A stretch of DNA of 42,497 nt from Gemmatimonadaceae bacterium (lineage in GTDB: Bacteria > Gemmatimonadota > Gemmatimonadetes > Gemmatimonadales > Gemmatimonadaceae): positions 1-42,497 of the forward strand of contig JANJUF010000114.1 of NCBI GenBank assembly GCA_024710705.1. Direction: 5' to 3'. The notes beneath the pieces are model-generated. The model was not told the DNA's origin, did not search any database, and worked only from the letters and a program-made list of their open reading frames with translations. Shown piece by piece: positions 1-42,497 of this stretch (its first letter is position 1; every line of letters begins with the position of its first letter). Made by a program: the position numbers and the translations under genes.

Positions 1-1
1 G

Positions 2-205
<204 letters not shown>

Positions 206-270
206 CGGGGCACCGCGTGCGCCCCGGTGTTTTATTTGGGGCGTCCCCTCACGTCTGCACGGCATGGCTC

Positions 271-1461
271 ATGACCGATTCACTGCTTCGCTTCCGCCCC
301 GAGTTTCCCATTCTCGAGCGCTGCACCTACCTCGTCTCCAACTCGTTGGGGGCGATGCCGCGGACGGTGCCGGATCGGCTGGCCGAGTACGCCGACGCCT
401 GGCGCACCCACGGGGTGCGGGCCTGGGCCAAGGGTTGGTGGGAGATGCCCATCACCGTCGGCGACGTGATCGCGCCGCTCATCGGGGCGGCGCCGCACGA
501 AGTCGGAATGGTACCCACCGTCACGCTCGCGCAGGCGACGATCCTCTCGGCCATTCCCTTCACCAAGGAGCGCGACACCGTGGTGATGACGGCGCTCGAT
601 TTCCCGAGCGTGCGCTACGCGGTGGAGCAGCTCGCGCCGAAGTTCGGGGCGCGGGTGGTGGTGGTGCCCAGCGCCGACGGCATCTCGATTGACCAAGCGG
701 AGCTACACGAGGCCATCACGCCGCGCACGGCGCTGGTGTCGGTGAGTCACGTGATGTTCAAGAGTGCATTCATCCTCGATGCGGACGCCTTGGTGCAGCA
801 CGCCCACGCGCAGGGCGCGGTCGTCTCCCTCGATGCGTACCACTCGGTGGGCGTCATTCCGGTGGATGTGAAGCGCAGTGGCGTGGACTTTCTCGCCGGC
901 GGGGTGCTCAAGTGGCTCTGTGGTGGCCCCGGCGGCTGTTTCGTCTACGCGAGCCCGGGCGCGAGCGAACGATTCGCGCCGGCGCTCACGGGATGGCAGG
1001 CCCACGCGCGGCCCTTCGCGTTTGACCCACACATGGAGCCGGCGGCGGGCATCGCCCGCTGGCTCGGGGGAACCCCGACCGTCCCCGCTCTCTACGCGGC
1101 CACTGAAGGTCCGCGCATCGTAGCCGAAGTGGGGATGGCAGCCATCCGCGCCAAGAGCGAGCGCCAGACGGCTAGTCTCATCGCCCTCGCCGATGCGCGT
1201 GGGTACCGCGTCGTCGCCCCGCGCGAGGCCGCGCGACGCGGGGGCACGGTGGCCTTCGACGTCCCGCACGGGGCCGAGGTCGCGCAGGCCTTGCTGGCGC
1301 GCGACATCGTCATTGACTACCGCCCCGGCGCCGGAATCCGCGTGGCGCCCCACTTCTACTCCACCGATGCCGAGGTGGAACGGGTGGTCGCGGAGATTGA
1401 CGCGATCCTCGCCACCGAGGCCTGGCGTCCCTTCGCCGGATCACGTCCGACGGTCACCTGA
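271..1461 (+). CDS. Kynureninase-like PLP-dependent enzyme (aminotransferase class V fold)
   Basis: 396 residues from ATG 271; an upstream in-frame GTG at 199 would add 24 residues coded partly by spacer repeat, so it was not chosen. The fold-type I features are in order: NSLGAMP near residue 24, SHVMFKS near 159, the PLP aspartate in LDAYHS (D188), and the Schiff-base lysine in GGVLKWLCGGPGG (K214). NSLGA and the GGPG after the lysine are characteristic of kynureninase, which cleaves kynurenine or 3-hydroxykynurenine to anthranilate and alanine. No other tryptophan-degradation gene is visible nearby, so the true substrate could be another amino acid; cysteine desulfurase-like or isopenicillin-epimerase-like activity cannot be excluded. 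Expected to be cytosolic and dimeric. Confidence 0.72.
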   Translation: MTDSLLRFRPEFPILERCTYLVSNSLGAMPRTVPDRLAEYADAWRTHGVRAWAKGWWEMPITVGDVIAPLIGAAPHEVGMVPTVTLAQATILSAIPFTKERDTVVMTALDFPSVRYAVEQLAPKFGARVVVVPSADGISIDQAELHEAITPRTALVSVSHVMFKSAFILDADALVQHAHAQGAVVSLDAYHSVGVIPVDVKRSGVDFLAGGVLKWLCGGPGGCFVYASPGASERFAPALTGWQAHARPFAFDPHMEPAAGIARWLGGTPTVPALYAATEGPRIVAEVGMAAIRAKSERQTASLIALADARGYRVVAPREAARRGGTVAFDVPHGAEVAQALLARDIVIDYRPGAGIRVAPHFYSTDAEVERVVAEIDAILATEAWRPFAGSRPTVT

Positions 1462-1526
1462 CCCTTCCCCCCTCGCGCGCGGATGCGTAGCTTCGCCTCA
1501 GCCCTCCCCATCAGCCCCGACGAGAC

Positions 1527-1754
1527 ATGCCACAGCCCGCGAAGAAGCTCCGCAAGCAGTACGTGAACAACGACTTCCCGACGGCCGTGCTCCGGTTCGA
1601 AGACGGACACGAGATCCAGATCAAGCGTGGGACGGGCAAGGCCTTCGACTGCTATGCGGGCGAGAACGTGAAGATCCTCGCCGTGTTCGATCCGGATGCG
1701 CGGGAGCGCGACCTGATGGACACGAAGCGCGCCGACGACTTCGACGACGCGTGA
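1527..1754 (+). CDS. Small conserved-looking hypothetical protein (75 aa)
   Basis: ATG at 1527, 75 residues, no recognised domain. The sequence begins with a basic stretch (PAKKLRKQY), has a compact predicted beta-rich middle (AVLRFEDGHEIQIKRGTGK) and an acidic C terminus ending DDFDDA. No signal peptide or membrane segment is seen. It lies 65 bases after the kynureninase-like gene and 13 bases before psuG, so it is probably cotranscribed with psuG. Codon use matches the neighbours, which supports a real gene. Function unknown. Confidence 0.6.
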   Translation: MPQPAKKLRKQYVNNDFPTAVLRFEDGHEIQIKRGTGKAFDCYAGENVKILAVFDPDARERDLMDTKRADDFDDA

Positions 1755-1767
1755 GCCGGGATCCCGG

Positions 1768-2682
1768 GTGAGCGCGCTGCGCGCTATCCGGGAGACGGCG
1801 GAGGTCGCGGCCGCGCGCCGCGATCGCCGGCCCCTTGTGGCCCTGGAGAGCTCCGTGCTCGCCCAGGGCCTTCCCATTCCCGCCAATCGCGAAGCCGAGC
1901 GGCGCATGCGCCGCGCGGTGGAACAGGCCGGCGCGGTGCCGGCCATCACGGCCGTGCTGCGCGGCGAGCCGGCGCTCGGCCTGAACGGCGCGGATCTCGA
2001 GCGCTTCCTCGCCCGCGACGGCGTGCGCAAAGTGTCCGCGCGGGACATCGCCGTGGCGATGGTCGCTGGCGCCGACGGCGCCACCACCGTCGCGGCGACC
2101 TTGGCCATCGCCGTTGCCGCCGGGGTTCGGGTCTTCGCCACGGGCGGCATCGGCGGTGTGCACCGCGAGCCGCCTTTCGACGAATCGGCCGACCTCGCCG
2201 AACTTGCGCGCTCGCCGATGGTGGTGGTCTGCGCCGGCGCGAAGTCCATCCTCGACCTGCCCGGTACCCTGGAGCGGCTGGAATCCTACGGCGTGACCGT
2301 GCTCGGCTACCGCACGGACGAGTTCCCGGGCTTCTTCACCACGCGCAGTGGACTCCCGGTCCCGGCCCGGGCGGACACGGCGGCCGAGGTGGCGGCGGTC
2401 GCGCGGGCAGCCTGGGCCATCGGGCGTCCGGGGGCCGTGTTGGTGACCAATCCGCCACCTGCGGCCCACGCCTTGGACCCCGCGGAAGTAGCGAGCGCGG
2501 TGGACGAGGCCCTCGCTCGGGCGCGCGAGGCAGGCGTGCGTGGCGCGGCCATCACGCCCTTCCTGCTGGCGGGCGTGGAGCGCGCCACCGGGGGCCGCTC
2601 GCTCCAGACGAACCTCGCATTGCTCGAGACCAACGCGGCCCTGGCCGGGGCGATCGCCGTGGCCCTGGCCGCACCACCCTGA
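1768..2682 (+). CDS. psuG: Pseudouridine-5'-phosphate glycosidase
   Basis: 304 residues from GTG 1768. PsuG (IndA-like family) reversibly cleaves the C-C glycosidic bond of pseudouridine 5'-phosphate to uracil and ribose 5-phosphate, using manganese and a lysine that forms a covalent adduct with the ring-opened ribose. The diagnostic pieces are all present: ALESSVLAQGLPIP with E27, RKVSARD with K88, ATGGIGGVHRE around 124-134, SADL with D142, and CAGAKSILDLPGT with K159. These correspond to the catalytic E, K, D and K of the E. coli enzyme with a constant small offset. Length is normal. The partner kinase PsuK is not visible in the window, so pseudouridine phosphorylation must be supplied elsewhere. 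Confidence 0.93.
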   Translation: MSALRAIRETAEVAAARRDRRPLVALESSVLAQGLPIPANREAERRMRRAVEQAGAVPAITAVLRGEPALGLNGADLERFLARDGVRKVSARDIAVAMVAGADGATTVAATLAIAVAAGVRVFATGGIGGVHREPPFDESADLAELARSPMVVVCAGAKSILDLPGTLERLESYGVTVLGYRTDEFPGFFTTRSGLPVPARADTAAEVAAVARAAWAIGRPGAVLVTNPPPAAHALDPAEVASAVDEALARAREAGVRGAAITPFLLAGVERATGGRSLQTNLALLETNAALAGAIAVALAAPP

Positions 2683-2702
2683 TTCGCCCGGCTGGGCGGC
2701 TG

Positions 2703-2730
2703 TTGACTTGGTGTACCAGATGGTAGGTTA
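2703..2730 (+). promoter_or_regulatory. Possible promoter of the TPR-ABC-M16 operon
   Basis: A TTGACT hexamer (2703-2708) is followed by TAGGTT 15 bases later, in the 82-base gap before the operon. The -35 match is good; the -10 match is weak and the spacer is short. Confidence 0.3.
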
Positions 2731-2764
2731 GCCATAACCCCTCTCGCGCGAGGCCAGCCGCACG

Positions 2765-3877
2765 ATGCCCTCTCAATTCCTGAGTTCCGAGGAGTACGAC
2801 GAGCGCGCGCATCAGCTCTACAACGAAGGCAGCTACGACGAGGCGCTGGCGCTCCTGCGCGAGGGCCTCGGATTGTATCCGAATGCCGTCGAGCTCCACG
2901 TCGGCGTCGGCTACGCGCGGCTGGCGCGCGACGAGTTCGCCTGGGCGCGGCGCGCCTTCGAGGAGGCCCTGGTGCTCGACCCCGAGCACGAGGACGGCCT
3001 CGCCGGACTCGGCGAGGTCCTGCTCAAGCTCGGCCAGACGGCTGCGGCGGTGCGCTCCTTCCGCCGCATCCTCGAACTCGGCTACTCCGACGACGTCGAG
3101 CTGATGCTGCAGGTGGGGCGTGCGCTCTTCCGCGAAGGTCTCATGGAGGATGCCAAGGAGTACTTCGAGATCGCGGTGCAGCAGACACCGGAGAACGCCG
3201 AGGCCATCGCGATGGTGGGCTACGCGCAGCACCGCCTGGGCGACGAGCCCGCCGCCGTCGAGACCCTGCGCAAGGCCCTGCAGTTCGATCCCGAGCACAG
3301 CGAGGCCCGCATCTACCTCGGCAACATCCTCTACGACCAAGGCGAGTACGAGGGGGCGCTCTATCAGCTCGACCGGACCAAGCCCGAGGACCACTGGGAC
3401 GAGCTCGGGATCTGGCGCCTGCTCGAGCTCAAGAAGTCGCACCTGCGGATGAAGGACGACGATCCCTCGCTGCGCATCTGGGAGGAACGGCTCACCGAGC
3501 TCGCGCCGTCCCCCGACCCGCTCGATGAGCTGCTCTCCGACATCGAGCAGCGTGCCGCCGACCGCGAGCAGCGCGAGGCGCGCTCCCAGCTGGAGCTCTT
3601 CGGCGCGCTGCTCAGCGACCTGAGCGAGCAGAAGCAGGCCCCCGAACGCCACCGTGTGGTGGGACGCGATGGCCGCCAGTACGAGGGCAGCTGGGAGCAG
3701 ATCGTGGCGGCCATGCGCGATGCCGGCCCGGCCGGTGGCACGCGCACCGTCGAGGAGTTCATGCAGTCGGAGGCACGACGTGGCTTCTCAATCACCGGCA
3801 TGCTGATCCCGACGCGCGATGCGGAGAGCTTCCTCCGGGCCAGCGCCGATGCGGGCCTCCTCAGGATCCTGCATTGA
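2765..3877 (+). CDS. Tetratricopeptide-repeat protein
   Basis: 370 residues from ATG 2765. Residues about 9-190 are consecutive TPR units with the expected small residues and final prolines (for example NEGSYDEALALLREGLGLYP, FEEALVLDPEH, LRKALQFDPEH). After the repeats there is a charged helical region and a C-terminal segment of about 90 residues (from RHRVVGRDGRQYEG to the end) that I do not recognise; its RRGFSITGMLIPTRD motif is probably a small separate module. No signal peptide, so likely a cytosolic scaffold. The stop overlaps the TTG start of the next gene, suggesting translational coupling with the ABC transporter; a role in its assembly or regulation is inference from context. Confidence 0.8.
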   Translation: MPSQFLSSEEYDERAHQLYNEGSYDEALALLREGLGLYPNAVELHVGVGYARLARDEFAWARRAFEEALVLDPEHEDGLAGLGEVLLKLGQTAAAVRSFRRILELGYSDDVELMLQVGRALFREGLMEDAKEYFEIAVQQTPENAEAIAMVGYAQHRLGDEPAAVETLRKALQFDPEHSEARIYLGNILYDQGEYEGALYQLDRTKPEDHWDELGIWRLLELKKSHLRMKDDDPSLRIWEERLTELAPSPDPLDELLSDIEQRAADREQREARSQLELFGALLSDLSEQKQAPERHRVVGRDGRQYEGSWEQIVAAMRDAGPAGGTRTVEEFMQSEARRGFSITGMLIPTRDAESFLRASADAGLLRILH

Positions 3878-4773
3878 TCGTTCTCGAAAACGTCGGGAAG
3901 ACGTATCGCTCGCTCTTCGGGTCGCCGGTCCGTGCCGTGTCGGAGGTCTCGCTTGAGGTGCGGGCCGGGGAGGTCGTGGGCATCGCCGGCCCGAACGGGG
4001 CGGGCAAGAGCACGCTCATTGCGATGCTGCTCGGCCTCCTGCCGCAGGATGAGGGACGCGTCACGATCGATGGACAGGCGCCGCGGGCCTTCGTGCAACG
4101 CGAGGGCATCGCCTACCTCCCTGAGCTGATCTCGCTCCCGCTACAGTGGCGCACGGACGAAATGCTGAAGCGCATGGCGGCGCTCGCCGGGTTGGCGCCG
4201 GCCGAGCGGGCGCTGGCCGTGGAGCGCGTGATCGAGGCCGTGGGGATTGCCGAGCACCGCGGCAAGCGCCTCAAGTCGCTGTCCAAGGGGAATCTCCAGC
4301 GGGCCGGGCTCGCCCAGTCGTTGCTCGCCGACCGGCGTGTCGTGGTGTTCGACGAGCCCACGCACGGACTCGACCCGGTGTGGACGGCACGCTTCCGCGA
4401 CATCGTCGCCGGGCTACGCCGCCCCGATCGCGCGATGGTCGTGGCCTCCCACAACCTCGATGAGCTCGAGCGGCTCTGCGATCGTGTCGCGATCATCGAC
4501 CGTGGCCGGATCCAGCGGATCGTCACCGTGCGTGAGGCGGCCGGTTCCGCCGAGCCGCGTCGCTGGCGCATTCGCGTGATGGCCGCCGCCGACGCGGTGG
4601 CCGCACGCTTCCCCGGCGCGACGGTGACGGGCAACGACATCGAATGCCTGGCCGATGTGCCCTCCCTGAACCGCGGCCTCGCCGAGGCCATCGCGACCGG
4701 GGCCTTGGTGGTGTCCGTGGGGGCGATCGAGTCGTCGCTGGAAGAGGCCTTCCGGTCCGCGGTGACGTCCTGA
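3874..4773 (+). CDS. ABC transporter ATP-binding protein (ABC-2 type)
   Basis: 299 residues. The likely start is TTG 3874, which overlaps the preceding stop (TTGA) and gives the standard N terminus MIVLENVGKTY. Walker A is GPNGAGKST at residues 39-47, Walker B VVVFDEPT at about 156-163, the D-loop follows as HGLDP, and the switch histidine is H192 in ASHNLDE. The signature motif reads LSKGNLQR (136-143) rather than LSGGQQQR, a known variant in CcmA/NatA-like exporters. The C-terminal 75 residues are a regulatory-type extension. The next gene is its membrane partner. Substrate unknown. Confidence 0.9.
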   Translation: MIVLENVGKTYRSLFGSPVRAVSEVSLEVRAGEVVGIAGPNGAGKSTLIAMLLGLLPQDEGRVTIDGQAPRAFVQREGIAYLPELISLPLQWRTDEMLKRMAALAGLAPAERALAVERVIEAVGIAEHRGKRLKSLSKGNLQRAGLAQSLLADRRVVVFDEPTHGLDPVWTARFRDIVAGLRRPDRAMVVASHNLDELERLCDRVAIIDRGRIQRIVTVREAAGSAEPRRWRIRVMAAADAVAARFPGATVTGNDIECLADVPSLNRGLAEAIATGALVVSVGAIESSLEEAFRSAVTS

Positions 4774-5516
4774 TGACGCTTCGGCCCCTCCTTGCCTACG
4801 CCCCCTGGCAGGCGCGCGACGCCGCGTTGCGTGCCGTGGCACCCCTGTTCATCGTGCTCGCGGTCGCCGGGCTCCCCCTCTACGGCTTCATGTCCAGCCA
4901 GGAGATTTCGGATCTCTCGTCGGATCCCCGCGCGACCGAGCTGGCCTTGCAGGTCTACGACAGCGCCGTCAGTCTCGCGATGCTGATCGGCGCGTTCCTG
5001 CTGATGGGCAACGCCGTGGCCTTCGATCGCGACAAGCTCCACGTGCGCTTCCTCTTCGCCCACCCCGTGGCGCCGGAGGCGTTCTATCTCCAGCGCTTCG
5101 TGGTCGCGGTGGTGATCTCGACCACGCTCTTCGTGGCGGTACCCGTCGGATTCTCCTGGCTGGCCGTGCCGGTGTCGGTGCTCGGGACCCTCAAGGCCTA
5201 CCTCATCGTCCAGCTGCTCATCGGCTCGCTCGCGGTGCTCTGGGGTTCCATCACCGCGCGCGATGGCCTGGCGCTCATCATCACCTACCTGACCACGAGC
5301 ATCCTCCAGCAACTCGACCGCGCCGACCAGTTGTCGCCGTGGCTCTCGACGCTGTCGAAGGGCCTGCCGCCAATCGCTGCCATGGAGCGCGTCGCCGACG
5401 CCCTGATGGCCGGCACGGGACTCGTCACCAACGAGCTGATCCTGGTGGTGGGCTACGGCCTCGGCATGCTCGTGGCCGCCTTGGTGATCGTGAAGCGGGC
5501 GCCCTTGGTCCGCTGA
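4773..5516 (+). CDS. ABC-2 type transporter permease subunit
   Basis: 247 residues from ATG 4773, which shares its A with the preceding TGA (TGATG), so it is translationally coupled to the ATPase. About six hydrophobic stretches are visible, including APLFIVLAVAGLPLYGF near the N terminus, AMLIGAFLLMGNAVAF, VVAVVISTTLFVAVPVGF, AYLIVQLLIGSLAVLWG and ILVVGYGLGMLVAALVIV at the end. The loop after the second segment (FDRDKLHVRFLFAHPV) resembles the coupling region of ABC-2 permeases. The pair makes an exporter in the inner membrane, likely as two of each subunit. A longer reading frame begins upstream inside the ATPase gene but is not plausible. Confidence 0.82.
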   Translation: MTLRPLLAYAPWQARDAALRAVAPLFIVLAVAGLPLYGFMSSQEISDLSSDPRATELALQVYDSAVSLAMLIGAFLLMGNAVAFDRDKLHVRFLFAHPVAPEAFYLQRFVVAVVISTTLFVAVPVGFSWLAVPVSVLGTLKAYLIVQLLIGSLAVLWGSITARDGLALIITYLTTSILQQLDRADQLSPWLSTLSKGLPPIAAMERVADALMAGTGLVTNELILVVGYGLGMLVAALVIVKRAPLVR

Positions 5517-5520
5517 GCCG

Positions 5521-8142
5521 ATGGCGCGCGCCGAGTCGCTCATCCCCGCCGCCAGCGTGCGCCGCGTCCGTCTCGCCAACGGACTCCGCGTGCTCGTCCG
5601 GCGCGACACCACCGCCCCCGTCGTCGCCATCGTCACCTGGGTGCGGGCCGGGTACTTCGACGAGCCCGATGACACCGTCGGCATCGCCCACGTGCTCGAG
5701 CACATGTACTTCAAGGGCACGCCGACGCGCGGCGTCGGGGAGATCGCCCGGGCAACGAAGGCCGCCGGCGGCTACCTCAACGCCGGCACGATCTACAACC
5801 ACACGCACTACTACGCCGTCTTGCCGGCCAGTGGCTTCGCCGCCGGTCTGGCCGTGCAGGCCGACGCCTACGCCAACTCCATCATTGACGCCGACGAGCT
5901 TCGCCGCGAGCTCGAGGTCATCATCGAGGAGACCAAGCGCAAGGCCGACTCAGCCGGCCCCCTCGCGCTTGAGACGATGTTCGAGCTGCTGCACGACCGG
6001 CATCGCATCCGGCGGTGGCGGATGGGTCGCGAAGACGCGCTCCGCACGCTGACGCGCGCGCAGCTCGTCGCGTTCTATCGCAACTACTACCGTCCCTCGA
6101 ACACCGTTCTCGCCATCGTGGGTGACGTGGATCCCGACAAGGCGCTGCGATTGGCCGAACAGCACTACGGGATGCTGCAGGACGCGCCAGTCGAGCGCGA
6201 TCCCGGTCCGGTCGAGACGGAGCCGCCGGGTTTCCGCGTGCGCGAGTGGGAAGGCGACATCACGCAGGCCGAACTGGTGTTCGGGTGGCGGACGCCCGGT
6301 GACGGGCATCCCGACAAGCCGGCGCTCGACCTCCTCGCCACCGTGCTGGCCGGCGGCCGCGCCTCGCGGCTCGTGCGCGCCACGCGCGACCGACGGCTGG
6401 TCTCCAGCATCAGCGCCTACGACTACACGCCGACCGAGCTCGGTGTCTTCGTGGTGCACGCCGCGGCGCGCCCGGAACGCACCGCCGAGGCCGCGCGCAC
6501 GATCCACGATCAGATTGCCCGCGTGCGCGCTGGCGAGATCTCCGACGACGAAGTGGCCCGGGCGCGTCAGTTGGTGGAGGCCCAGTGGTTGCGGCGGATG
6601 GAGGCGGCGGACGGCCAGGCGAACTTCCTCGGCGCCTGGGAGTTGATGGGCGGATGGGAGCGTGGCGTGGCGTACCATGAGGCCGTGCTCGCGGCCGACG
6701 CGACGGCGCTCACCCGCGTTGCCCAGCAGTGGCTCGATCCCGATGCCGCCGGTCTGGTGGCGTACCGTCCGAAGGGCAGCCCTCCGCTCGGCACCGATGC
6801 GGCGGCGGTGCGCGCACTCCTCGAGGCGCCGGGGATCGCTGCACTGGAGGCCAGTCCGCCGATGGTCGCCGCTGCGCCGCGGCCAAGCGCCCGGGCGTCG
6901 CTCGAACGGGTGGTGGACGGCATTCACGTCTTCCGCAGCGCCGACGGGTTGCCGATTCTCGTGCGACCGCGGCCCGGTGCCGCCCTCGCCCACCTCGGCT
7001 GCTTCGCTGCCGGCGGCGTCGTCGAGGAGCTCGAGGAGCGTGGCGGTGCCACCACCCTCATGGCGCGCACGATGCTCCGTGGCACCTCGCGGCGGGACGC
7101 CACGCAGCTCGCCGAAGCCGGGGAACGGCTCGGTGGCGCGCCCTCGGCCTCAGTCGGCACCGAGGCGATGCAGTGGACCATGGGCGTTCCCGCATCGCGT
7201 CTCGCGGAGGCGGCGGACCTCCTCTCGGAGATCCTCCTCGAGCCGACCTTCCCGACTGACGGGCTGGAGGCCGAACGCGCCATCGCCTTGGCCGCGCTCG
7301 GTGCGTTGCGCGACGATATGTATCGCCAGCCGATGCGCCTGGCCGCCGAGGCCGCGTGGCCGGGCCACCCGTACGGCCGATCCACGCTGGGCACCGAAGC
7401 CACCGTACGGGCACTCACCCCCGCGCTGCTGCGCGACTGGCACGCCACGCGCGTGCTGCGCGCGGCGTCGGTGGTTGCCGTCGTGGGGGATGTGGATCCG
7501 CAGTCCACGGCGGACCTCCTGGCCGCGCGGTTCGGCGCGCTGCGCGTGGCCGCGCGCCCGACGGTGCCGCGGCCGACCTGGCCCACCACCCCGCTCGAGA
7601 AGGTGGACCTGCGCGACAAGGCGCAGACGGCGCTGGCTCTCTTCTTCGAAGGGCCCTCGCGCGACGATCCGGCACGCTTCGAAGCCGAGATGCTGGGCGG
7701 TGTGGCCAGCGGACTCGGTGGGCGATTCTTCGAGGAGCTGCGCGATCGCCAGTCCCTCGCCTATACCGTGATGGCGCGCCCCTACGCACGCGCCGCCGGG
7801 GGCACCTTCGCCGCCTACATCGCGACCTCGCCGGCGAAGGAGGGCACCGCGCGCGACGGACTCCTCGCCGAGTTCGCCAAGCTGCGTAGCGACACGGTGG
7901 CGCCCGAGGAGCTCGCCCGGGCGCGGCAGTACGCCATTGGTGCCTGGCAGATCCGGCAGTCGTCCGGCGCGGCCGTGCTCAGCGACGTGGCCGATGCCTT
8001 CCTGTGGGGAACCCTGGAGGACCTGGCGCGCTACCCCTCCGACCTGGAGGCAGTCACTCCCGAACGGATGCGCGTGCTCGCGGCGCGGTGGTTCGATCCG
8101 CAGCGGCGCGTCGAAGGCGTGGTACGGGGCAGCGCGCGCTGA
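5521..8142 (+). CDS. Double-domain M16 zinc peptidase (pitrilysin/processing-peptidase family)
   Basis: 873 residues from ATG 5521, four bases after the permease stop. It is a fusion of two M16 repeats of about 430 residues each. The first repeat has the inverted zinc motif HVLEH (H57, E60, H61) and the third ligand in the EVIIEET helix (E136 or E137). The second repeat, starting near residue 460, lacks HxxEH at the matching place (TTLMARTMLRGT) and so is the inactive, substrate-cradling half; its ELRDRQSLAYTV segment carries the conserved Arg/Tyr substrate-binding pair. No clear signal peptide is present, so location is uncertain (cytosolic, or exported by another route). The operon with an ABC exporter suggests peptide processing, which is inference. 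Confidence 0.88.
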   Translation: MARAESLIPAASVRRVRLANGLRVLVRRDTTAPVVAIVTWVRAGYFDEPDDTVGIAHVLEHMYFKGTPTRGVGEIARATKAAGGYLNAGTIYNHTHYYAVLPASGFAAGLAVQADAYANSIIDADELRRELEVIIEETKRKADSAGPLALETMFELLHDRHRIRRWRMGREDALRTLTRAQLVAFYRNYYRPSNTVLAIVGDVDPDKALRLAEQHYGMLQDAPVERDPGPVETEPPGFRVREWEGDITQAELVFGWRTPGDGHPDKPALDLLATVLAGGRASRLVRATRDRRLVSSISAYDYTPTELGVFVVHAAARPERTAEAARTIHDQIARVRAGEISDDEVARARQLVEAQWLRRMEAADGQANFLGAWELMGGWERGVAYHEAVLAADATALTRVAQQWLDPDAAGLVAYRPKGSPPLGTDAAAVRALLEAPGIAALEASPPMVAAAPRPSARASLERVVDGIHVFRSADGLPILVRPRPGAALAHLGCFAAGGVVEELEERGGATTLMARTMLRGTSRRDATQLAEAGERLGGAPSASVGTEAMQWTMGVPASRLAEAADLLSEILLEPTFPTDGLEAERAIALAALGALRDDMYRQPMRLAAEAAWPGHPYGRSTLGTEATVRALTPALLRDWHATRVLRAASVVAVVGDVDPQSTADLLAARFGALRVAARPTVPRPTWPTTPLEKVDLRDKAQTALALFFEGPSRDDPARFEAEMLGGVASGLGGRFFEELRDRQSLAYTVMARPYARAAGGTFAAYIATSPAKEGTARDGLLAEFAKLRSDTVAPEELARARQYAIGAWQIRQSSGAAVLSDVADAFLWGTLEDLARYPSDLEAVTPERMRVLAARWFDPQRRVEGVVRGSAR

Positions 8143-8146
8143 GCGC

Positions 8147-8176
8147 GCGCCGCGTCAGCGCCGCGTCAGCGCCGCG
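8147..8176. repeat. 11-base tandem repeat at the convergent gene junction
   Basis: Two full and one partial copies of GCGCCGCGTCA lie between the M16 stop and the DUF2461 stop. The TCA of the second unit is the DUF2461 stop codon on the minus strand. Confidence 0.6.
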
Positions 8177-8900
8177 CGGCGCTGCCGTGCCCGAGGGCCC
8201 CGTTCAACCAGCGCACCATCGGCAGCAACGCGGCATAGTCCTTGAGGATCGTGTCCACCAGCTTCGGGGAGAGGGCCTCGGCGTCGGTGAGCCCGCGTGA
8301 GGCCGTGAACGAGTTGAAGCGCAGCCACTCCGCCGCCGGGTGATCGGGCGCGAATCCGCGCGGCACTCGGGTGAGACGCACGCCGGGCTCATCGTCGGTC
8401 AGCGATCGAAAGCGGCGCACGAAACCGGGCGCCTTCACCAGCGTCGCGAAGGCCCGGTAATCCTCGGCCAGCCGCTCGCGAATGATGTTCAGCGCCGGCC
8501 GCGGCGGCATCCAGTAGCCGCCGGCCACCAGCGACGCGCCGGGCTCGAGATGGAAGTAGAATCCCGCCCCGCCGTGCGCCTCGCCCACACTGCGCCCTAC
8601 GCCGCGGCCGGCATCGCGATGGAAGACCCACAGCGCCGCGTGTGTCTTGTACGGTGACTTGTCCTTGGAGAACCGCACGTCGCGATGGATGCGGAAGAGC
8701 GCCCGCCTCGGCGGCGCGACGAACTCCGGCGCCAGCGCCGCGAATCGCACGTCCAGCTCCTCGGCAAGCCGCTGCAGCGGCAGCTTCACCGCCCGCTCAT
8801 AGGTTGGGCGATTCGCCTCGAACCACGGCTTCTCGTTGCGCCGCTTGAGGCCGCGCAGAAACGTCAGCGCTTCGGACTCGAACCGGGTGAAGGCGCTCAT
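8166..8900 (-). CDS. DUF2461 family protein
   Basis: 244 residues from ATG 8900 (MSAFTRFESEALTFLRGL); the frame is open further upstream but that part overlaps the M28 gene and has no family similarity. Family hallmarks are LRGLKRRNEKPWFEANR near residues 15-31, the FRIHRDVRFSKDKSPYKTH block near 68-86, and FYFHLEPGASLVAGGYW near 109-125. DUF2461 (TIGR02453) proteins are widespread, soluble and of unknown function. The gene begins 13 bases after the stop of the M28 peptidase gene and is probably cotranscribed with it. Confidence 0.88.
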   Translation of the reverse strand: MSAFTRFESEALTFLRGLKRRNEKPWFEANRPTYERAVKLPLQRLAEELDVRFAALAPEFVAPPRRALFRIHRDVRFSKDKSPYKTHAALWVFHRDAGRGVGRSVGEAHGGAGFYFHLEPGASLVAGGYWMPPRPALNIIRERLAEDYRAFATLVKAPGFVRRFRSLTDDEPGVRLTRVPRGFAPDHPAAEWLRFNSFTASRGLTDAEALSPKLVDTILKDYAALLPMVRWLNGALGHGSAARR

Positions 8901-8913
8901 GCCGACCGCGACG

Positions 8914-10239
8914 TCAGTTGTCGCCTGTCCGCCGCGCCGGTGGGATGCGCCCGCCGCCCGGTGCGCCCACGACGGTGGTGAGCGACCGATGGCCATTGGC
9001 GCCGACGGCGCGCACGCCCACCCAGACGTCATCCAACTGTTCGTCGAGGAGAAACTCCGTCACGTTCCCGGTGGGGACGATGCGCGTGTAGGTCGGCGCC
9101 GTGGTGCGGCGCACGAGGAGTTCGTAGCCCACCGCGCCCGGCACGGCGTCCCAGCGGATGGTGAAGGCCTGGCCGCCCGAGTCGCGGTCGCGCGCGTAGG
9201 CGGTGCGGGCGGGACGCGGCGGTGCCGACGCCAGTGACACGACCGTCGCCAGGTTCAGGCGCGCCACCTTCGCCACGTACGGAAAGCTCACGTTGGCGAG
9301 GTCGTCCGTCGGGAGATGCTGCCGCTTGTAGTTCTCGAGACGCTCCGAAAAGCGCAGCGCCGGAATGCCGAGGCGGTGGAAGGGCGCGTGATCGCCGCCG
9401 CGGCCGAGGCGGTCGAGGCGCAACACAGGGATGACTTCGAACTCCGGCTGATAGAGCGCACCGGCGCCCCACACGTAGCGCGCCAGCTCACTCCCGCCGA
9501 GCGCCAACGAGTCCACCGCGAACACGCGCACCGAGGTGGAATCCACACGCCCGTCATCGGCCACCACGTTGCCAATGATGTCGTCGGTGAAGGCGGCCGT
9601 CACCGTCTTGCCCTCGCGTTGCAGCCGTTGGGCGAAGATGGTCGAGCCGAGCAGGCCGAGTTCCTCGCCCGTGTAGAGCACGAAGGCGACGCTGGCCTCG
9701 AGTCCCTGCGGGAAGTGCTTCCCGACCACCCGCGCGAGTTCCATTACCGCCACGGTTCCCGATCCATCGTCGTCGGCGCCAGGAGCGTCCGACGTGGCGT
9801 CCATGCTGTTGATGGAGCAGATGCACGAATCGAAGTGCCCGCCGATGACGATCACCCGCGACGTGTCGCGCCCCGGGAGCCAGGCCGCCACGTTCACCAA
9901 GTGCCAGGTGGGTCGCTCCGGGTGCCGCGTGATCACGGCCGAGCCGGTGTCGTACTCGACGCGCAGGCAATTGCCGCAGTCGCGCGAGGCCTGGAGGAGC
10001 TGCTGATGGATCCAGCGCCGGGCGGCGCCCACGCCGCGCGTGGCCGAGAGCGTGTCGCTCATCGTGTGCCGGGTCCCGAAGGACACGAGCACCGAATCCA
10101 TCGCCCGGAGCCGCGCCGGATCCACCTCGGCCATCGCTGCGGCGATGCGGGCATCGCGCTGCAACCCCAGCGTGGAGGGCGCCTGGGAGGAGAGAAGGGC
10201 AGGAACGAGGAGGGCGGCGAGAATCAGGTGGGGGCGCAT
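8914..10239 (-). CDS. Secreted M28 family zinc aminopeptidase with C-terminal fibronectin-III-like domain
   Basis: 441 residues from ATG 10239. The N terminus MRPHLILAALLVPALLSSQAPS is a classical signal peptide. The M28 metal ligands can be assigned: H135 in GGHFDS, D157 in GADDDGSGT, E192/E193 in GEELG, D220 in DDIIG, and H308 in the QHLPTDD motif. The region from about residue 350 to the end (RPARTAYARD to VGVRAVGANGH) looks like a fibronectin-type-III beta sandwich, common as a C-terminal extension in secreted M28 peptidases. A longer frame starts at 10410 but its extra residues are coded by a low-complexity spacer. Role: extracellular or periplasmic peptide degradation. Confidence 0.88.
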   Translation of the reverse strand: MRPHLILAALLVPALLSSQAPSTLGLQRDARIAAAMAEVDPARLRAMDSVLVSFGTRHTMSDTLSATRGVGAARRWIHQQLLQASRDCGNCLRVEYDTGSAVITRHPERPTWHLVNVAAWLPGRDTSRVIVIGGHFDSCICSINSMDATSDAPGADDDGSGTVAVMELARVVGKHFPQGLEASVAFVLYTGEELGLLGSTIFAQRLQREGKTVTAAFTDDIIGNVVADDGRVDSTSVRVFAVDSLALGGSELARYVWGAGALYQPEFEVIPVLRLDRLGRGGDHAPFHRLGIPALRFSERLENYKRQHLPTDDLANVSFPYVAKVARLNLATVVSLASAPPRPARTAYARDRDSGGQAFTIRWDAVPGAVGYELLVRRTTAPTYTRIVPTGNVTEFLLDEQLDDVWVGVRAVGANGHRSLTTVVGAPGGGRIPPARRTGDN

Positions 10240-10410
10240 GGGAGCGAAGACGGAGGAGCGAGGAGCGAGGAGCGAAGACTGAAGACTCAAGACGGAGGAG
10301 GGCAGGAACGAAGAAGCGGGCCCGTCAGATGGAAAAAGGCAGGGAGGAAGCCGCAGTTCCCTTCCGTCATCCGTCTTCCGTCCCGCCCAACCTTCCCGTT
10401 CGCCGATCAT
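10240..10410. repeat. GACGGA/GAAGAC low-complexity spacer, copy B
   Basis: The 177 bases between the M28 gene and the cyclic-nucleotide-binding gene are filled by purine-rich words (GGAGCGAGGAGCGAGGAGCG, GAAGACTGAAGACTCAAGAC). Near the far end the pyrimidine complement appears (CTTCCGTCATCCGTCTTCCG at about 10360-10381). The spacer therefore contains both orientations. No convincing gene is seen in it. Confidence 0.55.
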
Positions 10411-10416
10411 CCAGCT

Positions 10417-10881
10417 TCAAAACATCGACATCGCCAGGAACGACCGCAGCGAGTCGTTTGTGGCACGGAGGCGCCCGCTGAGGAGGCGCACGCAGCTCCA
10501 GAGTACCTTGTAGGCGATCTCACGGTTGAAATCGAGCAGGAGCTCGAAGTCGCTGCGCGAGATGGTCAGCACCTTGGTGCCGCCATTGGAGATGGCATCG
10601 GTGGACCGCTCACTGCGATCGAACACCGACATCTCGCCGAAAAGCGCGCCCGGCTTGAGCACCGCCAGTGCTTCCTCTCCCGAGCCCGGCACGACGCGCG
10701 AGATGCGCACGTCGCCCTCGACGATGAGGTAGAGCCGGCTCCCCGCCTCGCCTTCCTTGAAGATGTACTCGCCGGAGACGAACTCCTTGGTCCGGCAGAC
10801 CTCGGCGACGCGGGCCAACTCGCCGTCGTCGAGATCCTGGAAGATGGCGACGCTGCGCAGCAGCGCGACCGTGTCCTGCAT
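10417..10881 (-). CDS. Stand-alone cyclic-nucleotide-binding domain protein
   Basis: 154 residues from ATG 10881, preceded on the minus strand by GAGAGG at a usable distance. The whole protein is one CNB (CRP N-terminal-like) domain: beta-roll starting LLRSVAIFQDLDDGELARVAE, the glycines of FKEGEAGSRLYLIVEGDVRI, and a phosphate-binding cassette FGEMSVFDRSERSTDA that keeps the Gly, Glu and Arg expected to hold the cyclic phosphate. A helical C terminus follows (to SFLAMSMF), but there is no helix-turn-helix, so it is not a CRP-type DNA-binding regulator. It may act by protein-protein contact. It is divergent from the secreted protein gene at 10995. Confidence 0.85.
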   Translation of the reverse strand: MQDTVALLRSVAIFQDLDDGELARVAEVCRTKEFVSGEYIFKEGEAGSRLYLIVEGDVRISRVVPGSGEEALAVLKPGALFGEMSVFDRSERSTDAISNGGTKVLTISRSDFELLLDFNREIAYKVLWSCVRLLSGRLRATNDSLRSFLAMSMF

Positions 10882-10994
10882 CGGGGCCTCTCGAGAGTGC
10901 GAGGATCTCTGGGGGTACTGAGCGAAGCTACCCCGGAGGGAGTGGGGGTCGCAAGCCGTGGTGGTGTGATGTGCGACAGGGATACCTTCTTCAC

Positions 10995-11504
10995 ATGCCC
11001 AGATTGGTCGTTGCACTGACGGGCCGCAGTCTCGCGGCGTTCGGCCTTCTGTCGGTCGGCGCGGTGCAGTCGGCGGCGCAGTTGGGCCAGCGCCAACCGC
11101 TAGCCCCGCGCTGGGAGGGCCGCCTCGAGGCGTCGGCGGCCGAAGCGCCCGGCGCGCATCTCGGTGTCGGAATCGGCGTGCGGAGCGGCTGGTATGCGCG
11201 CCCCAGCCTCACGCTGGCGGCCGGCGCCGTGCGCGGCGATGACGCCGTGTGGCGCGGCAGCCAGCGCGGTGACCTGGTGCTGCGCGTCCTGCTGGATCCC
11301 TTCGGCGAACGCCGGCGCGGGTGGTACGGCGGTGCCGGCGTGAGCGTGCAGCAGGTGGCCGGACGCAGTCGTGGCGCGCTGCTCTTGCTGGCCGGCGTCG
11401 AGGGACAGGCGCGGCGTGGGATGCGCCCGGCGATCGAGCTGGGCGTCGGCGGCGGCGTCCGACTCGGCGTCGTGCTGCGACGCGTGCGTCCCGATACCCG
11501 GTAG
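10995..11504 (+). CDS. Putative secreted hypothetical protein
   Basis: 169 residues from ATG 10995. The N terminus has two arginines/lysine-like positives and a hydrophobic core (LAAFGLLSVGAVQSAAQ), a good signal peptide with cleavage near AQ. The mature part is rich in alternating polar and hydrophobic stretches with many Gly and Arg (GVGIGVRSGWYARPSLTLAA, GGVRLGVVLRRVR), which resembles a small outer-membrane beta-barrel. No domain is recognised. A strong hairpin terminator follows the gene. Confidence 0.55.
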   Translation: MPRLVVALTGRSLAAFGLLSVGAVQSAAQLGQRQPLAPRWEGRLEASAAEAPGAHLGVGIGVRSGWYARPSLTLAAGAVRGDDAVWRGSQRGDLVLRVLLDPFGERRRGWYGGAGVSVQQVAGRSRGALLLLAGVEGQARRGMRPAIELGVGGGVRLGVVLRRVRPDTR

Positions 11505-11527
11505 CGCCGCCACGCTCCCCTGAACGA

Positions 11528-11556
11528 CGAAGCCCCGGCGCGTGGCCGGGGCTTCG
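11528..11556. terminator. Bidirectional hairpin terminator
   Basis: Perfect 12-bp inverted repeat (CGAAGCCCCGGC / GCCGGGGCTTCG) with a 5-base loop, sitting between convergent genes. There is no T-run on either side. Confidence 0.75.
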
Positions 11557-11563
11557 GGATGCA

Positions 11564-11893
11564 TCAGGCGGCATTCACCGCGTCGAGCTCCCCTTCGGGG
11601 GCATCGTCCGCGTCGACTTCGAGGGTCGCGGCCGGCTGCTGCGCCGGCTTCGTGGTCGGGGCGGCAAAACGCTCACCGAGCACCCGAAGATCCGCGATCT
11701 GCTTCTTGTTCAGTTCGTGGTACCGCTCGGCGAGGAAGGTCATCGTCTCGTCGAACCATTCGGCCTGGTGCTCCGGGGCCGATCCAATCACGCCACACCG
11801 CATCACGTGCTGGAAGAGTTCGTCGCGCGCTTGGTCGAAGGGCGACGGCGCGGCGGCCGTCGGCCGGCCGCGGGGCTTCTGCTGTCTGCTCAT
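11564..11893 (-). CDS. Small hypothetical protein (109 aa)
   Basis: ATG at 11893, 109 residues. The N terminus is basic and proline/alanine rich (RQQKPRGRPTAAAPSP), the centre is an amphipathic helical region with a possible H-C-E-H-E pattern (FQHVMRCGVIGSAPEHQAEW, FLAERYHELNKKQIADL), and the C terminus is acidic. No signal peptide or membrane segment. The sequence pattern suggests a small helical, possibly nucleic-acid or partner-binding protein, but no family is recognised. It is divergent from the dsbA-like gene across a 142-base region with two inverted repeats. Confidence 0.6.
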   Translation of the reverse strand: MSRQQKPRGRPTAAAPSPFDQARDELFQHVMRCGVIGSAPEHQAEWFDETMTFLAERYHELNKKQIADLRVLGERFAAPTTKPAQQPAATLEVDADDAPEGELDAVNAA

Positions 11894-11914
11894 CTCGTCC
11901 GATCAAAGGTTCTG

Positions 11915-11936
11915 ATGGGCGGTCGGTTCCGCCCAT
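11915..11936. promoter_or_regulatory. Inverted repeat in divergent promoter region
   Basis: ATGGGCGG / CCGCCCAT, 8-bp perfect arms with a 6-base loop, between the 109-residue gene and the dsbA-like gene. A second imperfect dyad (CTACCCCA / TGGGTAG) lies at 11968-11989. They could be operators or leader hairpins. Confidence 0.35.
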
Positions 11937-12035
11937 TCCGGAACCTAATCGGTTCGCAGCCATTCTCCTACCCCACCATTTGTGGGTAGTTTGCGGGGTC
12001 CGTCACACTGTTGCACGTCCCCTGGAGAGTCGCTC

Positions 12036-12740
12036 GTGGCCAAGAAGTCCGCTGCTTCCAATAAGTCCTTCGGTGCCATCCTCGCCGTGGTCGGCGTGGT
12101 CGGTGTCGCCGCCATCACGTTCGTGACGTCGCGTCCCGCCAAGACGATTGTGCTCGATCCCGCGACCCTTCCGCGCGTAGCCGCGTCGGGAATCCTCAAG
12201 GGGAATCCCGACGCGCCGGTGCAGGTGATCGAGTTCGCCGACTTTGAGTGCCCCGGCTGCGGCCATTTCGCCGCCATCACCGGTCCGGATGTGATGTCTC
12301 GCTTGGTGGCGACCGGCGAGATCGCCTTCCGGTTCTACGACCTGCCGCTCGATATGCACCTGAACGCGGTGCCGGCGCACAACGCCGCGCATTGCGCCAA
12401 CGAGCAGGGCAAGTTCTGGGAGATGGCCGAGCTCATCTTTGCCGGCCAGTTCGAGTGGAACACCCAGGCCACGCGAAATCCGAAGAAGGTCTTTGAGGGC
12501 TACGCCACGCGGGTCGGGCTCGACAAGGCGCAGTGGAACGACTGCTACGACTCCGAGCGCATGCTGCCGCAGATCCTCGCCAACCGCGAGGAGGCCACGC
12601 GGTTGCGCGTGACCTCGACGCCGACGTTCATCATCGGCGGTACGATGGTGTCGGGGGCCATTCCCTACGACGAGTTCCGGCAGTACGTGCTGGCGGCCAA
12701 GGCACGGCAGGACTCTTCGGCGGCCCCTGCAGGGCGCTGA
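12036..12740 (+). CDS. DsbA-like thiol oxidoreductase, membrane-anchored (thioredoxin_4 family)
   Basis: 234 residues from GTG 12036, preceded by GGAGAG at 12024-12029. The N terminus is lysine-rich followed by one hydrophobic helix (FGAILAVVGVVGVAAITFV), so the domain should face the periplasm. The active site is C72-P-G-C75 in FECPGCGHF, and the cis-proline loop is TSTPTF (P196), both required for DsbA/BdbD-type disulfide exchange. CPGC differs from the CPHC of classical DsbA. Two additional cysteines (C120, C170) are present. Likely role: oxidation or isomerisation of exported proteins. Its last 110 bases overlap the opposite-strand lipoprotein gene. Confidence 0.88.
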   Translation: MAKKSAASNKSFGAILAVVGVVGVAAITFVTSRPAKTIVLDPATLPRVAASGILKGNPDAPVQVIEFADFECPGCGHFAAITGPDVMSRLVATGEIAFRFYDLPLDMHLNAVPAHNAAHCANEQGKFWEMAELIFAGQFEWNTQATRNPKKVFEGYATRVGLDKAQWNDCYDSERMLPQILANREEATRLRVTSTPTFIIGGTMVSGAIPYDEFRQYVLAAKARQDSSAAPAGR

Positions 12741-14175
12741 CGGCGCTGGACGACGCATCCGCGTTCGCCACGTCCGTCAAGAGTTCGCGCGTCGAGAGCT
12801 GATACGCGCCGAGATCGGTGATCCCGTACCCGCCGGCCCAGATGTCGAAGGTGCCGGCCGGCAGGTTCAGCACGAGGAGCGAGTTGAGCCCCACCCCCCC
12901 GTCGTCGTTGAAGCCGTAGATGGCGCCAAGGGTATCCGTCAGCACGACGAAGGGATCGAACGCCGTCGAGATCAGGTCCACGCGCAGGCGTGCCGGCGCA
13001 CCGAGTGTGACGCGCCACGCTTCGTTTCGGGGACCGCCCCCGCCCCGATACCCGCAGTCGAGGACGTCGAGCGTGCCATGGACGGTGTCCCCGACCGCGA
13101 GCGGGGTCGGGGCTGGACAGGGGGGCAGCTCGCCCAAGGACAATGACATCGTCCCATTGCCGCCGGAGTAGGTGCCGATCCACAGTTCGTGCGATCCGGC
13201 CGGAACGATCAACGAGAGCTCAGCTGCGGACCCCGTGGTCCCCAACGTGAACTCGAAGATGTCCTGTTGGTCGTTGATCAAGGCGAGCATCGGCGGGAAG
13301 GTCGCCGCCGAGCCGATGATCGAGAGTCGCGTCGGGGCCGCGAGGTTGAGCGTGTAACCGGCCGCGACCGGACCGTCGAGGAGCACGCAGGAGTCCAGCG
13401 TGATCACTGGGTGCGCCTCATCTCCCGGCAGCAGCGTGCCGCCGGTGGGCGCACCGCAGGCCCCAGCCGCCAGCGTCGTGCGCAGCGAGTAGGGGCCCGG
13501 TGACGCGACCTTGCCGGGCGTTGCCGCCCAAACCACGTAGTCGCCTGGCGCCAGCGTGATGCGCACGGTGGCCGTCGTGGGATTCCACGTGAACCCTTCC
13601 TTCAGGATGCCCCGCGTCGGCGACGTGACGAACAGCGCCGGCGTGTATCCCTGGGTCACCAGGTCGATCTGCAGCGACGTTTCGCTGGTGACGGTGAGCG
13701 GATGGCCCACGGCGGAGACGTAGCCGTAGAACACACAGGACGCGGCGGTGAGATTGCCGAGGCGCTGCTGTGCCACCGCAATCGCGCCACCGGTGGGCAC
13801 GCTGTGGTTGAAACAGAAGGGGAGCACGACTTCGAGGTCGAGGAACCCGGATTCGCCGCCACTCGTCGCCGTGATGCGCACCGATCCGGTGCGCAGGCCG
13901 CGCACGATGCCGCTCGCCGAGACGGTGGCGGTGGTCGGGTCCGAGCTCTGCCAGGTGACGCTCCGATCCTCTAGCAGTGCGCCCGACGTGCTCAGGACCG
14001 CCGCCGAGAGTTGGAGCGTGGCATCCACGGTCACGGTGGCGCTCTGCGAGGACACACTCACCTTTCCAACGGGCACCCGGGGCGCCGTGGCGTCAAGGCA
14101 CCCGACGAGCGCGGCGAGGGCCAGCGCCAGGCCTCGTCGGGCAGTGGGAACGTGGAATCGGCTGAGCAGGGTCAC
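12631..14175 (-). CDS. Lipoprotein with BIG2 domain and PPC-like beta-sandwich repeats
   Basis: 514 residues from GTG 14175; no other start is in frame near the signal. The lipobox is LVGC with C26. Residues about 37-115 form a bacterial Ig-like (BIG2) domain (VSVSSQSATVTVDATLQLSA, WQSSDPTTATVSASGIVRGL). The remainder has about three repeats of roughly 115 residues, each with a Cys-bearing start and phrases such as APGDYVVWAA, PAGSHELWIG and PAGTFDIWAGGYG, resembling pre-peptidase C-terminal (PPC) sandwiches. The last ~30 residues are proline/arginine rich, unlike the rest, and are antisense to the end of the dsbA-like gene; the conserved part ends before this overlap. Probably a surface or periplasmic lipoprotein. 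Confidence 0.8.
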   Translation of the reverse strand: MTLLSRFHVPTARRGLALALAALVGCLDATAPRVPVGKVSVSSQSATVTVDATLQLSAAVLSTSGALLEDRSVTWQSSDPTTATVSASGIVRGLRTGSVRITATSGGESGFLDLEVVLPFCFNHSVPTGGAIAVAQQRLGNLTAASCVFYGYVSAVGHPLTVTSETSLQIDLVTQGYTPALFVTSPTRGILKEGFTWNPTTATVRITLAPGDYVVWAATPGKVASPGPYSLRTTLAAGACGAPTGGTLLPGDEAHPVITLDSCVLLDGPVAAGYTLNLAAPTRLSIIGSAATFPPMLALINDQQDIFEFTLGTTGSAAELSLIVPAGSHELWIGTYSGGNGTMSLSLGELPPCPAPTPLAVGDTVHGTLDVLDCGYRGGGGPRNEAWRVTLGAPARLRVDLISTAFDPFVVLTDTLGAIYGFNDDGGVGLNSLLVLNLPAGTFDIWAGGYGITDLGAYQLSTRELLTDVANADASSSAVSALQGPPKSPAVPWPPARTAGTRRREWPPTPSYRR

Positions 14176-14223
14176 CCTTCACGCTGGCGGTGGGCGGGTC
14201 GTTCCGCAACAGTCGGGGGGCGG

Positions 14224-16188
14224 CTACCCCTCCTGGTCCTCATACTGCGCCTTGAGCGACGCCACGACATTCGGGTCGGCCAGCGTCGTGGTGTCGCCCA
14301 GCGCGCGGCCCTCGGCGATGTCCCGCAACAGCCGTCGCATGATCTTCCCGGAGCGCGTCTTGGGGAGGTCGGCCGAGAAGAGCACGTCGTCGGGACGCGC
14401 CAGCGCGCCGATCTTGGTGGCCACGAACTCCCGCAGCTCGTCGCGCAGCTCGGCCGACTTCCGGAAGCCGTCGCGCAGGGTGACGAAGGCGCACACCGAC
14501 TGGCCCTTCAGCTCATGCGTCTTACCGACCACTGCCGCTTCGGCGACCGCCGGATGCTCCACCAGCGCCGACTCCACTTCCATCGTGCCGATGCGGTGGC
14601 CGGCCACGTTGAGTACGTCGTCCACCCGGCCGAGGATCCAGAAGAAGCCGTCGGTATCACGCTTCGCCCCATCGCCGGCGAAGTAGAGGTCGGGGCGACC
14701 GGGCCACTTGGAGAAGTACGTCTCGACGTAGCGCGCGTCGTCGCCCCAGATCGTACGGAGCATCGAGGGCCAGGGCTTGGTGAGGGAAAGCAGTCCGCCG
14801 CCGGCGGGAATCTCCTTGGCGTCGGCGTCGAGCAGGGCGGGGAAGTAGCCCGGCAGCGGCCGCGTGGCGCTTCCCGGCTTGGTCGCCGTGAGCCCGGGAA
14901 GCGGCGAGATCACGATCGACCCCGTCTCCGTCTGCCACCAGGTGTCCACGATCGGGCAGCGCGAGCCGCCGATGTGCTCGTGGTACCACATCCAGGCCTC
15001 GGGATTGATCGGCTCACCCACCGATCCGAGCAGGCGCAGCGATGAGAGATCGTGCTGCTTGGGATGTTCGTCGCCCCACTTCATGAAGGCGCGGATCGCC
15101 GTGGGAGCGGTGTAGAGGATCGTCACGCCGTGGCGCGCGATGAGCGACCAGAAACGATCGCGTTCGGGCCAGTCGGGTGCGCCCTCGTACATCACGCAGG
15201 TGGCCCCGTTCGAGAGCGGGCCGTACACGAGGTAGGTGTGCCCGGTGATCCAGCCGACGTCGGCGGTGCACCAGAAGACATCCGCTTCCTTGAGGTCGAA
15301 GACGTCGTGCATGGAGCTCGTGGCGCCGGTGAGGTAGCCCCCCGTCGTGTGCACGATCCCCTTCGGCTTGCCGGTGGTGCCGGAAGTGTAGAGGATGAAC
15401 AGCACGTCCTCGGCGTCCATCGGCTCGGGCGGGCACTGGTCGTGCGCGTGCTGCATCAGGCGGTGGTACCAGTGGTCGCGCCCCTCGACCATGTCCACGT
15501 GCGCTTCGCTGATGGGCCCTGACGTGCGTCGCTGCACCACGACCACGTGCTGCACGCTGGGGCACTCCTCGAGCGCCTTGTCCGTGTTGCGTTTGAGCGG
15601 GACGATCTGGCCGCGGCGGTAGCCGCCGTCGGCGGTGATGACGACCTTTGCCTGGGCGTCGTTCATGCGGTCGCGCAGCGACTCGGGCGAGAACCCGCCG
15701 AACACCACCGAGTGCGCCGCGCCGATGCGGGCGCAGGCCAGCATGGCGATGGCGGCCTCAGGAATCAGCGGGAGATAGATCCCCACGCGGTCGCCCCTGC
15801 GGACACCCAGGGACTTGAGCACGTTGGCGAAGGCCCGCACCTCGCGCGCCAGCTCCCAGTAAGTAAGCGTGCGGCGGTCACCAGGCTCCCCTTCCCAGAT
15901 GATGGCAGCCTTGTTGCGGCGGGCCCCCTCGAGATGGCGATCGAGGCAATTCTCGCTGACGTTGAGTTGGCCACCGACGAACCACTTGGCGTGCGGCGGC
16001 TGCCAGTCGAGCACGCGCTCCCATGGTTTGGTCCAGCGCAATGCTGCCGCGCGCTCCGCCCAGTAATGGATGAAGTCGCGCTCGGCCGACTCGTGGAGCG
16101 AGGCGTCGGTGATGTGGGCAGCGCTCTGGAACGCCGGCGGGGGCGGAAAGCTGCGGGTTTCAATGAGCAGATCGCGAATCTCGTTCAT
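14224..16188 (-). CDS. acs: Acetyl-CoA synthetase (acetate-CoA ligase, AMP-forming)
   Basis: 654 residues from ATG 16188, the normal Acs length; the frame is open to 16374 but that part lies in the AT-richer leader. Acs activates acetate with ATP to acetyl-AMP and then acetyl-CoA. Visible motifs: P-loop [14 protein letters not shown] at 267-280, [43 protein letters not shown] and the C-terminal [11 protein letters not shown] with K615, the lysine normally controlled by acetylation. The N-terminal extension typical of Acs ([27 protein letters not shown]) is present. Transcribed alone, divergent from the riboswitch/STAS unit. Confidence 0.96.
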
Positions 16189-16229
16189 GCCCAAATGGTA
16201 GACGGGGCTTGGGGTCATCGCCACCGGAA

Positions 16230-16308
16230 GGCGAAAAGGGTGAGGAAGACGGTTCCGCCCGCTAATGACCAGAAACACGACACTGCGTCGCTTTTCGCCA
16301 GAACCGTC
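16230..16308. promoter_or_regulatory. Crossed inverted repeats in the acs upstream region
   Basis: GGCGAAAAG (16230-16238) pairs with CTTTTCGCC (16291-16299), and GACGGTTC (16248-16255) pairs with GAACCGTC (16301-16308). The two pairs interleave (A-B-A'-B'), so in RNA they would form a pseudoknot or two alternative stems; in DNA they could be nested operator sites. The region from 16309 to 16390 is AT-richer than the genes and probably holds the promoters of both divergent units. Confidence 0.4.
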
Positions 16309-16390
16309 GCAGCGCGCAAGCAGTTTCGAAATCATCACCCTGTGATATGAACATAAGTCGTTCAATAGCAACACTTAGAAGGCGGCCTTG

Positions 16391-16408
16391 CTGGCACACA
16401 TCTCGCCC
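16391..16408 (+). promoter_or_regulatory. Possible sigma-54 promoter for the riboswitch-STAS transcript
   Basis: CTGGCACA followed by TCGCC gives the GG-N10-GC spacing (16393-16394 and 16405-16406) required at -24/-12. The -24 element is 7 of 8 to consensus; the -12 element has a TTGC to TCGC mismatch. The start would fall near 16418, just ahead of the riboswitch. Confidence 0.35.
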
Positions 16409-16425
16409 TAGAGGTGGGCAGGCGT

Positions 16426-16519
16426 GCAGTTCGCCACACCGACAAGAGCAAACCCATCGCGAGTTGGGGACGCAAAGCCAGGAGTCTCGGAATCCGAGAT
16501 CGTCCGGTTGCCGAAGTGC
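16426..16519 (+). ncRNA. GEMM-I (c-di-GMP-I class) riboswitch aptamer with A at position 20
   Basis: The conserved core aligns base by base with the V. cholerae Vc2 aptamer: AGAGCAAACC (16445-16454), then a 16-base hairpin arm with GCGA tetraloop (16453-16468, one U-U mismatch), then GGACGCAAAGCC (16468-16479), and finally GGTTGCCGA (16506-16514). The second arm contains TCTCGG-AAT-CCGAGA (16485-16499) closed by GGA/TCC. An outer stem can form between GCAGTTCG (16426-16433) and CGAAGTGC (16512-16519) with one mismatch. The position equivalent to G20 is A447 (16447); A47 is 16474. A20 marks the GEMM-Ib subset that senses 3',3'-cGAMP in Geobacter; ligand choice here is therefore uncertain. It lies about 125 bases upstream of the STAS gene on the same strand. 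Confidence 0.8.
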
Positions 16520-16555
16520 AATGAAGGCGTGGGACGGGATCCCACGGGCAACCGG
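16504..16555 (+). promoter_or_regulatory. Riboswitch expression platform with mutually exclusive stem
   Basis: CCGGTTGCC (16504-16512), the 3' strand of the ligand pocket, is perfectly complementary to GGCAACCGG (16547-16555). Between them is a 7-bp hairpin, CGTGGGA (16528-16534) / TCCCACG (16540-16546). The 9-bp stem cannot coexist with the closed aptamer. There is no U-run after it, so whether it stops transcription or acts in another way is not clear. Confidence 0.65.
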
Positions 16556-16645
16556 ATGGAACAGCTCCAGGTGGGTCGGTCTGGCACTTCCCTGCACCCG
16601 GGAGATCGCATGACGGCCGTTCCGCTCACCACTCAGGAGTCCCAT

Positions 16646-16936
16646 ATGTTCCCCCTTGTCGCCCCACCGCGTCTGACCGCCGAGCACCGCCTTGAGTTCC
16701 GGCGAGAGGCGCTCGAGATGTTGGAGGCGGCAGTTCGGACGGGCGCGTCCGTCGTCGAAGTGGATCTCAGTGCCTTGGTCGAGATTGACGCATCGGGGCT
16801 CGGAGTCCTCATCCTGCTCCAGAAGCGCGCCCGCGAAGCCGGGCTACGAACCCGTCTGCTACGGGTGCCCGGCCTGGTGACGGCGCTGCTCGAGTCCACG
16901 CGGCTGAATCTGCTGTTTGATTACGACGCCACCTGA
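16646..16936 (+). CDS. STAS-domain protein (anti-sigma factor antagonist-like)
   Basis: 96 residues from ATG 16646, with GGAG at 16636-16639; an in-frame ATG at 16610 would add 12 residues not belonging to the domain. The protein is a single STAS domain: VVEVDLSALVEIDASGLGVL carries the conserved phosphorylatable serine (S50 in DASGLG), followed by the helix LLQKRAREAG and strand LRTRLLRV. Such SpoIIAA/RsbV-like proteins bind anti-sigma kinases or similar partners and are switched off by serine phosphorylation. No kinase or sigma factor lies next to it. It is the only gene after the riboswitch before a terminator, so it is the probable riboswitch-controlled target. Confidence 0.88.
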   Translation: MFPLVAPPRLTAEHRLEFRREALEMLEAAVRTGASVVEVDLSALVEIDASGLGVLILLQKRAREAGLRTRLLRVPGLVTALLESTRLNLLFDYDAT

Positions 16937-16940
16937 ATCC

Positions 16941-16972
16941 ACGGCGGGCGCGCGCTTGGCCGCGTCCGCCGT
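16941..16972 (+). terminator. Hairpin terminator after the STAS gene
   Basis: ACGGCGGGCGCG / CGCGTCCGCCGT, 12-bp arms with a single G-U pair and an 8-base loop, five bases downstream of the STAS stop. Only a short T pair follows. Confidence 0.6.
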
Positions 16973-17032
16973 TCCACTGGGGCGCGTGGGGCAGTAGCCT
17001 TCGGGCATGTTGCGTCCCCCGAATTGCGTTCC

Positions 17033-17731
17033 GTGACCCCGCTGCTCGAGGCCGCCGCGCTGACGCGGACGTTCGGAGCTCGCCGCGCCGTGGATGGGGT
17101 GAGCCTCGCCCTCGCCGCCGGCGAGGCACTGGCGCTGTTCGGGCCCAACGGCGCAGGCAAGACGACGCTGCTCCGGCTACTGGCCGGCCTCCTCAAGCCC
17201 GGCGCGGGATCGGCGCACGTGGCCGGCCAGCCCCTGCCGTCCGTGCCGGCGCGCGCACGCGTCGGGTTGATCTCGCACCGCACGATGCTCTATGACGCCC
17301 TTTCGGCGCGCGAGAACGTGCGCTTCGCGGCGCGCCTGCACGCCCTGCCCGACGCCGCCGGCGCCACGCAGAGCGCGCTCGAAGCGTTGCGGGTTGCCGA
17401 CCGAGCCGACGTGCCGGTGCGAGCCCTGTCACGCGGTCTCCAGCAGCGGGTGGCGATCGCCCGCGCCGTCGTCCACTCCCCCGACGTGATCCTCGCCGAC
17501 GAGCCCTACACCGGGCTCGACGAGCAGGGCAGTGCGGCACTCACGGCCTTGCTCCGCGAGCGCCGTGTGGCCGGCGCGGCGCTGGTGGTCGTCACGCACC
17601 ATCTGCAGGAGGGGCTGGCGGTCGCCTCACACGCCGCCATCATGCGGCAGGGTCGCTTCGTCCGGCAGGAGGCCACGGATGGCCTCGACGCCTCCGTGTA
17701 CGCGGCCACCTATCGCGAGCTGGTTGCATGA
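17033..17731 (+). CDS. ccmA: Heme exporter ATP-binding protein CcmA
   Basis: 232 residues from GTG 17033; TTG 17024 is an alternative that adds three residues. Walker A is GPNGAGKTT at 37-45, the signature is LSRGLQQRVAIARA, Walker B is VILADEPYTGLDE and the switch histidine is in VVTHHLQE. The short length and the following ccmB and ccmC identify it as CcmA, the ATPase of the CcmABCD complex. That complex releases heme-loaded CcmE for cytochrome c maturation in the periplasm. It overlaps ccmB by ATGA. Confidence 0.9.
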   Translation: MTPLLEAAALTRTFGARRAVDGVSLALAAGEALALFGPNGAGKTTLLRLLAGLLKPGAGSAHVAGQPLPSVPARARVGLISHRTMLYDALSARENVRFAARLHALPDAAGATQSALEALRVADRADVPVRALSRGLQQRVAIARAVVHSPDVILADEPYTGLDEQGSAALTALLRERRVAGAALVVVTHHLQEGLAVASHAAIMRQGRFVRQEATDGLDASVYAATYRELVA

Positions 17732-18420
17732 ACACCGCGCCGCCGGGACTCCTCGCCGCCGCCTGGCTAATTGCCCGCAAGGACCTCGCCATCGAGTTCC
17801 GCACCCGCAGCGCCTTCCTCTCAGCGCTGGTGCTCTCGTTGCTCTCGCTGGTCATCTTCTACTTCGCCTGGGACCCCACCGCGGTGGCCGCACTCGACGT
17901 CGCGCCCGGCATCCTCTGGGTGACCTTCACCTTCTCCGGTCTCCTCGGCCTCCATCGCTCCTTCGGAGTGGAGGCGCAGGAGCGGGCCATGGACGCCCTG
18001 CTCGTCGCGCCGGTCCCGCGCGAGTCCATTTTCCTTGGCAAGGCATTCGCGAACCTCGTCTTCGTGCTCGGCGTCCAGCTGGTGGCGCTGCCGGCGTTGG
18101 CCCTGTTCTACAACCTGCCGTTCGGCACGGTCGTCAGTTCGCTCGCGCTCGTGATGGTCTTGGCGGCCATCGGCCTGGTGTGCGTCGGCACCCTGTTCGC
18201 CGGCATCACCGCCAACACGCGAATGGCCGAGCTGCTGCTGCCCGTGCTGGCGCTGCCGTTCTTCGTGCCGATCGTGCTGCCGGCGGCGACGGCCACGGCG
18301 CGCTTGCTCGCCGGACGGCCACTCGCCGAGAGTATGGCCTGGCTGCGCATCCTGCTCGCGTTCGACCTCGTCTTTCTTTACGCTTGCACCATCGCCTTCC
18401 CCTTCACGCTCGAAGACTGA
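17728..18420 (+). CDS. ccmB: Heme exporter permease CcmB
   Basis: 230 residues from ATG 17728, overlapping the ccmA stop. Six membrane segments are visible, and the family signature FSGLLGLHRSFGVEAQERAMDALLVAPV with the following ESIFLGKAF is intact. CcmB is the membrane partner of CcmA in the CcmABCD complex. The N-terminal LIARKDLAIEFRTRSAF segment is also typical. Length matches the family (about 220-230). Confidence 0.93.
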   Translation: MNTAPPGLLAAAWLIARKDLAIEFRTRSAFLSALVLSLLSLVIFYFAWDPTAVAALDVAPGILWVTFTFSGLLGLHRSFGVEAQERAMDALLVAPVPRESIFLGKAFANLVFVLGVQLVALPALALFYNLPFGTVVSSLALVMVLAAIGLVCVGTLFAGITANTRMAELLLPVLALPFFVPIVLPAATATARLLAGRPLAESMAWLRILLAFDLVFLYACTIAFPFTLED

Positions 18421-18424
18421 TCGG

Positions 18425-19129
18425 ATGACCTCAACCCCCTCAGCCCGCGCCCGCGCCGGCATCGACTGGTTCGCCCTCGTGGCCATCGTCGCCATGGGCG
18501 CCGCGTTCGTGCGCGCCATCGTCTTCACCCCGCCGGACCGGTTGCAGGGCTTCGCCCAGAAGATCTTCTACGTGCACCTGCCGTCTGCCTGGGTGGCGTT
18601 CCTCGCGTTCGGGCTCACCGCCATCGCCGGTGGCGTCTGGCTCTTCCTCAAGGATCCGCGGCTCGACCGCTTCGCCGAATCGTCGGCGGAAGTGGGCGTC
18701 ATCTTCACCACCGGCGTGCTGATCTCCGGGCCCCTCTGGGGCAAACCGATCTGGGGCGCTTGGTGGGTGTGGGACGCGCGGCTCACGCTCACGCTCTTCC
18801 TGTGGTTCCTCTACCTCGGCTACCTCGTGCTCCGGAGCGCGGTGGATGACCGCGAGGCCCGCGCCCGTTACTCCGCGGTGGTGGGAATCCTCGGCGCGCT
18901 ACTCATCCCGTTCATCCATCTCAGCGTCTACATCTTCCGCACGCAGCATCCCACCCCAATTGTCGCCAACCCCACCGGCATCCAGATGCCCGGCGTGATG
19001 ATCACCACGCTCTTCCTGGCGCTGGGCGCCTTCACGTTACTGTATGTCGCCCTGGTGCGCGCCCGGATGCGCCTCGCCAGCGAGCGTGACGCGCTGCTCG
19101 ACCAGGCCGCCGCGGAGTCCACGCCGTGA
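18425..19129 (+). CDS. ccmC: Heme exporter/heme-handling protein CcmC
   Basis: 234 residues from ATG 18425, five bases after ccmB. The periplasmic tryptophan-rich motif is WGAWWVWDARLT (WWVWD at 113-117). Heme-ligand histidines are H51 in YVHLPSAW and H165 in FIHLSVYIF, matching the two axial histidines of CcmC. Six helices are visible. CcmC loads heme onto CcmE. The stop shares its last A with the ATG of the short downstream gene (TGATG). Confidence 0.95.
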   Translation: MTSTPSARARAGIDWFALVAIVAMGAAFVRAIVFTPPDRLQGFAQKIFYVHLPSAWVAFLAFGLTAIAGGVWLFLKDPRLDRFAESSAEVGVIFTTGVLISGPLWGKPIWGAWWVWDARLTLTLFLWFLYLGYLVLRSAVDDREARARYSAVVGILGALLIPFIHLSVYIFRTQHPTPIVANPTGIQMPGVMITTLFLALGAFTLLYVALVRARMRLASERDALLDQAAAESTP

Positions 19130-19263
19130 TGCCTGACAACGCGATCTACTATCAGGTGGCCTACGGCGCGATCATCGCGCTGTTCGTCGGATACGCCTTC
19201 TCTATCCGGCTGCGCCGGCAGGCCATCGCCCGCAAGCGCCGCGACGCCGAGCGGGCCCGGTGA
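19129..19263 (+). CDS. ccmD: CcmD-type small membrane protein
   Basis: 44 residues from ATG 19129, coupled to ccmC by TGATG. It has the CcmD layout: a short polar N terminus (MPDNAIYYQV), one hydrophobic helix (AYGAIIALFVGYAFSI) and a strongly basic cytoplasmic tail (RLRRQAIARKRRDAERAR). CcmD stabilises CcmE within the CcmABC complex and is often missed because of its size. Its stop overlaps the GTG of ppa (GTGA). Confidence 0.85.
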   Translation: MPDNAIYYQVAYGAIIALFVGYAFSIRLRRQAIARKRRDAERAR

Positions 19264-19802
19264 TCCATCCCTGGAAGGATCTCCCGCCGGGGCGGATGCC
19301 GCCTGAGGTCGTGACGGCCGTGATCGAGATCCCCCAGGGCGCGCGCAACAAATACGAGCTCGACAAGGAGTCCGGCCTCTTCCGGCTCGACCGCGTGCTC
19401 TACTCGGCGGTGCACTATCCCGGCGACTACGGGCTCATCCCGCGCACGCTGCACGAGGACAACGATCCGCTCGACGTCCTCGTGATGATCAAGGAGCCGA
19501 CCTTCACCGGCTGCCTGATCGACGTGCGCCCGGTCGGCGTGCTCAAGATGCTCGACCGGGGCGAACCCGACGACAAGATCCTTGCCGTCCCGGTGGACGA
19601 CCCGATGCATGGCGAGTACTTCGACATCGCCGACCTCCCGACGCATTACCTCAAGGAGATCGAGCACTTCTTCGCCATCTACAAGGACCTCGAAGGGAAG
19701 CGCGTCGAGGTACTGGGCTGGGGAAAGAGCGACGACGCCGTGCGGATCGTCACCGAGAGCATCGTGCGCTACGCCGAAGCCTACCTCTCGCAGGGGCCCT
19801 GA
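19260..19802 (+). CDS. ppa: Inorganic pyrophosphatase (family I)
   Basis: 180 residues from GTG 19260. It hydrolyses pyrophosphate to phosphate in the cytosol with magnesium. The family signature DNDPLD (D67, D69, D72) is intact, as are the flanking KYELDKE near 31-37, HYPGDYG near 52-58 and VPVDDP near 110-115. Family I enzymes are normally 170-180 residues. The start overlaps the ccmD stop, so it is translated from the ccm transcript, an uncommon partnership. Confidence 0.95.
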   Translation: MIHPWKDLPPGRMPPEVVTAVIEIPQGARNKYELDKESGLFRLDRVLYSAVHYPGDYGLIPRTLHEDNDPLDVLVMIKEPTFTGCLIDVRPVGVLKMLDRGEPDDKILAVPVDDPMHGEYFDIADLPTHYLKEIEHFFAIYKDLEGKRVEVLGWGKSDDAVRIVTESIVRYAEAYLSQGP

Positions 19803-19815
19803 GGCGGGACCGGCG

Positions 19816-20448
19816 TCAGTCGCCCGCGCCCAGCCAGCGCTTCATCTGTTCGCGCAGGGAGTCGGCGCGCTCGCCCTTGGGGACCTTCGTCACCACGGTG
19901 ATGCTGCCCATCACCGCGCCGCCCTTCACGCGCACCACCGGCGCCCCTGGAATGGCGGGGCGCGACTTGTCCTCGACCGTGCCGAGCATCGAGCTGCAGT
20001 CGACCTCGACGCCGACGCCGGGCGGCAGGGTGATCTTCGCCTCGCCGAGCATCACATCGAGGTCGAGGTCAATCCCCTCGAGCGGGATCTGCGCCTCGCG
20101 CAAATCGAAGTGCAGGCTGCCGAGGATCGTCTTGGCGGTGATGAAACGCGCCGGTGACCAGGCTCCCTCCTTTTTCACCTCGGCAAAGAACGCGACGTAC
20201 CGCTTCTCGTCCGGGCCGATGCCGCGGCCGGGTGCGTAGTAGGGAGCGCTTGGCCGCGGCGCCGGTGCCGGTGCCACCGGCAGGCGCACCACTGCGAGTC
20301 CGTCGAGCACCGTCAGCAATGCGGCGCGATCGGTCGAGCGGTACGCGCGCTCCAGCCGCGCCTCGAGTTCGCCGGTGCTGAGTTGGTCGTGTGCGTAGGC
20401 GGTGCAAAGCTGCTGCACCACACGCTCCCGCTCGAGGTCGAGGCTCAT
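19816..20448 (-). CDS. DUF1707 / LiaF-like C-terminal domain protein
   Basis: 210 residues from ATG 20448, overlapping the upstream stop (ATGA). Residues 1-55 form a DUF1707 (SHOCT-like) helical module: ERERVVQQLCTAYAHDQLST, GELEARLERAYRSTDRAAL. Residues about 100-195 form a beta-helix-like domain as in LiaF/cell-wall-active antibiotic response proteins (GSLHFDLREAQIPLEGIDLD, MLGEAKITLPPGVGVEV, GGAVMGSITV). A proline/alanine linker joins them. No membrane helix is seen. Family members are linked to envelope-stress sensing; that role here is inferred. Confidence 0.82.
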   Translation of the reverse strand: MSLDLERERVVQQLCTAYAHDQLSTGELEARLERAYRSTDRAALLTVLDGLAVVRLPVAPAPAPRPSAPYYAPGRGIGPDEKRYVAFFAEVKKEGAWSPARFITAKTILGSLHFDLREAQIPLEGIDLDLDVMLGEAKITLPPGVGVEVDCSSMLGTVEDKSRPAIPGAPVVRVKGGAVMGSITVVTKVPKGERADSLREQMKRWLGAGD

Positions 20449-20921
20449 CGGTCGAGCGCCCCGTACCCGCTGCGGTAGTAGAGCAGGGGATTGCCCTCGT
20501 GTACCTGGGTGGCGACGACCTCGCCGATGAGGATGGTGTGGTCGCCTGCCACGTGACGGGCCGCGGTGCGGCACTCGAGGTGGGCCAGTGTGCCCGCCAG
20601 CAGTGCCACGCCGAGTTGCCCGCGGTCGTAGGCCACGCCGTCGAAGCGGTCCACCTCGCGCTCGGCGAAGCGCCGCGAGAGCGGCTCCTGGTCTTCGGAC
20701 AGGATGTTGACCGCGAACGCAGTCGCGGATTCGAGCACCGGCGCCACGGAGGCGGCGTGGTCCACGCACACGAGGATCAGCGGCGGATTGAGGGAGAGGG
20801 AGCTGAACGCGCTCACCGTCATCCCGACATCGCGCCCATCGGCGTCGCGGGCCGTGATGATCGTGATGCCGGACGCGAAGCGTCCGAGGGCAGCGCGGAA
20901 GGTGGAGGGATCGACAGGCAT
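20445..20921 (-). CDS. Flavin reductase family protein (FMN-binding, HpaC-like)
   Basis: 158 residues from ATG 20921. Landmarks are LGRFASGITIITARDADG near residues 12-29, the FMN-binding MTVSAFSSLSLNPPLILVCV near 34-53, FAVNIL near 68 and LECRTAARHVAGDHTILIGEV near the C terminus. The family reduces FMN/FAD for a partner monooxygenase or acts on other flavin substrates. No monooxygenase partner is present nearby, and it is translationally coupled to the DUF1707 gene. Confidence 0.9.
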   Translation of the reverse strand: MPVDPSTFRAALGRFASGITIITARDADGRDVGMTVSAFSSLSLNPPLILVCVDHAASVAPVLESATAFAVNILSEDQEPLSRRFAEREVDRFDGVAYDRGQLGVALLAGTLAHLECRTAARHVAGDHTILIGEVVATQVHEGNPLLYYRSGYGALDR

Positions 20922-20928
20922 GGGGAAC

Positions 20929-21681
20929 TCAGAGGCGGGGTGCGGCGAGCACAACGGCGGCGCTCGCCCCTACCAACGTACACAGGAGGTTCACGGTGTC
21001 ATTCGTCATCCAGGCGAGGCCACCGCGGAGCTCGGTGGCAGCGCCGCAGTGGTGGAGCACGCGTTCGGTGGCTCGCTGGCAGTTGGGGCACCTGCGCTGG
21101 GCCTGCACCGAGGCGCCGAGCACGCTGTCGCCTATCGAGCCGGCCACGCCGGCGAGCCCCAGCCACGGCGCCAGGGCCAGCTCGCCACCCACCAATCCTG
21201 CACCGGCTACGCCCACCGCCAGGCCACCGGCAAGACTCCCCGCAAATCCCACCGGCGTCACGCCGCCAGAGAGCCCGACGTCGAGCGGGCGTCCACTGAG
21301 GATTCCGCGGGGCTGTCCGCCCCACAGCATCCCCAGCTCCGTTGCCCACGTGTCGGCGGCGGCAGCCGCGAGGGCGCCCAACGCCGCCACGCCCCACCAC
21401 GGCTGACCAGTGACGGTGTGCGACACCGCGGCCAGCCCGAAGATCGCACCGTTCGCCAGTACTTGCCGTGCCGTGCGCGGGGCAGGCGGTGGCAGGGCGC
21501 TGGCAGACCGCGCCTGCTTCACCGACGCACCGAAGCGCGTCAGCGCGGCCGAGGCGACGAACCAGGCGATCAGCAGCGCCCCCCAACCCCATCCTGCCAG
21601 CACCGCCATGGTGCCCACGCCCCACGCCGCGATGGCACCGCGCCTCGAGAGCGACCCCGTGCGGTGGGCCGCGAGCGCCAC
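20929..21681 (-). CDS. DUF92 family integral membrane protein
   Basis: At least 250 residues from GTG 21681. DUF92 (TIGR00297) features are the ADTWATELGML motif, the glycine-rich ILSGRPLDVGLSGGVTPVGF and the block AGSIGDSVLGASVQAQRRCP with a CPNC pair. About six membrane helices are seen. The frame continues upstream without a normal start to a CTG at 21723 that overlaps the stop of the preceding gene (CTGA); the extra residues (LIHRAAVGLGAAGFVALAA) complete the expected first helix. A CTG start is therefore possible. Function is unknown; a few relatives act in phytol/isoprenoid phosphate metabolism. Confidence 0.82.
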   Translation of the reverse strand: MALAAHRTGSLSRRGAIAAWGVGTMAVLAGWGWGALLIAWFVASAALTRFGASVKQARSASALPPPAPRTARQVLANGAIFGLAAVSHTVTGQPWWGVAALGALAAAAADTWATELGMLWGGQPRGILSGRPLDVGLSGGVTPVGFAGSLAGGLAVGVAGAGLVGGELALAPWLGLAGVAGSIGDSVLGASVQAQRRCPNCQRATERVLHHCGAATELRGGLAWMTNDTVNLLCTLVGASAAVVLAAPRL

Positions 21682-21719
21682 GAACCCCGCCGCGCCGAGG
21701 CCGACGGCTGCGCGATGGA

Positions 21720-21995
21720 TCAGATCGGGCGCGATCCCCGCACCTCACGGAGCAGGCCGAGCGCCCGGTCGCGCAGCGTGGCCGTGGCGCGCACCGCGCC
21801 GCCCACCCGCAGCATCGTGCGGTGGTACGCGCGGGCCGCCGCGAGGGCCAGGCGGCAGGGGGTGCACTCCGCCGCGTGCGCCTCGGCGCGGGCCGCCGAG
21901 AGGGCATCCGCCTCCGCCGAGACGACGTCATCGAGCATCGCGGCGAATGCCGCGCAGGGGGATTTCGGGTCTGTCGGGAGAGGCGTGTCTTGCAT
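21720..21995 (-). CDS. Small zinc-finger anti-sigma-like protein (zf-HC2)
   Basis: 91 residues from ATG 21995. The centre has an HxxxCxxC arrangement (HAAECTPC, about residues 40-47), the signature of zinc-associated anti-sigma factors and the putative zinc-finger domain zf-HC2. The remainder is alpha-helical, and the C terminus is basic (LRDRALGLLREVRGSRPI) without a membrane helix. No sigma factor gene is adjacent; the stop overlaps the possible CTG start of the DUF92 gene. Confidence 0.75.
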   Translation of the reverse strand: MQDTPLPTDPKSPCAAFAAMLDDVVSAEADALSAARAEAHAAECTPCRLALAAARAYHRTMLRVGGAVRATATLRDRALGLLREVRGSRPI

Positions 21996-22011
21996 TGACC
22001 TTGCGGGGAGT

Positions 22012-22057
22012 GCCGGGAACACTGACTCAACCATTAACTTCGTCCACGGTTCCCGGC
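22012..22057. promoter_or_regulatory. 9-bp inverted repeat in divergent promoter region
   Basis: GCCGGGAAC (22012-22020) and GTTCCCGGC (22049-22057) form a perfect dyad with a 28-base spacer between the divergent zf-HC2 and V4R-like genes. Each arm contains GGGAAC, like the -35 element of ECF sigma factors, pointing towards both genes. Confidence 0.45.
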
Positions 22058-22076
22058 CAGTCTCCCACCCCCGCGA

Positions 22077-22697
22077 ATGTCCCCGACTGTCGATCCCCTC
22101 CTTCCGTTGTCCCTCCTCGAGGCCGTCCGCACGGTGGACCTGCCGGATGGCGAGTTGGAGACGGAGTTCGTGGAAGAGCTCCGTACCAAGCGCTTTGGCC
22201 TCAGTGATACCGTCCACGCGCAGATCCGACGGTATCACGACGCGGTGAAGCGGGGGCAGCGCCCGTCCGCCGAGGAGGCCGCCGCGATCGCGCGCCTGAT
22301 CGGACGCCGGCCGGACGCCGAGGCGGTGTTCCGCGAGGGCGGTCGCAGTCTCGCTCGCCGAACCTATGACCGCGTCTCGGGGCCGTTACGGAGGCTGCTG
22401 CACATCCTGCCATCGCTGTTCGCGCGCCCCCTCGCGCTCGGCCAGATCCGCCGCATCGGGGCGCGCTACCTCGGTGGCCAGGTGCGCCGCGTCGGCGCTT
22501 CGATCCATCTCGAAGTGCGCGGGTCGGTGACGCTCGATGCCGCCCCGCGCCAAGGGGGGTGCACGTTCTACGAATCCGCCCTGCGCGAGTTGATGCAGCA
22601 GTTGGTGGATGGCGTGGGCTCCGTGGAGCACGTCCGCTGCGCCTCGCGTGGCGAAGGCTCCTGCGAGTGGCGCGCCCAATGGCGCGCGGTGCGCTGA
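22077..22697 (+). CDS. V4R-like domain protein of unknown function
   Basis: 206 residues from ATG 22077. Residues about 1-85 are helical and charged; residues about 95-206 resemble the V4R/heme-NO-binding type fold. The ending VEHVRCASRGEGSCEWRAQW has the CxxxxGxxxC arrangement that closes V4R domains, and FYESALRELMQQLVDGVGSV is the helix before it. Such domains bind small ligands or metals in signalling or aromatic catabolism. No catalytic or DNA-binding domain is seen, so family assignment is tentative. It is two bases from the M24 gene. Confidence 0.5.
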   Translation: MSPTVDPLLPLSLLEAVRTVDLPDGELETEFVEELRTKRFGLSDTVHAQIRRYHDAVKRGQRPSAEEAAAIARLIGRRPDAEAVFREGGRSLARRTYDRVSGPLRRLLHILPSLFARPLALGQIRRIGARYLGGQVRRVGASIHLEVRGSVTLDAAPRQGGCTFYESALRELMQQLVDGVGSVEHVRCASRGEGSCEWRAQWRAVR

Positions 22698-22699
22698 CC

Positions 22700-23884
22700 A
22701 TGCTGTCGCCCACCACCCTGCCGGCCATCCAAGGCGCGCTTCGCGAGGCGCAGCTCGACGGCTGGCTCGTCTATGATTTTCGCGGACTCAACCCGGTGGC
22801 CGCCTCGGTGCTGGGCATCCACGGGATGGTCACGCGCCGGATCTTCGCCTGGATTCCTGCCTCTGGCAGGCCCATCGCCATCACCCACGCCATCGAACCC
22901 GGCCCGTGGGCTGCGTGGCCCCCGGCCTGGGAGAAGCGCGTATACAGCGCCTGGCGCGAGCTCGAGGCGATGCTCCCCGCGCTCGTGCAGGGCAAGCGCA
23001 TCGCCATGGAGTACTCGGCCGGCGATGCGGTGCCGGTGGTGGATCGCGTGCCGGCGGGCGTGATCGAGATGGTGCGGGCGGCAGGGGCCACCGTGGAGAC
23101 CAGCGCCGAGCTCGTGACGCGCTTCTTCGCCGTCTGGAGCGACGCGGAGATCGCGTCGCACCAGGAACACGCCGAGCGGCTCCGCGCGCTGGCCCATGAG
23201 GCCTTCGCCCGGATTGGCACCGCCGTGCGTGCTGGTACGCCAATGCACGAGCACGAGGTGATGGCCTGGTTGCAGGAGCGCTTCGCGTCCGAGGGGCTGT
23301 GGACCGACCACGGTCCGAACGTGTCGGCGAGCGAGAACGCGGCGAATCCGCATTACGAGCCCTCGGCCGCACAGCCGCGCGCCTTCAAGCCGGGCGATGT
23401 GGTGCTCATTGATCTCTGGGCCACGCAGCAGCGCCCAGGGGCGATGTGGGCCGACCAAACGTGGATGGCCGTGATCGGCCCGCCGAGCGCGCGTCAGCTC
23501 GAGGTGTGGACGGCAATCCGCGACGCGCGCGACGCCGCAATCGCGTTGCTGACCGCGCGCCTGGCCGCTGGCGCCACCGTGCAGGGGCGCGAGGCCGACG
23601 CAGCGAGCCGCGCCGTGATCGAGGCGCGCGGGATGGGGCAATGGTTCACGCACCGCACCGGGCATTCGATTGACGCGCGCGGGTTGCACGGCATGGGCCC
23701 GAACATTGATGACCTCGAGACGCGGGATGAGCGCGCACTGATCCCCGGGGTGGGGTTCTCGATCGAGCCTGGTGTGTATTTGCCCGGGGAGTTCGGCATG
23801 CGCACGGAGGTGAACGCGTTCGTTGGTGCGTCCGGGCTGGTCGTCACGCCGTCGGTCATTCAGCGCGACCTGATCGTTCTTTGA
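22700..23884 (+). CDS. M24 family metallopeptidase (Xaa-Pro aminopeptidase-like)
   Basis: 394 residues from ATG 22700. The N-terminal creatinase-type domain occupies about 1-160. The pita-bread catalytic domain follows, with the five metal ligands assignable as D in LIDLWAT, D in WADQTW, H in HRTGHSID, E in SIEPGVYL and E in MRTEVNAF. The histidine of GPNVSASENAANPHYEP is also in place. M24 enzymes of this type release N-terminal residues before proline. No signal peptide, so cytosolic. The gene ends shortly before the palindromic repeat at 23906. Confidence 0.88.
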   Translation: MLSPTTLPAIQGALREAQLDGWLVYDFRGLNPVAASVLGIHGMVTRRIFAWIPASGRPIAITHAIEPGPWAAWPPAWEKRVYSAWRELEAMLPALVQGKRIAMEYSAGDAVPVVDRVPAGVIEMVRAAGATVETSAELVTRFFAVWSDAEIASHQEHAERLRALAHEAFARIGTAVRAGTPMHEHEVMAWLQERFASEGLWTDHGPNVSASENAANPHYEPSAAQPRAFKPGDVVLIDLWATQQRPGAMWADQTWMAVIGPPSARQLEVWTAIRDARDAAIALLTARLAAGATVQGREADAASRAVIEARGMGQWFTHRTGHSIDARGLHGMGPNIDDLETRDERALIPGVGFSIEPGVYLPGEFGMRTEVNAFVGASGLVVTPSVIQRDLIVL

Positions 23885-23905
23885 TTGTTGCCGGGCTGGG
23901 CTTCG

Positions 23906-24042
23906 GTGCGCGGTCGGGCGGCGGGGGAGCGTCGTCGTTCGCGCCCGCGCTGACACGCTGCGAGCCTCGCCAACTGCGGTGAGTCTCGGAGCGTCCAAGG
24001 CGTTGGCCCCGAAGTCCCGGGTCCACACCCGACCACGCGCAC
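23906..24042. repeat. 137-base palindromic intergenic repeat, copy 1
   Basis: Imperfect terminal inverted repeats (GTGCGCGGTCGGG at 23906-23918; CCCGACCACGCGCAC at 24028-24042) enclose a central hairpin, ACGCTGCGAGCCTCGCC (23955-23971) against 23978-23994 with three mismatches. By eye it differs from copy 2 (31962-32099) at about ten positions. It sits between two convergent genes. Confidence 0.85.
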
Positions 24043-24047
24043 GGAAG

Positions 24048-25814
24048 TCACAACGCGTTCAGTCGCGCGAACATTCCTTGGTTCGCGAGGAGAGCCGCCG
24101 GAGCGCCCTCTTCGATCACCCGCCCGCCGGAGAGCACCACCACCCGGTCCGCGCGCTGCACCGTGCTCATGCGATGCGCGATGATCAGCGTCGAGCGTCC
24201 CTGCAGCAGCTCGGCCATCGCCGCCTCCACCAGCCGTTCGCTCTCGGTGTCGAGCGAACTGGTCGCTTCGTCGAGGATCACCACCGCCGGATCGCGCAGG
24301 AACACCCGCGCCAGCGCGATGCGTTGCCGCTGGCCCCCCGACAGCTTCACGCCGCGCTCGCCGACCCGCGTGGCGTATCCATCGGGGAGGCGCTCGATGA
24401 ACTCGTGGGCGTGGGCCGCGCGCGCCGCTGCCTCGATCTCGGCGTCGCTCGCCGCGGCGCGGGCGAAGGCGATGTTGTCGCGGACCGAGCCCGAGAACAG
24501 CGCCGGCTCCTGCGGCACGATGCCGATCGCCCCGCGGAGCTCGCTTAGCGCGAGGTCGCGGATATCCACGCCGTCGAGCGTGATGCGGCCGCTCGTGCGG
24601 TCCCAGAAGCGGGGCAGCAGCGAGGCCACCGTCGTCTTGCCCGCGCCCGAGGGTCCCACCAGCGCCACTACCTCGCCGGGCGCGATGTGCAACGACACTT
24701 CGTGCAATACCTCCGGCAGCTCGGGCGCGTAGCGGAATCCCACGCTCTCGAAGGCCACGGCACCCCGCACCGGCCGGGGCAGCGCCACCGGGCGCGCCGG
24801 ATCGGCGATGCGCGGCTGCTCGGCCAGCAGCTCGAACACCCGCTTGGCGGCGCCGACGCCCTCTTGGTAGTTGCCGAACAGGGCCGCCAGCGCCCCCACC
24901 GCCGCGGCGACGGTGATGGCATACAGCAGGAATGCGATCAGCGCGCCGGGACTGAGCGCGCCGTCGAGCACCAGCTGGCCGCCCTGCCAGAGCACGGCGA
25001 CGATGCCGCCGAAGGCAACGAACCCCACGACACCGAAGAACTGGGCCCGGATCATCGCCCGGCGTATCGCCACCGCGACGACGCCCTGCAGCAACGCGCT
25101 GAAGCGGCGGCTCTCTTCCGCCTCGCGCGTGAAGGCCTGCACGGTGCGGATCTGCCCGAGCGTCTCCTCGGCGGTGCCCATGGCATCGGCGACTTGGTCC
25201 TGCACGCCGGTGGTGGCCTTGCGCAGGCGACGGCCGAAGCCGAGTGCCACCGCCACCACGATGGGGGTGACGACGAGGGTGGTGAGCGTGAGGCGCGGAT
25301 GCGTCAACGTGAGGAGGATGATGCCTCCCACGAGCAGCAGCACCTGGCGCGAGAACTCGGAGACCCACGTGTTGAACAACTGCTGCAGCACTGTGAGGTC
25401 GGAGGTGAGGCGGCTCATCAGCTCGCCGACGCGCCGATCGGCGTAGAAGCCAGGCGAGAGCCGCACGAGCTGGGCGAACAGATCGTCGCGCAGCTTCGCG
25501 ATGAAGCGCTCGGTGGTGCTGGAGAGCAGGTAGACCTGCCCGAAGTTCATCAGGCCCTGGAGGGCGAAGAGGCCGAGCAGCAGCAGGGCGATGCGGTCGA
25601 GGCGGGTGCTGTCGCGGGCCTCGAAGGCGGCGTCGAGCATCTCGCGTACGACGACCGGGAAGGCCAGCCCGACGCCGGCGGCGATGACGAGGCCCACGGC
25701 GGCGACGGCCAGTCGGCCGGCGTACGGGCGCAGCCGCGGCAGCAGCTGGCGGAGCGGGGCGGCGCTCGGCAACGGCGCGCGTCCCGACGCGCGCGGGCCT
25801 TCCGGTGCGCTCAC
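24048..25814 (-). CDS. ABC exporter half-transporter (MsbA/MdlB-like, fused TMD-NBD)
   Basis: 588 residues from GTG 25814, which overlaps the ctaB stop (GTGA). Residues about 40-340 are the six-helix exporter domain; the ATPase follows with Walker A GPSGAGKTT at about 386-394, Q-loop QEPALFSGSVRDNIAF, signature LSGGQRQRIALARVFL, Walker B VVILDEATSSLD and the histidine in IIAHRMST. All catalytic motifs are canonical, so a homodimer could work alone. Substrate (lipid, drug or heme-related) is unknown; the operon with heme farnesyltransferase is suggestive only. The longer frames covering the upstream ctaB gene are antisense-type artefacts. Confidence 0.9.
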   Translation of the reverse strand: MSAPEGPRASGRAPLPSAAPLRQLLPRLRPYAGRLAVAAVGLVIAAGVGLAFPVVVREMLDAAFEARDSTRLDRIALLLLGLFALQGLMNFGQVYLLSSTTERFIAKLRDDLFAQLVRLSPGFYADRRVGELMSRLTSDLTVLQQLFNTWVSEFSRQVLLLVGGIILLTLTHPRLTLTTLVVTPIVVAVALGFGRRLRKATTGVQDQVADAMGTAEETLGQIRTVQAFTREAEESRRFSALLQGVVAVAIRRAMIRAQFFGVVGFVAFGGIVAVLWQGGQLVLDGALSPGALIAFLLYAITVAAAVGALAALFGNYQEGVGAAKRVFELLAEQPRIADPARPVALPRPVRGAVAFESVGFRYAPELPEVLHEVSLHIAPGEVVALVGPSGAGKTTVASLLPRFWDRTSGRITLDGVDIRDLALSELRGAIGIVPQEPALFSGSVRDNIAFARAAASDAEIEAAARAAHAHEFIERLPDGYATRVGERGVKLSGGQRQRIALARVFLRDPAVVILDEATSSLDTESERLVEAAMAELLQGRSTLIIAHRMSTVQRADRVVVLSGGRVIEEGAPAALLANQGMFARLNAL

Positions 25815-26716
25815 CCGACGAACAGCTGACGATCCGCCGCCATCGCGACGAAGAGCAGGGCGAGGTAGAGCAGGGAGTAGCCGTACACCCACCACGACGG
25901 CTTGGCGCGCGCATCGGGTGCCGCCGTGCGCACCTTCCACACGCCCCACAGCATGAGCCCGCCAAGGAGCAGCGCCGCGCCAAGGTAGATCCAGCCGAAG
26001 GCGCCGAAGGCCACCGGGAGGAGCGTCAGCGCCACCAGCAGCACGGTGTACCACCACATCTGGGCGATGGTCTCGCGCTCGCCCCACACCAGCGGGGCCA
26101 TCGGGACGCCGGCATTGCCGTAATCCTGCTGCTTGTTCAGCGCGAGGGCCCAGAAGTGGGGCGGCGTCCAGTAAAAGATGATGAGGAAGAGATACCAGGC
26201 CGTGAGGTCCAGCGCGCCGGTCACGGCGGCCCAGCCCACGAGCGGGGGGAAGGCGCCGGCCGCCCCGCCGATCACGATGTTCTGGGGCGAGGAGCGCTTC
26301 AGCCAGCGCGTGTAGATGAAGACGTAGAAGTAGAACCCGGCCAGGGCCAGCGCAGCGGCGAGGACGTTCACGAAACTCGCCAGCATCCAGGTCGCGGCGG
26401 TCGCGAGCCCCACCCCGAAGGCGAGCACCGCGGTGGCGTGCATCCGCCCGCTCGGGATCGGGCGCAGGCGCGTCCGTGCCATCACATCATCGATGTCGCG
26501 GTCGAGATACATGTTCACCGCGTTGGCGCCGCCGGCCATCAGGTAGCCGCCGAGCATCACCAGCAGCACCGTCCCCAGCCTGGGGACGCCCGCCACGTAC
26601 ATCGGGGCCACCGTGGTGACGAGCAACAGCGAGATGATGCGCGGCTTGGTCAGCGCGATGAGGTCCCGGGCCAGCGGCGCCTCGCGCACGGCCTCGCCGG
26701 CCACGTGGCCGCTCAC
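25811..26716 (-). CDS. ctaB: Protoheme IX farnesyltransferase (heme O synthase)
   Basis: 301 residues from GTG 26716, overlapping the upstream stop (GTGA). UbiA-family integral membrane prenyltransferase that adds farnesyl to heme b to make heme O for terminal oxidases. The first aspartate motif is N68-x3-D72-x3-D76 in ANAVNMYLDRDIDDVMARTR, followed by RPIPSG; the second region is WTPPHFWALAL with KQQDYGNAGVPMAP. Eight or nine helices are visible. No oxidase genes are nearby. Confidence 0.95.
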   Translation of the reverse strand: MSGHVAGEAVREAPLARDLIALTKPRIISLLLVTTVAPMYVAGVPRLGTVLLVMLGGYLMAGGANAVNMYLDRDIDDVMARTRLRPIPSGRMHATAVLAFGVGLATAATWMLASFVNVLAAALALAGFYFYVFIYTRWLKRSSPQNIVIGGAAGAFPPLVGWAAVTGALDLTAWYLFLIIFYWTPPHFWALALNKQQDYGNAGVPMAPLVWGERETIAQMWWYTVLLVALTLLPVAFGAFGWIYLGAALLLGGLMLWGVWKVRTAAPDARAKPSWWVYGYSLLYLALLFVAMAADRQLFVG

Positions 26717-26967
26717 AGCGTGATGCCCTGCACGGCGGGATCGAATTGCACCTCGATGATCGGAGGGCGCGTCGCCTCCCGCCACGAGAGCCAGAGGACC
26801 ACCACGAGGACCACGGCCGGTCCGAAGGCGAAGACTCGCTCGCTGGCGGGCACCGGCGCGCCGCCGGCGCGCCAGGCCCGCACGGTGGAGCGCAGGATCA
26901 TTCCCTGGGCGACGACTGCGGCGAGCACGGCGAGCCAGAAGAGCACGGTCAGGACGGGCGAGGGCAT
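26713..26967 (-). CDS. Small membrane protein (84 aa), unknown
   Basis: 84 residues from ATG 26967. Two hydrophobic helices are seen: PVLTVLFWLAVLAAVVAQGM near the N terminus and FAFGPAVVLVVVLWLSW near residue 55, joined by a basic cytoplasmic-type loop (RSTVRAWRAGG). The C terminus PPIIEVQFDPAVQGITL looks soluble and periplasmic. The gene is coupled to ctaB (GTGA), and the layout is similar to a reduced cytochrome-oxidase subunit II or assembly protein, but this is not established. Confidence 0.65.
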   Translation of the reverse strand: MPSPVLTVLFWLAVLAAVVAQGMILRSTVRAWRAGGAPVPASERVFAFGPAVVLVVVLWLSWREATRPPIIEVQFDPAVQGITL

Positions 26968-27025
26968 CGGGGAAATATCGCCCACTGCCCTCCCCACGTG
27001 GAGCCCGTCAGGGTACTTTCGGCGG

Positions 27026-28366
27026 ATGACCACTCCCGTCGCCCCCCAAGGGCTGCAGCGCAGCATCGGCCTCTGGAGCGCGATGGCGGTCGTCATCGGC
27101 TCCACCATCGGCTCCGGCATCTTCCGATCGCCGGCCGGCATCGCCGACAAACTCCCGGGTCCGCTGCCGATGCTCTCGGCGTGGATCGCTGGCGGCATCT
27201 TCGCGCTCTGCGGCGCCCTGACCATCGCCGAGATCGCCAGTGCCCTCCCGAAGACGGGGGGCATCTACGTCTTCTTGAAGGAAGGCTGGGGCGACCTCTC
27301 GGCCTTCCTGTTCGGCTGGAGCCAGCTGGTGATGATCCGCGCCGCCTCGCTCGGGGCCATCGCCATCACCTGCGCCGAGTATTTCTTCCGGGTGATGGGC
27401 TGGGATCTCACGGCGACGATGCCGGTGCGCTACGCCGCCGCCACCGCGATCGTGCTCACCGCCACCTTCAACATCCTCGGCGTCCGCATCGGTGCGGCGT
27501 TCACGAACTTCACCGTGCTGGCCAAGTATGGCGGCCTGCTGTTCATCGTGATCGTGGCCTTCGCGGTGGGGCTGCCGGCGAATGGGTTCTCGCACTTCAC
27601 GCCCGTCATCCCCACGGGGAGCATCTCCATCAGCGCCTTCGGGCTGGCGCTCGTCAGCACGCTCTGGGCTTTTGATGGCTGGGCGGACATCTCGTACAAC
27701 GGCGGGGAAGTCCGCGATCCGCAGAAGAACCTGCCGAAGGCGCTGATCGGCGGAACCCTCTTGGTGATGGCGATCTACCTGGCGGCGAACATCGCCTACC
27801 TGGTGGTGTTGCCGATCGAGGAGATCCGGACGTCGCGCCTGGTGGCGGCGGACGTGGCCGATCGGGTGATCGGGCCGGCCGGGGTCGTGTTCGTGTCGGT
27901 GACGGTGATGATCTCGACCTTTGGGACGCTGAATGCGGTCCTGTTCACGAGCCCGCGGGTGTTTTTCGCGATGGCTTCCGACGGATTGTTCTTCAAGCAG
28001 GTGGCGGCGGTCCACCCGACGCGGCAGACGCCGTGGATCGCGATCATGCTCACGGCGTCGCTGGGCGCGATTTTCGTGCTGTTGCGGACCTTCGAGCAGC
28101 TGGCGGACACGTTCGTGACGGCCTTCCTGCCGTTCTACTTCCTGGCCGTGGCCAGCATTTTCCGCCTGCGCGGGCGGCCGGACTACAAGCCGGCTTTCCG
28201 CGTCCCGGGCTATCCGGTCGTGCCGCTGTTGTTCATGGCGGCCGTGCTCTACCTGCTCGTGAACGCCTTGGTGAACCCGGCCAGTCGGTGGCCGACCGTG
28301 GCGGTGTTGGGCGTCTGTCTCGCCGGGACGCCGATCTATTTCCTGACCGTGGGCCGTCGCCGGTAA
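27026..28366 (+). CDS. APC superfamily amino acid permease
   Basis: 446 residues from ATG 27026. TM1 contains the substrate-binding glycine motif GSTIGSGIFRSP, TM2-3 ALTIAEIASALPKTGGIYVF, and TM6 LVSTLWAFDGWADISYNGGEV, all typical of the L-type amino acid transporter (LAT)/APC group. Twelve hydrophobic segments are countable. It would exchange or import amino acids across the inner membrane; substrate is unknown. It is divergent from the small membrane protein gene across a 58-base gap. Confidence 0.9.
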   Translation: MTTPVAPQGLQRSIGLWSAMAVVIGSTIGSGIFRSPAGIADKLPGPLPMLSAWIAGGIFALCGALTIAEIASALPKTGGIYVFLKEGWGDLSAFLFGWSQLVMIRAASLGAIAITCAEYFFRVMGWDLTATMPVRYAAATAIVLTATFNILGVRIGAAFTNFTVLAKYGGLLFIVIVAFAVGLPANGFSHFTPVIPTGSISISAFGLALVSTLWAFDGWADISYNGGEVRDPQKNLPKALIGGTLLVMAIYLAANIAYLVVLPIEEIRTSRLVAADVADRVIGPAGVVFVSVTVMISTFGTLNAVLFTSPRVFFAMASDGLFFKQVAAVHPTRQTPWIAIMLTASLGAIFVLLRTFEQLADTFVTAFLPFYFLAVASIFRLRGRPDYKPAFRVPGYPVVPLLFMAAVLYLLVNALVNPASRWPTVAVLGVCLAGTPIYFLTVGRRR

Positions 28367-28429
28367 CGGTTCCGTCGCCGTCCGTGCGCTGCCGTTGACG
28401 GGGAGGCGGCGGGCGGCGAGTCTTGGCAC

Positions 28430-28435
28430 TATATT
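28430..28435 (+). promoter_or_regulatory. Possible -10 element of the Oar-like receptor gene
   Basis: TATATT at 28430-28435 in an otherwise GC-rich gap of 148 bases. A TTGACG lies 29 bases upstream, too far for a standard sigma-70 promoter. The gene's Shine-Dalgarno is AGAGGAAAG (28502-28510), six bases before ATG 28515. Confidence 0.3.
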
Positions 28436-28514
28436 TTCCCCGCGCAGCTCAGCGGCTCTCCGGGATTCGTCCCTCGGGTCGCCCGCAGGTTCCCACCCCA
28501 CAGAGGAAAGACCC

Positions 28515-31500
28515 ATGACGCGTTGGATCTTCCGGTTGACGCTCGTGCTGGCGGCTCTCGCCGCAGGAGCGTCCGCCACCGTCGCCTCGGCGCAGGTGAC
28601 CACGGGCTCCATCCGTGGCATCGTCACCGACAGCGACAACCGACCGATCGAGGGCGCGCGCATCATCGCGCTCCACCTGCCGTCCGGCACCCAGTACACC
28701 GGCGCGACCCGCGCCGACGGTCGCTTCAACCTCCCCGGCCTACGCGTGGGCGGTCCCTACCAGGTCTCGGCGACGATGATCGGGTACGCGCGCCAGAGCC
28801 GCGACGACATCATGGTGGCGCTCGGTGCGGCCGCCGACCTGGTGTTCTCGATGTCGGCCGTGGCGACGCAGCTGAGCGCGGTGACCGTGACGTCCGAGGG
28901 TGGCGAGCTCAGCTCGACCCGTACCGGCGCCGCGACGAGCATCACGGGCCAGCAGCTCGAGCAGCTCCCGACGATCTCGCGCCGCCTCAGTGATTTCACG
29001 CGCTTGACCCCGCAGGCGAGCGGCAACTCCTTCGCCGGCCAGGACAACCGCCTGAACAACATCACGGTGGACGGGTCCTACTTCAACAACTCGTTCGGCC
29101 TCGGCGGCCAGCCCGGCGACCGCACTGGCGTTTCCCCGATCTCGCTCGACGCGATCGAGGCGGTGCAGGTGAACATCGCCCCCTTCGACGTGCGCCAGGG
29201 CGCCTTCGTGGGCGCGGCGGTGAATTCGGTCACCAAGAGCGGCACCAACCAGTTCGAGGGCTCGCTCTACTACAACGTGCGCGACGAGAGCTTCGTCGGC
29301 ACGCGTGCCGGGCGTGGGACGTTCAACCCCGGCACCTTTAACTTCGACCAGATCGGCTTCCGGCTCGGCGGCCCGATCCTCAAGGACAAGCTCTTCTTCT
29401 TCGTGAGCTACGAGTCGGACGAGCTGGCTTCCCCGGCCACGACCTTCCGCTCGAATCTCGGTGGCGAGGCCGCCACGGGGAACGTCACCCGCGTGCTCAA
29501 GAGCGATCTCGACGGCCTGAGCAGCTTCCTGGCCACGAACTTCGGGTACAACGCCGGCGCCTACGAGGACTATCCAGGGGCGACCCCCTCGGCCCGCCTC
29601 ACCGCCAAGATTGACTACGCCATGAGCGAGCGGAACAAGTTCTCGTTCCGCGTGACGCAGCTCGAGTCCGAAACGGACGTCCTCACCTCGACCTCGTCCT
29701 CGCTCGGCTTCGGCCGCCCCCGCAACAACCAGTGGCTGGGGTTCTCCGCCTCGAACTACACCATCCTGGAGAACATCAACTCCTACGTCGGCGAGTGGAA
29801 CTCGCTGATCACGGACCGGATGTCGAACCAGATGATCGTCGGCTTCAATAAGTCCGACGAGAGCCGCGGCGCGATCAGCAATCTCTTCCCCTTCGTGGAC
29901 ATCCTCGAGGGCAGCACGACCTACACCTCGTTCGGCGCCGAGCCGTTCACGCCGAACAACGAGCTGCGCTACAACAGCTTCCAGTTCCAGAACAACTTCA
30001 CGATCTACGGCAACCGGCACGACCTGACCTTCGGCCTCAGCGTCGAGGCCTACGAGTCGGAGAACGTGTTCTTCCCGGGCAGCCAGAGCGCGTACGTGTA
30101 CCGTTCGCTGAACGACTTCTACACGGACGCCAATGACTTCCTCACGCAGTGCGGCGCCAACCAGGCCAACTGGGCGACCTGCTCGCGCGCGACCTCGCCG
30201 GTGGACCTCCGCCGCTTCCAGGTCCGGTTCTCGAACGTCATCGGGCAGGACAAGCCGATCCAGCCGCTCGAGGTGATGTTCTCCGGCGGCTACGTGCAGG
30301 ATGAGTGGCGCGTCCGGAACAACCTGACGGTCACCGCCGGCCTCCGCGTGGACTTCGCCTCGTTCGGCACCACCGGGCTGGAGAACACCGACGTCACGAA
30401 CATGAACTTCCGTGACGAGAACGGGAACACCGTGCAGTACAACACCGCGCAGCTTCCGGAAGCCAAGCCACTCGTCTCGCCCCGCGTCGGTTTCAACTAT
30501 GACGTCCGTGGCAACGGCCAGACGATTGTGCGCGGTGGCACGGGCATCTTCACCGGCCGCCCGGCCTACGTCTGGATCTCCAACCAGATCGGCAACAACG
30601 GCGTGCTGACCGGCTTCACCCAGGCCGACAACACCTTCGATTATCCGTGGCACCCTGATCCAAACCACTACAAGCCGGATCCGTCCACGCTGCAGGACCC
30701 GCCGGTGCCGGCGCCGTCGTACGAACTGGCGCTCACCGACAAGGATTTCCGCTTCCCGCAGGTGTGGCGCTCGAACCTCGCCGTGGACCACAAGTTCGCC
30801 AGCGGCTGGCGCACCACCCTCGAGTTCCTCTGGGGCCGGGACGTGAACGGCGTGTACTACATCAACGCCAACCTGCCGGATCCGGACGCGAACTTCTCTG
30901 GTCCCGACAGCCGTCCGCGCTGGAACGTCGACAAGTGCCCGACGGTATCCGGTAACCAGTTCAACCGCATCAACTGCCAGATCACCAGCGCCATCGTCCT
31001 CAAGAACCAGGACGTCGGCCGCACCTACAACGCCTCGCTCTCGCTCGAGCGCGCGTTCCAGACCGGCTTCTTCGTCAAGGGCGCAACGGCCTACGGCACG
31101 GCCACCAACACCGTGGATCCGGGCTCGATCGCCTTCGGCAGCTGGAACAACAACCAACACACCGGCGACCCGAACAACCCCGGCCTCGGCAATGCCGCTG
31201 GCTACCAGGGCCGCCGCAGCTTGCTCGTGGCGTCCTACACGAAGGACTTCTTCGGCTGGGGCCAAACCACCATCTCGACCTTCCTCGAGAACTTCACCCT
31301 CGGCGCGTCCAGCTACGTCTTCTCGGGCGACATCAACGGCGACGGTGGCACCTCGAACGACCTCATCTTCGTCCACGAGAACCAGGGCCAGATGAACTTC
31401 GCGCCGATCACGGGTGCGACCCCGTTCACCGAGGCGCAGCAGCGGGCGGCCTGGGATGCCTACATCAACCAGGATCCCTACCTCAGCACCCGTCGCGGCA

Positions 31501-31850
31501 AGTACGCCCAGCGTGGCGGCCTGATCCTGCCGTCCGTGACCCGTATGGACCTCAGCTTCTCGCAGGACGTCAGCCGGCTCATCGCCGGGCAGCGCAACGC
31601 CCTGCAGGTCCGCTTCGACATCCTCAACTTCACCAACATGCTGAACTCGGACTGGGGGCTCGCCCGCGTCCCAGTCAGCACCGCTCCGCTCATCCCGGTG
31701 GCGCCCCTCACCACCGGCCCCTACGCCAACCAGCCGCGCTACACCATGCGCGTGGTCAGCGGGCAGTTGATGAGCCGCACGTTCCAGAAGACCGCCTCGC
31801 AGAACGATGTGTGGCGCATGCAGCTCGGGCTTCGCTACACGTTCAACTAA
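28515..31850 (+). CDS. Oar-like TonB-dependent receptor with N-terminal carboxypeptidase-regulatory domain
   Basis: 1111 residues from ATG 28515. Signal peptide to about residue 26 (LVLAALAAGASATVASAQ). Residues about 30-115 are a carboxypeptidase-regulatory beta domain (GSIRGIVTDSDNRPIEGARI, GRFNLPGLRVGGPY). A plug follows (about 120-250; LPTISRRLSDFTRLTPQASG, DNRLNNITVDGSYFNNSFGL, AVNSVTKSGTNQFEGSLYY), then a large 22-strand-type barrel. It ends in MQLGLRYTFN, the usual aromatic-final outer-membrane signal. Oar proteins occur in myxobacteria, Bacteroidota and Gemmatimonadota; some act in protein secretion or large-substrate uptake. Substrate unknown. Confidence 0.93.
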   Translation: MTRWIFRLTLVLAALAAGASATVASAQVTTGSIRGIVTDSDNRPIEGARIIALHLPSGTQYTGATRADGRFNLPGLRVGGPYQVSATMIGYARQSRDDIMVALGAAADLVFSMSAVATQLSAVTVTSEGGELSSTRTGAATSITGQQLEQLPTISRRLSDFTRLTPQASGNSFAGQDNRLNNITVDGSYFNNSFGLGGQPGDRTGVSPISLDAIEAVQVNIAPFDVRQGAFVGAAVNSVTKSGTNQFEGSLYYNVRDESFVGTRAGRGTFNPGTFNFDQIGFRLGGPILKDKLFFFVSYESDELASPATTFRSNLGGEAATGNVTRVLKSDLDGLSSFLATNFGYNAGAYEDYPGATPSARLTAKIDYAMSERNKFSFRVTQLESETDVLTSTSSSLGFGRPRNNQWLGFSASNYTILENINSYVGEWNSLITDRMSNQMIVGFNKSDESRGAISNLFPFVDILEGSTTYTSFGAEPFTPNNELRYNSFQFQNNFTIYGNRHDLTFGLSVEAYESENVFFPGSQSAYVYRSLNDFYTDANDFLTQCGANQANWATCSRATSPVDLRRFQVRFSNVIGQDKPIQPLEVMFSGGYVQDEWRVRNNLTVTAGLRVDFASFGTTGLENTDVTNMNFRDENGNTVQYNTAQLPEAKPLVSPRVGFNYDVRGNGQTIVRGGTGIFTGRPAYVWISNQIGNNGVLTGFTQADNTFDYPWHPDPNHYKPDPSTLQDPPVPAPSYELALTDKDFRFPQVWRSNLAVDHKFASGWRTTLEFLWGRDVNGVYYINANLPDPDANFSGPDSRPRWNVDKCPTVSGNQFNRINCQITSAIVLKNQDVGRTYNASLSLERAFQTGFFVKGATAYGTATNTVDPGSIAFGSWNNNQHTGDPNNPGLGNAAGYQGRRSLLVASYTKDFFGWGQTTISTFLENFTLGASSYVFSGDINGDGGTSNDLIFVHENQGQMNFAPITGATPFTEAQQRAAWDAYINQDPYLSTRRGKYAQRGGLILPSVTRMDLSFSQDVSRLIAGQRNALQVRFDILNFTNMLNSDWGLARVPVSTAPLIPVAPLTTGPYANQPRYTMRVVSGQLMSRTFQKTASQNDVWRMQLGLRYTFN

Positions 31851-31869
31851 GCCCACCGCTCCTGTAGGC

Positions 31870-31907
31870 CACGACGCCCCGGCAGCTTCGGCTGCCGGGG
31901 CGTCGTG
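31870..31907 (+). terminator. Strong hairpin terminator of the receptor gene
   Basis: Perfect 17-bp stem (CACGACGCCCCGGCAGC) with a TTCG tetraloop, 20 bases after the stop. A short T-containing stretch (GTTGCGGTTGCTTC) follows. Confidence 0.85.
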
Positions 31908-31961
31908 CGTTGCGGTTGCTTCTCTCGTCGGCCTACGCCACACCGTCGGACGGCAATGACA

Positions 31962-32099
31962 GTGCCCGGTCGGGCGGCGGGGGAGCGTCGTCGTTCGCGC
32001 CCGCGCTTACACGCTGCGAGCCTCGCCAAACCGCGGCGAGGCTCGCAGCGTCTCAGGCGTTGGCCCCGAAGCCCCGGGTCCACACCCGACCACGCGCAC
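31962..32099. repeat. 138-base palindromic intergenic repeat, copy 2
   Basis: Terminal inverted repeats GTGCCCGGTCGGG (31962-31974) and CCCGACCACGCGCAC (32085-32099), extended outwards by ACA/TGT. The central hairpin is perfect over 17 bp (32011-32027 with 32035-32051, 7-base loop). It lies between the convergent receptor and mlaD genes, downstream of the receptor's own terminator. Nothing else is seen in the 275-base gap. Confidence 0.88.
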
Positions 32100-32125
32100 T
32101 GTCGTGGAAGAACGCCGAGCGCGAC

Positions 32126-33007
32126 TTAGAAGATCGACAGCTTGATGTACTTCCGCGGATTCCGCTGGAAGTCGGCCGTCAGCGAGTCCAGCCGCGTCAG
32201 CAGCGCCCGCGTGTCGCGATAGAGCCCAGGGTCGTTCATCAGCAGCCCGGCCGACCCCTGCGTCCCCTCGAGCCGCGCCAGTACGCCGTTCAACTGGGTC
32301 GTCGTCCCCTGCAGGTCCGTGGCCAGCGCCGCCATCGCGCTGGCCGCACCGCTCAGGGCCCGCACGGTGCTGTCCACCTGGGCCGAGTCCACCGCCGAGA
32401 CGACCTTCCGCAGCGCCGCCTGCGTCTGCGAGAGCTCCGCCGACTGCACCGCCGCGATACGCGAGATCTGTTCCATGAAGGCGTTCGTGTTGCGCACCGT
32501 CGCCCGCAACTCGGCCAGGCCACCGTTGGCGATCAGCTCCTGATTGAGTCCGGCCGTGAGCGACTGCACGTCGCGTCCGATGGAGTCCACGCGGGCGAGT
32601 ACATCGCCGATGCCGATGGACGGCGGACCCGACGGGATCGTGTCGCCCTCGGCGAAGTCCTCCTCGGTCATCGCGCCGGGGGAGATCGTCACCATCATGT
32701 CGCCAAACACGCCGTTGGGCACCACCCGCGCCGTGCTGTTGGCCGGGAGCCGGTAGGACTTGTTGATGCGCATCGTGACCAACAGGGTCCCTTCGCGTCG
32801 GAAGGTGACGTCCGACACGTACCCCACCGACACCCCCGACAGGAGCACCGGTTGGCCGGCCCGCAGCCCGCCGCCCCAGGTCACCACCGAGTACACGGGA
32901 TAGCCCGGCGCGAGTCCGCCGCGGGCGAGCAGGAGGGAGCCGGTGACGCCGAGGATGAGGGCCACGGTCGCCACGATGCCAACGAGGACTTCGTCGCGTC
33001 GCTTCAT
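32126..33007 (-). CDS. MlaD/MCE family lipid-transport protein
   Basis: 293 residues from ATG 33007, overlapping the mlaE stop (ATGA). N-terminal membrane anchor (VLVGIVATVALILGVTGSLLLA). MCE domain at about 35-115 (GYPVYSVVTWGGGLRAGQPVL, VSVGYVSDVTF, ANSTARVVPNGVFGDMMVTI). The C-terminal half is helical and rich in Ala, Ser and Gln, forming the needle-like tail typical of longer MCE proteins. It would form a periplasmic hexamer shuttling phospholipid between membranes. Confidence 0.9.
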   Translation of the reverse strand: MKRRDEVLVGIVATVALILGVTGSLLLARGGLAPGYPVYSVVTWGGGLRAGQPVLLSGVSVGYVSDVTFRREGTLLVTMRINKSYRLPANSTARVVPNGVFGDMMVTISPGAMTEEDFAEGDTIPSGPPSIGIGDVLARVDSIGRDVQSLTAGLNQELIANGGLAELRATVRNTNAFMEQISRIAAVQSAELSQTQAALRKVVSAVDSAQVDSTVRALSGAASAMAALATDLQGTTTQLNGVLARLEGTQGSAGLLMNDPGLYRDTRALLTRLDSLTADFQRNPRKYIKLSIF

Positions 33008-33834
33008 GCCTGAAGGTAAGGGGCGAGGAGGATCGCCGTGATGGCGTCGAGGATCAGGATGGCGATCGAGGACACCACCACGGCCTTGGCCGTGCTCTGT
33101 CCCACGCCCTCGGCCCCGCCGCGCGTCGTGTAGCCTTCGTAGGTGCAGAGGAAGGCGATGGCGCCGCCAAACAGCGTGGCCTTGATGAGGCTATACGTCA
33201 CCTGGAACTGGTCGTAGCCCAGCCGCACCCCTTCCATGAACTGCGCGTACTTCACGTCGGTGATGGTCACTGCCGCCATCAGGCCGCTGAGCACGCCGAA
33301 CACGTCGGCGAAGACGGTCAGGATGGGCAACATGATCACCGCCGCGATGAGCCGCGGGATGATCAGGTAGGCGACCGGGTCGAAGGACAGCGTTTCCAGC
33401 GCGTCGATCTGCTCGGTCACGCGCATGGTCGCGATCTCCGCCGTCATCTTGGCCCCGACGCGTCCGGCGAGCACGAGGCCGGTGAGCAGGGGGCCGGTTT
33501 CCAGGATCACGATCTGCCGGGAGCTGAGGCCCACGATGGAGAGCTGGATGCCCGGAAACAGCTGGTACCGGATCTGGATCGTGATCACACCGCCGATGAA
33601 GGCGGCGACCATGATGGCGAGGGGCAGGGAATCCACGCCGATGGTGCGCATCTGGTGGGCGACTTCCCGAGTCCAGGTCCGCCACTCCTTCGAGGCCCGC
33701 GCCAGCTCCCGGACGAAGAGCACCCGCGCCCCGATGCCGCCGAACAAGGCCAGCGCCGTGCGCCCCACGCCTCGGAAAAACACGAGGCTGGAGCGCTGCA
33801 CCACGGGAAAGCTCTCGGTCGGGCGGGAACCCAC
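33004..33834 (-). CDS. MlaE family ABC transporter permease
   Basis: 276 residues from GTG 33834, two bases after the lptG stop. The MlaE family signatures TGLVLAGRVGAKMTAEIATMRVTEQIDALETL and the FEGYTTRGGAEGVGQSTAKAVV-like end (TYEGYTTRGGAEGVG) are present, with five or six helices. It is the inner-membrane subunit that couples to an MlaF ATPase and an MlaD hexamer. The ATPase gene is not adjacent. Confidence 0.92.
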   Translation of the reverse strand: MGSRPTESFPVVQRSSLVFFRGVGRTALALFGGIGARVLFVRELARASKEWRTWTREVAHQMRTIGVDSLPLAIMVAAFIGGVITIQIRYQLFPGIQLSIVGLSSRQIVILETGPLLTGLVLAGRVGAKMTAEIATMRVTEQIDALETLSFDPVAYLIIPRLIAAVIMLPILTVFADVFGVLSGLMAAVTITDVKYAQFMEGVRLGYDQFQVTYSLIKATLFGGAIAFLCTYEGYTTRGGAEGVGQSTAKAVVVSSIAILILDAITAILLAPYLQA

Positions 33835-33835
33835 G

Positions 33836-34921
33836 TCAGGTCCTGACCTTGATCAGCAGGTAGGTCCCGATGCAGGTGAAGAGGGCACCGGGCATCCAGG
33901 CGGCGAGTTCCGGCTGCACGAGGCCGCCAGCGCCGATCGCCTGGGTCAGTTGGAGCAACACGAGGAAGATAACCGTCACCGCGAGGCTGATGGCGATGCC
34001 GTAGGCCGTCCCGCCGCGTTGCGTGCTGGTGGCCAGGGGCGCGCCAATCAGCATGATGATCACGCAGGTGACCGGGATGGCGATCTTCAGCATCCGCTCC
34101 ACCCGCAGTTTGCGCACGTCGGCCCCGGATCGTTCCATGGCCTTGATGAAGTTGCCGAGGTCGGCGAAGCCCATCTCGGCCGGGGCCCTCGGGTTGGCCA
34201 TGAGGTTCACAGGCCGCTCCGTGAAGAAGCGGTCGCGCAGCGAGTCGAACTGGATGCTGATGTTGGCGAGCGAGTCAGGAATGATATGGAAGTAGCCGTT
34301 CTTCAGCGTCCACCCGCCCTCGCTCCCCCAAGAGCCCGTCTTGGCCGTCACCAGGTAGCTGGGGAAATCGGGACCGGTGCCACGGCGCTCGATCTCCAGG
34401 TCGGTCATGGACCCGCTGCCGACATCGGCGTAGCCGATCTTGTACACGCGCCCGTGGTCCGCCGCGTAGGCGAAGTTGGTGCGCTGGTTGGCGGCCCGCA
34501 CCTGCTTCTCCTTCAACAGCTCGAGGCGCCGCGCGTTCAGCGGCGGGATGATCTCCGCGAGGGCAAGGCCGACGAAGGTCGCCACCACCGCCCCCGCCGC
34601 GATCGGCGCGATGAAGCGATGGAACGAGATCCCCGAGGCCTTGGCGGCCGTGATCTCGCTGTGCCGCGTGAAGCCGCCCACCGTGAATACCGTCGCGAAC
34701 AACACCGCCGCCGGCAGCACCTGGAACATCGTCTCGGGAATCCCGAACAGGTACGCCAGGGCGATCTCCTGCGCACTCAGCTCGCGGGCGAGGTAGTTGT
34801 CGAGCTTCTCGGAGATGTCGATGATGATGACCAGCAGCGGGAAGCCAAGGGCCGTGGCCACCAGCACCTTCCAGAACTCGGAGAGCACGTAGCGGTCCAG
34901 GGGACGCAGGGGGGACCTCAT
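33836..34921 (-). CDS. lptG: LPS export permease LptG
   Basis: 361 residues from ATG 34921 (MRSPLRPLDRYVLSEFWKVL), overlapping the lptF stop (ATGA). Layout is the LptF/G type: three helices, a periplasmic beta-jellyroll (residues about 135-265) and three more helices. Family phrases include EITAAKASGISFHRFIAPI and IPVTCVIIMLIGAPLATSTQRGG. With LptF and the LptB ATPase (not in window) it extracts lipopolysaccharide from the inner membrane. Confidence 0.92.
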   Translation of the reverse strand: MRSPLRPLDRYVLSEFWKVLVATALGFPLLVIIIDISEKLDNYLARELSAQEIALAYLFGIPETMFQVLPAAVLFATVFTVGGFTRHSEITAAKASGISFHRFIAPIAAGAVVATFVGLALAEIIPPLNARRLELLKEKQVRAANQRTNFAYAADHGRVYKIGYADVGSGSMTDLEIERRGTGPDFPSYLVTAKTGSWGSEGGWTLKNGYFHIIPDSLANISIQFDSLRDRFFTERPVNLMANPRAPAEMGFADLGNFIKAMERSGADVRKLRVERMLKIAIPVTCVIIMLIGAPLATSTQRGGTAYGIAISLAVTVIFLVLLQLTQAIGAGGLVQPELAAWMPGALFTCIGTYLLIKVRT

Positions 34922-36429
34922 GCCGAGCGCTTCCGGGCGCGGGCGCGCCAGCGATCGAGGACGCGGCCCCACCACTCGCTGGTCTCGCTCCCGCGTGAGG
35001 TCGAGCCTTCGCTGCCGAGTCGTACCGTGAGTACCACCCCGATGATGCCCATCACGATGTTGGCCAGCCACATGGCCAGTGCCGGGTCCACCGCCCCGCG
35101 ATCGGAGAGGGCCTCGCCGGCCAGCAGCCCGACGTAGTAGACGGCAAAGACGCCGAGGCTCACGCCGATGGTGAGCCCGACGCCACCGCGCGGGAAACGC
35201 AGCGCGATGGGCGCGCCGAGCAGCACGAACACCACGCAGGCCGCCGCGATGGCGAACTTCTTCTCGATCTCGACGCGGTAGCGATCGATCCCCGACTGCG
35301 CGCTGGTGTACTCATAGCGCATTCCTTGGAGCACCACCGACTCATACTGCTCGGGCGACGCGTCGGGGTTCCGGGGTCGCGGCGGAGGCGGATCGCTGCG
35401 CCGCGACGGTGCCTGGGCGGCCTCTGCTGCGTCCACGAGTTTCACCGCGGCCCACTTGGCCTTGAGTGCGCAATACAGGTTCGCCAATCCCCAGGGCTCG
35501 CTCGGCGCGGAGCGACCGGCGAGCAAGGCATCCTCGAGGCTGAGGCGGCCGGCGGCGATCTCGCGTTCCTCGGCGGCGCGCAGTCGCGCCCACGAGCTGT
35601 CGCGGGCGACGGCCCGTTCGCGCACCTTGTCCTGCAGCTCGCAGACCGTCATCTCGCGGTCCGACTTGTACGTCGGGTCCACCACGTCGTCGCGCTCCAG
35701 CTGCGTGGCCACGCCACGCACCACGAGGCGGTCTTCCTTGAAGAAGCTCCGCTGGAGTCGCTCCGGGGCGTTCCCGGCCGTCTCGGTGGAATGCCCGTCG
35801 TACAGCGTCAGCACCAGGTCGGAGCCGCCGGCCGTGAACCCCAACGCCCCGCTGTCGGCCCGGATGGTGCGACGCTGGAACCGGTTGGCCAGATCGTAGA
35901 TGGTCACGTCGCGCATCGCGTTCGTGGCCGGATCGATCCGCGCCGCGCGGAGGTAGAGCTGCCCGCGCACCACCTCGTTGATCACCTGCTCGCTGAGCGC
36001 CAGCGTCGGCTTCACCCGCGCGATGTCCGCCTGCAGGGTGGCCAGCCGATGGTTGGCCCGCGGCAGCACCTGGTCGTTGAACCAGACCATGAACAGGGCC
36101 AGCACGGCCGAGGCCAGGATGACCGGCCGCACCAACAACTGCATGCTCACGCCGCTCGCCTTGAAGGCCGTGATCTCGTTCTCGGCGGCGAAGCGCGAGA
36201 AGGCGTGCAGCGTGGCGACGAGCACCGCCATCGGCAGCGTCATCGCGATGGTGAAGGGAAGCGAGAGGAGCAGGAACTCCACGATCACCGACCACGGCAG
36301 CCCTTTCCCGACGAGGTCAGGAAAGCGCTTGGCGATGAAGTTGAGCAGCAGGAGCGAGGTCAGCGCCGAGAGGGCGAAGACCAGCGGACCGGCGTGCTCC
36401 CGGAGGATGTAGCGATGGACGATCTTCAC
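34918..36429 (-). CDS. lptF: LPS export permease LptF, with extended periplasmic domain
   Basis: 503 residues from GTG 36429, about 130 longer than usual. The N terminus (VKIVHRYILREHAGPLVFAL), the coupling helix phrase AENEITAFKASGVSMQLLVR, and the final GAPIALRFPRGGVGLTIGVS are typical. The extra length falls in the periplasmic half before the last three helices, including a proline/arginine stretch (SRRSDPPPPRPRNPDAS). A ~25-residue charged tail follows the last helix. Partners LptG next door; the LptB ATPase is elsewhere. Confidence 0.9.
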   Translation of the reverse strand: MKIVHRYILREHAGPLVFALSALTSLLLLNFIAKRFPDLVGKGLPWSVIVEFLLLSLPFTIAMTLPMAVLVATLHAFSRFAAENEITAFKASGVSMQLLVRPVILASAVLALFMVWFNDQVLPRANHRLATLQADIARVKPTLALSEQVINEVVRGQLYLRAARIDPATNAMRDVTIYDLANRFQRRTIRADSGALGFTAGGSDLVLTLYDGHSTETAGNAPERLQRSFFKEDRLVVRGVATQLERDDVVDPTYKSDREMTVCELQDKVRERAVARDSSWARLRAAEEREIAAGRLSLEDALLAGRSAPSEPWGLANLYCALKAKWAAVKLVDAAEAAQAPSRRSDPPPPRPRNPDASPEQYESVVLQGMRYEYTSAQSGIDRYRVEIEKKFAIAAACVVFVLLGAPIALRFPRGGVGLTIGVSLGVFAVYYVGLLAGEALSDRGAVDPALAMWLANIVMGIIGVVLTVRLGSEGSTSRGSETSEWWGRVLDRWRARARKRSA

Positions 36430-36460
36430 GCGGGCTCGGACGGGGAGCGGGACGCTCGGG

Positions 36461-36485
36461 CGAACAGCGTATATTCCACTGTTCG
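36461..36485. promoter_or_regulatory. Dyad around a TATATT box in the divergent lptF / M28 promoter region
   Basis: CGAACAG (36461-36467) and CTGTTCG (36479-36485) flank an 11-base centre containing GTATATT. The arrangement would place a symmetric protein site over a -10 element. A second perfect 16-base palindrome, CGGCTCCGCGGAGCCG, lies at 36530-36545 close to the downstream start. Confidence 0.45.
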
Positions 36486-36567
36486 TCGGCGGCCGGGCAA
36501 GGTGGCGCGCCGCCCTCATACCCCGGTGGCGGCTCCGCGGAGCCGTTCGCCCGTTCCGAGGCATGCC

Positions 36568-37533
36568 ATGTTTCCTGTCCGGTCCCGCATCATGCCCCCC
36601 ATCGCCGCCCTCGTGGCCCTCGTGGCCCTCGCCCTCGGCTGCGGCGGGAGCGAAGCCGCCGACCGCACCCCCGCCACCCAAGTGTCCGTGACCACCGAGT
36701 TCGATGGCGCGAAGGCGATGGAGTACGTGAACGCGCAGCTCGCCTTCGGCGCCCGCGTGCCCGGCACCGCCGCCCACCGCGCCATGGGCGACTGGCTGGT
36801 TGCCGAACTCCGCACGCGGGCTGACACCGTCATCGTCCAGACCTGGACCCACACGACCGCCGATGGGCGGCGTCTCCCGATGCGCAACGTGCTGGCGCGG
36901 TTCGCGCCGGCGGCCACGCGTCGCGTGCTCTACCTCGCGCATTGGGACTCGCGTCCGATCTCCGAGAAGGCCACCGACCCGGCCCAGCGCGCGCTGCCGG
37001 TCCCGGGCGCCAACGACGGCGCCTCCGGCGTTGCCATCCTCCTCGGCGTCGCCGACGCGCTGGCCGCGCGTCCGGCCGCGGTCGGGGTGGACCTGCTCTT
37101 CGTGGACGGGGAGGATTGGGGCGATTTCGACACCAACACCGACGTGCTGATCGGGTCGCGATGGTTCGCCACCCACCTGCCCAGCCCGGGCTACATGCCG
37201 GAGTTCGGTGTGCTGTTCGACATGGTCGGGCACGTGGGCGCGCGGTTCCGATACGAGACGCACTCCATGCGGGCGGCCCCCGAGGTCGTGCAGCGCGTGT
37301 GGAGCACTGCGGCTCGCTTGGGACACGCCGCCTCGTTCCCCAATCGCGAGTACGGGTTTCCCATCACCGACGACCACGTGCCGCTCATCGAGGCCGGGAT
37401 GAAGGTCATAGACGTGATTGACCTCGACTACGCCTGGCACCACACGCCGGAAGACACCGCCGACAAGCTGTCGCAGGCCACCCTGCAGATGGTCGGGGAC
37501 GTCGCGATCACGGTGCTGCGCGACTTGCGATGA
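36568..37533 (+). CDS. Glutaminyl-peptide cyclotransferase-like M28 family lipoprotein
   Basis: 321 residues from ATG 36568; the ATG at 36592 is an equally good lipoprotein start. The lipobox is LALGC with C25. Metal-site residues follow the M28/QC pattern: H125 and D127 in AHWDSRP, D150 in PGANDGASG, E182 in DGEDWGD, D219 in FDMVG, and H291/H292 in WHHTPEDT. The WDSRP, GANDGASG and DGEDWG words are those of glutaminyl cyclases, which convert N-terminal glutamine to pyroglutamate; a peptidase activity cannot be excluded. Membrane-anchored, periplasmic. Confidence 0.85.
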   Translation: MFPVRSRIMPPIAALVALVALALGCGGSEAADRTPATQVSVTTEFDGAKAMEYVNAQLAFGARVPGTAAHRAMGDWLVAELRTRADTVIVQTWTHTTADGRRLPMRNVLARFAPAATRRVLYLAHWDSRPISEKATDPAQRALPVPGANDGASGVAILLGVADALAARPAAVGVDLLFVDGEDWGDFDTNTDVLIGSRWFATHLPSPGYMPEFGVLFDMVGHVGARFRYETHSMRAAPEVVQRVWSTAARLGHAASFPNREYGFPITDDHVPLIEAGMKVIDVIDLDYAWHHTPEDTADKLSQATLQMVGDVAITVLRDLR

Positions 37534-37586
37534 CGCACGCGTAGGGGGGATGCCGCGGCCGCCGGAGGGATCCGGCATCCTGCCGC

Positions 37587-38072
37587 GTGCCGACTCCCGC
37601 CGAGCGCCGCGCCCTGCTCTTTGTGGCGGCCGTCGCTGCGCTCGGACTCGGGGTGCGCGGCTGTCGCGCGCTTGCCCGCGTGGAGGTCCCGGCCGACGCC
37701 CGCGAGGCGCTGGCGGCACAGATCGCGGCCGTGGACTCGGCCGTGGCGGCGGGTGGGAGGTCGCCCTCGCGCAGCCCGGCTGCCCGAACCCCGGCGGCGC
37801 CCAAGCCCCTCGGGCCCGTGGACATCGACCGGGCCAGCGCCGAGGAGCTGGACGGACTGCCCGGCATCGGACCGGCGCTGGCTGCCCGGATCGTCGCCGA
37901 CCGCCAATCCAACGGCCATTTCGGTTCGCTGGACGAGCTCCAGCGCGTGCGTGGGATCGGGCCGGCCCTGGCCGCCAAACTGGCCCCCCATGTCACCTTC
38001 TCGGGGCCCCATCGTCCTCCTCGTGCGCGGGGGTCTGCGCGCCCCCCTGGGACGGTCGGTCCACATCCTTGA
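37587..38072 (+). CDS. ComEA-like helix-hairpin-helix protein
   Basis: 161 residues from GTG 37587. A hydrophobic N-terminal helix (ALLFVAAVAALGLGVRGC) is followed by an Ala/Pro linker and a tandem HhH domain (VDIDRASAEELDGLPGIGPA, LQRVRGIGPALAAKLAP), which binds DNA non-specifically. ComEA-like proteins bind incoming DNA in the periplasm during natural transformation, which fits the type IV pilus genes just downstream. The last ~25 residues are low-complexity. A GGATGCCG/CGGCATCC hairpin precedes the start. Confidence 0.85.
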   Translation: MPTPAERRALLFVAAVAALGLGVRGCRALARVEVPADAREALAAQIAAVDSAVAAGGRSPSRSPAARTPAAPKPLGPVDIDRASAEELDGLPGIGPALAARIVADRQSNGHFGSLDELQRVRGIGPALAAKLAPHVTFSGPHRPPRARGSARPPGTVGPHP

Positions 38073-38074
38073 CA
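38069..38074 (+). promoter_or_regulatory. Possible -35 box of the pil operon
   Basis: TTGACA, a perfect -35 hexamer, overlaps the stop of the ComEA-like gene and lies 104 bases before the pilB start. No convincing -10 is seen 17 bases downstream. Confidence 0.25.
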
Positions 38075-38177
38075 CCTGTGCGCTCCGCCGTCCACCTTCA
38101 CCCCTGCCACGCGATGCGTGAAGCCTCCCGGCCGCCCGGCCGGCGGGGTGCGCGCCTCCTTCTCCCGTATTTCCCCG

Positions 38178-40010
<1,833 letters not shown>

Positions 40011-40016
40011 TGCCGC

Positions 40017-40055
40017 CGGCCCTCCCGTCTTCCGTCCTCCGTCTCCCGTCTCCAT
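40017..40055. repeat. GACGGA/GAAGAC low-complexity spacer, copy C
   Basis: The 49-base pilB-pilT gap is almost wholly the pyrimidine complement of copies A and B (words CGTCTTCCGTCC, CGTCTCCCGTC). It leaves no obvious Shine-Dalgarno for pilT. Confidence 0.55.
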
Positions 40056-40059
40056 CGCA

Positions 40060-41220
40060 ATGACTGCTCCCGCGACCGCGCCCGCCGCCCAGCCCGTCAA
40101 TCTCCGCATCCTCCTCGACGAGATGATCGAGCGCGGGGCGTCCGACTTGCACATCACCGCCGGGTCGCGGCCGATGATGCGGCTGGACGGCGATATCGTC
40201 CCCTCGAAGACGGACACGGTCCTGCAGCCCAAGGACACGCTCCAACTGGCCTACTCGGTGCTCACCGAGAACCAGAAGAAGCGCTTCGAGATGGAGGACG
40301 AGCTCGACTTTTCGTTCGGCATCCAGAACCTGGCCCGCTTCCGCGGCAACTGCTTCAAGCAGCGCGGCTGCGTGTCCATCGTGCTACGGCAGATTCCCTT
40401 CTCGATCAAGACGTTTGCCGAGCTGAGCCTGCCACCGGTGATCGCCAAGCTGGCGGAGAAGCCACGCGGACTGGTCCTCGTCACCGGCCCCACGGGCTCG
40501 GGCAAGTCCACCACCCTCGCGGCGATGATCGACAAGATCAACCGCGAACGGAAGGGACATATCCTCACGGTCGAGGACCCGATCGAGTTCATCCACAAGC
40601 ACCAGGGCTGCATCGTCAACCAGCGCGAGGTGGGCTCCGACACCAAGAGCTTCGGGTCCGCACTCAAGTACGCGCTGCGCGAGGACCCCGATGTGGTGCT
40701 GGTGGGCGAAATGCGCGACCACGAGACGATCCACGCCGGCCTCACCATCGCCGAGACGGGCCACCTGGCCTTCGCCACGCTGCACACCAACTCGGCGGCC
40801 GAGGCCATCAACCGGATCATTGACGTCTTCCCCAGCCACCAGCAGTCGCAGGTGCGGGCCCAGCTGAGCTTCGTGCTCGAGGGCATCATCACCCAGACGC
40901 TGTTGCCGAAGCGCACGGGCCGGGGCCGCGCCATGGCGGCCGAGATCCTGGTGGTGACGCCGGCCATCCGGGCGCTGATCCGTGATGACAAGATCCACCA
41001 GGTCTACTCGATGATGCAGTCGGGCAAGAAGCACGGGATGCAGACCCTGAACGATTCGCTGTACGCGCTGTACACCGCGCGCGAGGTCACCGAGGACGAG
41101 TGCCTGCGCGTGTCGAGCGACCCCACCGAGTTCCTCCGCATGATCGGCAAGGCGCCGGGCGACGAGGGACCCTCCGCCAGCGGGGGCAAGGGCGCCCCTG
41201 TGGCGGGCGGACGCCGTTGA
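40060..41220 (+). CDS. pilT: Type IV pilus retraction ATPase PilT
   Basis: 386 residues from ATG 40060. PilT hexamers power pilus retraction, needed for twitching and DNA uptake. Features: the N-terminal PAS-like domain (RGASDLHITAGSRPMMRLDG), Walker A GPTGSGKST at about 143-151, Walker B VVLVGEMRD, the His box LAFATLHTNSAAEAINR, and the PilT-specific C-terminal AIRALIRDDKIHQVYSMMQS motif. Length is a little above usual because of a Gly/Pro-rich tail. Confidence 0.96.
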   Translation: MTAPATAPAAQPVNLRILLDEMIERGASDLHITAGSRPMMRLDGDIVPSKTDTVLQPKDTLQLAYSVLTENQKKRFEMEDELDFSFGIQNLARFRGNCFKQRGCVSIVLRQIPFSIKTFAELSLPPVIAKLAEKPRGLVLVTGPTGSGKSTTLAAMIDKINRERKGHILTVEDPIEFIHKHQGCIVNQREVGSDTKSFGSALKYALREDPDVVLVGEMRDHETIHAGLTIAETGHLAFATLHTNSAAEAINRIIDVFPSHQQSQVRAQLSFVLEGIITQTLLPKRTGRGRAMAAEILVVTPAIRALIRDDKIHQVYSMMQSGKKHGMQTLNDSLYALYTAREVTEDECLRVSSDPTEFLRMIGKAPGDEGPSASGGKGAPVAGGRR

Positions 41221-41243
41221 TCGTCAGGCCCTGAGGAGAATCC

Positions 41244-42440
41244 ATGCCAGCCTTCGTCTATACCGCCCGTACCGCCACCGGTGAACTCAAGTCCGCGACC
41301 ATCGAGGCCGCGAACAAAGAGGACGTCGTCAACCAACTGAAGCGGCTGCGGATGAACGTCGTCAAGGTCGAGGAGCAGTCGAAGACCGCTCCCAAGACCA
41401 AGGGCTCGATCGCGATGCGCGACATCGTGATCTTCACCCGGCAGTTCTCGACCATGATCAACTCCGGCCTGCCGCTGGTGCAGGCCCTCGACATCCTCTC
41501 CAAACAGTCGGAGAACCCCGTCCTGCAGGCGGTCACGCGGCAGGTGGTGTTCGATGTCGAGTCCGGCCACACCGTGGCCGACGCGCTCTCCAAGCACCCG
41601 AACGCCTTCACCGAGCTGTACGTGAACATGGTGGCGGCCGGCGAGGCCGGTGGTATTCTCGACACCATCCTGCTTCGCCTGGCGACGTTCATGGAGAAGA
41701 ACGACGCCCTCGTCCGCAAGGTGAAGGGCGCGATGATCTACCCGGGCGTCATCATGGGCGTCGCCGGCGCGGCCATCACCGTGCTGCTGCTCTTCGTCAT
41801 CCCGACGTTCCAACGCATGTTCGAATCGGTGGGGCTGCCCCTGCCGCTGCCGACGCGCATCGTGATCGGACTGTCGGAGTTCCTGCAGGCCTACTGGTGG
41901 GCCATCATCATCATCGGCGTCGTGCTCTTCAACGCGCTGAAGAAGTACTACGCCACGCCGAATGGCCAGCTGCGCATTGACCGCATGCTGCTCAAGGCTC
42001 CGGTGCTCGGCGACGTGCTCCGCAAGTCGGCCGTGTCGCGCTTCACCCGTACGCTCGGCACGCTGATCAGCTCGGGCGTCAGCATCCTCGACGGCCTCGA
42101 GATCACGGCCAAGACAGCCGGCAACCGCGTCATTTCCGATGCCATCATGGCCTCGCGCTCGTCGATCGCCGGCGGTGACACCATTTCCGCGCCCCTCGCC
42201 AAGTCGGGCGTCTTCCCGCCAATGGTGATCTCGATGATCGCGGTGGGTGAGCAGACGGGCGGACTCGACGAGATGCTCTCAAAGATCGCCGACTTCTACG
42301 ACGAGGAAGTGGACGCTGCGGTGGGCGGCCTCCTCGCCCTCATGGAACCGATGATGATCGTGTTCCTCGGCGTGGTCGTCGGCGGCATGGTGGTCGCCAT
42401 GTACCTGCCGATCTTCGACATGATCAACGCCGCGCAGTAA
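41244..42440 (+). CDS. pilC: Type IV pilus inner-membrane platform protein PilC
   Basis: 398 residues from ATG 41244, with GAGGAGA at 41233-41239. Two GspF/PilC domains of about 120 residues are present, each with a pair-wise conserved core (FTRQFSTMINSGLPLVQALD and FTRTLGTLISSGVSILDGLE). Three membrane helices are visible near residues 170-195, 215-235 and 370-395. PilC links the PilB/PilT motors to the pilus base. Confidence 0.96.
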   Translation: MPAFVYTARTATGELKSATIEAANKEDVVNQLKRLRMNVVKVEEQSKTAPKTKGSIAMRDIVIFTRQFSTMINSGLPLVQALDILSKQSENPVLQAVTRQVVFDVESGHTVADALSKHPNAFTELYVNMVAAGEAGGILDTILLRLATFMEKNDALVRKVKGAMIYPGVIMGVAGAAITVLLLFVIPTFQRMFESVGLPLPLPTRIVIGLSEFLQAYWWAIIIIGVVLFNALKKYYATPNGQLRIDRMLLKAPVLGDVLRKSAVSRFTRTLGTLISSGVSILDGLEITAKTAGNRVISDAIMASRSSIAGGDTISAPLAKSGVFPPMVISMIAVGEQTGGLDEMLSKIADFYDEEVDAAVGGLLALMEPMMIVFLGVVVGGMVVAMYLPIFDMINAAQ

Positions 42441-42462
42441 GCGCTGCTCGCGGGTCGCAGGG

Positions 42463-42491
42463 ACGGGGGAGCCGCGGGTCGGCTCCCCCGT
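42463..42491 (+). terminator. Hairpin after pilC
   Basis: ACGGGGGAGCC / GGCTCCCCCGT, perfect 11-bp stem with a 7-base loop, 22 bases after the pilC stop. The window ends six bases later, so a T-run cannot be judged. Confidence 0.6.
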
Positions 42492-42497
42492 TCGCGT

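Follow-up and report, generated by a model that had tools for sequence, protein, structure and literature searches.

The riboswitch aptamer and its ligand-contacting positions

The 42,497-nt stretch of Gemmatimonadaceae DNA analysed here (the window) raises the question of which cyclic dinucleotide is sensed by an RNA of the GEMM-I (c-di-GMP-I) family that carries an adenine at a ligand-contacting position normally occupied by guanine. The genome to which it belongs comprises 3.0 Mb in 137 contigs and is about 88% complete. A cmscan of the window gave a single gathering-level match, to RF03167 (c-di-GMP-I-GGC) at 16438-16516 on the plus strand (60.0 bits against a cut-off of 59, E 7.6e-12, full model aligned), the tool having dropped a weaker clan member's hit that overlaps it. 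With RF01051 (c-di-GMP-I), which matched none of the 14 control genomes searched, the aptamer lies at 16437-16515 (63.3 bits against a cut-off of 35, E 5.5e-12). A reading made from the sequence only had placed a GEMM-I aptamer at 16426-16519; the covariance score confirms its presence, in a slightly narrower span (16437-16516, combining both models), and the core is composed as that reading had it: AGAGCAAACC, a 16-nt GNRA (GCGA) hairpin, GACGCAAAGCC and GGTTGCCGA. The P3 stem is short and lacks the tetraloop receptor. By model match and motif content, 16437-16516 on the plus strand is a genuine GEMM-I/c-di-GMP-I aptamer with the standard three-way junction.

Vc2 numbering places A18 at 16445, G19 at 16446, A20 at 16447, G21 at 16448, A47 at 16474 and C92 at 16511. 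Base 16447, two bases 5' of the first C in GCAAACC, is indeed an A where standard c-di-GMP-I aptamers have G, and the standard bases are kept at the equivalents of A47 (16474) and of C92 and C93 (16511-16512), all on the plus strand. The RNA thus shares with RF01051 the junction, the GNRA hairpin, A47 and C92, but has A20 for G20 and a shorter P3, G20 being a property of standard c-di-GMP recognition and not of the Rfam model. The roles of G20, A47 and C92 in ligand recognition are treated in PMC9049102, and the structures used for these contacts in PMC6274999, PMC9049102 and PMC7288161. By analogy with these known structures, one guanine of the cyclic dinucleotide would pair with C92, A47 would be sandwiched between the two bases of the ligand, and the second base would be in contact with A20.

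Membership of the Rfam c-di-GMP-I-GGC variant class, whose name presumably refers to G20 and G47, is very improbable. RF03167 is the best match by E-value and has the short P3 in common with the window's RNA, but its consensus shows G both at position 20 and at position 47, where this RNA has A in each case, the score is only 1 bit above the cut-off, and RF01051 gives more bits. The model itself is not strict on position 47, since all 35 aptamers read outside the Gemmatimonadaceae have A47 and many of them score above its cut-off.

Two readings of the ligand remain in close competition. According to a figure legend in PMC6456294, an A20G change in a Geobacter aptamer switches its selectivity from cGAMP to c-di-GMP, which upholds the earlier statement that Geobacter A20 aptamers select cGAMP and favours this ligand here as well. 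The window's RNA resembles the Geobacter GEMM-Ib cGAMP riboswitch, as described, in combining A20 with A47 and C92, but differs in belonging to another phylum, in preceding STAS and ccm genes and in that no Hypr GGDEF was found in its genus. In a cGAMP riboswitch of the Geobacter kind, A20 would read the adenine of 3',3'-cGAMP and C92 its guanine, the synthase being missed or neither Hypr nor SMODS; we give this reading a substantial chance, if short of an even one. Our slight lean goes to an A20-subtype GEMM-I switch in a sigma-54-type leader, with a STAS gene first, that would read c-di-GMP with altered, probably lower, affinity. This falls just short of an even chance but makes c-di-GMP the most likely ligand, with cGAMP close behind.

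Probable promoter and downstream genes

The sequence TGGCAC-N5-TCGC at 16392-16406 on the plus strand fits the -24/-12 consensus and spacing of sigma-54 promoters. The window holds one exact copy of this pattern against 0.32 expected, and 28 of 100 shuffles contain one; because such a single match is not rare by chance, the case for this promoter rests on its conservation in related leaders. TGGCAC is present in 25 of 26, lying 45-51 bases 5' of the aptamer in 24 and 81 bases in one. RpoN was found in the window's genome, and the leader is probably sigma-54 driven. No sigma-70 site and no plus-strand terminator-like site were found in 16250-17050. A pattern with an N4 spacer and one mismatch allowed was discarded (7 matches against 10.4 expected, and the wrong spacer). 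The transcript start is predicted at about 16418, which would make the aptamer the first element of the transcript. Moreover, a palindrome, ATCAC-CCT-GTGAT (16334-16346, no strand assigned), is a candidate activator site: by eye, TCACN3GTGA recurs about as far upstream of the promoter in 22 of the 24 leaders from the window's genus (g1) and genera g13 and g20, and may be an activator site of the riboswitch transcript.

The aptamer lies in a 5' leader and ends 94 nt before the start, at 16610, of a gene for a STAS-domain protein of 108 aa (16610-16936, plus strand, alternative start 16646; PF13466, 46.2 bits against a cut-off of 29.2), which is the presumed regulated gene. It is followed on the same strand (17024-19129) by genes for an ABC ATPase (whose position and the gene order make it CcmA-like), for CcmB and for a cytochrome c assembly protein, and these ccmABC-like genes are possibly co-transcribed with it.

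Distribution of A20 in the genus and family

A search with RF01051 recovered 16 aptamers in 9 of the 17 genomes of g1. All 16 carry A20, in two contexts corresponding to two subtypes, indicating that A20 is a maintained variant and no accident; this speaks for cGAMP as the ligand. The nine members of subtype A, the window's included, share a short P3 and carry a GCGA hairpin, or in one case GTGA. In all nine a STAS gene comes next and after it, with frames assigned by eye, a CcmA-type ABC ATPase. Subtype B has seven members, with a GAAA hairpin and A20 in every one, and includes the second aptamer of the window's genome (L002, contig C16:37551-37643, minus strand). The genes that follow subtype B aptamers in g1 have lipoprotein-like starts, and Big_2 Ig-like domains were present in all four that were searched; the gene after L002 gives only a weak beta-helix match, below the cut-off. 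A20 throughout a separately derived subtype is a point against c-di-GMP.

Across 30 genera of Gemmatimonadaceae, the 137 distinct aptamers read (139 rows drawn from a total of 136 loci, of which L253 and L254 overlap) comprise 102 with G20, 33 with A20 and 2 with C20, in a sample biased to high-scoring matches with 25 genomes added for their weak ones. A20 accounts for 16/16 aptamers in g1, 11/11 in g13, 2/2 in g11, 2/3 in g35, 1/4 in g20 and 1/3 in g21, and the C20 aptamers belong to g14 and g35. For four A20 aptamers of subtype A character (L231 and L251 in G010, L241 in G067 and L250 in G051), the following 900 nt contain no STAS motif, so subtype A is not tied to one gene.

STAS-linked aptamers were found in 26 leaders of four genera, the window's included (9 in g1, 11 in g13, 4 in g20 and 2 in g35); 22 of these aptamers carry A at position 20, three carry G and one carries C. 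The three with G20 form one clade within g20 (support 98/95). On the STAS tree, in which 12 of the 23 inner branches are unresolved, the position-20 labels require two changes, the minimum possible. A20 is kept in 9/9 g1 and 11/11 g13 switches, even though the g1 STAS proteins are highly divergent, and such retention exceeds what tolerance of a costly change would lead one to expect if c-di-GMP were the ligand. Conversely, G20 or C20 precedes the same gene in four of the 26 leaders, so the regulon does not need A20, which weighs against cGAMP.

The same variety, with G, A and C all found in front of one gene, would suit a promiscuous or drifting aptamer in which position 20 is weakly constrained, both dinucleotides bind and A is historical. 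PMC9262584 describes position 20 as a selectivity factor and not a hard filter, and PMC6456294 reports one natural Geobacter riboswitch that responds to both ligands. Against this, every g1 and g13 aptamer read has A20, and on a tree of 60 aptamers A20 requires 7 changes against a shuffled mean of 20.2, none of 500 shuffles being as low. We consider promiscuity improbable. The 60-aptamer tree is built on 90 columns and leaves most of its forks open; its well-supported branches force at least 3 changes of A20. In this tree the seven A20 aptamers of g1 subtype B group, with support 100/100, with A20 aptamers from tandem leaders of two genomes outside the family (G167 and G336), whereas the window's subtype A falls outside that clade.

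Search for cGAMP synthases in Gemmatimonadaceae

Geobacter cGAMP is made by a Hypr GGDEF enzyme, and natural GGDEF proteins with Ser or Thr for Asp are reported to carry GGDE[F/Y] exclusively; according to PMC9140294 this type amounts to 0.17% of GGDEFs. In the literature consulted, cGAMP riboswitches are described from Geobacter, and Hypr enzymes more widely, for example from Bdellovibrio and as Cabther_A1065. The sequence-only reading had suggested a search for such enzymes, or for cGAMP-making CD-NTases. Of the nine GGDEF loci in the window's genome, one is degenerate and the other eight carry ND..GH..GD, a GNDVF signature occurring in one of the eight; the genome has no SMODS CD-NTase, SMODS being present in 2 of 16 genomes. 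In g1, 96 of 97 GGDEF loci (all but one, in G150) hold no Hypr type: 90 have Asp at the Hypr position, and the six others (three Ala, one Asn, one Ser and one Glu) are without ND..GH. Two g1 genomes that carry a subtype A switch and are listed as 100% complete (G023 and G110) have no Hypr GGDEF among all their listed loci.

Nine further genomes of the family gave the same picture: 64 of their 65 loci were fetched and 62 aligned, and the resulting 66 rows (61 Asp, 2 Glu, 1 Asn and 2 gaps) include no Ser or Thr. The Asn belongs to L354 (G051), the only such protein with an intact GGDEF motif, and it has NN..GR in place of ND..GH. Altogether, 158 of 162 GGDEF loci in 26 Gemmatimonadaceae genomes include no Ser/Thr type with an intact ND..GH motif, every row with that motif having Asp; G20-only genomes are represented among those read by G019 and G107. 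Among Hypr GGDEF and SMODS enzymes, the two sources searched for, no known source of cGAMP was found to accompany A20 in the family, which counts against cGAMP as the ligand. Since Asp-type GGDEF proteins are the only cyclic-dinucleotide synthases recognised in g1, c-di-GMP remains the most likely ligand.

Tandem leaders and Ser-type GGDEF proteins in a sister family

The phylum was searched with RF03167 in 298 genomes. The 35 aptamers read outside the Gemmatimonadaceae, all with A47, include five with A20, and two of the 13 outside loci with flanking sequence hold tandem aptamers. Both belong to family f2, of the same order as the Gemmatimonadaceae, and to two genera: L388 in G167 (1342-1431 and 1500-1591, plus strand) and L403 in G336 (1680-1771 and 1502-1591, minus strand). 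In each, the first aptamer is of subtype B with A20 and the second has G20. The first is followed by its own terminator-like hairpin (z -5.76 in L388 and -3.13 in L403), and the second ends about 20 nt before the start of a gene for a Big_2 Ig-like protein. An argument for a change of ligand from genome-wide concordance, all aptamers of a genome having A20, was abandoned because of these mixed leaders.

The same two genomes each encode a GGDEF protein in which Ser occupies the Hypr position and the GGDEF motif is intact (L449 in G167 and L460 in G336; signatures NDRHGHLSGS and NDRYGHLVGS). L449 is a MASE1-GGDEF protein, and the two are orthologous, with 59% identity over 437 residues including the MASE1 part. 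They are candidate cGAMP synthases. Among solved domains, those closest in sequence to this Ser-type GGDEF come from ordinary diguanylate cyclases and 6d9m, the Hypr structure from Geobacter, ranks tenth, so that it is the signature and not kinship that points to Hypr activity. In 30 of the 46 f2 GGDEF loci, from three genomes, 35 rows comprise 27 Asp, 4 Asn, 2 Ser, 1 Glu and 1 gap. An A20 aptamer (L417) is also present in the third genome, G299, where the 10 GGDEF loci read of 14 contain no Ser.

The tandem leaders, taken with the Ser-type GGDEF proteins, make the strongest case that A20 aptamers of Gemmatimonadota may recognise cGAMP, but this case comes from two related genomes and subtype B, not the window's subtype A. 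This combination with an A20 aptamer of the g1 type counts against c-di-GMP, and the 100/100 clade that joins g1 subtype B to the tandem A20 aptamers speaks for cGAMP; the position of subtype A outside this clade tells against cGAMP for the window's own switch. The suggestion that the lineage may make and sense cGAMP therefore survives in part: A20 is kept in 16/16 g1 aptamers and f2 has tandem leaders with Ser-type GGDEF proteins, but the family loci read hold no Hypr GGDEF, and G20 or C20 occurs in 4 of the 26 STAS-linked switches. A wider Gemmatimonadota circuit, in which A20 aptamers, the window's included, would sense cGAMP made in f2 by the Ser-type MASE1-GGDEF protein, tandem leaders would act as a two-input cGAMP/c-di-GMP gate (A20 on the terminator, G20 on the start codon) and the Gemmatimonadaceae synthase would be one not recognised, is a more doubtful proposal.

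A second phylum with conserved A20 aptamers raises the question of whether cGAMP riboswitches extend beyond Geobacter and its relatives, and the tandem leaders whether one leader can compare two cyclic dinucleotides. Should the A20 RNAs turn out to prefer c-di-GMP, they would be natural evidence that A20 alone does not make a cGAMP sensor. The tandem leaders and Ser-type GGDEF proteins are a more novel lead than the window's switch; among the literature matches listed, titles and abstract openings mention neither Gemmatimonadota riboswitches nor tandem c-di-GMP/cGAMP aptamers, and no ligand for the GGC class.

In addition, three f2 genomes each encode a GGDEF protein with Asn at the selectivity position, GHExGN and a GGDEF motif (L454, L455 and L456). 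A Pfam search of L454 shows the domain joined behind a ferredoxin and iron-hydrogenase-like N-terminal part, and the same fusion was noted for the other two.

Possible expression platforms

Downstream strands able to unfold the aptamer may form the platform of the window's switch. The strand GGCAACCGGA (16547-16556, plus strand) is a 10-nt perfect complement of aptamer bases 16503-16512 and a possible anti-aptamer strand: the predicted ligand-free fold uses it, and one of 60 shuffles has a complement as long, but it is not conserved in related leaders. A second strand, GTCGGTCTGGCACTTC (16575-16590, plus strand), complements both sides of the aptamer, 16575-16585 pairing with the 5' side at 16433-16443 (91%) and 16584-16590 with the 3' side at 16513-16519, and is a candidate part of the platform. 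Taken in full, the window's leader does not fold more stably than shuffled sequences (z -0.26). As there is no plus-strand terminator-like site, control at the translation start is our guess.

A conserved anti-aptamer platform in subtype A was considered and set aside, the tests on related leaders giving nothing convincing. Across 26 related leaders the longest complement has a mean length of 6.15 nt, compared with 5.96 nt in shuffled sequences; the best of 24 leaders in a Shine-Dalgarno hairpin test (L045) is equalled by 3 of 100 shuffles, and the best p in a 5'-side pairing test of 24 leaders is 0.045.

The platform of subtype B is clearer than that of subtype A. In 7/7 members the 3' strand of the aptamer is, by eye, complementary to the strand that follows, about four have a T-rich tail after the hairpin, and the L002 hairpin exceeds shuffled sequences in stability by a wide margin (z -5.23); ligand binding would block the terminator. 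A GGDEF gene (C16:37853-38314, minus strand) lies immediately upstream of L002, whose strong terminator-like hairpin shares the 3' strand of the aptamer.
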